NCBI GenBank assembly: GCA_944390115.1 | Contig: CALXOW010000024.1 | Location: forward strand, 1 to 44,042 | Length of the DNA: 44,042 nt | DNA from: an uncultured Anaerobiospirillum sp. | Lineage (GTDB): Bacteria > Pseudomonadota > Gammaproteobacteria > Enterobacterales > Succinivibrionaceae | Direction of reading: 5' to 3' | Shown: piece by piece, positions 1 through 44,042 of the stretch | Layout of the letters: each line of letters begins with the position of its first letter | How positions within the stretch are numbered: the first letter of the stretch is position 1 | The notes under the pieces: generated by a model | What the model was told of the DNA's origin: nothing | The model's input: the letters and a program-made list of their open reading frames with translations, nothing else | The model's database searches: none | Program-made: the position numbers and the translations under genes

Positions 1-717
1 GGCATCAGGCAGCGGTGAACTGGTGGCGGACAGCTGAGCGCGAGAATGCGCGCTGGTACCAGGCAGAGTGGAGCGAGCAACAGTCTGCGCGTTGGCATCA
101 GGCAGCGTGTGGGCAGCAGGCAGCGGTGAACTGGTGGCGGACAGCTGAGCGCGCTCTTGGGCTTTAAGGCGGCAGCGCAGCAGATACTCACCGCCAAACA
201 TGAGGCCCATTGCGCCATAGGACAAGAGGCCATTCCACCAGGTCCAGAGCTTGAGGTCACCGATGATGGCAGTCACTGCGGCGATCGCGCCATTGAGCAC
301 AAAGAAGACACACCAGGCCTTGGTCACGTTGCGGGTGTAGCGCACGCCGCGCGGGCTAAGCTCAGGATCTTGCAGGCGCGCTAGCCGCTCGACAATGCTC
401 TGCTCCCCACGTAGCGAGCTTGCAAAGACCGCAAGCATAATGAGGTTAACCGCTACCGGGTAGTAGAACATAAAGCCGATCGCGCTAAAGGCCAGCGAGA
501 GCAAGCACAAGCCGAGCGCTAAGGTCGCCAGCACCAAGCCCACCCGCACTAAGGGGCCCGCTGCGCGTGCCTTGAGGGTGGTGATGAGCTTAAGCCCCAT
601 CACCCCGGCGAGTACGGGCAGCACGTAACGCCACACGTCGGCCATGACCGCTGCAAAGATAATGAGCGGCCACAGGGCGGTGACGAGAGCGGTGAGAACC
701 TTGAACGCGACGGACAC
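1..717 (-). CDS. COG4648-type multi-spanning membrane protein of an aryl polyene cluster (3' end outside window)
   Basis: An integral inner-membrane protein of at least 239 residues with several hydrophobic stretches between about residues 8 and 170 (for example around YVLPVLAGVMGLK and FMFYYPVAVNLIMLAVF). It begins at a GTG two bases after the stop of the upstream carrier protein gene, so it is probably translationally coupled; no separate SD is visible. The family (COG4648) is typical of aryl polyene clusters, where it follows the paired carrier proteins, and its exact role is unknown to me. The hydrophilic C-terminal tail is Ser/Pro/Ala/Thr-rich and contains a 37-residue tandem repeat at the DNA level (111 bp, positions 8-42 and 119-153). 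The family is usually nearer 200 residues, so this tail looks like an extension. The 3' end is cut by the window edge. Confidence 0.75.
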   Translation of the reverse strand, partial: MSVAFKVLTALVTALWPLIIFAAVMADVWRYVLPVLAGVMGLKLITTLKARAAGPLVRVGLVLATLALGLCLLSLAFSAIGFMFYYPVAVNLIMLAVFASSLRGEQSIVERLARLQDPELSPRGVRYTRNVTKAWCVFFVLNGAIAAVTAIIGDLKLWTWWNGLLSYGAMGLMFGGEYLLRCRLKAQERAQLSATSSPLPAAHTLPDANAQTVARSTLPGTSAHSRAQLSATSSPLPDA

Positions 718-719
718 GG

Positions 720-965
720 CTAGGCGTGGGTAATCTGATAGACCACTTCGACTACGTCGTTGATGGTACGTACCGTCTTGAACTGCTCGGGCGAGAACTT
801 CTTGCCCGTCTTCTTTTGCAGATAGACCACCATATCAATGGCGTCGATGCTGTCTAAATCAAGGTCGGTGAAGAGGTTGGCCTCAAGGGTAATTTGCTCA
901 GGCTCAAGCTCGAATTGCTTGACCAGCATGGCCTTGATTTCAGCAAAAATCTCATCTTTTTCCAT
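720..965 (-). CDS. Acyl carrier protein of aryl polyene cluster (second carrier)
   Basis: An 81-residue acidic acyl carrier protein. The phosphopantetheine attachment serine is Ser39 in the motif LDLDSIDAID, followed by the usual helix II. It would carry growing polyene intermediates as thioesters for the dedicated ketosynthases of the cluster. I chose the ATG at 965 because GAGG lies 7 nt upstream; a longer reading from GTG at 983 would overlap that SD. It sits between another carrier gene and the COG4648 gene, the order seen in aryl polyene clusters (ApeE/ApeF-like pair). It is clearly different from the housekeeping carrier at 34338, having DSI rather than DSL at the attachment site. Confidence 0.88.
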   Translation of the reverse strand: MEKDEIFAEIKAMLVKQFELEPEQITLEANLFTDLDLDSIDAIDMVVYLQKKTGKKFSPEQFKTVRTINDVVEVVYQITHA

Positions 966-1034
966 AAAAACCTCGGACTTCACTCTTAGCGCTGGGGAAA
1001 AGAGGGCTTAAAGGGAGCGCTTGGAGCGCTGTAA

Positions 1035-1289
1035 TTACTGCATTGAGCGGATAAAGTCAGCTAAGGTCTGAACCGAGTAAAAATGGGCGCGCATTTCTTC
1101 ATTCTCGGCCGACAGTGTGACCCCAAAGGTGTTCTTGACCGCAAGCCCCAGCTCTAAGGCATCGATCGAGTCAAGGCCCACTCCATCTGGGCTAAACAAG
1201 GCGGCCTCAGTTGGGATATCGTCTGGGGTCATACCCTCGAGGTTTAAGGTATCAATGATCAGCTGCTTGAGCTGGTTCTCAAGTTCCAT
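1035..1289 (-). CDS. Acyl carrier protein of aryl polyene cluster (first carrier)
   Basis: An 84-residue acyl carrier protein with the attachment serine at Ser41 in GVGLDSIDALELGLAV. The ATG at 1289 has GGAAG just upstream and overlaps the 3' end of the acyltransferase gene by 11 bases, implying translational coupling. Paired carrier genes next to an acyltransferase and a ketosynthase-like gene are a hallmark of aryl polyene clusters, where both carriers are needed for chain building. Which of the two loads the aryl starter cannot be told from the sequence. Confidence 0.88.
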   Translation of the reverse strand: MELENQLKQLIIDTLNLEGMTPDDIPTEAALFSPDGVGLDSIDALELGLAVKNTFGVTLSAENEEMRAHFYSVQTLADFIRSMQ

Positions 1290-2202
1290 ATTTAAAACTT
1301 CCGTTACTTGCGTGTTTCAGAATTTCGGTTAAACGGCGATTGAGGCGCCGAGTGCGCAGCGATAAAGCCTCAGGCTCAGCCGTGTCCTCAGAGCCACACT
1401 CAGCGCCCTGGGCACCGTTCAGAGCACAGCCTTCAGGCGTCACCGGTAATCCTGCGGCATGAACTTCAGGCAATTCCTCGGCAGGGCTGGCAGTAGGCAC
1501 ATCACTTAAGCTTGGTTCTGGGAGCTCGTCCGGACTTAACTTCTCACCTACGCTGAGCACATATTCGGGGCAGGTGCGTGGTACATGGTACCAGCGTTTT
1601 TCCTTGGACAAAAACTCGGTGCTTAAGGTAATGGTGATGACTTGCAGGGGCCGTCCTGAGTGTACGGCTAAGGCTGCCGCACCTCGGCGCAAGCGAAACT
1701 CGCGTGAGCGCGAGGTTCTGGTGCCCTCAGGAAAGATGAGCAAGTCCTCGCCTTGGGCTAAGCACGCGCTGCCCAGCTGTAAAAAGGCTTCAGGATCGTC
1801 ATTGGCCAGATAGCCGGTGGCCTTAACGATGCCCTTTAAGAAGAAATTGTGGCGCAAGGCTTCTTTGACCACGCAATTGATGTGCTCCAGGCGTGAGGCA
1901 ATCAGCACGTAATCAATCAAGCTCGGGTGATTGGCTACCAAGATGACACCGGGGCGCGAACCTTCGGATGATAGGCGCTCGAAGTGCTCAAAGCGCACCT
2001 TGATCAGGCGCAGCACGCACAGCATCTTGATAAAGAAGCGAAAGGAGAGGCTGACACTGAGGCGGGCGTAGTACTGTCTGCGCTGAGGATTGTGCACCAC
2101 CAAGTTTAATAGGTGAAACCAGATAAGCGAGAGCACCAAGGCCCCACCATTAAAGATGATGAAGCACAGCGGGGTGAGCAGGGCGCGATAGAGCAGGTAC
2201 AT
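1279..2202 (-). CDS. Lysophospholipid acyltransferase-family protein (aryl polyene cluster)
   Basis: A 307-residue membrane-associated acyltransferase of the PlsC/LPLAT family. The catalytic H-x4-D box is NHPSLID (His92, Asp97) and the acceptor-binding box is FPEGTRT (about residues 157-163). One or two hydrophobic segments lie at residues 8-36. In aryl polyene clusters such enzymes are thought to help attach the polyene to its lipid anchor or to acylate that anchor. The last 65 or so residues form a Pro/Glu/Ala-rich, probably disordered extension beyond the family core. The ATG at 2202 follows the ketosynthase-like gene by 2 bases, so the two are probably coupled. Confidence 0.85.
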   Translation of the reverse strand: MYLLYRALLTPLCFIIFNGGALVLSLIWFHLLNLVVHNPQRRQYYARLSVSLSFRFFIKMLCVLRLIKVRFEHFERLSSEGSRPGVILVANHPSLIDYVLIASRLEHINCVVKEALRHNFFLKGIVKATGYLANDDPEAFLQLGSACLAQGEDLLIFPEGTRTSRSREFRLRRGAAALAVHSGRPLQVITITLSTEFLSKEKRWYHVPRTCPEYVLSVGEKLSPDELPEPSLSDVPTASPAEELPEVHAAGLPVTPEGCALNGAQGAECGSEDTAEPEALSLRTRRLNRRLTEILKHASNGSFKYGT

Positions 2203-2204
2203 AA

Positions 2205-2948
2205 TCAGGCCCAGGTGACAGCGCCATTAAGACGCAGCTGTAAATGCTGGCCTGGTAGCGTGAGCTCACACGCACCAGCACCTTGGCTCAAGATACGCCA
2301 AGCAGCCAGTGAAGCCGGAAGCTCCACCATACCCGCACTGTCATTCGTGGCAGTGCAGCTGACCTCAAGGCTCGACCCTCGGCGTAACAGCCAAGCAGAA
2401 GCAAAAGGCAGGGTGAACTCACCTGCCGTAAGATGCTGGTGATAGAACTCAGGAACCGCGCCATCGCAATCGACCACCAGCACTTCCTCATACTGATCTT
2501 GCAGCATCAGGTAGGCTTCGGTTAAGGCCGCGCCAAAGGAGGCGTGCGAGGCGGAAATCGCGCTGACCGTGAGCGGGCGCTTGGTCATGATAGTGAGATT
2601 GCCCGGTGCGCTGTTATTGACTGACAAGGTGAAGTCGGTGGGCGAAACATCGCGCTGTTCAGCGAGTGCACTTAAGATGCGGTGATTGCGCTCGAGCTCC
2701 GAGTGGTGGCTGGCGTAGACCAAGGCTTGGGTCTTATCACTGAGCAAGCTTAAGGCACAATCTAGGGCCATGCGCTCGCCCACCGTTAAACGGCGCGCCA
2801 TCATCATGGGGATACGCGTGCTCTTCGGGGCGGCCCAGCTGGCATCAACCTGCCCCGTAGTCAAAAACGCCGAACGGGTTGCCTCATCTGCAAAACCCAA
2901 GGTTTGGGCGGTCGTGGCCACCAAGTCTAAAGAAAAGGTATTGCTCAT
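2205..2948 (-). CDS. Beta-ketoacyl synthase N-terminal-like protein, chain length factor type
   Basis: A 247-residue protein resembling the N-terminal half of a thiolase-fold ketosynthase (ketoacyl-synt_2 type). The segment SAISASHASFGAAL (about residues 129-142) occupies the nucleophile-elbow position but has no active-site cysteine, so it is not expected to condense on its own. In characterised aryl polyene systems a protein of this kind pairs with an active ketosynthase and sets chain length (ApeC-like). That partner is not in this window and would lie beyond the left edge. The ATG at 2948 follows the methyltransferase stop by 3 bases, consistent with one operon. Confidence 0.75.
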   Translation of the reverse strand: MSNTFSLDLVATTAQTLGFADEATRSAFLTTGQVDASWAAPKSTRIPMMMARRLTVGERMALDCALSLLSDKTQALVYASHHSELERNHRILSALAEQRDVSPTDFTLSVNNSAPGNLTIMTKRPLTVSAISASHASFGAALTEAYLMLQDQYEEVLVVDCDGAVPEFYHQHLTAGEFTLPFASAWLLRRGSSLEVSCTATNDSAGMVELPASLAAWRILSQGAGACELTLPGQHLQLRLNGAVTWA

Positions 2949-2951
2949 GAC

Positions 2952-4022
2952 CTAGGCCTTTTTGAGAAGAAGTAGGGTGTGGCCTAAGCCAATATCATCG
3001 GTGCGGGCGCTGAGCTTAAAGCCAGCTTGCTCGATGAAGCCGATAAAGTCGGTAGCGCGATAGAAACGGCTATTGCCATTAGCGATGGCGCTGAAGTAGA
3101 GCGAGGTGGCGTTCAAAGCCAGAGCCGCTGCCTCAAAGCGCTGCGCATCAGGGAAGAGCTCTAAGATGTACACGGTGCCGTTATCTGGCAGCGCGGCGTG
3201 TACCCGGCGCAGAATCGCCACAATTTCTTCAGGGGCAAAGCAATCGAGGAATTGGCTCATCCACCAGACGTCCGCGCCTGTAGGGAAAGGCTTATCCTCC
3301 AAGACATTAACTGGGGCAAAGGCAATACGGTCGGCATTAGGCAGCCCCGCAAGCTTATCCTGGGCTAGAGCAATCTGCTCGGGCAGATCGAGAATCGTGA
3401 CCGAGACTGAAGGCAGGGTATTAACACACACCGTAGCAAAGCGACCGGTGTTGCCGCCGACATCGAAAATCTGAGTAGGGTTAAGCGCGGCAATCTGCTT
3501 TAAAGCCGGAGCAAAAGCAGCATCAGAGTAGAAGTGGTCGTAGGTAAACCAGCTGGTGCGGGCTGGCTCCGGTAACGACGATAAATGCGGGTAGAGGATG
3601 CCGTCATCGTAGCCAAAGACCTTTAAGCCCTCGGCACGTCCCAGCTTTAACGAAGCCTCAAGGTGTTCTAAGGCTTGGTAGCAGACATCTTCGGTGAAAT
3701 CGAGGTTGATGGCGCACATGCGGTCATCAAGCAAGAATTGGCCGGTCTTGGTTAGACGAAAGCGTCCCTCTGCATCCTCAATCACGATCCGCCCGGATAG
3801 GCCCATATCAAGGAGCACGCCTAAGGCATAGGAGGAGAGCCCAAGCTGAGAAGCCAGCTCGTCTTTGGTCAGGCCCTGGGCCCGTTCCTCTTTGAGCGCA
3901 GCGAGCACGCCTAAGCGCTTTAACAGCACAGCGGTCTTAAAGAGCATCGGGGCAAAGCAGATGGTTTGCGCCCAGGAAATGGCATCCAAGGCACTGGCGG
4001 AGTCTTTGTCGTAACCAAACAT
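2952..4022 (-). CDS. SAM-dependent O-methyltransferase of aryl polyene cluster
   Basis: A 356-residue class I methyltransferase with an N-terminal winged-helix dimerisation region (LTKDELASQLGLSSYALGVLL) and a C-terminal Rossmann domain. Motif I is FDVGGNTGRFA at about residues 186-196. In aryl polyene pathways a methyltransferase decorates the aryl head group. I chose the ATG at 4022; a TTG at 4043 would add seven residues, and neither has a good SD. A strong hairpin (4059-4087) lies shortly upstream. It is the first gene of the compact run that continues leftward to the window edge. The substrate is inferred from context only. Confidence 0.8.
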   Translation of the reverse strand: MFGYDKDSASALDAISWAQTICFAPMLFKTAVLLKRLGVLAALKEERAQGLTKDELASQLGLSSYALGVLLDMGLSGRIVIEDAEGRFRLTKTGQFLLDDRMCAINLDFTEDVCYQALEHLEASLKLGRAEGLKVFGYDDGILYPHLSSLPEPARTSWFTYDHFYSDAAFAPALKQIAALNPTQIFDVGGNTGRFATVCVNTLPSVSVTILDLPEQIALAQDKLAGLPNADRIAFAPVNVLEDKPFPTGADVWWMSQFLDCFAPEEIVAILRRVHAALPDNGTVYILELFPDAQRFEAAALALNATSLYFSAIANGNSRFYRATDFIGFIEQAGFKLSARTDDIGLGHTLLLLKKA

Positions 4023-4043
4023 GGAAGTAACTACATAGGCCAA

Positions 4044-4347
4044 AAATGAATAAAGCCAGCACCACTGGGCACGTAACCCGGTGGTGCGGGCGTAATTGTC
4101 TCACTAACCAGAACCAAGCTGCCAAGCGCGCTCCACGCTCAAGGGAGCAAGAGCGAAACATTGGCTTTCAACTCGGGCTTGGTAAGCGCAACTTGAGCGC
4201 TGGCAGCTCGAACCACGATCAGGTTTGCTGCGATGCCAGCCCGATCGGGAATGAAAACCCATCTTCAAAGCTGAGCGCAATCATCTGAAGCTGAGCTCAA
4301 GTGTAATGGTCTTGGTTCTTGGGTTAGTGGCAAGGAGGCTCGCTTAA
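4044..4347. other. Gap between lipoprotein gene and aryl polyene run; one hairpin
   Basis: No gene is supported here. The only clear structure is an inverted repeat at 4059-4069 / 4077-4087 (GCACCACTGGG with one wobble pair). Read on the minus strand it is followed by an interrupted U-rich stretch (TTTATTCATTTTT). It may be a weak terminator or attenuator separating the lipoprotein gene from the methyltransferase gene. Confidence 0.4.
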
Positions 4348-4752
4348 TTAGCGGGCTTCAGCTTGCAGCAGGCCTAAGTCGATGTCGTGCTTGAGGTTGT
4401 TGACCCAGCGGTTGTAGTTGCGGTGGATCGTGCCCTCAGCTGCGTTGTACTCCATACCGGTGGAGTTGAGATAGGTGATGTCGTAGCTGTCCTTATCGTA
4501 GGTCAGCTTGACCTTGATGGAGTGGCCGCGTGCGACGTAGGTAGCCTCATAAGTGCGATTGCCTAAGTCTTTGATAATCCAATCGCGCTTAGCACCGGCA
4601 TCCTTAATGACCTGCTTGACCTCAGCGGTGGAGACACCGGCTGGGATCGTGCCACTGAAACTCATCATCTCGGTGGTGGTGAAGGTAGCGCAGGAAGTTA
4701 CGCTGAGCATGAAAGCGCCAGCGCATAAAGCGGTGAGTAAAGACTTCTTCAT
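4348..4752 (-). CDS. Small lipoprotein of unknown function
   Basis: A 134-residue predicted lipoprotein. It has a signal peptide starting MKKSLLTALC and a lipobox LSVTSC followed by Ala, so lipid-anchored export is expected. The mature part holds a beta-rich stretch (TYEATYVARGHSIKVKLTYD) and a C-terminal segment (EGTIHRNYNRWVNNLKHDI) that I associate with uncharacterised small lipoproteins. I cannot assign a function. The start is taken as the ATG at 4752; an ATG at 4758 and a TTG at 4761 are in frame. A good SD (AAGGAG) exists but is separated from the ATG by a hairpin (see regulatory feature at 4753-4799). It lies upstream of the aryl polyene genes in the same orientation, so it might belong to that cluster. 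Confidence 0.75.
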   Translation of the reverse strand: MKKSLLTALCAGAFMLSVTSCATFTTTEMMSFSGTIPAGVSTAEVKQVIKDAGAKRDWIIKDLGNRTYEATYVARGHSIKVKLTYDKDSYDITYLNSTGMEYNAAEGTIHRNYNRWVNNLKHDIDLGLLQAEAR

Positions 4753-4799
4753 GAGCATCAAAGCACAGCTTAGGACAAGCTAAGCGGTGCTATCTCCTT
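4753..4799 (-). promoter_or_regulatory. SD - hairpin - 9 nt - ATG start region (lipoprotein gene)
   Basis: Read on the minus strand: AAGGAG, two bases, then a hairpin at 4762-4791, then exactly 9 nt to the ATG at 4752. The outer stem is AGCAC/GTGCT and the inner stem CTTAG/CTAAG, with a 2x2 internal loop and a 6-nt loop. Without the hairpin the SD would be about 40 nt from the start codon and unusable; folding brings it within about 11 nt. The same layout is seen at dctP, fabD and acpP. Confidence 0.55.
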
Positions 4800-4974
4800 A
4801 CGGTTAATGAAAGAAAAACAAATCCTTGGTTAAAACTTTGGGCGCAGCTTCAATGCAGCAGTCATGCCATAGCTACAATCAGCTTAAACATCGCAGTTGA
4901 CGCATGTTACATCCATTTTAGTCAAAACTGTATGCGGCACCAAGTTCACGCTGCGTCACGCCATAAAATAGGGC

Positions 4975-5000
4975 AAAAAAGCAGGATAAATCCGGCTTTT
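4975..5000 (-). terminator. Rho-independent terminator downstream of first DUF2846 gene
   Basis: An 11-bp stem with one mismatch (4977-4987 / 4990-5000), followed on the minus strand by six U residues (the A-run 4975-4980). It lies 35 bases after the stop of the lipoprotein gene at 5035. Confidence 0.7.
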
Positions 5001-5034
5001 GGAATTGAAACAGCCCCTTAGCAGCGAAGTGCTA

Positions 5035-5523
5035 TTACTGGTTAGAGCAGGTGCCTGGGATAGCCTGCTGATAGGACTGAATCATTTGCTTGCCATCAGC
5101 TTCGGTGACTTGGCGGATATCAGCGCCATAGACAAATACGCCCCATGTCACAAACTGCTCGAAGAAGTAGTTCTTACCTGCCTCAGTGAAGATTTTGAGC
5201 TCGTTGGTACCAAACTCAGATTCGGTAGCAAAGGTGTGTTCCTTATCGCCTTCGACTTCGGTGTAAAAGAAGACACCTGGGGCGGTCTCACCTAAGCACA
5301 CGCCATCGACGTAGAGATCTTTATAGAGGCCTGCGCCCAAGATGAGATTATCTTCACGATAAATGTAAACACCGGCTTTACCAGGAGCAGGATCCTCAAA
5401 TGACTTAGCTTGGGTGCTAGCACTTGGAGCTTGCACCGGTACTTGGGCGGCACAACCTGTTAAGAGCGCTAAACTTAAGGCTGCACCTGCCAAGAACAAA
5501 GTGTGAGTGAAATGTTTTGACAT
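5035..5523 (-). CDS. DUF2846-type lipoprotein (paralogue A)
   Basis: A 162-residue lipoprotein with a signal peptide ending in LLTGC and a domain matching the DUF2846 pattern (GKAGVYIYREDN, LYVDGVCLGETAPGVFFYTEV, AGKNYFFEQFVTWGVF). The function of this family is unknown; members are small envelope lipoproteins. The ATG at 5523 has GGAG just upstream. It is a close tandem paralogue of the next gene (5572-6057), sharing the central block and the same C-terminus (QQAIPGTCSNQ), so the pair arose by local duplication. A terminator follows directly. Confidence 0.82.
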   Translation of the reverse strand: MSKHFTHTLFLAGAALSLALLTGCAAQVPVQAPSASTQAKSFEDPAPGKAGVYIYREDNLILGAGLYKDLYVDGVCLGETAPGVFFYTEVEGDKEHTFATESEFGTNELKIFTEAGKNYFFEQFVTWGVFVYGADIRQVTEADGKQMIQSYQQAIPGTCSNQ

Positions 5524-5571
5524 GAATTAACTCCGTACTAAATATGGTCGTAGGAGAACGATAATAAAGCG

Positions 5572-6057
5572 CTACTGGTTGGAGCAGGTGCCAGGAATGG
5601 CCTGTTGACAGATACTGACTTGCGCCTTACCCACTTGTTCATCAACTTGTTTAACATCAGCACCACCGACAAATACACCCCATTTGATGTATTGCTCAAA
5701 GAAGTAGTGCTTACCAGCTTCGGTATAGACCTTGGTTTGGTTTGGCGATAACTCCGACTCAGTGGCTATAACGTGATTTTGGTTGCCATCGACTTCGGTG
5801 TAGAAGAAGACGCCTGGGGCGGTTTCGCCTAGGCACACGCCATCAACGTAAATATCCTTGTACAGAGCAGAGCCTACCAGCTCATCGTCCCTAAAAACGT
5901 AGATGCCTGCCTTTCCTTCAGATGGAGGTGCAAACTGCTGAGTATGGTTGGTAACTTCAGTAGGTTGCAGTGGTACTGAGGCAGTACAGCCGGTCATGAT
6001 AGTCAAACTCAAGATGGCGCTTATCAGGATAGCTGTACGTGTTAGAAGCTTGAACAT
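5572..6057 (-). CDS. DUF2846-type lipoprotein (paralogue B)
   Basis: A 161-residue lipoprotein with lipobox IMTGC and the same DUF2846-like block as its neighbour (GKAGIYVFRDDE, IYVDGVCLGETAPGVFFYTEV, KHYFFEQYIKWGVF). The ATG at 6057 is preceded by AAGGAA. Only 48 bases separate it from paralogue A in the direction of transcription, so both are probably on one transcript that ends at 4975-5000. The strongest conservation is the core around VDGVCLGETAPGVFFYTEV; the N-terminal linkers differ more. The function is unknown. Confidence 0.82.
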   Translation of the reverse strand: MFKLLTRTAILISAILSLTIMTGCTASVPLQPTEVTNHTQQFAPPSEGKAGIYVFRDDELVGSALYKDIYVDGVCLGETAPGVFFYTEVDGNQNHVIATESELSPNQTKVYTEAGKHYFFEQYIKWGVFVGGADVKQVDEQVGKAQVSICQQAIPGTCSNQ

Positions 6058-6186
6058 AGAAGCATTCCTTAATTAGTATTTAAAGCGAAAACGACCAAGA
6101 TTTATAGTATGCATCTAATGTTTTATTGCACGAAAAATAATTTGACCTTCAAGCTCTTTGCTATGAAGATATCTGAGATATAAAAT

Positions 6187-7812
6187 CTATTTATTATCTA
6201 ATTCGCAGCTTTTCTGAAGATAATAAAATGATGTAGATAAATCTATACCAATGTCGTCATTATATTCATATAAGACTGACAAACTATAGCACGATGTGTT
6301 ATCACCGAGGTTGCAGGCTCTTTGATTAAATTGAACTGCTTTGTTTAAATCTATATAAGATTCTTTGCTATCATGGAAAAAAATACCTTTATATATACCA
6401 GCTAATGACGCACAACCTCTCGACGATCCAAGGTCACATGCTTTCTGATAAGATGAGATTGCACGTTCTAAATCGTGGTCTTCTAATATTCTTGCTAAAG
6501 ATAGGCATCCGTTAACTTGCCCCAAATCGCATGCAGCTTGACTGAGTTGAATTGCATTATTAAAGTCGTCATAAGATAAACGATCGCATGCTGTGCCATC
6601 GATCGAACAGGCCTTAGAATAAAGTGATGTTGACATTTGCTTTAATTTATCTCGATCAATGTCAATATTGAATGTATACATTAATTCAAGGCCACTAAAT
6701 TCAAGTTTACGAGCTAATATATAGCAGCCGTAACTATCATTTAGATCGCATGCCTTAGTACCAAAGTGCAATCCTTCTTTCAAGTTATAAGTATCTTTAC
6801 TACTCTTATCTAGATATATTGTTGCTAAACCAGTACAAGCTGACGCATAATTTATATCACATAATTTCTTTCTAATTTGAATAGTTTTTTGTATATCTTT
6901 ATTGACGCCTATACCTTTATAATACAAGATATCTAAACCAAGGCAATTATAAGGATCGCCAAAACTGCATGTTGTGTAACGTGCTTCAATAACTCTATTT
7001 AGGTCACGATCAGTATCGTAGACATTTGTATTATGGCGAATAGACTTCAAATTTGAACATCCTACTCTATTTAAATAAAGTGAATATCTATATCTATCTT
7101 CATGAGATGCGTCTAGTAGATTAAATGCTAGTTCTAAATTTTTATCAATTACAATACCTTGTGAATATATATTAGCTAACAGCAAACAGCTTAAACTGTT
7201 GTTGAGCTCGCATCCTTTTTTATAAAAATCGATAGCTTGATATATATCCTTGGTAATATGAGAGCCATTTTCGTTCATGACCGCTAAATTACGGCAGCTA
7301 GATCCTACATTAAGATCGCAAGCCTTTTCATGAAATTTAATAGCAAGTTGTATATTATCGCTATTTTTATATATTTCACCCAAAATGCCGCAACTTATTC
7401 CTATATCTAATTCGCAAGCTTTTTTGTATAAATCTGATGCTTTATTTAAATTTTTGACAACCGATCCGTCTCCTGAATAATAAATATCAGCTAATTCGTG
7501 ACATCCTTCTCCAACTGCTAGATCACAAGCTCTTCCAAAATAATATAATGTATCATCTATATTATCTATATCACCATTGTATTGGTTGGCTAAATAATAA
7601 CAGCTTTTTCCATTGTCAAAAAAGCAACCGATATGGTTAGTTGCTTTTTTTAGATAATAATAACAGTAATCTGAAAAAACTGGAAAAATTGGTTCAGCAT
7701 TAGCATTATTGGTTGAAATTACAATTAATGACATTAACAATAAAATTGGTTTTAAAGTGATATTGATAGTAAATTTGACAAGAAAGATGACGATGTGATC
7801 AATATATTTCAT
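6187..7812 (-). CDS. Secreted cysteine-rich Sel1-repeat protein
   Basis: A protein of about 541 residues with an N-terminal hydrophobic signal sequence (ending near STNNANA) followed by roughly a dozen Sel1-like repeats. The pattern is A-C-D-L-x3-x-C-x-x-L-A-x-I-Y, for example ACDLGSSRGCASLAGIY. The paired cysteines in each repeat recall the Helicobacter cysteine-rich Sel1 proteins, where helix pairs are disulphide-bridged; a periplasmic or secreted location fits. Such repeats are protein-protein interaction scaffolds, and no specific partner can be named. I chose the ATG at 7812; a TTG at 7863 adds 17 residues before the signal peptide. The gene is markedly AT-rich compared with the housekeeping genes, suggesting transfer. 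Confidence 0.8.
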   Translation of the reverse strand: MKYIDHIVIFLVKFTINITLKPILLLMSLIVISTNNANAEPIFPVFSDYCYYYLKKATNHIGCFFDNGKSCYYLANQYNGDIDNIDDTLYYFGRACDLAVGEGCHELADIYYSGDGSVVKNLNKASDLYKKACELDIGISCGILGEIYKNSDNIQLAIKFHEKACDLNVGSSCRNLAVMNENGSHITKDIYQAIDFYKKGCELNNSLSCLLLANIYSQGIVIDKNLELAFNLLDASHEDRYRYSLYLNRVGCSNLKSIRHNTNVYDTDRDLNRVIEARYTTCSFGDPYNCLGLDILYYKGIGVNKDIQKTIQIRKKLCDINYASACTGLATIYLDKSSKDTYNLKEGLHFGTKACDLNDSYGCYILARKLEFSGLELMYTFNIDIDRDKLKQMSTSLYSKACSIDGTACDRLSYDDFNNAIQLSQAACDLGQVNGCLSLARILEDHDLERAISSYQKACDLGSSRGCASLAGIYKGIFFHDSKESYIDLNKAVQFNQRACNLGDNTSCYSLSVLYEYNDDIGIDLSTSFYYLQKSCELDNK

Positions 7813-7956
7813 AAACAATTGTCTTTTTGTTAAATTTTTATGATGTTGTACATGCAAAGCCAATTTGTTATTGCATACATAAATATTATAGACATAACAA
7901 AGAGAAGGTCAATTAATAATAAGATGCCAGTATCATGTGTTGAGTTATCACTAGTT

Positions 7957-8544
7957 TTATTCTTCTGGCTGGTTATTTTGTTTAGTGACTCGTAATTTAT
8001 TTTGATAATTATTTGAACTTGGTGGAATGAGCCATAAGATTAGCAAGAAGATAGGAAATATAAATGGCAGTGGAATTAATGTTACCAGCCACAAGCCAGA
8101 ACTATTGCAATCATGTAGACGGCGAATACAAATAAGAATCAGGCTGTAAAGGCAGAGTAGTGTCGTTACAGCTATGATGCATGCCAGAAAAACCACGAGC
8201 GCTATATTAGTAAAGAGTTGATTATCAAATCTCCAAGTACGTGGATATGCTCTACCATTTGACTCGAAATCTGACAATGGAATTTCACATTTAAATGATT
8301 GTGAAAATTGAGATTGAATGACTCTATCACATTCAAACTCAGCAATTTCCGGTAATTCTGTAGTAACTCCAGTTTCAAAAGTGAAGTTTTGGTCTATGTT
8401 GGTTATTAATAAGCTCCAAAAAATTGTTGCAATAATCCAAATTGCAAGAATAAACCATGAAAACAAAAATAGCTCACACCGAGATGAACGGCCATGGTAA
8501 TCAAAACTTGCGCAATAATGTAATGATCTAGATAGGATGTTCAT
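7957..8544 (-). CDS. DUF805 family inner-membrane protein
   Basis: A 195-residue membrane protein with the two DUF805 hallmarks: an N-terminal YHGRSSRCELF motif (about residues 16-26) and an RRLHD motif before the last hydrophobic pair. About four hydrophobic segments are visible. A loop of some 60 residues between the first and later segments (ELPEIAEFECDRVIQ and beyond) is longer than usual and contains two cysteines. The function of the family is unknown. It is AT-rich like its neighbours, in the same orientation as the Sel1 gene. There is no good SD; the ATG follows a run of A residues. Confidence 0.78.
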   Translation of the reverse strand: MNILSRSLHYCASFDYHGRSSRCELFLFSWFILAIWIIATIFWSLLITNIDQNFTFETGVTTELPEIAEFECDRVIQSQFSQSFKCEIPLSDFESNGRAYPRTWRFDNQLFTNIALVVFLACIIAVTTLLCLYSLILICIRRLHDCNSSGLWLVTLIPLPFIFPIFLLILWLIPPSSNNYQNKLRVTKQNNQPEE

Positions 8545-8613
8545 TTTTTTTTTTATAAAGGAAATAATTTATAGAATTAAGTTTTGCCATCTATGCTGTA
8601 TTTTTTTTTTAGC

Positions 8614-8988
8614 TTAATAGCAAAAATCCCAATCGTCTTTTATTTTCCAGGTTCTGCCACCTTGATCTTTAGTTGTTTCTTCAAACATTGGAGGTTCATC
8701 TGAGAATCCAAGTTCTAAGGCTGAATAGCCACCTTCGTCCCAAGGGATTACATAGTAGTTCTTTGAATATTCATAATTGCTTGAATGACCATATTGTTGG
8801 GCAATTTGATTTAGTTTTTGTCCTTCAATTATAAAACCACGAACTTTGTACTTTTTTGACCAACTATAGTCAGCACGCTGATATGCGACGCAGGCTTGGT
8901 AGGTACCGGTTGTAGGATCATAATCAGCGTATGCAACAGTAGTGCATGCAAGGCACAAAAGGAGTAGGTGCTTTAATTTGAAAATCAT
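8614..8988 (-). CDS. Small secreted protein of unknown function
   Basis: A 124-residue protein with a clear signal peptide (hydrophobic LLLLCLACTTVAYA, cleavage expected after AYA) and a mature part of about 102 residues rich in Tyr, Trp and Asp. It ends in WDFCY, with a second cysteine near the mature N-terminus (YQACVAY) that could form a disulphide. I do not recognise the family. It shares the AT-rich composition and orientation of the preceding genes. The SD is weak. The main support for a real gene is the signal peptide plus an open frame without strong competition. Confidence 0.6.
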   Translation of the reverse strand: MIFKLKHLLLLCLACTTVAYADYDPTTGTYQACVAYQRADYSWSKKYKVRGFIIEGQKLNQIAQQYGHSSNYEYSKNYYVIPWDEGGYSALELGFSDEPPMFEETTKDQGGRTWKIKDDWDFCY

Positions 8989-9124
8989 AATTGCAGTGGT
9001 TTTGGTTTGTTATTGCTTTGTGAGTTCTATGCTTTAAACGCCACAGCACTTTAGTTTGATTTATGCTATGGCGCTAGAAAGATGCTGTGCTATTGATTAA
9101 GGTGCAGACTGCTACAGTGCTAAA

Positions 9125-9373
9125 TTAGTAGTAGTTGGCATCGTTGGCATTGACGTGGCCGTCTTTGGTGTAATAACCACCACCGCCGTCGGACATCATG
9201 CGATCGCCATCTGGAGTGTAGTAGCCACCCATGCCATCGGAAGAGTAGTGACCATCGTCGCTGTAGTAACCACCCATGCCATCTGGTAGGGCTGGAGCTG
9301 CGCATATGGCAGTGCTTAAGGCGCTAGCTGCTAGTGCGGCAGCAAGTGCTAAGGTCAGTCGACGTAACTTCAT
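9125..9373 (-). CDS. Small secreted Gly/Tyr/Asp repeat protein
   Basis: An 82-residue protein with a signal peptide (MKLRRLTLALAAALAASAL, cleavage likely after ICA). The mature domain of about 57 residues is built of three imperfect repeats of the form DGMGGYYSDDGHY / DGMGGYYTPDGDR / DGGGGYYTKDGHV. The ATG at 9373 is fixed by an excellent CAGGAG six bases upstream, while the frame is open further upstream. I do not recognise the family. Gly-Tyr-Tyr-Asp repeats of this kind could bind a metal or wall polymer, but that is only a guess. The base composition is like the housekeeping genes, not like the AT-rich genes to its left. Confidence 0.62.
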   Translation of the reverse strand: MKLRRLTLALAAALAASALSTAICAAPALPDGMGGYYSDDGHYSSDGMGGYYTPDGDRMMSDGGGGYYTKDGHVNANDANYY

Positions 9374-10130
9374 CTCGAACTCCTGATCATCGTTTGCGCT
9401 TTTTGCAGCTTTGCCTGCTTGGTCCGAGCGCACTTACGTATCCCAAGTTCTGGTGTCTTCTCACTGGTGACCGTTGCTGCGCTATGGGCTTTAATGCGGG
9501 ATCATTTCAGCCTGATACTGCAGCGCTGATTTGAGCAAATTCGGTCAGAGACACAGCTGCACTGTCAGTTATAGTGATGTAGCTATTGTTAAAATAAGCT
9601 TTTTTTTTTTTGCACCCATTTAGATAAGGATGTTTATTAGTGTAATGTAACTGCTTGAAGCCTGTGGTCGGGCCTACGCTTCTGGCGGATTGAGTCGTGC
9701 GCGGACTTGCTCGATAGTTTGAGTGCTGTTTGCATACGCCGGGCAGAGCAAATCCAGTGCTGCGAGCAGATGGGAGAGAGCTGTTGGGGCCGCCCCCAGA
9801 AAGATGGTGCGTGCTTGTTTTCTTTCTTTGGGGTTGGGTGGGATAAGGGCGCTTTGGTGCGCTTGGGTTTGTGCGGGCGGGTGGTCAAAGTTTGAAGTTT
9901 GTCCCAGATAGCTTGAGGCGGTGCGCGTAAGATCGGGTTAGGTGCGTGTGCGTTGTTTTTGGGGGCACTAAGCTTGCCTCAAGGTAGCACCGCTATAATG
10001 AGCTAAACCAATGGGCTCAGCTCAATGTTCCGTTGTGACTTACGGAACCTTGTGGTGATCCTGTGGTGGATCCCGTTGTGATTTCGATGTCATGAGCCTA
10101 GGGTTATTACCCAGTGCTAAGGAGTGCGCG
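9374..10130. other. Long gap without a supported gene
   Basis: No coding region is convincing here; the short open frames overlap one another on both strands. It holds a 12-nt T run (9600-9611) preceded by a weak stem (AGCT..AGCT), which could end a short plus-strand transcript. It also holds a perfect -10 hexamer TATAAT at 9994-9999 serving the folP-like gene. Confidence 0.5.
9974..9999 (+). promoter_or_regulatory. Probable promoter of the folP-like gene
   Basis: A perfect -10 box TATAAT (9994-9999). The nearest -35-like hexamer, TTGCCT (9974-9979), is only 14 bp away, so the -35 assignment is doubtful. The predicted start of transcription near 10006 would give a leader of about 125 nt before the GTG at 10131. 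Confidence 0.45.
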
Positions 10131-11027
10131 GTGGAGCTTCATTTCAGAGATCCCTATCTTGATCTGTCCCATACTGAGATTATGGGCACCTTGGATTTAG
10201 ATCCGACTGTGCACTTGAGCGCAGATGAGATCGTGGCGCGCGCGAGCGACTTTGCTGAAAGTGGCGCGACCTTTATTGAGTTCAGTGTGGGTAAGTTTGC
10301 CCCTAATCCGGTGTCCGATGAAGTCGCAAGCAACATCGTGTGCGACGCAATCGCGGCGCTGGGCTCTGATCCCGAGCTGCCGATTCCGGCGGTCTATACC
10401 TCCTCGCCTGCCGTGATGAAGGCGGCAGTGGAGGCTGGAGCTAAGATCGTGGTCGATCCACTGGCGCTGCGGGCACCAGGTGCCTTGGAGATGGCTGCCT
10501 CGCTTGATTGCGCTATTTGCCTGCTTTACGACCAAAACGTGCAGTTTGCCGAAAACGATGGCACCGATCCGTGCGGTACGGTGTCTGAGTTCTTTTACGA
10601 GCGTATCGATGCCTGCCTCAATGCCAAGATTGAACGTCGGCGCTTGATCTTAGATCCCATGATCAGCGTTAACACCTCGATGGAATATCGCCTTAAGATG
10701 ATGGGCCGCTTTAAGTCGCTCACAAGCTTCGGCTTACCGTTGAGCTGCGAGCTGCCACGGGCGGTGGTTTCCAATAATGATGCTGATACCATCGAAGGTG
10801 CCAACCGCAATTTGAGCCAAGAACCAGCGATCGTTACTACGGTGGCCTTGTTCTTAGAGCAGCAGGGCGTACGCCTGATTCGTACTAAGTGCGTATATGA
10901 CCTGGCCTTAGGTCTTGATACTTGGCACGCCTTAAACCGCAGTGCCCGTCCATTCAAGCTCACGCGCGCGATCGGCAAGACGATTCGTCGCTTGGCTAAG
11001 AAGAAGGGTCTCAAAGCTAAGGATTAG
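10131..11027 (+). CDS. Dihydropteroate synthase-like protein, catalytic residues lost
   Basis: A 298-residue protein in the conserved folP position directly upstream of glmM. It aligns with FolP without gaps at the N-terminus (VELHFRDPYLDLSHTEIMGTLDLDP against the FolP start) and throughout. I chose the GTG at 10131 because AAGGAG lies six bases upstream and the start then matches FolP; an ATG at 10092 lacks an SD. Nearly all DHPS functional residues (E. coli numbering, from knowledge of the family) are replaced: Asn22 by Asp, the Thr62-Arg63 loop by unrelated sequence, Asp96 by Tyr89, Asn115 by Val108, Lys221 by Ala211 and His257 by Lys253. Asp185 (Asp175 here) and Arg255 (Arg251) remain. 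It is therefore an intact gene for a probable pseudoenzyme with a basic C-terminal tail. A terminator follows. Confidence 0.8.
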   Translation: MELHFRDPYLDLSHTEIMGTLDLDPTVHLSADEIVARASDFAESGATFIEFSVGKFAPNPVSDEVASNIVCDAIAALGSDPELPIPAVYTSSPAVMKAAVEAGAKIVVDPLALRAPGALEMAASLDCAICLLYDQNVQFAENDGTDPCGTVSEFFYERIDACLNAKIERRRLILDPMISVNTSMEYRLKMMGRFKSLTSFGLPLSCELPRAVVSNNDADTIEGANRNLSQEPAIVTTVALFLEQQGVRLIRTKCVYDLALGLDTWHALNRSARPFKLTRAIGKTIRRLAKKKGLKAKD

Positions 11028-11210
11028 CCTTGCACTGGAGGGCGTACCGCTCGAGCTGCACTTACGCGAGTCGCGTTTTATCGAGGGCGGCCTATTGCTG
11101 AACAGCTAAGATCGGCGCTTGCAGGCAGCTCTCCTTTAGCTATGAGCTGCGCTTAGGTCGGTGGGGCCACTCCTTTTATTTTGTTTTTCTTTTCTGTTTT
11201 GCTGGACGGA

Positions 11211-11246
11211 GCCTGATCGCTGTGCCGATCGGGCTTTGTCGTTTTT
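11211..11246 (+). terminator. Rho-independent terminator after folP-like gene
   Basis: A 9-bp stem, GCCTGATCG / CGATCGGGC (one wobble pair), at 11211-11219 / 11226-11234. It is followed by TTTGTCGTTTTT. It separates the folP-like gene from glmM, so glmM needs its own promoter. The remainder of the gap 11028-11340 shows nothing else convincing. Confidence 0.65.
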
Positions 11247-11340
11247 GGGCGCTGGGTTTTGCCTGGGCTTTGTGGTGTAAAATTCTGGCAGGTTTTCGTG
11301 CAGCGTGCTTTATGTGCTGTCTGTGTTAGTAAGGTGTGGT

Positions 11341-12696
11341 ATGCAAGCTTCGATTAAGCGCAAGTATTTTGGTACTGATGGTGTCCGTGGTCGCGTCGGT
11401 CAGTTTCCAATCTCTCCTGATTTCGCGATGCGTCTGGGTATGGCCGCTGGTAAGGTGCTGTTAAAGCATGACCAAGGCCGCGTCATCATCGGCAAGGATA
11501 CCCGCCTGTCGGGCTATATGTTAGAGGCGGCCTTAGAGGCAGGCTTTAGCGCTGCTGGTGTCTCCACCGTGCTGTTAGGCCCAATGCCAACCCCAGCTGT
11601 GTCTTACCTCACCAAGGCCTTCCGCGCTGATTTAGGCGTGGTGATCTCGGCCTCGCACAATCCTTACTACGATAACGGCATCAAGTTCTTTTCGCGCGAG
11701 GGTACTAAGCTGCCTGATGAGGTTGAGTTAGCGATCGAAGAGGCCCTTGAGCATGAGATCTCCTGTGTCGAGCCATCACTCTTTGGCCGTGCTTTCCGTC
11801 AAAACGATGCCCCTGGTCGCTACGTCGAGTTCTGCAAGTCGACCTTCGATACCCATATGAGTCTGGAAGGCCTTTCTGTGGTGCTCGATTGCGCTCATGG
11901 CGCAACTTACCACGTGGCTCCGCTCGTATTCCGTGAGCTCGGCGCTAACGTTACCTGCATCGGTACGGCTCCTAATGGCATTAACATCAACGATGGCGTC
12001 GGTTCGACCCATCCTGAGGCCTTGGTTGAGCGTGTGCTCGCCTCTAAGGCCGACTTGGGTATCGCCTTTGATGGCGACGGTGATCGCGTCATGATGGTCG
12101 ATCGCCATGGCCATATTCTGGACGGTGATGCCGTGCTCTATATCATTGCCTGCGATCGCATGGAGCGCGGCCGTTTAGGCGGTGGCGTGGTCGGTACCCT
12201 GATGTCCAACTTAGGCTTTGAGCTGGCCTTAAAGCGCAAGGGTATTGAGTTCTGCCGCTCGGCGGTGGGCGATCGCTATGTGATGGAAGAGCTGTTAAAG
12301 CGCAATTGGCGTTTAGGCGGCGAGAACAGTGGCCACGTCATTTGCCTTGATTACACCTCCACCGGTGATGGCATTATCTCGGCGCTGCAGGTATTAAAGG
12401 CTTCCTTGCGCCAGGGCAAGAATTTAACTGAGCTCGTGTCCGATCTGGAGATGTTCCCACAAGAGCTGGTCAATGTCCGCGTCAACGCCGGTTTCGATGC
12501 TTTGAGCGATGAAAAGGTTAAGCAAGAGATCCGTGCGGTCGAAGCTGAGTTAGGTGAGACCGGCCGTGTCTTAATCCGCAAGAGCGGTACCGAGCCATTA
12601 ATCCGCGTAATGGTAGAAGGCCAAGAGCGCAGTGTGGTCCGTCAGTATGCCGCACGTCTGGCCGACTGCATTCGCCAGCAAGCTGAAGAAGCCTAA
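11341..12696 (+). CDS. glmM: Phosphoglucosamine mutase
   Basis: A 451-residue cytoplasmic enzyme converting glucosamine-6-phosphate to glucosamine-1-phosphate for UDP-GlcNAc, peptidoglycan and LPS synthesis. It opens with [13 protein letters not shown] as in GlmM. The phosphoserine loop is [12 protein letters not shown] (Ser105), the metal-binding loop DGDGDR (about residues 244-249), the sugar-binding loop GGENSGH and the phosphate-binding loop [14 protein letters not shown] near the C-terminus. I chose the ATG at 11341, six bases after AAGGTG, which gives the usual length. It lies between the folP-like gene and secG, the standard gammaproteobacterial order. Confidence 0.97.
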
Positions 12697-12916
12697 ACAC
12701 AAAGCTTCCAGTAAGCTCAAGTAAGGAGCCGGGTGTTTGCGCGCTAGGCTGAAGCTGCGTCAGTAGTGACTGCAATGGTCGGCACGCTGCAGTGACGTGC
12801 AGCAGCGGACTGAGCGGCCTGCTTGCTGTAGCGGCCTGCCCACCGCTTAGGTGCTGAGCTTCAATAGCTAAAACCGCGTAATTGTGCTTTTTCGCCCCGG
12901 AGGGGCGAGCCTTCTG

Positions 12917-12953
12917 AGCCCTGACAGAGCCTCTGTTGGGGCTTTGTCTTTTG
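12917..12953 (+). terminator. Rho-independent terminator after glmM
   Basis: A 13-bp stem (12917-12929 / 12931-12943; AGCCCTGACAGAG pairing with CTCTGTTGGGGCT through two wobble pairs) followed by TTTGTCTTTT. A second small GC hairpin, CGCCCC/GGGGCG, lies just before it. The rest of the gap from 12697 holds only loosely repeated GC-rich text and the secG promoter. Confidence 0.75.
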
Positions 12954-12995
12954 GGCCTGATCTCCGAATTAATTCCGTGACGCAGCGCACAGGGC

Positions 12996-13024
12996 TTGCT
13001 TATTGGGCCGGGGGTGGGTATCAT
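12996..13024 (+). promoter_or_regulatory. Promoter of secG
   Basis: A -35 TTGCTT (12996-13001) and -10 TATCAT (13019-13024) with a 17-bp spacer. Transcription would start near 13031, leaving a leader of about 35 nt before the secG ATG. That leader has no recognisable SD. Confidence 0.6.
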
Positions 13025-13065
13025 TGCACAGCTAAAATTGTCCGTCTTGGGTTTTGGTTTTCGCT

Positions 13066-13749
13066 ATGTACGAGATTGTCATTGTTTTACTGCTGTTAGT
13101 TTCTATTGCTATCGTAGCTTTGATCCTAGTGCAACAAGGTAAGGGTGCTGGTATGGGCGCCTCCTTTGGTGCGGGCGCTTCGGCTACCGTCTTCGGTGCG
13201 GTTGGCTCTGGTAACTTCTTAACGCGCTCCACTTGGACCTTAGCCTTAGTCTTCTTTGGTCTGTGCCTCTTTATCGGCTACTTACAAAAGCAGACCCCAA
13301 ATGAGACCAGTGGCTTTACTAACATTGGTGCCGCTGAGGAGCAAAGCGTATCGCAACCAGCTCCTGAGGATGTTCCAAGCTTAGACAGTGACGTTCCGGT
13401 ATTAAACACCACCTCGGAGGTTCCAGCCTTAGAGAGCACCTCGACTGAGGCTGCTTCGGATGTTCCTGCTTTAGAATCCACTGATGTTCCAGCTGTAACT
13501 GATGAAGCTGCTACTGATGAAGTTGTTGCCGCTGATGAGAGCGCAACCGCTGCTGAGGGCAGCGATGAGACTGCTGATGAGGCTGCTGCTGACGAGGCTG
13601 TAGCTGCTGAGGACGCCGCTGCCGACGAGGCTAGTGCTGATGCCGCAGCTGATGAAGCAAGTGCTGATGAGGTTGCAGCTGAGGATTCGGCTGTAGCTGA
13701 GGACGCTGCCGCTGAGGAAGGTGCAGCTGACACTGAGTCGGCTGAGTAA
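13066..13749 (+). CDS. secG: SecG preprotein translocase subunit with long acidic C-terminal tail
   Basis: A 227-residue protein. Residues 1-75 are a normal SecG: two hydrophobic helices flanking the conserved loop LVQQGKGAGMGASFGAGASATVFG and GSGNFLTR. SecG stimulates SecYEG-dependent export in the inner membrane. The family is usually about 75-115 residues; here the remaining 150 or so are an extremely acidic Ala/Asp/Glu tail with short repeats (DEAAADEAV, ADEASADAAADEASADE). I chose the ATG at 13066 to match the SecG start MYE; an ATG four codons upstream is possible. It follows glmM as in other gammaproteobacteria and has its own promoter and terminator. The tail follows the second helix and, if SecG has its usual topology, would be on the periplasmic side. 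Confidence 0.93.
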   Translation: MYEIVIVLLLLVSIAIVALILVQQGKGAGMGASFGAGASATVFGAVGSGNFLTRSTWTLALVFFGLCLFIGYLQKQTPNETSGFTNIGAAEEQSVSQPAPEDVPSLDSDVPVLNTTSEVPALESTSTEAASDVPALESTDVPAVTDEAATDEVVAADESATAAEGSDETADEAAADEAVAAEDAAADEASADAAADEASADEVAAEDSAVAEDAAAEEGAADTESAE

Positions 13750-13810
13750 CTCAGTTCCACTCGACATAGCAGCAAGCGGCACGTCAGTGCCGCTGTGCTT
13801 AGGTCACATG

Positions 13811-13835
13811 AGGAGCCATTGGCTCCTTTTGTCGT
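13811..13835 (+). terminator. Rho-independent terminator after secG
   Basis: A 7-bp stem, AGGAGCC / GGCTCCT (13811-13817 / 13821-13827), followed by TTTGTCGTTT. An additional hairpin AGCGGCAC/GTGCCGCT (13775-13794) lies between it and the secG stop. Confidence 0.7.
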
Positions 13836-13844
13836 TTATGGGGC

Positions 13845-14459
13845 TTAATGTTTGCTTTTCTCGGTGAAGTGGTAGTGCTGGGTCGGGGTGATGATCTCAT
13901 CTAAGGGCACATCCCAGTCCTTGCTCTCAATCTCATCATTGCGCTGAAAGTCGTAGGCAAGTCCGAGCTTCAGGCAGTTCGGGCTGATCTGCTTTAAGAT
14001 GCGATCGTAATAGCCCCCGCCCATACCAAGGCGCGCGCCCTTGCCGGTAAAGCCCACTAAGGGCACCACCACTAGCTCAAGCTCATGTGGGGGTACTAGG
14101 CTTTCTTGGCTGGGGAGAGGCTCGGGGATGTTGAATTTGTTGGGTCTGAGCTCAGCTAAGCTGTGGTAGCGGTGAAAGTCCATGATGCCGCGCTCAGTAG
14201 GCGAGATCACCGGTAAGCACAGTTGGTGCTCGTGGGCTTGGAGCCTGGTGTTGAGGGTGATAGTGTCAAGCTCGCCCGAGCAGCTTAGGTACGAGGCAAT
14301 CAGACGGGGCTGCTGCAAATAGGGATGGTTTAAGACGCGGTCTAACACCAGCTGCGAGAGCGCTTGCACTTCTTCTTGGGTCAGGGCCTTACGCTGTTGC
14401 AAAATGGCTTGGCGCTGCGCCGCGCGCCGGATTTTGTACTCTTTGACTGGCTGCTCCAT
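13845..14459 (-). CDS. fau: 5-formyltetrahydrofolate cyclo-ligase
   Basis: A 204-residue cytoplasmic enzyme of the YgfA/Fau family that converts 5-formyl-THF to 5,10-methenyl-THF using ATP. It carries the N-terminal basic segment (RRAAQRQAILQQRKAL), a central ASYLSCSGELDT and the nucleotide-binding signature GARLGMGGGYYDRIL. I chose the ATG at 14459 (GAGG upstream); the ATG at 14489 overlaps a TATAAT promoter box and is unlikely to be translated. It lies 106 bases downstream of zapA, as in enterobacteria, but without the 6S RNA gene that usually lies between them. Its presence shows folate cofactors are used even though the folP homologue here is degenerate. Confidence 0.93.
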   Translation of the reverse strand: MEQPVKEYKIRRAAQRQAILQQRKALTQEEVQALSQLVLDRVLNHPYLQQPRLIASYLSCSGELDTITLNTRLQAHEHQLCLPVISPTERGIMDFHRYHSLAELRPNKFNIPEPLPSQESLVPPHELELVVVPLVGFTGKGARLGMGGGYYDRILKQISPNCLKLGLAYDFQRNDEIESKDWDVPLDEIITPTQHYHFTEKSKH

Positions 14460-14487
14460 AACTTTACCCTCACTTTTAGTGGGGGCC

Positions 14488-14493
14488 ATTATA
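14488..14493 (-). promoter_or_regulatory. -10 box of fau promoter
   Basis: A perfect TATAAT on the minus strand, 28-33 bases upstream of the chosen fau start. No good -35 hexamer is visible at 16-18 bp. Several promoters in this window have perfect -10 boxes and poor -35 boxes. Confidence 0.5.
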
Positions 14494-14565
14494 GCGTGAG
14501 TGCTAACTGAGAGCAGAGCCGTCCTTAGTTGGCTGCGGCGCTGTTGTTGATCTTAGTTGTTGAGC

Positions 14566-14862
14566 TTAGTAGTCGAGGCTGTTGAGGTTGCGCTTGATGC
14601 GGTGAATCAGCTGCAGGGCCTGCTCTTGGAACGGCGTTGAGGTGTCTAAATAGCGCTGGAGCTGGCTTTGACTTTCAATCGCGGCAATGATGGCCGCTTG
14701 CTGTGGGGTCAGGCTTGGGTTGTCACGTAAAATCTTGGAGGTGATCTCTTGGATCTTGCCTACAGCACGCTGCAGCGAATCAGCCTGACTCTTGTGACAG
14801 CGCAGAGTAAAGCTTTCGCCTAAGAGCGAAACAGTTACTGTCTTGATCTCGTCGTTATCCAT
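14566..14862 (-). CDS. zapA: Cell division protein ZapA
   Basis: A 98-residue protein with the ZapA pattern: an N-terminal beta strand region (KTVTVSLLGESFTLRCHKSQADSLQRAVGKIQEI) and a C-terminal coiled-coil helix ending in RNLNSLDY. ZapA bundles FtsZ filaments at the division site. The ATG at 14862 has AAGGGA six bases upstream. It is upstream of fau in the same orientation, the conserved enterobacterial pairing. Confidence 0.9.
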   Translation of the reverse strand: MDNDEIKTVTVSLLGESFTLRCHKSQADSLQRAVGKIQEITSKILRDNPSLTPQQAAIIAAIESQSQLQRYLDTSTPFQEQALQLIHRIKRNLNSLDY

Positions 14863-15033
14863 GAGAATCCCTTATCCCCAGCCATCCGTGGCATGAGACC
14901 GGTCAGTCTTGTCTTGAGCTGACATGATCTAACCATTGCTCCTTTTTGTCCTTGCCCTTAGTGCTGTGGTTATTGTACCTGATATTTTTTTGTTGGCGCA
15001 CATTTTGACAAAGGGGCTATGGCATAATGAGAA

Positions 15034-15174
15034 CTTGCAAAACTGTTCCCATATCTATGCGGAAATTTCCGGCACTATGCCGCCGTGATCTAACTCATTG
15101 CTCTGTGAGTTCAAATGCCCTGAGCTTAAGCTAAGCTGGGTGCGCTAAACTCGAAGCGAGCTTGAGTTTTTTTG
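15034..15174 (+). ncRNA. Candidate structured small RNA between zapA and rluB
   Basis: A stretch of about 140 nt is bounded on the left by promoter-like elements (TTGACA at 15005-15010 and CATAAT at 15023-15028, too close together to pair with each other). On the right it ends in a strong terminator. Inside are self-complementary blocks: GGAAATTTCC, GGCA-CTA-TGCC and AACTCA/TGAGTT (around 15092-15112). I could not match it to 6S, SRP, tmRNA or RNase P RNA by eye. It could also simply be a long rluB leader with attenuation. Confidence 0.3.
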
Positions 15175-15179
15175 TTTTC
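15147..15179 (+). terminator. Rho-independent terminator upstream of rluB
   Basis: Stem AAACTC-G-AAGC / GCTT-GAGTTT with a 2-nt apical gap and one bulged G, followed by seven T and a T-rich tract. It lies about 155 bases upstream of the rluB start, so it ends a transcript that begins in the zapA-rluB gap. Confidence 0.65.
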
Positions 15180-15334
15180 TTCTTTGTTTTCTGGGCGTAG
15201 GGCAGAGCCTAGTCTTTGCTGTTGAGTTACGCCACGCTTACGCGCTGCCTAGGATGGTCCTGGGGCGTTTTGAGACAACCGTGAGGTTGCCGCCGCGTAA
15301 GTGGAACTTTTTGGCCGAAAAGGATTTCTTGTTA

Positions 15335-16759
15335 ATGCAAAACAAGGCAAGTAAGGGACGTTGGGGCAAGGCTGAGAAGCCTAGCAAGACGTTAAAAGCA
15401 CGCTCTGAGCGCGCAGACTCTGGGCGTGGTAAGCCTGAGCGCAACCGTAAAGGCGGCGAGAGTGCCCGTTGGCGTGAGGCTTCGTCATCACGTCCACGGC
15501 GCGGTGAGGAGCGCCGTCCCGGGCGTAAGCCACAGGCCCGCCCTCCACGCCGTGAGAGCGTCGGCGGAGCTTTGCCTCCTGGTTACACCGTAGAGCGTGC
15601 CCTCGCTGAGCAAAAGACCAAGGCACGTGCTGACGCCGCTAAGCGCAATGAGCGTGCTAAGGTCGAAGCTGCCATCAACGGTACGGCCGCCGAGCCGCAC
15701 GTCAGTGGCGTTAAGCTGCACAAATTACTTGCCAACGCCGGTGTCGGTTCCCGTCGTTCCTTAGAGACCTTGATTGAAGCAGGGCGCGTTGAGGTTAATG
15801 GCCGCGTGGTCAACCTAGGCTTCCGCACGGACGATGATCAGATTACGGTCAAGATCGACGGCCGTACTGTCTACTCGCCGCAAAGCCGCCGCCTCGAGAA
15901 TCGCTGCCTCATGTACTACAAGCCTGAGGGCGAGATTTCGTCGCTGTCCGACCCATGCAATCGTCCAACTGTCTTTGACCACTTACCACGCCTTGAGATC
16001 GGCAAGTGGATCAATGTGGGCCGTCTTGACCTCAATACCTCGGGCCTGCTCTTATTCACCACTGACGGTGATTTAGCCCATGCCTTAATGCACCCACGTT
16101 TTGGCATTGAGCGTGTCTACGCCGTGCGCGTCTACGGTGACGTGACCGAAGAGCAGCTGGAGCAGCTGCGTACCGGCGTGATGCTCGATGATGGCATCGG
16201 CAAGTTTGACTCGATTGAGTATCGTGGTGGTGATAACCGCAACCACTGGTTCCATGTCTCGCTGCGCGAGGGCCGTAATCGTGAGGTTCGTCGCCTGTGG
16301 GAGGCCGTGGGCTTGCAGGTGAGCCGCCTGATTCGTATTTCTTACGCCGGCTTTGATCTCGATCCTAAGATGAGCGCCGGTCAGTTCCGTGAGCTGACGC
16401 TTGCTGAGGTCAACAGACTGCGCTCCAAGGCTCAGCTCCCAGCCTTAAAGCCTGAAGAGTATGCCACCACACCACTTCGCGTCAGTGCTAGCTTAAATAA
16501 GAAGCGCCGCATTAAAGGTCGTCCAGAGCGCTCTTCGAACGATCGCGCTGAGATGCGCGCTAATAAGCGTGGGCGTGGCGGCAGCAACGACGAAAAGGTC
16601 ACGCCAGTAGGTAAGTCCTATGGTCGTAAGAGCGGCTTTAAGCTTTCGTACTCAAGTAAGGGCGAAGGAGGCCGCGAGGGCGGTCGTGAGGGGGGCCGCA
16701 ATGGTTCGTCCTCAAACCGTGGCGCACGTGGTCGCAGCAGCCGCAGGGGCAAGAAGTAG
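15335..16759 (+). CDS. rluB: 23S rRNA pseudouridine synthase RluB with basic N- and C-terminal extensions
   Basis: A 474-residue protein of the RsuA/RluB family, which makes a pseudouridine in domain V of 23S rRNA. Residues from about 125 hold an S4 RNA-binding domain (VKLHKLLANAGVGSRRSLETLI). The catalytic block is NVGRLDLNTSGLLLFTTDGD, with Asp in GRLD as nucleophile. The first 125 residues and the last 90 are highly basic, Arg/Gly/Ser-rich and disordered, ending in GREGGREGGRNG repeats; this is longer than the roughly 290 residues of E. coli RluB. I chose the ATG at 15335, preceded by AAGGAT. RluB is preferred over RluE/RluF/RsuA because of the size and the extended basic tails. Confidence 0.88.
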   Translation: MQNKASKGRWGKAEKPSKTLKARSERADSGRGKPERNRKGGESARWREASSSRPRRGEERRPGRKPQARPPRRESVGGALPPGYTVERALAEQKTKARADAAKRNERAKVEAAINGTAAEPHVSGVKLHKLLANAGVGSRRSLETLIEAGRVEVNGRVVNLGFRTDDDQITVKIDGRTVYSPQSRRLENRCLMYYKPEGEISSLSDPCNRPTVFDHLPRLEIGKWINVGRLDLNTSGLLLFTTDGDLAHALMHPRFGIERVYAVRVYGDVTEEQLEQLRTGVMLDDGIGKFDSIEYRGGDNRNHWFHVSLREGRNREVRRLWEAVGLQVSRLIRISYAGFDLDPKMSAGQFRELTLAEVNRLRSKAQLPALKPEEYATTPLRVSASLNKKRRIKGRPERSSNDRAEMRANKRGRGGSNDEKVTPVGKSYGRKSGFKLSYSSKGEGGREGGREGGRNGSSSNRGARGRSSRRGKK

Positions 16760-16780
16760 GCGCCGTTAATTGCTTTTGGA

Positions 16781-16985
16781 GGCCGTGCTCAGGCGTGCGG
16801 CTAGGGCCGTACGTTTCGGTGTGCGGTTAGGGCCGTGCGTTTCGGCGTGCGGCTGGGGCCGTACGTTTCGGTGTGCGGTTAGGGCCGTGCGTTTCGGCGT
16901 GTGGCTAGGGCCGTACGTTTCGGTGTGCGGTTAGGGCCGTGCGTTTCGGCGTACGGCTGGGGGCCGTAGGTCTTGGCGTACGGCT
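16781..16985. repeat. Tandem array of eight 26-bp units, alternating two variants
   Basis: Units run head to tail at 16804, 16830, 16856, 16882, 16908 and 16934, with degenerate flanking units at 16781 and 16960. Odd and even units differ consistently (GTACGTTTCGGTGTGCGGTTA-like against GTGCGTTTCGGCGTGCGGCTG-like), giving a 52-bp higher-order period. Each junction forms an imperfect palindrome (GTGCGGYTA-GGGCCGTRC), so the transcript would fold into a row of small hairpins. The rest of the gap 16760-17135 holds a T run (17011-17020) and no gene. Confidence 0.9.
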
Positions 16986-17135
16986 TGGCTTTTGTTTTTG
17001 GTTTGGACATATTTTTTTTTTGCGATGGTGCTGAGGGGAGAGCGTAACTTAGGTTCTAGCGCTTCACCTTATGGTGAGGCGGGAGCTGTGGTGGGCGCAG
17101 CCGCTTGGTGCTAAGCACAGTGTAAGGTAAGACGT

Positions 17136-18830
17136 ATGGATCCCACGGCGGTGCATCAGGTAATGTTCGATATGGCATGGGTGTCAGATCCCACTGCCTG
17201 GCTCGGCCTTTTGACCTTGGTGCTCATTGAGATTGTCTTAGGCATCGATAACTTGGTCTTTATCGCGATTTTAACGGCCAAGTTACCGGAGAAGCAGCGT
17301 GACAAGGCCCGTTATATCGGTCTTGCCGGTGCGTTGGCGATTCGTCTGCTCTTACTTGCAGGTATCTCGCTGATCGTGAACATGATCGAGCCGCTCTTCT
17401 ATATCGGCTCGAAAGGGGTCACGGGACGCGATATCATCCTCATGATCGGTGGTATCTTCCTTTTGTATAAGGCCACCCATGAGTTGCATTCCAAACTCGA
17501 AGGCTTTGACGAAGAGCTCTCGGTCTCTAAGGCCGCAGGCTCGGCCATGTACCTCGTAATCTTGCAGATCATGGTGCTCGATGCCGTGTTCTCGCTGGAT
17601 TCGATTATCACGGCCGTGGGCATGATCGACCATGTCTTCATTATGATGTTCGCGGTCATTATCGCGATGTCAGTGATGACAATGGCCTCGCGCTTTATCA
17701 CCGAGTTCGTAAGCCACCACCCAACCCTAGTTATCCTATGCTTGGGCTTCCTCTTGTTGATCGGCTTTAGCCTGATTATCGAGGCAATTGGCTTCCATGT
17801 TCCTAAGGGTTACCTCTACGCCGCAATCGGCTTCTCGATCTTGATGGAGATCTTCAACCAGATTGCACGCAAGAACACCTTAAACTTGGGCAATCCTAAG
17901 GGCAAGGTGGCGCTGCAAAGCCGTGAAATTGCCGCCAACTTAGTACTGCGTTTATTGGGCTCGAACCAAAATCAGGTTCAAACCTTAAAAGAGGCGATTG
18001 TCTCGCGTACTGGTTCCCAGGTGTTTGATAACACCGAAAAGGAAATGGTCTCGCGCGTACTGCAGTTAAACTCGCTGCCCGTCCGGGCCGTGATGACGGC
18101 GCGCACCGACTGCAACCAAGTTGATATCTCCCGTGATATCGACTCGATCTTAGAGGATATCAGCCACAATCGCTCCTCGCGCTTGGTGGCCTACAATGAA
18201 GAGCGTGAAGTCCCGCTGGGCTATTTAAAGCGCGATGAGATTATCGCGATCAAGCTGATGCTGACCCAAGGGGTCAACTTACCTCAGAACGAGCAGGGCC
18301 AGGTACTCTCGACCGAGGAAATCTTAAAGAGCAAGGTACGCACGCCGCTGTACTTGCCTGAGACGGTCTCGGTAATCAAGGCCTTAGAGGAATTTCGCAA
18401 GAGCAAGAAGAATTTTGCCTTCGTCTTTGACGAGTTTGGCAACTTCGAGGGTATTGTGACCTTGCACGACATTATGGAAGAGATCGCTGGCGAGTTGCCG
18501 GATCAAACCGATGTCCCAGAGCTGATCCGTTTAAGCCCAGGCGTGTTCCGCATCGAAGGTGGGGCGATCTTAAAGGATGTGACCCGCTTAACTGGCTTTG
18601 TCGTGCCCTTGAGCGACACCTACCACACCATCGCGGGCTTTATCCTAGATTATCTCCAGCGCATCCCCGAGGTGGGCGAGGTTATCTCCACCAACAAGTG
18701 GAAGCTTGAGATCACCAAGGTTAAGGACAATTCCATCGATGAGGTGGTCTTAACCAACCTGGTCAAGGCTAAGGCCTCAGAAAAGAACGCCGCCAAAGAG
18801 CAGGCAGCTGCTAAGAGCGAGAGCGCTTAA
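17136..18830 (+). CDS. TerC-family membrane protein with CBS pair and CorC/HlyC domain
   Basis: A 564-residue inner-membrane protein of the YoaE/YegH type. The first 240 residues are a TerC domain with about seven hydrophobic helices and the signature EIVLGIDNLVFIAIL. They are followed by a tandem CBS pair (about residues 300-440, including VRAVMTARTD and FAFVFDEFGNFEGIVTLHDIMEEIAGEL) and a C-terminal CorC/HlyC transporter-associated domain. TerC proteins are linked to manganese or metal homeostasis during protein export, and CBS domains bind adenine nucleotides; the substrate here is unknown. The ATG at 17136 has TAAGG upstream. It is monocistronic, ending at a strong bidirectional terminator. 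The last 20 residues are an Ala/Lys/Glu tail. Confidence 0.88.
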   Translation: MDPTAVHQVMFDMAWVSDPTAWLGLLTLVLIEIVLGIDNLVFIAILTAKLPEKQRDKARYIGLAGALAIRLLLLAGISLIVNMIEPLFYIGSKGVTGRDIILMIGGIFLLYKATHELHSKLEGFDEELSVSKAAGSAMYLVILQIMVLDAVFSLDSIITAVGMIDHVFIMMFAVIIAMSVMTMASRFITEFVSHHPTLVILCLGFLLLIGFSLIIEAIGFHVPKGYLYAAIGFSILMEIFNQIARKNTLNLGNPKGKVALQSREIAANLVLRLLGSNQNQVQTLKEAIVSRTGSQVFDNTEKEMVSRVLQLNSLPVRAVMTARTDCNQVDISRDIDSILEDISHNRSSRLVAYNEEREVPLGYLKRDEIIAIKLMLTQGVNLPQNEQGQVLSTEEILKSKVRTPLYLPETVSVIKALEEFRKSKKNFAFVFDEFGNFEGIVTLHDIMEEIAGELPDQTDVPELIRLSPGVFRIEGGAILKDVTRLTGFVVPLSDTYHTIAGFILDYLQRIPEVGEVISTNKWKLEITKVKDNSIDEVVLTNLVKAKASEKNAAKEQAAAKSESA

Positions 18831-18871
18831 AGCGCTCGCAGGAGCGCCTGTGGTGCTCCGCTCTCAGAAGC

Positions 18872-18909
18872 AAAAAGGCCGCGCACCGAGTATCGGGCGC
18901 GGCCTTTTT
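18872..18909. terminator. Bidirectional terminator after the TerC-family gene
   Basis: An 8-bp perfect GC stem, GGCCGCGC / GCGCGGCC (18877-18884 / 18897-18904), flanked by A5 on the left and T5 on the right. Confidence 0.8.
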
Positions 18910-19029
18910 CAATTAACAGAGAGCGGCCTTGGGCGTTTGGGGGCTAGCCGTTGCAGTCTCTTTAGAGGCAAACTGCGCGTGGACAACGAGTTAACTGCTC
19001 CAATCATAACGACCTCATGCTCTATAAGC

Positions 19030-19326
19030 TTACTGAAGCTCGGCTAATTGGCTGTCAGTGAGATCGGTGTACTTCTTGATCTTCTCAGTGTCCATGCCAT
19101 CTGCCAGCATGAGCTTGGCCGTAGCAAGAGCATTTTTCCGCATGCCTTGAGCAAATTCTTGGGCAAATTCTATGGCAAAGCCTTGCGAGTATCCTTTAGC
19201 CAAGGCCGCAGCGAGCCCTTTGGTAAATTCTTTAGCAAGGTCTCCAGCCAATGCTGAGTTAAGTTCACTTTCTATGATTGCGCTCAGGGCGCGAACATCC
19301 TGTTGCTCGTTATTATCGTGGGACAT
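19030..19326 (-). pseudogene. Rpn-family C-terminal remnant
   Basis: An open frame of 98 codons from an ATG at 19326 that has GGAGG upstream. It matches only the C-terminal part of the complete Rpn-type gene next door: KIIAATMEVEA against KIIAEVMEAEE, then an acidic helix, then KEFTKGLAAALAKGYSQGF-like helical repeats, ending in KYTDLTDSQLAELQ against KEVTKLTDSQLAEIM. The similarity continues upstream of the ATG in the same frame (to about 19390), so the frame was once longer and the nuclease domain has been lost. It could still be expressed as a small helical protein. Confidence 0.6.
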
Positions 19327-19472
19327 TGCTTCAACCTCCATCGTTGCAGCAATGATTTTACCTTGAACCACAATCTCTGTAATCGTTACAGCAATTTGTT
19401 TTAGCCTTAGTAGCTTTCTTGTTGGTCACACATTCATAAACAACTTTAATTGCTGTCTAAATCATTAAATAA

Positions 19473-19500
19473 TTAGGGCGAGTTGAGTAACTCGCCCTAA
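19473..19500 (-). terminator. Hairpin downstream of the Rpn gene
   Basis: A perfect 12-bp stem, TTAGGGCGAGTT / AACTCGCCCTAA (19473-19484 / 19489-19500). On the minus strand it is followed by an AU-rich tract without a long U run. It probably terminates the Rpn transcript. Confidence 0.55.
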
Positions 19501-19534
19501 TAATAAAATCTTAACGGCCCATTATTCTATGAGA

Positions 19535-20557
19535 TTACATGATTTCTGCTAATTGGCTGTCAGTGAGTTTAGTGACTTCTTTGATAGTTTCACGGTTCAA
19601 ACCAGCTGCAATCATGCGCTTAGCCATAGCAATAGTATTTTTAATTGCACCTTTGGCTTCACCTCTGGCCTCACCGATAGCAATGCCTTCAGCAATGCCT
19701 TCAGCTTTGCCTTCGGCTTTGCCTTCAGCCCATGCGGAGTCGATCTCCATGTCTACCATTTCGCGCAGGGCGTAATCATCCATTTGCTTGGTATCGTCGC
19801 GGAACACTTCTTCTGCCTCCATAACTTCAGCGATGATCTTATCTTTTGCAGCAATCTCTTCAATCACTCTATCTGAAGGATTACCAAGATAGTTCATCCA
19901 GCGAGTTAAACGGCTCTTGTCTTTGTCACCAAGCTTGAGGCATTTCTTAATTTCAATGAAAATTAAGGTTTCCTTTTTATTTTCCAAAAGCTCGTTAGTT
20001 TGATCGTCGTGCATCGAAAAAGATCTAACGTACTCGCTAGGACGATTAGGAAAATAAATTTGCTTAGGACAATTAGGAAAATATAATTCCTCGGGACGTC
20101 CCGAAAAATAAATTTCCTTGGGACGATTAGGAAAATAATTTTCCTTGAGCAGGCTGATAACTATAACAGGCTTGAGTTTGTCATAAGGCTCCCCTTTAAT
20201 TGGTTGGGATCCAAAGACCTTGCTAAAATAATACAAGCTGCGATCAAGGATCGTCTTGTCTAATTTGCATTGAACTTCGATATCAATGATTTGACCTTGA
20301 TCGGTCTTGGCTCTGATATCGAGGCGGCTACCCTTTTCATAAATATGAAAGGATGGCAGTTCGCGATCTTCGTAGAAAACGTCAGTAATCTCGCCATTAA
20401 CACAGGGAGGAGGACACTCTTTGAAGACAGCATTGAGTAAATCAATCAAGAACTTTTTGTTATTTTTAGTCGCAAAGATAAATTTAACAAATATATCATT
20501 TAAGCGATTGAAAGGTAAATTGCTCTTGACTCTAGCAGGTAAGGCTGTAGCATTCAC
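19535..20557 (-). CDS. Rpn-family PD-(D/E)XK nuclease / transposase-like protein
   Basis: A 340-residue protein of the recombination-promoting nuclease (Rpn, PDDEXK_2) family. It has the N-terminal NDIFVKFIFATKNNKKFLIDLLNAVF block and the nuclease core SRLDIRAKTDQGQIIDIEVQ, with Asp80, Glu94 and Gln96 as the expected metal-binding residues. A helical C-terminal region follows with GKAEGKAEGIAEG repeats and LTDSQLAEIM. I chose the GTG at 20557, which has AAGGTG six bases upstream; a GTG three codons earlier is possible. The segment at about residues 138-175 is four copies of a nine-residue unit (YFPNRPKEI-like) encoded by 27-bp DNA repeats, an insertion not usual in the family. Paired inverted repeats lie upstream. 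Confidence 0.83.
   Translation of the reverse strand: MNATALPARVKSNLPFNRLNDIFVKFIFATKNNKKFLIDLLNAVFKECPPPCVNGEITDVFYEDRELPSFHIYEKGSRLDIRAKTDQGQIIDIEVQCKLDKTILDRSLYYFSKVFGSQPIKGEPYDKLKPVIVISLLKENYFPNRPKEIYFSGRPEELYFPNCPKQIYFPNRPSEYVRSFSMHDDQTNELLENKKETLIFIEIKKCLKLGDKDKSRLTRWMNYLGNPSDRVIEEIAAKDKIIAEVMEAEEVFRDDTKQMDDYALREMVDMEIDSAWAEGKAEGKAEGIAEGIAIGEARGEAKGAIKNTIAMAKRMIAAGLNRETIKEVTKLTDSQLAEIM
20035..20142 (-). repeat. Four 27-bp in-frame repeats inside the Rpn gene
   Basis: Copies at 20035, 20062, 20089 and 20116, each encoding a nine-residue unit of the type YFPNRPKEI. Sequence divergence between copies is modest, indicating fairly recent in-frame expansion. Confidence 0.85.
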
Positions 20558-20596
20558 CCACTTCACCTTGATGTTGTGTTTTACAATAGTTAAGCA

Positions 20597-20631
20597 CTAT
20601 GTTAAACCATAGACAATGTTAAACAACATTG
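20597..20631 (-). promoter_or_regulatory. Two adjacent inverted repeats upstream of the Rpn gene
   Basis: CTATG-TTAAAC-CATAG (20597-20612) and CAATGTT-AAAC-AACATTG (20614-20631) both contain GTTAAAC. On the minus strand they follow a TATACT box (about 20643-20648). They may be an operator pair or leader hairpins of the Rpn gene. Confidence 0.35.
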
Positions 20632-20716
20632 CCTTAGAATCAGTATAGCACAGGTGGGCCTAGCTTGAGTACGGCGGCGCTGGGACATGCTTGAGCACCT
20701 GTCGTGGGATCTGATG

Positions 20717-20796
20717 CAAAAGGCTCTGCACCGAGTGGTCTCGGGCAGAGCCTTGGTCAACGTGCCTCTAGCGCCAGTCTTGAGCTGGCGCTAGAG
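20717..20796 (-). terminator. Double hairpin terminator after uxaC
   Basis: First on the minus strand comes a perfect 12-bp stem, CTCTAGCGCCAG / CTGGCGCTAGAG (20766-20777 / 20785-20796). It is followed by AAGGCTCTGC / GCAGAGCCTT (20720-20729 / 20745-20754) with an inner CCGAG/CTCGG, then UUUUG. The second hairpin is the likely Rho-independent terminator of the dctPQM-uxaC unit. Confidence 0.75.
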
Positions 20797-20809
20797 TGGA
20801 ACTGAGCGC

Positions 20810-22216
20810 TTAGACGTTGAAGTTGAAGTAGCGGTTGGTGTTGTTGAAGGAGATGTCCTCAACAATCTGACCTAAGAACTCCATGTCGTGTGGATACATG
20901 CCGCGCTCGACCCAGCCGCCGATCAGATTGCACATAATGCGACGGAAGTACTCGTGGCGGGTGTAGGACAGGAAGGAGCGCGAATCGGTCAGCATGCCCA
21001 CGAAGTTGCCTAAAACCGAGAGGTTGGCCAGCGAGGTCATCTGGTCGATCATGCCTTGGTAGGTGTCGTTGAACCACCAAGCCGAACCCTGCTGGATCTT
21101 GCCTTGAGCCTCTGGGCCTTGGAAGGCGCCGATGGCGGTGGCGATGGCAGCATTGTCAGCTGGGTTTAAGGAGTACCAGATCATCTTAGGCAGGCAGTCA
21201 CGCTCATTTAAAGCGTTCATGAGCTGGGAAATGCCCTCAGCGCAAGCGCGGTTGCCGATGACGTCGTAGCCGGTGTCAGCACCTAAGATCTTGAACATCT
21301 TGGAGTTAGGGTCGCGGATGGCGCCGTAGTGCATCTGCATGACCCAGCCGTACTTGGCGTAGCCCTTGGCCATGTGAATCAGTACCATGGTCTTGTAGGC
21401 TTCGTTGTCGGCCTCGCTGATCTCTTCGTTCTTTAAGCCCTTCTGGAAGATTTCCTCGAGCTTGGCTTGGTCGATAATGCGGCAGTAAGCGTAGTCAACG
21501 CCGTGATCGGAAGCCTTGCAGCCCATCTCGTTGAAGAATGCCATGCGCTCGTCTAAAGCGGCAAAGAACTCTTCGCAGGTGTTGATGGTGTGGCCGGTTA
21601 AGGTGGCGATGTGCTGGACATAGTCCTTGAAGTCTGGCTTCTCGATCTTCATGGCCTTGTCAGGACGCCAAGCTGGAACGACCTTGCAGCCGGAGTTATT
21701 GTCCTGGGCTAACTTCTTGTGCCACTCTAAGCTATCACCTGGATCATCGGTGGTAGCGACTAACTTAACGTTGGAGCGCTTGATAATGCTCTGAACGCGG
21801 AACTCGTCGGTGGCGAGCTTGGCATTGCACTCGTCCCAGATCTCCTTGCAGGTCTTCTCGGACAGAGTCTTGGTGATGCCGAAGTAACGTTGGAGCTCTA
21901 AGTGAGTCCAGTGGTAGAGTGGGTTGCCAATAGCGCGTGGCAGCGACTTGGCAAATTGCTCAAACTTCTCGTAGTCGGTGCTGTCGCCGGTGATTAAGCG
22001 CTCTGGTACGCCATTGGAGCGAATCATACGCCACTTGTAGTGATCACCGCCGAGCCAGGCCTCAGTGATGTTCTTGAACTGGTGGTTCTGCGCAATCTGA
22101 GCTGGATTGATGTGGCAGTGATAATCGATGATTGGCATCTTGGCCGCATGCTCGTGAAATAATTCCTTAGCGGTATCAGTCTCGAGCAAAAAGTCCTTGT
22201 CCATAAAGGCTCGCAT
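20810..22216 (-). CDS. uxaC: Glucuronate (uronate) isomerase
   Basis: A 468-residue cytoplasmic enzyme that isomerises D-glucuronate to fructuronate and D-galacturonate to tagaturonate, the first step of hexuronate breakdown. It is collinear with E. coli UxaC over the whole length: IDYHCHINPAQIA near the N-terminus (metal-binding His-x-His), GDHYKWRMIRSNG, GNPLYHWTHLELQRYFGI, TTDDPGDSLEWH, ASWRPDKA-like VVPAWRPDKAMKI and FVGMLTDSRSFLSYTRHEYFRRI near the C-terminus. The ATG at 22216 has GAGGAGG upstream. It is downstream of a TRAP transporter in the same orientation, which points to a uronate as the transported substrate. Confidence 0.96.
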   Translation of the reverse strand: MRAFMDKDFLLETDTAKELFHEHAAKMPIIDYHCHINPAQIAQNHQFKNITEAWLGGDHYKWRMIRSNGVPERLITGDSTDYEKFEQFAKSLPRAIGNPLYHWTHLELQRYFGITKTLSEKTCKEIWDECNAKLATDEFRVQSIIKRSNVKLVATTDDPGDSLEWHKKLAQDNNSGCKVVPAWRPDKAMKIEKPDFKDYVQHIATLTGHTINTCEEFFAALDERMAFFNEMGCKASDHGVDYAYCRIIDQAKLEEIFQKGLKNEEISEADNEAYKTMVLIHMAKGYAKYGWVMQMHYGAIRDPNSKMFKILGADTGYDVIGNRACAEGISQLMNALNERDCLPKMIWYSLNPADNAAIATAIGAFQGPEAQGKIQQGSAWWFNDTYQGMIDQMTSLANLSVLGNFVGMLTDSRSFLSYTRHEYFRRIMCNLIGGWVERGMYPHDMEFLGQIVEDISFNNTNRYFNFNV

Positions 22217-22489
22217 GGAAAATCCTCCTCAAGGCGCAATAGCAAGACCGACTCCACACACCGTGAGCTGCTACTGCGGCAAACCAGAAACTTGAACCAA
22301 AGTTAACAAACAGCTGCGGCCTTGCGTGGTCAGGTAGGGGGTGCGACCTGATGTAAGGCGGCAGGTGTTTGTTAGCTATAAAGGCTCGCAGCTAAGCTGC
22401 GAACCTTAAATTAGGGCTGGGGCCTGGGCCCCAGCCTGCCGTGGGCTAAACGCCTGGGCTTAATGCCTCAGGGCTTAGCCGTAATGAAG
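22217..22489. other. Hairpin-rich spacer between dctM and uxaC
   Basis: Two GC-rich hairpins lie here: GGCTGGGGC/GCCCCAGCC around 22413-22436 and TCGCAGC/GCTGCGA around 22386-22402. Neither is followed by a long U run on the minus strand. They may cause partial termination or stabilise the upstream mRNA, allowing different expression of transporter and enzyme. Confidence 0.4.
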
Positions 22490-23803
22490 CTATTTTAGGG
22501 TGGCTTCGTAACCTGCTAACTCTGGAATGAAGCTTGAGACTGCTGGGAAGTAGGTGCAGATCATCAATACTGCAATAATGACCAGGTAGTATGGGAGTAA
22601 TGGCTTGATGACCTTTTCGATTGAGGTCTTGGCAACCTTTACGCCCACGAACAGAATGTTACCAACTGGAGGTGTGATGGTGCCGATGCAGAGGTTGTAG
22701 GTAATAACGATACCGAACTCAACTGGCGACAGACCACACTGAATGGCAATTGGTAAGAAGATTGGGGTGAAGATTAAGATCGCTGGGGTGGTATCTAAGA
22801 AGGTACCAACGAAGAGCAAGAAGATATTGATGATGAGTAAGATCACAATCTTATTGCTCGAGATGCCGTTTAACATATCGCCGACTGCATCTGGGATATT
22901 AACGAAGGAAATAACCCAGGACATAATCGAGGAGACGCCGATTAACAGCACGATAATGCCGGTCATCGCAGCGGACTCAGCGTAGATGCGCTTTAAATCC
23001 TTCCAAGTGATGGAGCGATAGATGATCGACAAGATCAGGGAATAAACCACAGCTACGACTGCACCTTCGGTCGCGGTGAAGGCACCGGCCACGATACCAC
23101 CGATAACGATGAGAATCAGGAGCAGCGAAGGCAGAGCGTCAACCGTGATCTTAGTGGCTAAGGCTAAGGTGATCTTTTGGCTGTCACCCTTATAGCCTAA
23201 GCGCAGCGCAGTGAAGTAACCTACGACCATGCAGCCTAAGCCCCACATGATACCTGGGATATAGCCTGCTAAGAACAGAGCGGCAACCGAGGTACCACCG
23301 GAGACTAAGGAGTAGGTAATTAAAACGTTCGATGGTGGAATCAACAAGCCGGTAGGAGCGGTGGCGATGTTGATTACGGCCATATAGTTCTTGGAGTAGC
23401 CTTCCTTCTCAGCAATTGGGCCAATGATCGAGCCCATAGCCGAAGCGGCAGCTACACCTGAGCCCGAAATCGCACCGAACATCATGTTAGCCATGGAGTT
23501 GGTGTGGGCAAAGGAACCAGGAACCTTACCTACTAACAGGCGGGCAAAATTCATGAGTCTTAGCGCAATACCGCCTTGGTTCATGATATTACCGGCCAGA
23601 ATGAAGAATGGAATCGCGATTAAGGTGAAAACCGAGATACCCGAGAAGGTACGCTGAGCGCCCGTCTGGAGCATCATGTTAAAGTCCAGTGCTTGGGCAC
23701 CGGCGATAACCGAGGAAATAGCAATCGAGATGCAGATCGGCACGCCCAAAAGGAGCAAGGCGATCAGCACTAGGGCCATAGTTAAACCAACAGTTGCAGT
23801 CAT
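22490..23803 (-). CDS. TRAP transporter large permease (DctM family)
   Basis: A 437-residue inner-membrane protein with about 12 hydrophobic helices, the transport subunit of a tripartite ATP-independent periplasmic transporter driven by a sodium or proton gradient. Typical stretches are FFILAGNIMNQGGIALRLMNFARLLVG, ATAPTGLLIPPSNVLITYSLVSGG, FLDTTPAILIFTPIFLPIA and ITPPVGNILFVGVKVA. The ATG at 23803 has GGAGGG upstream and lies 12 bases after the small permease gene. With dctP, dctQ and uxaC alongside, hexuronate uptake is the best inference. Confidence 0.93.
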   Translation of the reverse strand: MTATVGLTMALVLIALLLLGVPICISIAISSVIAGAQALDFNMMLQTGAQRTFSGISVFTLIAIPFFILAGNIMNQGGIALRLMNFARLLVGKVPGSFAHTNSMANMMFGAISGSGVAAASAMGSIIGPIAEKEGYSKNYMAVINIATAPTGLLIPPSNVLITYSLVSGGTSVAALFLAGYIPGIMWGLGCMVVGYFTALRLGYKGDSQKITLALATKITVDALPSLLLILIVIGGIVAGAFTATEGAVVAVVYSLILSIIYRSITWKDLKRIYAESAAMTGIIVLLIGVSSIMSWVISFVNIPDAVGDMLNGISSNKIVILLIINIFLLFVGTFLDTTPAILIFTPIFLPIAIQCGLSPVEFGIVITYNLCIGTITPPVGNILFVGVKVAKTSIEKVIKPLLPYYLVIIAVLMICTYFPAVSSFIPELAGYEATLK

Positions 23804-23815
23804 TTAAGTGCCCTC

Positions 23816-24334
23816 CTACTTTGCTTCTTCTTCGGTCTCAACACCATAGGAGGCCAGATTTGGATCCTTAAACTTAGCGAACATCTCAGCTAAATTTAAC
23901 AGGCCATAAATGGTGATGATAATACCCGACAGTGGCAGTACGGCGTACATAATGCCCATATTGACGCCTAAGGAGGCGGTCAGCTGGGACATATTCTCAG
24001 CGGCCATAATGTAACCACCGTAAACCAATAAGAGCAGGGCGGTAGCGACAACTAAGACTTCCGAGAGGATATCTAAGCATACACGCTTGGCGCCGGTGAA
24101 CTTGTTGTACACGAAAGCCATGCACAGGTGACCACGCGAGCCGAACACATAAGCAGCCGATAAAATTGACAGCCAAGTGAAGCTGTAGGTGATAATTTCC
24201 TCAGAAATAGTCGAAGGCGAGTTAAAAAAGTAACGCGTGACGATCTGATAGGTGCCTACTACGGTCATCATCATAAAGAGAAACACGCAGAAAGCCATGA
24301 TCGCCTTATCAAGAATTTTGCGTAATCCTTGCAT
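23816..24334 (-). CDS. TRAP transporter small permease (DctQ family)
   Basis: A 172-residue inner-membrane protein with four hydrophobic segments, the small membrane subunit that pairs with DctM. It has the family pattern VVGTYQIVTRYFFNSPSTISEEIITYSFTWLSILSAAYVF followed by RGHLCMAF. I chose the ATG at 24334 because GGAG lies six bases upstream; a GTG at 24346 would add four residues and overlap that SD. Its C-terminus carries an acidic tail ending TEEEAK. Confidence 0.9.
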   Translation of the reverse strand: MQGLRKILDKAIMAFCVFLFMMMTVVGTYQIVTRYFFNSPSTISEEIITYSFTWLSILSAAYVFGSRGHLCMAFVYNKFTGAKRVCLDILSEVLVVATALLLLVYGGYIMAAENMSQLTASLGVNMGIMYAVLPLSGIIITIYGLLNLAEMFAKFKDPNLASYGVETEEEAK

Positions 24335-24933
24335 ACGGGTCTCCACAATATCCCACAGGAGCGACCTTGGATCAGCTTATTGAAGTAGCTCATGAGAGCT
24401 AAGACACACCAAGGACACGGTAGCGCCTAAAAGCACCGCAGTTTGCCTGATATTTGGTGAGCGTGTGGGCTTAAGCTGAGCCGGGGCGGAGCTTGGATTG
24501 GCCAAGCGCTCCTTTACACCTAGGTTATGGTTTGCCCTTAAGGCCTATTGGGTCAAAGTCCTATTGAGCCACAGAACCATCGAGCCAAGAACTCGTTGAG
24601 CCATAGTCCCATAGAGCCAAGAGCTCGTTGAGCTAAAGTCCCGTTGGTCCTAACAACTGTTGAGTCACAGACTTTGAGGGCAAACCGGCCACTTTAAGTG
24701 GCGAGGCCATCGAGTGGAACTACACTGTGGCTGAGCCATGGCTAAGACGTGCTCTTAGCAGAGGTTAGTGCTTACTATGGCTAAGCCGCAGTACAGGTCC
24801 CAGGTGGCCTTTAAGTTCAAGTGCTTAAATTTAGGGCTCGGCCCTAAGGTAAGTTTGAACTTAGGACACCAGGCCTGGGGCCTGGTGCTCCTGTCTGAGC
24901 CTAAAAGCTCATAACAGAGATTTTGGGTGCGCT
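24335..24933. other. 599-bp spacer between dctP and dctQ with repeats and hairpins
   Basis: No gene is supported. It contains two and a half copies of a 32-bp direct repeat (24564-24595, 24596-24627, partial to 24643; TTGAGCCAYAG..AGCCAAGARCTCG pattern). It also has a large nested stem-loop (outer TAAGTTCAA/TTGAACTTA at 24812 and 24863, inner TTAGGGC/GCCCTAA) and a 9-bp hairpin CACCAGGCC/GGCCTGGTG (24867-24887). TRAP genes are usually tightly packed, so this spacer is unusual. It probably gives high dctP and lower dctQM expression. Confidence 0.6.
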
Positions 24934-25926
24934 TTAGACTGCGTTGTTAGCAGCGGAAGCAGCGTCGTATAAAGGCTTGAGAGCTGGGGTGTCGCCGATG
25001 ATCTGCTCGTGTAATGGCAGAACCTTGTTACGGAACTCGTTGACATCAACATTGATGAACTGAACGCCCATCTCAGTGGCCTTTTGCTTAGCAGCGTCGA
25101 TCGAGCCCTTCCAAGCCTCGAACTCTACCTTCTGAGCCTCAGCCGCAGCCTCGTCGAAGATCTTGCGCTCTTCTGGGGTTAACTTGCTTAAGAAGGCGTT
25201 GGAAGCAACTAATAAGTCAGGGCACATCTGGTGCATATCGTAGGTGAAGTACTTGCAGATTTCACCGTGCTTCTGGTCAGTTAAGGCCAGCTCGTTGTTC
25301 TCAGCACCGTCGATAACCGACTGTTGCAGAGCCGAGTAAACTTCACCGAAGGACATTGGGGTAGCAGCAGCACCGAAGGCTTGCATCATAGCTACGTTAA
25401 CAGGGCCAGCCTGAACACGGAACTTCTTGCCTTGCAGGTCAGCAACGCTGTTGATTGGCTTCTTAGCGTAGAAGTTGCGGGTACCAGCGGTGAAGGCGGC
25501 AACTGGCTCAAAGCCGTTGGTCTTAGCGTTAACGCCTAATTGCTTTAAGATGGCAGGATCGGTGATGAACTTCTCGTAGGCAGCCTCAGAGGTGAAGAGG
25601 TATGGAATCGAGAACAGGGAGTACATCTTGTCAAAGGACTCGAGGTTAGCAGTGGAGACTACTAAGTACTGAACCGAACCCTGCTTGATTAACTCCAGCA
25701 CCTTCTCATTAGCACCTAAGGTGGCGTTAGGGTAGATGCTAACCTCAAACTTGTCGCCTAACTTGCTCTCAACATAGTTCTTGAAAGCAACAGCACCTAA
25801 GTGATCGGGGTGGGTGTCAATCTGCGAGTGGGAGATACGAACGATTTGCTTTTCCTCACCACCGCAGCCAGTGAGAACTAAGGAAGCAACAGCAACAGCC
25901 AGAGCAGAGGCTAAAATTTTCTTCAT
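24934..25926 (-). CDS. TRAP transporter substrate-binding protein (DctP family) with a lipobox
   Basis: A 330-residue solute-binding protein. After the signal segment (MKKILASALAVAVASLVLTG) comes Cys-Gly-Gly-Glu, a good lipobox (LTGC), so the protein may be membrane-anchored rather than free in the periplasm. The mature part shows DctP features: VRISHSQIDTHPDHLGAVAFKNYVE, NATLGANEKVLELIKQGSVQY, GTRNFYAKKPINSVADLQGKKFRVQ (with the substrate-binding Arg) and the YSALQQSVIDGAENN block. The ligand is inferred to be a uronate from uxaC. The ATG at 25926 lacks a nearby SD; the SD GGAGGA is beyond a hairpin (25927-25980). It is the first gene of the unit and has a long upstream regulatory gap. Confidence 0.92.
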   Translation of the reverse strand: MKKILASALAVAVASLVLTGCGGEEKQIVRISHSQIDTHPDHLGAVAFKNYVESKLGDKFEVSIYPNATLGANEKVLELIKQGSVQYLVVSTANLESFDKMYSLFSIPYLFTSEAAYEKFITDPAILKQLGVNAKTNGFEPVAAFTAGTRNFYAKKPINSVADLQGKKFRVQAGPVNVAMMQAFGAAATPMSFGEVYSALQQSVIDGAENNELALTDQKHGEICKYFTYDMHQMCPDLLVASNAFLSKLTPEERKIFDEAAAEAQKVEFEAWKGSIDAAKQKATEMGVQFINVDVNEFRNKVLPLHEQIIGDTPALKPLYDAASAANNAV

Positions 25927-25980
25927 AGGCTAAGCGTCTTGCTTCTACCTGAGATTTCAGGTACGTGCAAGACATCCTCC
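25927..25980 (-). promoter_or_regulatory. SD - hairpin - 9 nt - ATG start region of dctP
   Basis: On the minus strand: GGAGGA (25975-25980), one base, then a 38-nt hairpin (25936-25973), then exactly 9 nt (25927-25935) to the ATG. The hairpin has a 7-bp outer stem GTCTTGC/GCAAGAC, a symmetric 3x3 internal loop, a 7-bp inner stem TACCTGA/TCAGGTA and a 4-nt loop. The SD would be about 48 nt from the start if unfolded and about 10 nt if the hairpin is looped out. Confidence 0.6.
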
Positions 25981-26508
25981 ATCCATTTGATCAAACACAA
26001 CCTAAGTGGTAGGGGCTCTCAGCGGGCAGCACCACTTACAACTATCACGAGTAGGTCAGCTTCCTAAAAATCCCTTGCCACACCTAAAACAAGCTTCACT
26101 AAGCTTGAGCGCCCCCACGGCACAGGGTACGCCTTGCAACAAGATTGATGGTAACTGACTTTATACGCCAGCTCAGTTTGCGCCCCCAGCATGAGGCTTT
26201 GACTTACTGACATACAAGTTTTGGCGCCGGTGCTAGCAACTTACAATAAGCCTAGGGCGGTGCAAAACTGATGTTATTGTAAGGGGAATAAAGTGCCCGT
26301 GGCAGAGCATGTTTTAAAATCGTAAGCAATATCACAAAACTTGATGTAGTGGCGCTTGACGGCCAACTTGGATACTAGCACATTAGTTAGAGCTGACTTT
26401 TCACAACCAAGTGCTCTCATCCGGCGCCAGCCCTTGCGCGGAGGGCAGTTTCATTTCTTATGCTACAAATAGGTGCATGCGCCAAAAATTGGCGGTTTCT
26501 TGTATCTA

Positions 26509-26522
26509 TGGAAACGTTTCCA
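26509..26522. promoter_or_regulatory. LacI-family-type operator palindrome
   Basis: TGGAAACGTTTCCA is a perfect 14-bp palindrome with the AAACGTTT core and central CG common to LacI/GalR-family operators. It lies about 580 bp upstream of dctP. No LacI-family gene is in the window. Confidence 0.5.
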
Positions 26523-26563
26523 CCCGTGGTGTTATCACTTGTTTACTACCATACCAGTATCAT

Positions 26564-26585
26564 AAATGTGAGCCCACTCGCACCA
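26564..26585. promoter_or_regulatory. CRP-like binding site
   Basis: AAATGTGA-GCCCAC-TCGCACC matches the CRP pattern TGTGA-N6-TCACA with one mismatch in the second half site. Catabolite control of a hexuronate operon would make sense, but the site is far upstream of dctP. Confidence 0.35.
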
Positions 26586-26875
26586 TAAAATACCATAAAT
26601 GCGAAATGTATCTACCCAAATTAGGGCGGAGCACTGGTTAAGGTGAGTTCCCTCATCGGGGCGCTGAGCGCATTGATAAGAGGCGCGCTCTAGATGCCGC
26701 CGTAGAATAGAGCCTAGCGGGACCATAGGTCAGGCTAAAGCCGGTGCACCGTCCCCTCCGGCGGTAATTGCTGGAGCCGATTGCTGGTTGCTGTTCCTGT
26801 GGTGCTAGCGCGCTGGCCCTTTGGGCCTATTAGGGAAGCTGTGGAGAGGCATGCTCAGCGCTTTGCCTGGTATCA

Positions 26876-26911
26876 AACAAAAGCCCCAAGGCCATCGGGT
26901 GGTCTGGGGCT
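26876..26911 (-). terminator. Rho-independent terminator downstream of the gene at 26952
   Basis: Stem AGCCCCA / TGGGGCT (26882-26888 / 26905-26911) with an inner partial stem, followed on the minus strand by UUUUGUUU. Confidence 0.7.
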
Positions 26912-26951
26912 GAGCCTGAGTGCAGGCGGGTAATTGGGTTAGGGCTTAGTT

Positions 26952-27695
26952 TTAGTTCTGGGCGCTGGCTGCGGCGCTGCAGTCCATCGCGTTGACGGCG
27001 GCACGGCCGCTGATAAAGAGTGGGATGTTAGGCACAATGCGGTCAATAAAGGTTAAGAGGTTGACCTTGCAGCCCTCACGTAACTTCTGGTACTCACTCT
27101 TTTCGTAATAGACTGAGTCGTCGATGCGCACGTCTAAGATGATGCCGTCGTTGACCGCCGTAATATAGAAGCCCTTGGTGGTAGGGTCAAAGCCCGAGGC
27201 CTTGACTGGGATATCAGTGATAACTAAAGGCAGCTTTTTGAGCTCGCCGTAGATCGGCTGGAGCTGCTTTTGATTGACCAGCTCTAACATCTGGGCAAAG
27301 GTCAGGTAGATGCCGCCTTCGGTTGAGAATTTGGCGTGAGTGTTAAAGAGGATGCGATCCTTGCCCGTGTTGTAGTTGGCGATGGTAAGCACACCGGCAA
27401 TCGGGGTATTGAGCTTGCCCTTATAGCCGACCGAGCCATATGGGAATACGACAGTGGTGGATTGGTAGAGCTTATCTAAGCGGTTAGAAGCTTGGATGTC
27501 ACCGGTGATCGAGGCCTGCAGCGGGCCATCTAAATGCTCGGTTTGTCCCAAGAGCACTTGGTTGATCGCAAAGTGCTCGGTCTTGAAGACGGTGGTGGTC
27601 TCATAAGCATTAGCCGTGGAGGTAGCGCTCAGCGTGAACAGCATGCTGCCTAAGGCTAGGGCCGATGCTAAGGTGGTGGCAAATTTACTTCTCAT
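26952..27695 (-). CDS. Exported protein of unknown function
   Basis: A 247-residue protein with a signal peptide (MRSKFATTLASALALGSMLF, cleavage likely after TANA). The mature part is beta-rich, with two cysteines near the C-terminus (EGCKVN and MDCSAA). No lipobox is seen, so it is probably a soluble periplasmic protein. I do not recognise the family with confidence; blocks such as GPLQASITGDIQASNRL and TDIPVKASGFDPTTKGFYI have the look of a lipid- or ligand-binding beta domain, but this is a guess. I chose the ATG at 27695 because GGGAG lies about eight bases upstream. It is divergent from yceD. Confidence 0.65.
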   Translation of the reverse strand: MRSKFATTLASALALGSMLFTLSATSTANAYETTTVFKTEHFAINQVLLGQTEHLDGPLQASITGDIQASNRLDKLYQSTTVVFPYGSVGYKGKLNTPIAGVLTIANYNTGKDRILFNTHAKFSTEGGIYLTFAQMLELVNQKQLQPIYGELKKLPLVITDIPVKASGFDPTTKGFYITAVNDGIILDVRIDDSVYYEKSEYQKLREGCKVNLLTFIDRIVPNIPLFISGRAAVNAMDCSAAASAQN

Positions 27696-27875
27696 CTTTA
27701 ACTCCCGATTGACTCCCGGCAAATCTGGTTGACCTGTAGACTTAGCAAGCAAACTTTGCTCCAGTCACTGGGTTGATCATGGGATAATAGGGGCTGCCGT
27801 GCGATAATGGCGCGCTTTTAAAGCCGTCAGTCGGTTTAATTCTGTTTTTTTTTTTCTTTTGCGGGGGCTTCAGTC

Positions 27876-28418
27876 ATGGATAATGCCAAGGTGTTATTAC
27901 CACGTGAAATCGATCTGGATAAGTGCATTACCGCTAATGCACGCTATGACAGCGCTCGCATTGAGCTTACGGACATTCCTCGTTTATTAGAGTCAGTGGT
28001 GCGCGTGGAGGGGCCGGTGGTCGCCACGATCTCCTTTGAGCGCGATTTAAATTCGATGCGCTTGGTTAAAGGCACAGCCGAGGCCGATGTGGTCTTGGTG
28101 TGTGAGCGCTGCAACGAAGAATTTGTTCAGCACCTGTGCTTAGACTTTGTCTTAACCCCAGACTATGAGCGCGCTAAGGCCTGCAATCTCTTGGAGAAGT
28201 ACGAGTTCATTGAATTTACTGACTCGGGTAAGATCGATCTCTACGACATTATTGAAGATGGCTTGATCTTAGAGATCCCAGCCTTCCCACGCCACGACGA
28301 GGATGATCCGGCGTGCTCCCGTGAGGGCTCTTCCTGGAGCTACGGCGAGGTCGCCCCTGAGGCCCAAGAAAACCCATTTGCTGCCTTGGCCGCTTTAAAG
28401 GGCAATCTCAAGCAGTAG
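27876..28418 (+). CDS. yceD: YceD family protein (DUF177), upstream of rpmF
   Basis: A 180-residue cytoplasmic protein of the YceD/DUF177 family, almost always encoded next to rpmF and linked to 23S rRNA or 50S biogenesis. It shows the family core: GTAEADVVLVCERCNEEF, containing the CxxC-type pair, then IDLYDIIEDGLILEIPAFPRH. The ATG at 27876 follows a GGGGG stretch. -10-like GATAAT hexamers lie at 27783 and 27803. It heads the yceD-rpmF-plsX-fab order seen in E. coli, but is separated from rpmF by nearly 390 bp containing a repeat array and a new promoter. Confidence 0.88.
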   Translation: MDNAKVLLPREIDLDKCITANARYDSARIELTDIPRLLESVVRVEGPVVATISFERDLNSMRLVKGTAEADVVLVCERCNEEFVQHLCLDFVLTPDYERAKACNLLEKYEFIEFTDSGKIDLYDIIEDGLILEIPAFPRHDEDDPACSREGSSWSYGEVAPEAQENPFAALAALKGNLKQ

Positions 28419-28421
28419 GAC

Positions 28422-28555
28422 TCAAGCCCAGCTCTTAATAGGGCCTCAAGCCTAGGTCTTAATAGGGCCAAAGCTCAGGTCTTGGTTGGGCCTAAAGCCT
28501 AGGTCTTGGTCGAGGCTAAAGCCCTGGTCTTAGTTGGGGCCAATGCTAGGTTTTG
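28422..28555. repeat. Tandem array of a 23-25-bp unit between yceD and rpmF
   Basis: About five and a half units starting at 28422, 28446, 28470, 28493 and 28517, of the form TCAAGCCTAGGTCTTAATAGG-CC with divergence increasing to the right. It is not coding in any convincing frame. Confidence 0.8.
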
Positions 28556-28564
28556 TGATCGCCC

Positions 28565-28593
28565 TTGCATAAGTAAGGCGTTCTCACTATAAT
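28565..28593 (+). promoter_or_regulatory. Promoter of rpmF / downstream lipid genes
   Basis: -35 TTGCAT (28565-28570) and a perfect -10 TATAAT (28588-28593) with a 17-bp spacer, the best promoter in the window. Transcription would start near 28600, giving a leader of about 208 nt before rpmF. Confidence 0.75.
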
Positions 28594-28601
28594 GACGCGT
28601 C

Positions 28602-28648
28602 CACGAGCATGGCTTGGGAAAGCCCAATGGTCGTGACTGTCTTTTTTT
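28602..28648 (+). terminator. Terminator-like hairpin in the rpmF leader
   Basis: CACGA (28602-28606) pairs with TCGTG (28631-28635) and TTGGG with CCCAA inside, followed by ACTGTC and seven T (28642-28648). It lies within 50 nt of the promoter, so it could attenuate rpmF expression or release a short RNA. Confidence 0.45.
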
Positions 28649-28807
28649 GATCAAATAAAGCACCAAAGCGCCTCCTTTGAAGGCGGGTCCGGTGACCTGA
28701 AGCTAGGTCCAGTGATCTGCGGCAGCCCACAGCTGCTAAGCAAGGTGCCAAGCGCCATCTGGCAGTTTGCTTGAGGCGACTTTTAGAAATAGTTTAGGAG
28801 ACTATAA

Positions 28808-28993
28808 ATGGCCGTTCCACAGAACCACCAATCTCGTTCGCGTCGTGACAAGCGTCGTACCCATGATGCTTTAACCGCTTTACAGTTATCGACTGATAAG
28901 GTAACTGGCGAGACCCACATTCGTCACCACGTAACCGAGTCTGGTTACTATCGTGGCAAGAAGGTTATCTTCAAGGCTGGCGAAGACTTCTAA
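28808..28993 (+). CDS. rpmF: 50S ribosomal protein L32
   Basis: A 61-residue basic protein collinear with bacterial L32: [22 protein letters not shown] then [21 protein letters not shown]. It lacks the four zinc-binding cysteines, as in the E. coli form. AGGAG lies just upstream of the ATG. It is followed by hairpins and the terminator-like stem at 29052. Confidence 0.96.
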
Positions 28994-29051
28994 ATCCAGC
29001 TTGCTCTGCTTTAGCGCTAAAGCATAGATTTAGCAGCTTTCAAGCTGCACG

Positions 29052-29079
29052 ACGGGGCCTCATGAGCCCCGTTGTTGTC
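29052..29079 (+). terminator. Probable terminator after rpmF
   Basis: Stem ACGGGGC / GCCCCGT (29052-29058 / 29066-29072) followed by the interrupted T stretch TGTTGTCT. Confidence 0.55.
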
Positions 29080-29322
29080 TCTACTCTCCCCGCCTCTCTC
29101 CTCTTAGCCTTACTCTCTCTCCTGTCTTTTGCCTGACCTCTTACTTGCCGCAGTGCGTAAGGAGCTTGGTGCGTCTTCATCTCAAATTGCAGCCATCCTC
29201 TTGTGCCGTAGCGTTTAATTGCTGACCTGCTTCTTGGGCTTAAATCAATCCTGGAACAGATCTGCCTTATTGTGGCAGAGCGAGGTTCTAGCGCTGTGGG
29301 GTACTGGCGCGCGCCTGCTTGT

Positions 29323-29372
29323 GGCCACGGGCGGTGGCGGGGGGGGGCGGGCGGGAGCCAACGCCCGTGGCC
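29323..29372. repeat. Perfect 11-bp inverted repeat enclosing a G-run loop
   Basis: GGCCACGGGCG (29323-29333) and CGCCCGTGGCC (29362-29372) enclose a loop that is almost pure G (four or more G tracts). On the plus strand the loop could form a G-quadruplex on top of the stem. Confidence 0.7.
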
Positions 29373-29659
29373 TCAGGGATAGAGCCCAGAGTGGCTCTTT
29401 AATCTCAGGGTACGTCCGGTAATTGGTATTCAGTGCTAGCCCAAGAGCCGAGAGCTGGTTTAAGCCTAAGGACGTGCGTTAGGTCCTGGGGGCCGCGCTA
29501 AACTGCATGCTTGAGCTAGCCTTATTTATGCTTTGGGGACTTTAGTTTATCGGGCGCTGAAGCAAGATTGACGCTGTGGGGGCGACAGCGGCGGCCCTTT
29601 TTGCTAAGCTGAGCCGGTGTTAGTCGGTTGGATTGTTTCTTTGTTGTGTGAGGAGACCT

Positions 29660-30706
29660 ATGGCACTTTTGGCTGGTAGCGCCAATGAGCAATGCACGGT
29701 GGCTTTAGATGGCACCGGAGGCGATCACTTAGATACCCGTCCTGTGGTTGACGCCGTGCGCTTTGCGCTTGCGATGTACCCAAGCTTGTACCTGATCGTC
29801 TTTGGCAGCTCACAGCTTGAGCTTGATTTGACCAAGGCGGGCGTCAATAAGAAGCGCTTTGAATTTCGCCTGGCGCAGCAAAGTATTCCGCAAGATGAGC
29901 CACCGCGCTCGGTCTTGACCAACTTCCGCCACAGCGCCATGGTGCAAGCCTTAGAGTGCGTCAAATCAGGACAAGCCCAAGCGATGCTTTCAAGTGGCGG
30001 TACCGGTCCTTTAGTGTGCTTAGCGCGCCACATCTTGGGGGTACAGCACTTATCTGCCGCCAAGGTTAAGCTCAAAGAGAAGTTAGGGGTACCAGGACGT
30101 GGCGGCGCAGTGCGTCCGTGCTTTGCCGCGCGCATTCCGGTAGGCCCGCAGCGCTTTGCTCTGATGCTTGACTTGGGGGCTAATGCCACCTGCACTCCTT
30201 CTGATTTATTTGATTTTGCCTGCTTGGGCCATGCGTGCGCTGAGCTCTCGCTTGAGCGGCCGCATCCACGCCTGGCCGTGCTCAATGTCGGGGTGGAGCT
30301 GGGCAAGGGCAACGCCTTGGTGCAGCGCACAAAGGAGCTCTTGGAGCAAGATCGCTCCTTGCAATTTACCGGCTTTATCGAGGCCAATCGCATCTTCAAT
30401 GACGACGCCGATGTCATCGTGACCGATGGCTTTACCGGCAATGTAGCCTTAAAGGCCGCTGAGGGCGTAGCTAACCTCTACGCGAATAGCGCCGGTATGA
30501 AGAAAATCTTTGCCAAGATGGCCCGTCCTGATTGGCTTCTGCCATGGCAGTACAACGGTTCGGTGCTCTTGGGCGTCAACGGGATCGTGGTTAAGTCCCA
30601 TGCTGCCGCCGGCAAGGAAGCCTTGGCCGTAGCTATGGTCGAAGCAGCCCGTGCCGCACAGTCCAATCTTGCCTCGAAGATGCAAGAGGCGCTCATGGCG
30701 CAGTAG
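29660..30706 (+). CDS. plsX: Phosphate acyltransferase PlsX (divergent)
   Basis: A 348-residue enzyme that makes acyl-phosphate from acyl-ACP for phosphatidic acid synthesis. The family motifs are recognisable but changed: DGTGGDHLDTRP in place of the usual D-x-MGGD block, SSGGTGPLVCLAR for SAGNTGA, then LDLGANATC, VLNVGVELGKG, VIVTDGFTGNVALKAAEG and SVLLGVNGIVVKSHAAAG. I chose the ATG at 29660, which has AGGAG upstream. It lies between rpmF and fabH as in E. coli. The sequence is divergent but full length, with no frame damage. Confidence 0.88.
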   Translation: MALLAGSANEQCTVALDGTGGDHLDTRPVVDAVRFALAMYPSLYLIVFGSSQLELDLTKAGVNKKRFEFRLAQQSIPQDEPPRSVLTNFRHSAMVQALECVKSGQAQAMLSSGGTGPLVCLARHILGVQHLSAAKVKLKEKLGVPGRGGAVRPCFAARIPVGPQRFALMLDLGANATCTPSDLFDFACLGHACAELSLERPHPRLAVLNVGVELGKGNALVQRTKELLEQDRSLQFTGFIEANRIFNDDADVIVTDGFTGNVALKAAEGVANLYANSAGMKKIFAKMARPDWLLPWQYNGSVLLGVNGIVVKSHAAAGKEALAVAMVEAARAAQSNLASKMQEALMAQ

Positions 30707-31029
30707 GCTCGCAGTAAGCGGGCATTGAGCTCGCATTAGGCTGGCAGTGGGCCGCGCTATCAGCTCACAATGGGCTGGTGCTGGGCTGCGCAATGGGCCG
30801 ATAGTGGGCCGAGCTCTTAGCTCGCAAGGGGGCGCGCCATCAGCTTGTTGTGAGGTAGCGGTGGGCCGCGCCGTAAATTGGCGCGATCGCGTCCCGATAA
30901 TTTTGTGCTAAGGCTATCAAAACGGCCGTATTAATGGCACAATGATTATTTTTTGAAGTCGGTCTTAGGTCGCTGTTCTCGTGACGCTTTCTTAGGCCAT
31001 GTGTCTCTTTCTCTGGAGTGGTGATAGTT
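30707..31029. other. Repeat-rich gap between plsX and fabH
   Basis: Positions 30713-30890 are GC-rich degenerate repeats built on GTGGGCCGMGC and AGCTCGCA. A small hairpin GCGCC/GGCGC lies around 30868-30884. No gene, and no clear promoter boxes for fabH, were found. Confidence 0.45.
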
Positions 31030-32001
31030 TTGTTTACCAGAATCTTAGGTACTGGCGGATATTTGCCAACGCAAGTTAGAACTAATGCCGATTTAGAGCA
31101 GATGGTGGAAACCTCTGACACGTGGATTGTTGAGCGTACGGGTATCCACGAGCGGCGTATTGCCTCAGCCCAAGAGACCGCCGCATATATGGGTACCTGT
31201 GCCGGAAAGCAGGCGCTACAGGCCGCAGGTTTAGAACCAGCTGCGATTGATGCGGTGATCTGCGCTACCACCTCGGGGGCTAATGCCTTCCCATCGACCG
31301 CCTGCGAAATTGCCTTAGCCTTAGGCATTGGTGCGCCGATCGCTTTTGATGTGGCGGCTGCTTGCGCCGGTTTTAGCTATGCCTATAGCATCGCCCACAA
31401 TATGATTATGTGCGGCCAAGCCAAGAACGTCCTGATCGTGGGCGTTGATTCCTTATCCCATGCGTGCGCTAATGATGATCGCACCACCATTATTCTCTTT
31501 GGTGATGGCGCAGGCGCTTGTGTCTTGGGCGCCTCCGACGAGCCTGGTACCTTGGCCGTTAAGCTGTCCTCAGATCCTACCCGTGCCGATTTACTCAAGC
31601 TGCCAGTGCCAAAGCGCACCCAAGATTTAGCCCCTGGTGAGACCAACGACGGCGCCTATCTCTATATGAAGGGCAACGACGTCTTCAAGCATGCCGTGAC
31701 TATCCTCGCGTCCTTAGTCAAGGACACGCTCCAAGAGGCGGGCATGAGCGAAGACCAGCTTGATTTCTTGGTGCCACACCAAGCCAATCTGCGCATCATC
31801 ACCGCCACCGCGCGCAAGCTCAAGCTTGATATGTCTCAGGTGATCGTGACCTTAGATAAGCAGGGCAATACCTCGGCCGCCTCGGTGCCATTAGCCTTAG
31901 ATGAGGGCATTCGCCAAGGGCGCATTCAGCGCGGTCACAATTTATTGCTTGAGTCCTTTGGTGGTGGCTTCGTTTGGGGTGCCGCCTTAGTCCGCTATTA
32001 G
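31030..32001 (+). CDS. fabH: 3-oxoacyl-ACP synthase III (KAS III)
   Basis: A 323-residue enzyme that starts fatty-acid synthesis by condensing acetyl-CoA with malonyl-ACP. The catalytic triad is visible: Cys112 in AAACAGFSYA, His in LVPHQANLRII and Asn in KQGNTSAAS. The C-terminus EsFGGGFVWGAALVRY is typical. I chose a TTG start at 31030 (FTRILGTGGYLP), which matches the family N-terminus; CTGGAG lies 11 bases upstream. GTG codons at 31018 and 31021 are in frame but too close to that SD. It is the first committed gene of the fab run. Confidence 0.95.
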   Translation: MFTRILGTGGYLPTQVRTNADLEQMVETSDTWIVERTGIHERRIASAQETAAYMGTCAGKQALQAAGLEPAAIDAVICATTSGANAFPSTACEIALALGIGAPIAFDVAAACAGFSYAYSIAHNMIMCGQAKNVLIVGVDSLSHACANDDRTTIILFGDGAGACVLGASDEPGTLAVKLSSDPTRADLLKLPVPKRTQDLAPGETNDGAYLYMKGNDVFKHAVTILASLVKDTLQEAGMSEDQLDFLVPHQANLRIITATARKLKLDMSQVIVTLDKQGNTSAASVPLALDEGIRQGRIQRGHNLLLESFGGGFVWGAALVRY

Positions 32002-32045
32002 GCCGGGCGCTCTGGTAGTTGCTACTAAGTTCGATGCTCGAGGGC

Positions 32046-32066
32046 GCGCTCTGAGAGCGCTTTTGA
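32046..32066 (+). terminator. Terminator-like hairpin between fabH and fabD
   Basis: Stem GCGCTC / GAGCGC (32046-32051 / 32055-32060) with a 3-nt loop, followed directly by TTTTGAGTTT. It may reduce read-through from fabH into fabD. Confidence 0.45.
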
Positions 32067-32086
32067 GTTTCCACCTTTTGCGTTGT

Positions 32087-32119
32087 AGGAGGAGACCGCA
32101 GCTCTGCGGTTGTTTGGTT
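32087..32119 (+). promoter_or_regulatory. SD - hairpin - 9 nt - ATG start region of fabD
   Basis: A very strong SD AGGAGGAG (32087-32094) is followed at once by a hairpin, ACCGCA-GCTC-TGCGGT (32095-32110). Exactly 9 nt then lead to the ATG at 32120. Without folding the SD is 25 nt from the start. The same layout occurs at 4753, 25927 and 34305. Confidence 0.6.
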
Positions 32120-33058
32120 ATGAAGTCATTTGCAGTCGTATTCCCAGGTCAGGGCTCCCAGTCGGTTGGCATGTTATCCACCTTCATGGACAATGAGGTG
32201 GTCGCTCAGACCTTTGCTGAGGCCAATGACGCTTTAGGCTATGACTTAAAGTCGATCGTCTTAAATGGCCCTGATACTGAGCTCAACAAGACTGAGATCA
32301 CCCAGCCTGCTATCTTAACGGCCTCGATCGCCGCTTACCGTGCCTTTAAGGCCGCTTTAGGCGAGGCTGCCCCTAAGGCTGTAGCGGGTCACTCCTTAGG
32401 TGAGTATTCGGCTTTAGTCGCTGCTGGTGCGTTAGACTTTGCTGATGCCGTTCGTTTAGTGCGTCTGCGCGGTCAGGCAATGCAAGATGCCGTGCCAGCC
32501 GGGGTCGGTGCCATGATGGCGGTCTTAGGCTTAGATGATGACGCCGTGATTGCCGGTTGCGCTGAGGCCTCTCAGGAAGGTGATGGCGTTTGGGCTGCTA
32601 ACTTCAATACCCCAGGTCAGGTCGTAATCTCGGGCGCTAAGGACGCTGTAGCCCGTGCCGGTGAAATCTTCACCGCTAAGGGTGCTAAGCGCTGCGTGCC
32701 ATTAGCCGTTTCGGTTCCATCGCACTGCCCAATGATGCAAAGTGCCGCCGATAAGCTCAGTGAGGCCCTGTCTGCTTTACAGCTTAAGGACGCCGCTATT
32801 CCGGTTTACGCTAATGTGACGGCCGCTGCCGTTACCTCGCAGGCTGATATCGTGGACTGCTTAGTCAAGCAGTTAATCGGCTCGGTCCGCTGGGTTGAGT
32901 CGGTGCAAAAGATGAAGGCCGATGGCATTGAGGCTTTAATTGAGGTTGGTCCTGGCCGCGTCTTAACCGGTCTTAACCGCAAGATTGACCGCAGCCTGGT
33001 CACGGGCAATATTGCCGCCCCAGAAGATTTAGAGAAGGTCTTAGCCTCCTTAGCTTAG
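32120..33058 (+). CDS. fabD: Malonyl-CoA:ACP transacylase
   Basis: A 312-residue enzyme that loads malonate onto the acyl carrier protein. It opens with FAVVFPGQGSQSVGM (oxyanion-hole Gln). The nucleophile elbow is GHSLGEYSAL with Ser92, and the catalytic His lies in SVPSHCPMM. I chose the ATG at 32120 because it matches the family N-terminus; the frame is open upstream but without family-like sequence. Its SD is separated from the ATG by a hairpin. It is downstream of fabH and upstream of fabG, the standard order. Confidence 0.96.
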   Translation: MKSFAVVFPGQGSQSVGMLSTFMDNEVVAQTFAEANDALGYDLKSIVLNGPDTELNKTEITQPAILTASIAAYRAFKAALGEAAPKAVAGHSLGEYSALVAAGALDFADAVRLVRLRGQAMQDAVPAGVGAMMAVLGLDDDAVIAGCAEASQEGDGVWAANFNTPGQVVISGAKDAVARAGEIFTAKGAKRCVPLAVSVPSHCPMMQSAADKLSEALSALQLKDAAIPVYANVTAAAVTSQADIVDCLVKQLIGSVRWVESVQKMKADGIEALIEVGPGRVLTGLNRKIDRSLVTGNIAAPEDLEKVLASLA

Positions 33059-33106
33059 TCGTGTTGGGACTGAGCTTAGTCGTGTGTTTGGATTTGAGGA
33101 GCCGTG

Positions 33107-33850
33107 ATGTTTAGTTTGGATTTCACCGGTAAGGTCGTGTTAGTAACGGGGGCCAGCCGTGGTATCGGTAAGGTCATCGCCCAGAGTTTTGCCGCTGCTA
33201 ATGCCACCGTCATTGGTACCGCTACCTCGCAAAGCGGTGCGGACAGCATCAGTGAGTACTTAGCAGGCAAGGGTTATGGCTTAGTCTTAAATGCCTTAGC
33301 TCCTGAGACCTTTGAGGACTTTGTCACTGCGGTTGAAGAGAAGGCCGGGGGCAAAGTTGATATCCTGGTTAACAATGCCGGTATCACCCGTGATGGCCTC
33401 TTCATGAAGATGAAGGACGAGGACTGGAACGCCGTTATCGCCTGCAACTTGACCGCTGTAGCCAAGCTCTCCCAGCTCTTTATGCGGGGTATGATGCGCA
33501 AGCGCGCGGGCCGTATCATCAACATCACCTCGGTCGTAGGTGAGATGGGCAACTTCGGCCAGTGCAATTACGCCGCCGCTAAGGCCGGCTTAATCGGCTT
33601 TACCAAGAGCTTAGCCCGTGAGTTGGGCTCGCGCAATATCACGGTCAACTGCATCGCCCCAGGCTTTATCGAGTCGGATATGACCGCCTCCTTAAACGAT
33701 GACATCAAGGAAGGCTACTTAAAGAACATTCCTTTAGGTTCCTTTGGTCAAGCTGACGATATCGCCGCTGCTGCCTTGTTCTTAGCCTCTGAGGGCGCTA
33801 AGTACATCACTGGCACCACCGTCGATGTCAACGGCGGCTTGTACATGTAG
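33107..33850 (+). CDS. fabG: 3-oxoacyl-ACP reductase
   Basis: A 247-residue short-chain dehydrogenase that reduces 3-ketoacyl-ACP with NADPH. It has the cofactor-binding VLVTGASRGIGK, then DILVNNAGITRDGLF. The catalytic Ser142 is in NITSVVG and Tyr155-x3-Lys159 in NYAAAKAG. The C-terminus GTTVDVNGGLYM is typical. I chose the ATG at 33107 with GAGGAG five bases upstream. The last nine bases of the gene are the beginning of a 23-bp direct repeat that continues downstream. Confidence 0.96.
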   Translation: MFSLDFTGKVVLVTGASRGIGKVIAQSFAAANATVIGTATSQSGADSISEYLAGKGYGLVLNALAPETFEDFVTAVEEKAGGKVDILVNNAGITRDGLFMKMKDEDWNAVIACNLTAVAKLSQLFMRGMMRKRAGRIINITSVVGEMGNFGQCNYAAAKAGLIGFTKSLARELGSRNITVNCIAPGFIESDMTASLNDDIKEGYLKNIPLGSFGQADDIAAAALFLASEGAKYITGTTVDVNGGLYM

Positions 33851-33887
33851 CCACTGCCATACTATACATGTAGCCACTACCATACCA
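33842..33887. repeat. 23-bp direct repeat overlapping the 3' end of fabG
   Basis: Two adjacent copies (33842-33864 and 33865-33887) of TACATGTAGCCACTRCCATA plus three bases. The first copy includes the last codons and the stop of fabG, so the second is a tandem duplication of the gene end. Confidence 0.85.
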
Positions 33888-33993
33888 GTGCCTGCTCCTA
33901 GAAACGGGCGCTGGATGTGTGAAGCGGGCCAAAGTAATCGAAAAAAGGCGGTTATTTGGGGCTAGCTCACTACCAATGAACGCCATTCTTGGA

Positions 33994-33999
33994 TATAAT
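33994..33999 (+). promoter_or_regulatory. -10 box of acpP promoter
   Basis: A perfect TATAAT preceded by a poor -35 region. It fits the window's pattern of strong -10 boxes with weak -35 boxes. Confidence 0.5.
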
Positions 34000-34057
34000 T
34001 TGCCGCGAACAGTTCTTGTTGCTAAGCGTTAAACATCAGGCTTACTTGGTGCTTTTT

Positions 34058-34114
34058 GTTGGAGCAACTACTGTTGCCACCCAGGCCTTGCCTTGGGGCT
34101 TATGCTGTTCCAAC
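34058..34114 (+). ncRNA. Candidate structured element in the acpP leader (three-way junction)
   Basis: Outer stem GTTGGA / TCCAAC (34058-34063 / 34109-34114) encloses two hairpins: GCAAC-TACT-GTTGC (34064-34077) and CCCAGG/CCTTGGG (about 34080-34099). The fold is seen by eye only; no known riboswitch family was recognised. Confidence 0.3.
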
Positions 34115-34304
34115 TTTCTCTACGCTAAGAGCGGTAGTTGAGTCAGCCAAATCAGGCATGAACAAGAGTGGGCTTAGGTCCCTGTTGCAAAGGCCGCTTG
34201 ATTCTTGGTGGTGAGAACAGTTTTTGCGGATTGGGGGCGGCTCAAGGTAGCCGGTCTCAAGTCAAGATTTCTTTTCACCAACATTTCGTTGGGTGACTAA
34301 CTAT

Positions 34305-34337
34305 AGGACAGATGTGCAAAGCACTCTGACGGGAAAT
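34305..34337 (+). promoter_or_regulatory. SD - hairpin - 9 nt - ATG start region of acpP
   Basis: AGGA (34305-34308) is directly followed by a hairpin, CAGA-(T)-GTGC-AAA-GCAC-TCTG (34309-34328, one bulged T), then 9 nt to the ATG at 34338. A weaker GGGA lies inside the 9-nt stretch only 3 nt from the ATG, so this case is less clear than fabD or dctP. Confidence 0.45.
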
Positions 34338-34583
34338 ATGAGCGATAACAACACTGACATTGAAGAGCGCGTAAAGAAGATTATTGTTGACATGTTAGGT
34401 GTCAAGGAAGAGGACGTTGTTCCTGAGGCTTCCTTCGTCAATGACCTCGGCGCTGACTCGTTAGATACTGTAGAGCTGTTAATGGCTTTAGAGGAAGAGT
34501 TCAAGACTGAGATCCCTGATGAGGAAGCTGAGCAGATCAACACTGTCCAAGCTGCAATCGATTACATCAAGGCTCACCAATAA
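34338..34583 (+). CDS. acpP: Acyl carrier protein (fatty acid synthesis)
   Basis: An 81-residue acidic carrier protein with the classical [20 protein letters not shown] block; Ser41 carries phosphopantetheine. The start [16 protein letters not shown] matches the family with four extra residues. It lies between fabG and fabF as in E. coli, with its own -10 box, a long leader and a strong terminator, which fits the very high expression usual for this protein. Confidence 0.97.
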
Positions 34584-34632
34584 GAGTTTCTCTCTTGAGC
34601 TTGAGTGACCTAAGTTTATTAGGTCAAATCTT

Positions 34633-34716
34633 CACGACGCAGTGTGGCTTAGTTTGCACTGTGTCGTGCTGCAGATCCTGATAAGAGCAAGCATTTAGCT
34701 TGCTTGTTTTGTTTTT
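34633..34716 (+). terminator. Double terminator region after acpP
   Basis: First comes a 12-bp hairpin CACGACGCAGTG / CACTGTGTCGTG (34633-34644 / 34657-34668, one G-U pair). Then AGCAAGC / GCTTGCT (34686-34692 / 34698-34704) is followed by TGTTTTGTTTTT. The second is a clear Rho-independent terminator. Confidence 0.8.
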
Positions 34717-34730
34717 AGCCCACCAATTTT

Positions 34731-34837
34731 GTGTTCCAGTACTGCGCGAGCTGTCCTGGGTGCCCGCACGCTCTTGGGTTCAGCACCGTTCTTGATGCTG
34801 CCCTAGTCGTGTGTTCCAGCGCTGTGCGTGCTGTCCT
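34731..34837. repeat. 27-bp direct repeat between acpP and fabF
   Basis: GTGTTCCAGYRCTGYGCGNG-CTGTCCT occurs at 34731-34757 and 34811-34837, 80 bp apart. The gap 34584-34984 otherwise holds only the acpP terminators and a weak -10-like TATGAT (34910-34915) for fabF. Confidence 0.75.
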
Positions 34838-34984
34838 GCCTGAGCTCCTCCCAAACTAGGTTGTGCTGCCACTTTTTCGCATATTAGTGTGCTCTGGGGC
34901 AAAATCGATTATGATGGAGAGTTGAGCCGCGCCTGTTAACTTTGTGGGTGGCTAAAATGTTTAACCTTTTAGGAGGCATTAACG

Positions 34985-36232
34985 GTGCAAAAGCGCAGGG
35001 TAGTAGTGACCGGTCTTGGCATGTTAAGTCCAGTGGGTAATACCGCAGAAGAGTCTTGGAAGGCCTTACTTGCAGGCAAGAGCGGCATTTGTACCATTGA
35101 GCATTTCGACACCAGCGCCTTTTCGGTCAAAATCGCTGGCCTAGTTAAGAACTTCGATCCTGAAGCCTTCGGCATCACCAAGAAAGATACCCGCAAGATG
35201 GATCCGTTCATCCAGTACGGTATCGCCGCCGGTTTAATGGCTTGTGATGACGCCAAGCTTGAAGTTACTCCTGAGACCGCTGACCGTATGGGCGTAATGG
35301 TCGGTTCTGGTATCGGTGGTTTAGGTCTCATCGAGCAGAATATCAACGGCTTAGCCCAAAAGGGCACCCGTGGTATCAGCCCATTCTTCGTCCCTTCGAC
35401 CATTATTAACATGGTCTCGGGCCACTTATCGATTTTAAAGGGCTTAAAGGGCCCGAACTTAGCCTCGGTTACCGCTTGTGCTTCGGGTACCCACGCTATC
35501 GGCCTGTCGGCTCGTTTAATCGCCTACGGTGATGCTGACGTGATGCTGTGCGGTGGCGCCGAGAAGGCTTCGACCCCAATGGGTATTGGTGGCTTCAGCG
35601 CCTTAAAGGCTCTCTCGACCCGCAATGATGAGCCAGAGAAGGCTTCGCGCCCATGGGATGTTGACCGTGACGGCTTTGTCTTAGGCGATGGTGCTGGTGT
35701 CTTAGTCTTAGAAGAGTACGAGCACGCTAAGGCTCGTGGCGCTAAGATCTACGCTGAGTTAGTCGGTTTTGGCATGAGCGGTGACGCTTTCCACATGACC
35801 GCCACCCCAGAGGATGGCGATGGTGCCCGTCGCTCGATGCTCCACGCCATCAAGGACGCAGGCATTGAGCCTTGCGAGATCAACTACATCAACGCTCACG
35901 GCACTTCGACCCACGTTGGTGACCTCTCGGAGCTGCGTGCGGCTAAGGCGATCTTCGGTGATGCCCCTGAGCACACTGTGATGAGCTCGACCAAGTCGAT
36001 GACCGGCCACTTATTAGGTGCGGCAGGCGCCATTGAGGCTATTATCACCGTCCTGGCAGTACGTGATCAGATCTGCCCTCCAACCATCAACCTCGACAAT
36101 CCAGATCCAGAGGTCGGTGGCTTCAACTTAGTACCAAATGAGGCGCAAAAGCACGATATCAAGTACGCTATCTCCAACAGCTTCGGCTTTGGTGGTACCA
36201 ACGGCTCCTTGATCTTCAAGCGCATGGACTAA
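34985..36232 (+). CDS. fabF: 3-oxoacyl-ACP synthase II (KAS II)
   Basis: A 415-residue elongating ketosynthase. The nucleophile is Cys165 in [12 protein letters not shown]; the two catalytic histidines are in [12 protein letters not shown] and [15 protein letters not shown]. It starts with GTG at 34985 ([17 protein letters not shown]) eight bases after AGGAGG. It lies downstream of acpP, closing the fab run, with its own weak promoter and a strong bidirectional terminator after it. Confidence 0.97.
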
Positions 36233-36271
36233 GCTTAAGTACTCCCAGCTTATCGTGGGAGCTCTTATAGC

Positions 36272-36311
36272 AAAACGCCCAGGCTCGCCATAAAGCGGAC
36301 CTGGGCGTTTT
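36272..36311. terminator. Bidirectional terminator between fabF and the GntR regulator
   Basis: A perfect 12-bp stem, AAAACGCCCAGG / CCTGGGCGTTTT (36272-36283 / 36300-36311), in which the A and T runs serve both directions. A further hairpin CTCCCA/TGGGAG lies nearer to fabF. It separates two convergent genes. Confidence 0.85.
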
Positions 36312-36401
36312 CGTGTGAGGTTAGAGCCTCAGGAAGCGCGCGTCAAGCGCTCTGCGGGGCCTAGGCGCTCAGCGGGGCCGGGGCACCCTGCTGGGGCGGG
36401 C

Positions 36402-37190
36402 TTAGTCGCCAATCTGGGCGCGGCGCAGCGGCAGCGCGTCGTGCTTGGCCTCAAGGCCTACCGAGCTTAAGGACTCAGGGGTAAACCAATCGCTGTACTT
36501 GCGGATGATGTCCTTGTGGGTTTCCTTGATTTGGCTTAAGTGGTCGCTTAAAGCCACGATGCACTCGTTTAAGTTGCCTTGGGTTAAGTGGTGGAAGATC
36601 AGCTCATGCTCAGCGGTGATCTCGGCGGTATTGGAGACCGTGTCAAAGGAGAGGTAGCGGATGCGGTCCATCTGGCCCTTAATCGACTGGATGGTATCCC
36701 AGGCCATAGGAGCGCCCGAGATGGCGCAGAGCTTCTCGTGGAAGAGATCGTCTAAGCGCAGGTAGTTGGACTTGAGGTCGTCATCGTGCTTGCAGTTTCG
36801 TTGCTGCTCGAGCACCTTTTCGATTTGATTGAGGCAATTGCGCTTTTGCTTGGCATCAAGTTTGGTGATATTGAGCACGCACTCCTTTTCAATGGCAGAG
36901 CGTACAAAGACCGTCTGTACCAGCTCGCTAATCGAGATTAACTCCACGATTGAGCCACGCTGCGGCAGAATCGAAAGCAGGCCCTCATAACTTAAGCGCA
37001 TTAAGGCCTCGCGTACCGGCTGGCGTGATACATGGAAGTGGTCCGACAGCGAGTTTTCGGACAGCAGGGTACCAGGCTTAATCTTGGCTTCAGTAATTTG
37101 CTTGCGCAAAAAGTCGTGAATTTGTGGGCTGATGACTTTCTTGGGTGATAGTCTAAGCTTAGGCAGAGAGATGGTACATGCAATCGACAT
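36402..37190 (-). CDS. GntR-family (FCD domain) transcriptional regulator
   Basis: A 262-residue regulator. The N-terminal winged helix (about residues 20-85) contains IKPGTLLSENSLSDHFHVSRQPVREALMRLSYEGLL, the classical GntR helix-turn-helix. The C-terminal all-helical FCD ligand-binding domain has metal-type histidines (LDDLFHEKLC, EHELIFHHL, SDHLSQI). FCD regulators often sense organic acids or sugar acids, so control of the hexuronate module (about 10 kb away) is conceivable but unproven. I chose the ATG at 37190, preceded by GAGG. Confidence 0.9.
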   Translation of the reverse strand: MSIACTISLPKLRLSPKKVISPQIHDFLRKQITEAKIKPGTLLSENSLSDHFHVSRQPVREALMRLSYEGLLSILPQRGSIVELISISELVQTVFVRSAIEKECVLNITKLDAKQKRNCLNQIEKVLEQQRNCKHDDDLKSNYLRLDDLFHEKLCAISGAPMAWDTIQSIKGQMDRIRYLSFDTVSNTAEITAEHELIFHHLTQGNLNECIVALSDHLSQIKETHKDIIRKYSDWFTPESLSSVGLEAKHDALPLRRAQIGD

Positions 37191-37653
37191 AAAAGGCCTC
37201 ACAACACACACATGCTCGCAGCGTCACCTGGTATGTACACTAGTAGCCTAGTTGCCAGAAAAAGTGGCAATCAAGCGCATATAAATCGCAGGTTGATGGA
37301 GCTGCTTAAAAGATATGCCTCTCAGTATAGCAAAGTGCTCTGAGCCCTGGGGGCCGATTGTTGCGACGTCCGTCCCATAATGACTCATCAGTGCGAAATA
37401 ACGTCCCAAGAGCCTAGGACTTTGGCCTAAGACTTAAGTTTAAGCTTTGTGCCTACTTTGGTGACAGCCTAGTATGCTAGTTAGTAGCAAAAAACGCGCT
37501 CAACTGGTACGCAAAAAAAGAAAAGGCCTGAGGCTAACGCCCCAGGCCTGTTCAGAGCGCGGGCTAAAACCGCGCCGTTCGTACCGCTCAGTGCTCTAAA
37601 GGAGCAGCTCAGTGCTTAGCACCCAGCGCTCTACTGAGAGCTCAGCGCTGTGA
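37191..37653. other. Gap upstream of gntR, downstream of asnS
   Basis: No gene is supported. It contains a -10-like TATACT on the minus strand (37328-37333) that could serve the GntR gene, the asnS terminator (37513-37549), a hairpin GCGCGG/CCGCGC (37557-37574) and repeated GCTCAGTGCT-like text at 37586-37650. Confidence 0.45.
37513..37549 (-). terminator. Rho-independent terminator after asnS
   Basis: On the minus strand: AGGCCTG-G-GGC-GTTA-GCC-T-CAGGCCT followed by UUUCUUUUUUU. A strong stem with an excellent U tract. Confidence 0.8.
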
Positions 37654-39054
37654 TTAGAACTCAGCGTTCTTTGGGGTACGTGGGAATGGGATGACGTCAC
37701 GGACGTTGCCCACACCGGTGATGTAAACGATCAGGCGCTCAAAGCCTAAGCCGAAGCCCGAGTGTGGTACCGAGCCATAGCGGCGTAAGTCGCGATACCA
37801 GTAGTAGGCATCCTGGTTGAGGCCTAACTCTGCCATACGGCGATCTAACAGCTCTAAACGCTCCTCACGCTGCGAGCCACCGATGATCTCACCGATGCCT
37901 GGGGCTAATACGTCCATAGCAGCGACGGTCTTGCCATCGGCGTTTTGACGCATGTAGAAGGCCTTGATGTCCTTAGGGTAGTTCTTGACCACTACTGGGG
38001 ACTTGAAGTGCTCTTCGGCGAGGTAACGCTCGTGCTCGGACTGAAGGTCAATACCCCACTCAACTGGGTACTCGAACTTCTTGCCGCACTTTTGCAGAAT
38101 CTCAATGGCGTCCGTGTAGTCAACCTGGGCGAAATCAGCCTTGATGAAGTTCTCGAGGCGGGTGATTGCGTCCTTGTCGACACGCTCAGCGATAAAGGCC
38201 ATATCGTCAGCGCGCTCGGTTAAGATGCGCTTAAAGACGTACTTGAGCATGTCCTCGGCGACCTTAGCGCAACCGTCTAAGTCGACAAAGGCCATCTCTG
38301 GCTCTAACATCCAGAACTCCGATAAGTGACGGGTGGTGTTGGAGTTCTCAGCACGGAAGGTTGGACCAAAGGTGTAAACCTTGGAGTAGGCGCAAGCGTA
38401 GGTCTCAACATTGAGCTGGCCCGAAACGGTCAGGTAGGCGTGCTTGCCGAAGAAGTCTTGGCTGTAGTCGACCTTGCCTTGATCGTTCTTAGGCAGATTG
38501 TCTAAGTCGAAATTGGTGACGGTGAACATCTCACCAGCGCCTTCGCAGTCGGAGGCGGTGATAAGAGGGGTCGAGACCCACATAAAGCCACGCTCCTGGA
38601 AGAAGGAGTGTAAGGCGTAAGCCAGGCTGTTACGAATGCGCATGACGGCGCCGATTAAGTTGGTACGAGGACGTAAGTGGGCGTACTCACGTAAGTACTC
38701 AACGCTGTGGCGCTTAGCGGACATTGGGTAGGTATCAGGATCTTCAACAAAGCCTAACACCTGAACCTTAGTGGCTTGCAGCTCGACGTCCTGGCCCTTG
38801 CCTTGGGAGGCGACCAAGGTGCCCTCAACCATAACCGAGCACGAGGTAGTGAGCTTTAAGATCTCGCTTTCGTAGTTATCTAAGGTAGCTGGAGCTACGA
38901 CCTGGAGATTATTGAAGCAGGAGCCATCATTTACCGCTAAGAACGAGAAGCCCGCCTTAGAATCGCGGCGCGTACGGATCCAGCCGCCGACGGTGATAGT
39001 GTCACCGACAGCACATTGATGGTTTAAAACCTCTTTAATCGAAATAAGAGACAT
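37654..39054 (-). CDS. asnS: Asparaginyl-tRNA synthetase
   Basis: A 466-residue class IIb aminoacyl-tRNA synthetase charging tRNA-Asn. The N-terminal OB-fold anticodon domain ([24 protein letters not shown]) is followed by the catalytic domain. Class II motif 2 is [28 protein letters not shown], motif 3 [15 protein letters not shown], ending in [12 protein letters not shown] as is typical for AsnRS. The ATG at 39054 has AGGAGC upstream and a promoter at 39149-39177. It is monocistronic with its own terminator. Confidence 0.97.
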
Positions 39055-39148
39055 GATGTGCTCCTAGAATGAAGGGAACAAGGCAGACCGCGTGCTCTTA
39101 CCGCCGCCTGTCTCAGTGAAAAGCCCAAAGCTACGGGCTAAACTCGCC

Positions 39149-39177
39149 ATGTTAAGCTAGGCCTTGCTCAGTTGCAA
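39149..39177 (-). promoter_or_regulatory. Promoter of asnS
   Basis: On the minus strand: -35 TTGCAA (39172-39177), 17-bp spacer, -10 TAACAT (39149-39154). The leader is about 85 nt. The rest of the gap 39055-39364 shows no other signal. Confidence 0.55.
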
Positions 39178-39364
39178 GCCTTACGCCCTTATTTGTGCGC
39201 TCCAGAGCTGTAAAAACGCACAAGTGGCACTTCAGTTTGAGCTGGGGAGGCCTGCGCTTACTCTGGTCGGTACTCGGCTCAGACGACTGCAAGCTACTGG
39301 CATTGAGGCAGTGGGGATGGCCGTTATTCTTACGGGGTTTTCTTGCTGTTTGAAAGGAGGGGAG

Positions 39365-39889
39365 ATGATATTGGAGACGGAGCGCTTAATCTTAAGGAAA
39401 ATGAGCCAGCTCGATTTTCCAGATTTAGCCGAGATTTTGCAAAATCCAAAAGTCATGTATGCCTACGAGCACAACTTTTCAGAGAGCGATGTTCAAAGCT
39501 GGCTGGAGCGGCAGATAAAGCGCTACGCAAAATACGGCTTTGGTCTGTGGGCACTGGTCCTAAAAGATTCCGGCGCCATGATAGGGCAAGCGGGACTTAC
39601 GATGCAGCCTTACAAAGGTAGCGAGGTGCTCGAAATTGGCTATTTGCTCAAGGAAAACTTTTGGCATCAGGGCTATGCCCGAGAAGCGGCGCTAGGCTGC
39701 AAGCAGTACGCTTTTGAACAATTGAATAGAGATAAGGTGTACTCAATCATTAAAGCCGATAATTATGCCTCGATGAGAGTTGCTGAGAGTATTGGCATGA
39801 GAAAAGAAGATGAATTTATCACGCGATACTATAACGGTGATATGCTTCATTTTTTGTATTCGGTTTCAAGGCAAGAAACTGAAAAATAG
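39365..39889 (+). CDS. GNAT-family N-acetyltransferase (RimJ/RimL type)
   Basis: A 174-residue acetyltransferase. It opens with the family's ILETERLILRKM, has the acetyl-CoA-binding stretch EIGYLLKENFWHQGYAREA with the usual G-x-A-x-E-A ending, and NYASMRVAESIGMRK near the C-terminus. The acceptor substrate cannot be told. I chose the ATG at 39365, preceded by the excellent AGGAGGGG; the frame is open much further upstream but without family sequence. Its 3' half looks somewhat AT-richer than the flanking genes, compatible with recent acquisition. Confidence 0.88.
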   Translation: MILETERLILRKMSQLDFPDLAEILQNPKVMYAYEHNFSESDVQSWLERQIKRYAKYGFGLWALVLKDSGAMIGQAGLTMQPYKGSEVLEIGYLLKENFWHQGYAREAALGCKQYAFEQLNRDKVYSIIKADNYASMRVAESIGMRKEDEFITRYYNGDMLHFLYSVSRQETEK

Positions 39890-39966
39890 AGATTTAGGCT
39901 GCTGGGCATCTTGCGCGTTAAGATCAGCTTGAAGTTACTTGGGCGCCACGTTTACCGACTTAAGAC

Positions 39967-40017
39967 GCAAAAGTCGCAGCCTCAGCTCAGGCTACGCCTC
40001 GGCTCAGACTGCGACTT
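39967..40017 (-). terminator. Terminator downstream of the gene at 40042
   Basis: A 9-bp stem AAGTCGCAG / CTGCGACTT (39971-39979 / 40009-40017) with a long, partly paired loop. On the minus strand it is followed by UUUUGCG. Confidence 0.6.
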
Positions 40018-40041
40018 CTAAGAGAAAAATAGGGCGAGGCC

Positions 40042-40806
40042 TTACTTCTTTTGCTCAGCTTGAGCTAAGGCGTCCATGATGGCCGCATCACGCTGATCAT
40101 TGCGTGGGGCGACTTCAGGTTGAACCTCGTTGGTCTCAGCTTGCTCTGGGGCAGCTTGAGTTTGCTCTGGAGCCGCTGGCTCAGCCTGAACTTGTTCGGC
40201 CTGGGCTTGTTCGGCCTCGAGCTGCTTTTGCTCTTCAGCGGCACGGGTTGCGGCCTTGGCGCGGGCGGTAGCCTCGTCGTCTGCGGCGGAGTCTTTTGGT
40301 GGGGCGCTCTTGAGGTGGGCACTGGCCTCGATTAAGTGGCCGTGCAGGCACTTAACCGTGAACATGCCGCGTGGGCGCGGACCGTCGACGCCTACCACTA
40401 AGGCTGGGAGCTTGTTTTGCTTTTGCTCGGCTAAGTAGGCCTTGAGCTCCTTGGCAGCGGTCTCACCGACTAAGCGCGATTCAATTTCAATGCTGTCACC
40501 GTTTGGTAAGGCACAGGTGCCCTTGATCACGGTGATGCCGCGTACCGGCTCCACTGAGGAGACTTCGGCTTCGGCGTACTGGCCGTTGGCCATCAAGGTC
40601 TTAACGCGCTTGTAGATAATGAACGACTTTAAGGCCATGATGGCAAAGAGCAAGGCCATAAAGAGGTGCAGGTAGGGAGTGCGTCCCTCCAGGGTTACGT
40701 AGTACGCTAGGCACAGCGCAATTAAGGTGATGATAGTGTAGATAACGCCGAAGATCAGCTGGGCGGTACCGACGCGCGGTTCAAAGGATTGGTTTGGGCC
40801 AAACAT
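40042..40806 (-). CDS. Two-helix membrane protein with Ala/Glu/Gln-rich tail
   Basis: A 254-residue protein. Two hydrophobic helices lie at about residues 17-40 and 44-65. A compact domain of about 100 residues follows (GQYAEAEVSSVEPVRGITVIKGTCALPNG, SRLVGETAAKELKAYL), then a C-terminal tail of some 80 residues, very rich in Ala, Glu and Gln with EQAQAEQVQAEP-like repeats, probably extended or coiled-coil. The family is not recognised; the domain following two helices recalls DUF3592-like proteins, with low certainty. GGAGG precedes the ATG. The gene is 13 bases downstream of a lipoprotein gene and probably shares its transcript. Confidence 0.7.
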   Translation of the reverse strand: MFGPNQSFEPRVGTAQLIFGVIYTIITLIALCLAYYVTLEGRTPYLHLFMALLFAIMALKSFIIYKRVKTLMANGQYAEAEVSSVEPVRGITVIKGTCALPNGDSIEIESRLVGETAAKELKAYLAEQKQNKLPALVVGVDGPRPRGMFTVKCLHGHLIEASAHLKSAPPKDSAADDEATARAKAATRAAEEQKQLEAEQAQAEQVQAEPAAPEQTQAAPEQAETNEVQPEVAPRNDQRDAAIMDALAQAEQKK

Positions 40807-40819
40807 TTATCGCCTCCGA

Positions 40820-41314
40820 TTAATTGGTGACGCGGATAAAGCCGCTGTAACTGGCGCTTGGATTAAAGCTCTTGAGCTTAGGATCGTCGGTGAAGATTAA
40901 GGAAAGCGCGCAGGAGCCTGGTAGCATGATAAGCGAGCTGTTAGCCAGGGAGTCAAAGGTGGCATCACCAGAGACGTTGACCGGAACCTTTACCTCAAAT
41001 TGCTGCGGACCTTGGTTGGAGACCATAGTGCCCTGAGCGTTTTCACTGACGAGCGCCACTAAGTTATCGCGGATAAAGACGCTGGCGCGTACGGTCTTAA
41101 GCGGCAAGTCGCTTAAGGACTTATGCTCGACGCTGTAGGTCACCACAAAGTAAGGCTCATCTTGATGATTGACGAGGCTTAAGCTCTCCACTTTGAGCTT
41201 AGGGGCCGACGCGCCCTCAGGCAGTGCGGTGGTGGAGGTACAGCCGCTTAACATGACTGCGCTCAAGCACAGCAGGGCTACTAGGTACTTAATCGGATTA
41301 ATCAGCGTGCGCAT
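40820..41314 (-). CDS. Lipoprotein of unknown function
   Basis: A 164-residue predicted lipoprotein: hydrophobic signal (YLVALLCLSAVM) and lipobox LSGC. The mature part is beta-rich (KVESLSLVNHQDEPYFVVTYSVEHKSL, KTVRASVFIRDN). Its layout resembles YcfL/DUF1425-like or LEA-type beta-sandwich lipoproteins, but I cannot assign it. The SD is weak. A perfect hairpin ACTCAC/GTGAGT and a -10-like TAAAAT lie 30-70 bases upstream. It is probably co-transcribed with the membrane protein that follows. Confidence 0.7.
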   Translation of the reverse strand: MRTLINPIKYLVALLCLSAVMLSGCTSTTALPEGASAPKLKVESLSLVNHQDEPYFVVTYSVEHKSLSDLPLKTVRASVFIRDNLVALVSENAQGTMVSNQGPQQFEVKVPVNVSGDATFDSLANSSLIMLPGSCALSLIFTDDPKLKSFNPSASYSGFIRVTN

Positions 41315-41482
41315 AAGACCAGCAATGAAAAGATGAAACCGAACTCACTTAATAGTGAGTAATGTGGCGCTCATTTTAGCATCGAATGGCTTAGGCTGGG
41401 CTTATGGGAACCACTGGGGCAGGTAACCAGGAGATGGCTGCTGCTCGTGGGGAGCTTATGCGTTCGGTTGGCAACTCCAACC

Positions 41483-41510
41483 AAAAAGGCCTGCTCTTAG
41501 AGCAGGCCTT
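41483..41510 (-). terminator. Rho-independent terminator after the YeiH-type gene
   Basis: Stem AAGGCCTGCTCT / AGAGCAGGCCTT (41486-41497 / 41499-41510), then UUUUUGG on the minus strand. Confidence 0.8.
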
Positions 41511-41531
41511 AGGTTAAGTTTGCTTAATGTG

Positions 41532-42707
41532 TTAGCTCAAAAGTGGCGGCAGGGTTAAGGCTAAGAGGTAGCCACCGACTAAGAGCCAGACAAAGAGTAA
41601 GCTTGCCAGCAAGAAAGGCTTGGCGCCTGCGGCCTTGAACTTATCGAGGCTGGTATCGGTACCCAAGGCGGTCATAGCCATAGTCAGCAAGAAGGTGTCG
41701 ATGTACTCGATCGTGCCGTTTAATGGGATGTCCTTGACGCTCTCCACCCCAAACATCGAGCCTAAGGCGGTGTTCAGGCAGATTACTAAGAGGAAGCCCA
41801 CTGCAAACCATGGGATAGTAATCTTGGTCTTGGTGACGGCTGGAGCCTGTTGTAAGGTGGCTTGATCTTGGCTATTGGTGGTGATGTCAGCGGTGGTGCT
41901 GGCGTAAGCAAAAGCAGCTTCAGCCTCCGTGCGGCTCTTCTTAGCGGCAATGCGGCTGCGGGCGCGCGAGAGCATGATCGCCATGACCACTAAGACTGGG
42001 GCTAAGAGCATCACGCGGATCATCTTGGTGATGGTGGCGGTGGCGGCAATGCCCAAGCTATCGGTTGGATCCATGGCGTTACCAGCAGCGGCGACGTGAG
42101 CAACCTCATGTAAGGTCGAACCGGTGTAGATCGCCACGCCCATATCACCTAAGGCGTCCAGTAAGCCCGCGCGGTACATAATCGGGTAGAGGAACATGGC
42201 AATGGTGCCGAAGATGACCACGGTCGAGACCGCGACGGCGGTCTTGTGGCTGGCGCACTTGACCACCGACTCAGCGCCTAATACCGCTGCGGCGCCGCAG
42301 ATCGCGCTACCGGTGGAGGTCATGAGGGCCGTCTCGTGGTCCATCTTTAAGATGCGGCCCAAGAAGATGCCTAAGCATAAGGTGCCACAGACGATGATGA
42401 GGTCAATCACAATCGCAGGTAAGCCCACAGCATAGACGTCCGAGAGGGTCAGGCGGAAGCCATAGAGCACGATACCGGTACGCAGAATCTGCTTGGTGCA
42501 GAACTTAATGCCCGGCACCCACTCTGCTGGCAGCTTATTGCGCAGGGTGTTCGCGTAGATCGTGCCCAAGATAATGCCCACGATAAGCGGGCTCAAAGAC
42601 AGGCTCTTAACCCAAGGCAGCTCGGCCAAATAAAAGGCGGCTAAGGCAAATAAGGCGATTAAAAGCAAACCGTGCAGGGTATTGGCACGATGGCCTTTCT
42701 CAAACAT
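41532..42707 (-). CDS. YeiH/YadS-type putative sulfate exporter family transporter
   Basis: A 391-residue inner-membrane protein with about ten hydrophobic helices. Family signatures of the YeiH group (PF03601) are LSPLIVGIILGTIYANTL, ILRTGIVLYGFRLTL, STGSAICGAAAVLGAESVV, YTGSTLHEVAHVAAAG and DTFLLTMAMTALG near the end. A hydrophilic loop of about 60 residues at positions 250-310 is longer than usual. The substrate is unproven; the family has been linked to sulfur-compound export. GGGAG precedes the ATG. The LysR gene upstream and the palindrome at 42837 indicate regulation by that protein. Confidence 0.87.
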   Translation of the reverse strand: MFEKGHRANTLHGLLLIALFALAAFYLAELPWVKSLSLSPLIVGIILGTIYANTLRNKLPAEWVPGIKFCTKQILRTGIVLYGFRLTLSDVYAVGLPAIVIDLIIVCGTLCLGIFLGRILKMDHETALMTSTGSAICGAAAVLGAESVVKCASHKTAVAVSTVVIFGTIAMFLYPIMYRAGLLDALGDMGVAIYTGSTLHEVAHVAAAGNAMDPTDSLGIAATATITKMIRVMLLAPVLVVMAIMLSRARSRIAAKKSRTEAEAAFAYASTTADITTNSQDQATLQQAPAVTKTKITIPWFAVGFLLVICLNTALGSMFGVESVKDIPLNGTIEYIDTFLLTMAMTALGTDTSLDKFKAAGAKPFLLASLLFVWLLVGGYLLALTLPPLLS

Positions 42708-42836
42708 TGATAGCTCCCACGACGACAGAGAGTGTTTCCTATACCGAGGATGATGTCCCTATAGGAGGTGATTCCTAGGGTCGCGGGCTAAGATACGCCT
42801 GATAAAGACGGGCGTCGAATGGTATTTTGCTATCTA

Positions 42837-42876
42837 TTATAACCATTGGTTATAAGGTGATAACCAAGCTTTGGTT
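42837..42876 (-). promoter_or_regulatory. LysR-type operator overlapping the YeiH-gene promoter
   Basis: A perfect 9-1-9 inverted repeat, TTATAACCATTGGTTATAA (42837-42855), plus a second weaker repeat with the same half sites, AACCA-N5-TGGTT (42862-42876). A minus-strand -10 box TATAAT (42836-42841) lies inside the first repeat. The arrangement suits repression or LysR-type activation in which a recognition site abuts the promoter. Confidence 0.65.
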
Positions 42877-42966
42877 TTGGCCTGAGCTGCTTGTGCCGCC
42901 TTGCTCTGAGCTGGTTGCGTCACCTTGGCCTAGGCTGGTTGTCTTGGTCTGGGTAGGTTGTGCGGC

Positions 42967-43893
42967 CTAGATTTGCGCCGTTTGGGCCTGGGCTTGTTGC
43001 TCCTCGGCGATGCTTTCTTGCACAAACTCGATAAAGCGGGCAGTCAGCGGTGTTTGTGGGCCGGGGCTTTGAACAAAGCTGAAGCTGCGCTTAAAGGTCA
43101 GACCATCGATCTTAAGCTCGGTGAGCAGGCCATCTTGGATTTCGCGCGTGATGGCGGCGCGCGAGATGATACAAAGGGCCTGCGAGTTTTGGACAAAACG
43201 CTTGATGGCTTCGGTACTGCCCAAAAACAGGCGAATGTTGAGGTCGTTTAAGCGGATCTTGTGCTGATTGAGATCGTGCTCGATGGCTTCGAGCGTGCCG
43301 GAACCACGCTCGCGCAGCACGAGAGGTAGCTTTTTAAACTCCTCGATGCTGATGGTGCCACGCTGTGCCAGCTTATGGTGAGCGCCGGTTAGCACGACCA
43401 GCTCATCGGTTAAAAAGGCGCTGTAGCTTAAGGTCGGCTGGCGCGTGATGCCCTCAACCATACCCAGGTCGATATCGTGGTTGGTCAGAGCGCGCTCAAT
43501 CTCGCGCGAATTGCCATTGATGAGCGAGACCTCAGCGTCCGGAAAGTAGGTCAAGAAGGACGCAAGATAAGGTGCCATCACGTATTGGGCAATCGTGGAG
43601 CTCGCTCCCAGTCGCAATGACCCCACATGTTTGTTGCTCAAAAGGTGCATGGCATAGGAGAGGTTCTGGTACTCCCCTAAGATGACCTCGACATGCTCGA
43701 GCATAATGTGGCCCGCCTTGGTTAGGGCAATCTTATTGCCTTGGCGCTCAAAGAGCAGCACGTCGTACTCTTCTTCTAAGGTGCGGATATGGCGTGTGAC
43801 CGCCGGTTGGGTGATATAGAGCTCTTGGGCAGCCTTGCTAAAGGACAGATTCTTGGCTGCGGCGTAAAACACTTTCAGGCGAAAATCTGGCAT
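42967..43893 (-). CDS. LysR-family transcriptional regulator (YeiE-like)
   Basis: A 308-residue LysR regulator. The N-terminal winged helix-turn-helix is FYAAAKNLSFSKAAQELYITQPAVTRHIRTLEEEYDVLLFERQGNKIALTKAG (about residues 9-61), followed by the linker helix and a periplasmic-binding-protein-like effector domain beginning LRLGASSTIAQYVMAPYL. Similarity in the first 100 residues and the adjacent YeiH-type gene suggest YeiE. In E. coli yeiE and yeiH are divergent; here they are in tandem. The ATG at 43893 is preceded by GAGG. The last 15 residues are Gln/Ala-rich. Confidence 0.9.
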   Translation of the reverse strand: MPDFRLKVFYAAAKNLSFSKAAQELYITQPAVTRHIRTLEEEYDVLLFERQGNKIALTKAGHIMLEHVEVILGEYQNLSYAMHLLSNKHVGSLRLGASSTIAQYVMAPYLASFLTYFPDAEVSLINGNSREIERALTNHDIDLGMVEGITRQPTLSYSAFLTDELVVLTGAHHKLAQRGTISIEEFKKLPLVLRERGSGTLEAIEHDLNQHKIRLNDLNIRLFLGSTEAIKRFVQNSQALCIISRAAITREIQDGLLTELKIDGLTFKRSFSFVQSPGPQTPLTARFIEFVQESIAEEQQAQAQTAQI

Positions 43894-44042
43894 AGAATTA
43901 CCTCAGCTGCGAAGATGGGCTTAGGGCTAAACAATTCTCATGGTACCTGCCTTAGGTGAGACTTAGTGAAGTCTCCATGCGCTTACGCACATGGCTTCCT
44001 CTTATTTTAATAAAGAGGGTCCTAAGATACTATACAGCCTAC

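Follow-up and report, generated by a model that had tools for sequence, protein, structure and literature searches.

How could translation of fabD be initiated in an uncultured Anaerobiospirillum sp. when its strong Shine–Dalgarno sequence (SD) lies 25 nt before the ATG and a hairpin occupies much of the space between them? Gene finders and models of initiation expect an SD 5 to 10 nt from the start codon. An earlier note on this DNA had described the same arrangement at four genes of the window (the whole analyzed stretch of 44,042 nt) and had suggested a lineage-specific class of folded initiation regions, perhaps acting as translational switches. We examined the four sites, scanned the source genome and its relatives for comparable leaders, and compared orthologous leaders across the genus and the family Succinivibrionaceae.

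Distal SDs and hairpins in the window

All four sites carry an SD or SD-like element, a hairpin, 9 nt, and an ATG, as the earlier note had read them. At fabD, the SD (AGGAGGAG, positions 32087–32094, forward strand) ends in an AGGAG core that touches a 6-bp stem closed by a tetraloop (ACCGCA-GCTC-TGCGGT, 32095–32110). A 9-nt unpaired linker (32111–32119) then leads to the gene (32120–33058), which encodes malonyl-CoA:ACP transacylase (Pfam Acyl_transf_1, E 4.9e-38) and whose start is kept by most orthologues. On the reverse strand, dctP (24934–25926; TRAP-type solute-binding protein family 7, Pfam DctP, E 6.7e-71) has its ATG at 25926, a 9-nt linker (25927–25935), and a larger candidate bridging element (25936–25973) composed of a 7-bp outer stem, internal loops, and an inner hairpin, preceded by the SD GGAGGAT (25974–25980). 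A small lipoprotein-like gene without a Pfam match (4348–4752, reverse strand) follows the same plan, with an AAGGAG SD (4794–4799) 2 nt before an 11-bp hairpin that includes one mismatch (4762–4791) and a 9-nt linker (4753–4761) ahead of the ATG at 4752. This gene has a second in-frame ATG 6 nt upstream; the start adopted here, which opens with MKKS, is the one found in three close orthologues. These three genes thus share an SD, 0–3 nt, a stem-loop, 9 nt, and an ATG, and an SD at the normal distance is absent from each.

The fourth site, the leader of acpP (34305–34337, forward strand; acyl carrier protein by Pfam), is a related but distinct case, offering only AGGA, a bulged 8-bp stem, and 9 nt. 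Searches of the window with ARAGORN and Rfam returned no tRNAs and no RNA families, respectively. When the leaders were folded with some flanking sequence, fold stability gave z values of −0.13 for fabD, −0.84 for the lipoprotein gene, −2.64 for dctP, and −0.45 for acpP. Judged from single sequences, dctP alone among the four leaders is predicted to be unusually stable.

Frequency of the layout within genomes

For the source genome (G000; 3.64 Mb in 123 contigs, with the window as contig C24), 1.24 Mb was sampled, together with five relatives. Genes for the leader scans were called with a simple codon-usage caller that is blind to SDs. Among stems of at least 6 bp before all genes, there was no clear peak at a stem-to-ATG distance (d) of 9 nt; four stems were seen at this distance against roughly two per position in shuffled sequence, and many upstream positions held more. 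A helix scan, which required a closing helix 0–2 nt behind a distal SD, covered 1,021 candidate starts of 774 source-genome genes and likewise gave no excess (3 seen versus 3.2 expected at d 7–8; 4 versus 4.0 at d 9–10). The layout as a genome-wide rule was therefore rejected. Smaller, earlier helix scans had yielded 4 matches versus 1.28 expected at d 7–11 in the source genome and 5 versus 0.22 in G012, but this excess is discounted because one gene could be counted at several values of d and because the window genes were included.

These results bear on one alternative, namely that GC-rich leaders fold often and that an upstream AGGAG is incidental to a chance hairpin. The helix scan of the source genome agrees with it closely (7 seen versus 7.2 expected over d 7–10), as does the finding that three of the four window leaders are not unusually stable in their wider context. 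The comparison with shuffled leaders that the earlier note had proposed gave a divided answer. While the simple helix scan showed no excess, a fold-energy scan of source-genome genes lacking a near SD retrieved 4 matches versus 0.25 expected (p ≤ 0.0025; 100 segments), two of which are the window genes that raised the question. For genes of this kind, the same scan retrieved 2 in G007, of which acpP is one (0.04 expected), and 1 in G012 (0.05 expected); G014, G016, and G028 yielded no match, and the outgroup loci (766 genes) yielded 1 versus 0.29 expected. Expectation was likewise surpassed among genes that do have a near SD (2 versus 0.16 in G000; 1 versus 0.04 in G007). With 6 of 679 genes passing at p ≤ 0.01 without a near SD in the fold-energy scan, the class is rare, at about 1% of genes or fewer, and one genome by itself is not convincing. 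A paired comparison of G000 and G007, confined to 28 orthologue pairs with resolved starts and hence without power, found no pair passing in both at p ≤ 0.02.

We also considered the hairpins as dispersed repeats. Seven elements were searched against the 1.24 Mb of the source genome; no second full-length copy was found, some 12-mers recurred up to five times, and this candidate was rejected. The hairpin of a DUF4405 membrane gene was counted twice because it equals its own reverse complement. As a separate observation, the leader of a gene on contig C6 of the source genome (48628–50613, reverse strand) contains three tandem units of TAGGAG + CTTACGTGT, so that an ordinary SD is preceded by a series of SD-like motifs.

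Geometry of orthologous leaders

Distant homologues were excluded from the orthologue counts, which used 10 of 53 matches listed for dctP, 4 of 7 for the lipoprotein gene, and 12 of 23 for metQ. For fabD, the layout is present in 8 of 11 genus genomes (the source genome and seven others) as an SD, 0–3 nt, one stable folded domain, 7–10 nt, and the ATG. The hairpins differ widely, with some outer ends in common: TCAGG/CCTGA recurs in three genomes, and G000 shares its outer ends with its near-twin G003. The cultured strain A. succiniciproducens DSM 6400 carries a fabD leader with the layout, identical to that of G006, and we accordingly treat G006 as this genome or one very close to it. The dctP layout occurs in 9 of 10 genus orthologues, spanning 48–117 nt from SD to ATG; its outer stems are rewritten among species at an unchanged position (e.g., GTCTTGC/GCAAGAC and ACATCCT/AGGATGT). 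Three of four orthologues of the lipoprotein gene, the window copy included, have the layout as well.

Three further genes lie outside the window. The source-genome scan pointed to metQ, and 11 genomes supplied 12 copies for examination, all 12 of which have the layout. Setting aside the source genome and G003 leaves 10 of 10 copies examined, from nine genus genomes, and the hairpins are mostly different. The same scan yielded galM, where 3 of 10 leaders have the layout and a fourth reaches p = 0.018, all within the four closest genomes. For the DUF4405 gene, three of four close orthologues pass mechanically and the fourth does so by eye with its start moved; none of the distant homologues (8 of 12 loci, 28–35% identity) scored as having the layout.

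Other genera of the family contributed 29 distinct fabD leaders. A near SD without the layout was found in 23 of these, the layout in 3, and neither, by our own motif list, in the last 3. The three positive leaders are L017, L048, and L278, the last of which also has GGAG near the start. All four metQ leaders from another genus have plain SDs, so the layout is likely derived. The proposal of a lineage-specific class is thus borne out as a concentration in one lineage, with mostly plain SDs at fabD and metQ in other genera.

Leaders were then pooled from five gene families (47 genus leaders), with a pass defined as p ≤ 0.01 from 1,000 shuffles per leader. The layout was found in 35 of the 47 leaders, and in 26 of 38 once the source genome and its closest relative, G003, were removed; the underlying p-values are optimistic because each leader was scored with the most favorable of several SD cores and because sister genomes (G002/G008, G000/G003) are not independent. 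Across the 35 layout leaders, whose predicted folds range from −7 to −35 kcal/mol, the linear distance from SD to ATG varies from 22 to 117 nt (sd 27.6). The unpaired remainder, i.e., the nucleotides between SD and stem plus d, stays within 6–15 nt (mean 9.8, sd 2.1). The idea of a fixed 9-nt distance did not survive, as d ranges from 6 to 12 and equals 9 in only 8 of the 35. Its companion claim, that geometry rather than sequence is shared, is strengthened by the diverging hairpins and the narrow unpaired remainder. A near SD core is absent from 30 of the 35 leaders. The other five (fabD of G007, dctP of G005 and G006, metQ of G009 and G010) have an SD-like motif near the ATG and could initiate conventionally. 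The computations thus show the layout, its recurrence, and, in most leaders, the start codon.

If the two arms of a stem are kept for each other, chimeric leaders that combine a 5′ half from one species with a 3′ half from another should have shorter closing stems. In such chimeras, the mean stem fell from 5.56 bp (native) to 3.31 bp for fabD, from 5.00 to 3.57 bp for dctP, and from 5.00 to 3.38 bp for metQ; the respective shuffled values were 3.02, 2.93, and 2.78 bp. The drop was small for the lipoprotein gene (4.50 to 4.00 bp, four sequences), and galM showed no loss (3.25 bp native versus 3.75 bp chimeric). Stem maintenance across orthologues, which the earlier note had suggested examining, is thus supported at the level of predicted pairing for fabD, dctP, and metQ, with little sign of it for the lipoprotein gene and none for galM. 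The chance explanation fares poorly here. The stem is lost in chimeras of these three genes; metQ was chosen from one genome, yet every copy examined from nine others fits; and when a similar test was applied to 90 leaders of 11 further gene families from this region, only 2 passed. We regard chance as an improbable account overall, and for metQ, dctP, and fabD it is strongly disfavored.

Two fabD leaders raise the question of whether the true start lies directly behind the SD, making the hairpin coding sequence. In the sister species G002 and G008 (L010/L011), the fabD SD is followed by GTG in a frame that is open into the gene, and the ATG at the usual place is gone. The start in these species is probably this GTG, which would add a short N-terminal extension, and we view the pair as a likely exception that illustrates one exit route from the layout. 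In G001, AGGTGG near the ATG stands in place of the layout. Extending a coding hairpin to the remaining leaders appears very unlikely. In-frame stops interrupt the segment from SD to ATG in 7 of 9 layout leaders of dctP and in 3 of 3 of the lipoprotein gene, so the interior is non-coding there; such stops are few in fabD (2 of 8) and metQ (2 of 9) among the 29 layout leaders of these four families. Segment lengths are not preserved modulo 3, and an in-frame, open, start-like codon 3–11 nt past the SD occurs in only 2 of the 29 (ATT in G007 fabD; GTG in G009 metQ).

The linkers are U-rich, with 48% T and 10% C in the 35 layout tails versus 27% T in the corresponding nucleotides of 366 plain-SD genes. 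This composition may reflect freedom from pairing or contact with a protein, or, in 8 of the 35, a terminator-like run. The last of these recalls an intrinsic terminator or attenuator, whose stem and U-rich tail would stop transcription just before the gene, and those eight tails do have at least five T in their first 7 nt. In the other 27, including galM, the lipoprotein gene, and 7 of 9 dctP tails, no such tract is present, and a stem followed directly by a U-run was not found to characterize the leaders. The elements at dctP and the lipoprotein gene, whose interiors reach ~100 nt, have the wrong shape for a terminator, and an SD upstream of one would serve no evident purpose. Termination is therefore a very improbable explanation.

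The acpP leader is best kept separate, and the claim that four genes are alike holds for fabD, dctP, and the lipoprotein gene only. In an alignment of 22 acpP leaders, five rows of which end before the ATG, a hairpin follows a conserved AGGA/AGGG element throughout the aligned family members. In other genera, 11 of 12 leaders have AGGAA behind the hairpin, ~4 nt before the ATG in the rows that extend to it, so bridging is unneeded there. Within the genus (L031–L038, L041, L044), a GGGAA-like sequence takes the place of AGGAA and the upstream AGGA is retained; drift may have led acpP toward bridging here. The acpP leader of the window also contains a second small hairpin (CCAAC-ATTTC-GTTGG, 34278–34292), which appears as CCGAC...GTCGG in several leaders from other genera. 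Such matched substitutions in the two arms point to an acpP leader with two hairpins in some members of the family.

Putative split ribosome binding sites

We consider it probable, on the strength of predicted folds and comparative geometry, that these layouts are split ("accommodated") ribosome binding sites at which the 30S subunit would pair with the distal SD while the stem-loop bulges out. The SD lies 22–117 nt from the AUG, and the RNA between them is predicted to fold into a stem that starts 0–3 nt past the SD and ends 6–12 nt before the AUG. If the stem-loop bulges off the mRNA path, the 30S subunit could pair with the SD and hold the AUG in the P site simultaneously, and the effective spacing would then be ~6–15 nt. 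The interior of the stem-loop would be free to drift or grow as long as its two ends are kept. A bulged stem is favored over an unused distal SD because the SD is kept at the foot of the stem and because 30 of 35 leaders lack a near SD. We infer that ribosomes use the bridged SD and that translation would drop upon loss of the stem.

A few genes of Anaerobiospirillum and some relatives would carry leaders of this kind in place of plain SDs, namely fabD, dctP, metQ, the lipoprotein gene, the DUF4405 gene, and, in part, galM. Repeated gain of split sites in Succinivibrionaceae is the best explanation of this distribution. The free growth of the interiors suggests, in evolutionary terms, that insertions between SD and AUG may be tolerated if a stem closes them. 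A bolder and more tentative extension, which we rate somewhat below an even chance, is that ribosomes of this family tolerate, and the lineage repeatedly evolves, folded insertions of up to ~100 nt and almost any sequence in which only the ends of the closing stem matter, with some trait of the 30S platform, or the U-rich linkers, perhaps helping. A check for an unusual ribosome found bS21 in 40 of 41 genomes searched and in 10 of 11 within the genus.

The earlier note had instead raised the possibility of translational switches. A regulatory switch or thermometer toggling between bridging and non-bridging forms would be well placed at the initiation site, and a folded bridge is controllable in principle. 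However, we noticed no common sequence or loop motif among the hairpins, whose interiors differ between close species, and Rfam gave no match in the window. Constitutive bridging accounts for the data with less, and a switch seems unlikely to us. Apart from the switch, the exact distance, and the fourth gene, the core idea of a shared geometry with unrelated sequences stands, and it is stronger with the orthologues than it was from the window alone.

If split sites are correct, housekeeping and transport genes with an SD 22 to >100 nt away and a closing stem of almost arbitrary sequence would serve as a natural experiment on the reading of folded mRNA by the 30S subunit. The variation among the 35 leaders, not all of them independent, would allow the contributions of the stem, linker length, and linker composition to be weighed, and strain DSM 6400 offers the fabD layout in culture. 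A full-text search that covered few subscription journals found no chromosomal split sites and no work on initiation in Anaerobiospirillum.

Comparison with known systems places these leaders among structured initiation regions. RNA thermometers hold the SD and/or AUG in a helix. The inhibitory hairpins of phage T4 e, soc, and I-TevI do likewise, according to a review of that phage (PMC3014915). Stable structure in the initiation region is common to all of these, but in the leaders described here both SD and AUG lie outside the stem. The acpP leaders of other Succinivibrionaceae resemble the present leaders in that they too have a stem-loop behind an SD-like element (AGGA/AGGG), and differ in having an ordinary AGGAA after the hairpin. 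The closest counterparts are T4 genes 38 and 25, the former of which had been cited as a precedent, and the analogy fits. According to the same source, structure reduces the SD–AUG distance from 22 to 5 nt in gene 38 and from 27 to 11 nt in gene 25, destabilizing it weakens initiation, and one stem of gene 25 is conserved across about 30 T-even relatives (PMC3014915). As in those genes, an overly distant SD is restored to a working distance by intervening RNA structure, here predicted, and the occurrence is lineage-restricted. What differs from T4, where two phage genes are involved, is the presence of putative split sites in several chromosomal genes, with diverged stem sequences, spans of up to 117 nt, and representatives in more than one genus.
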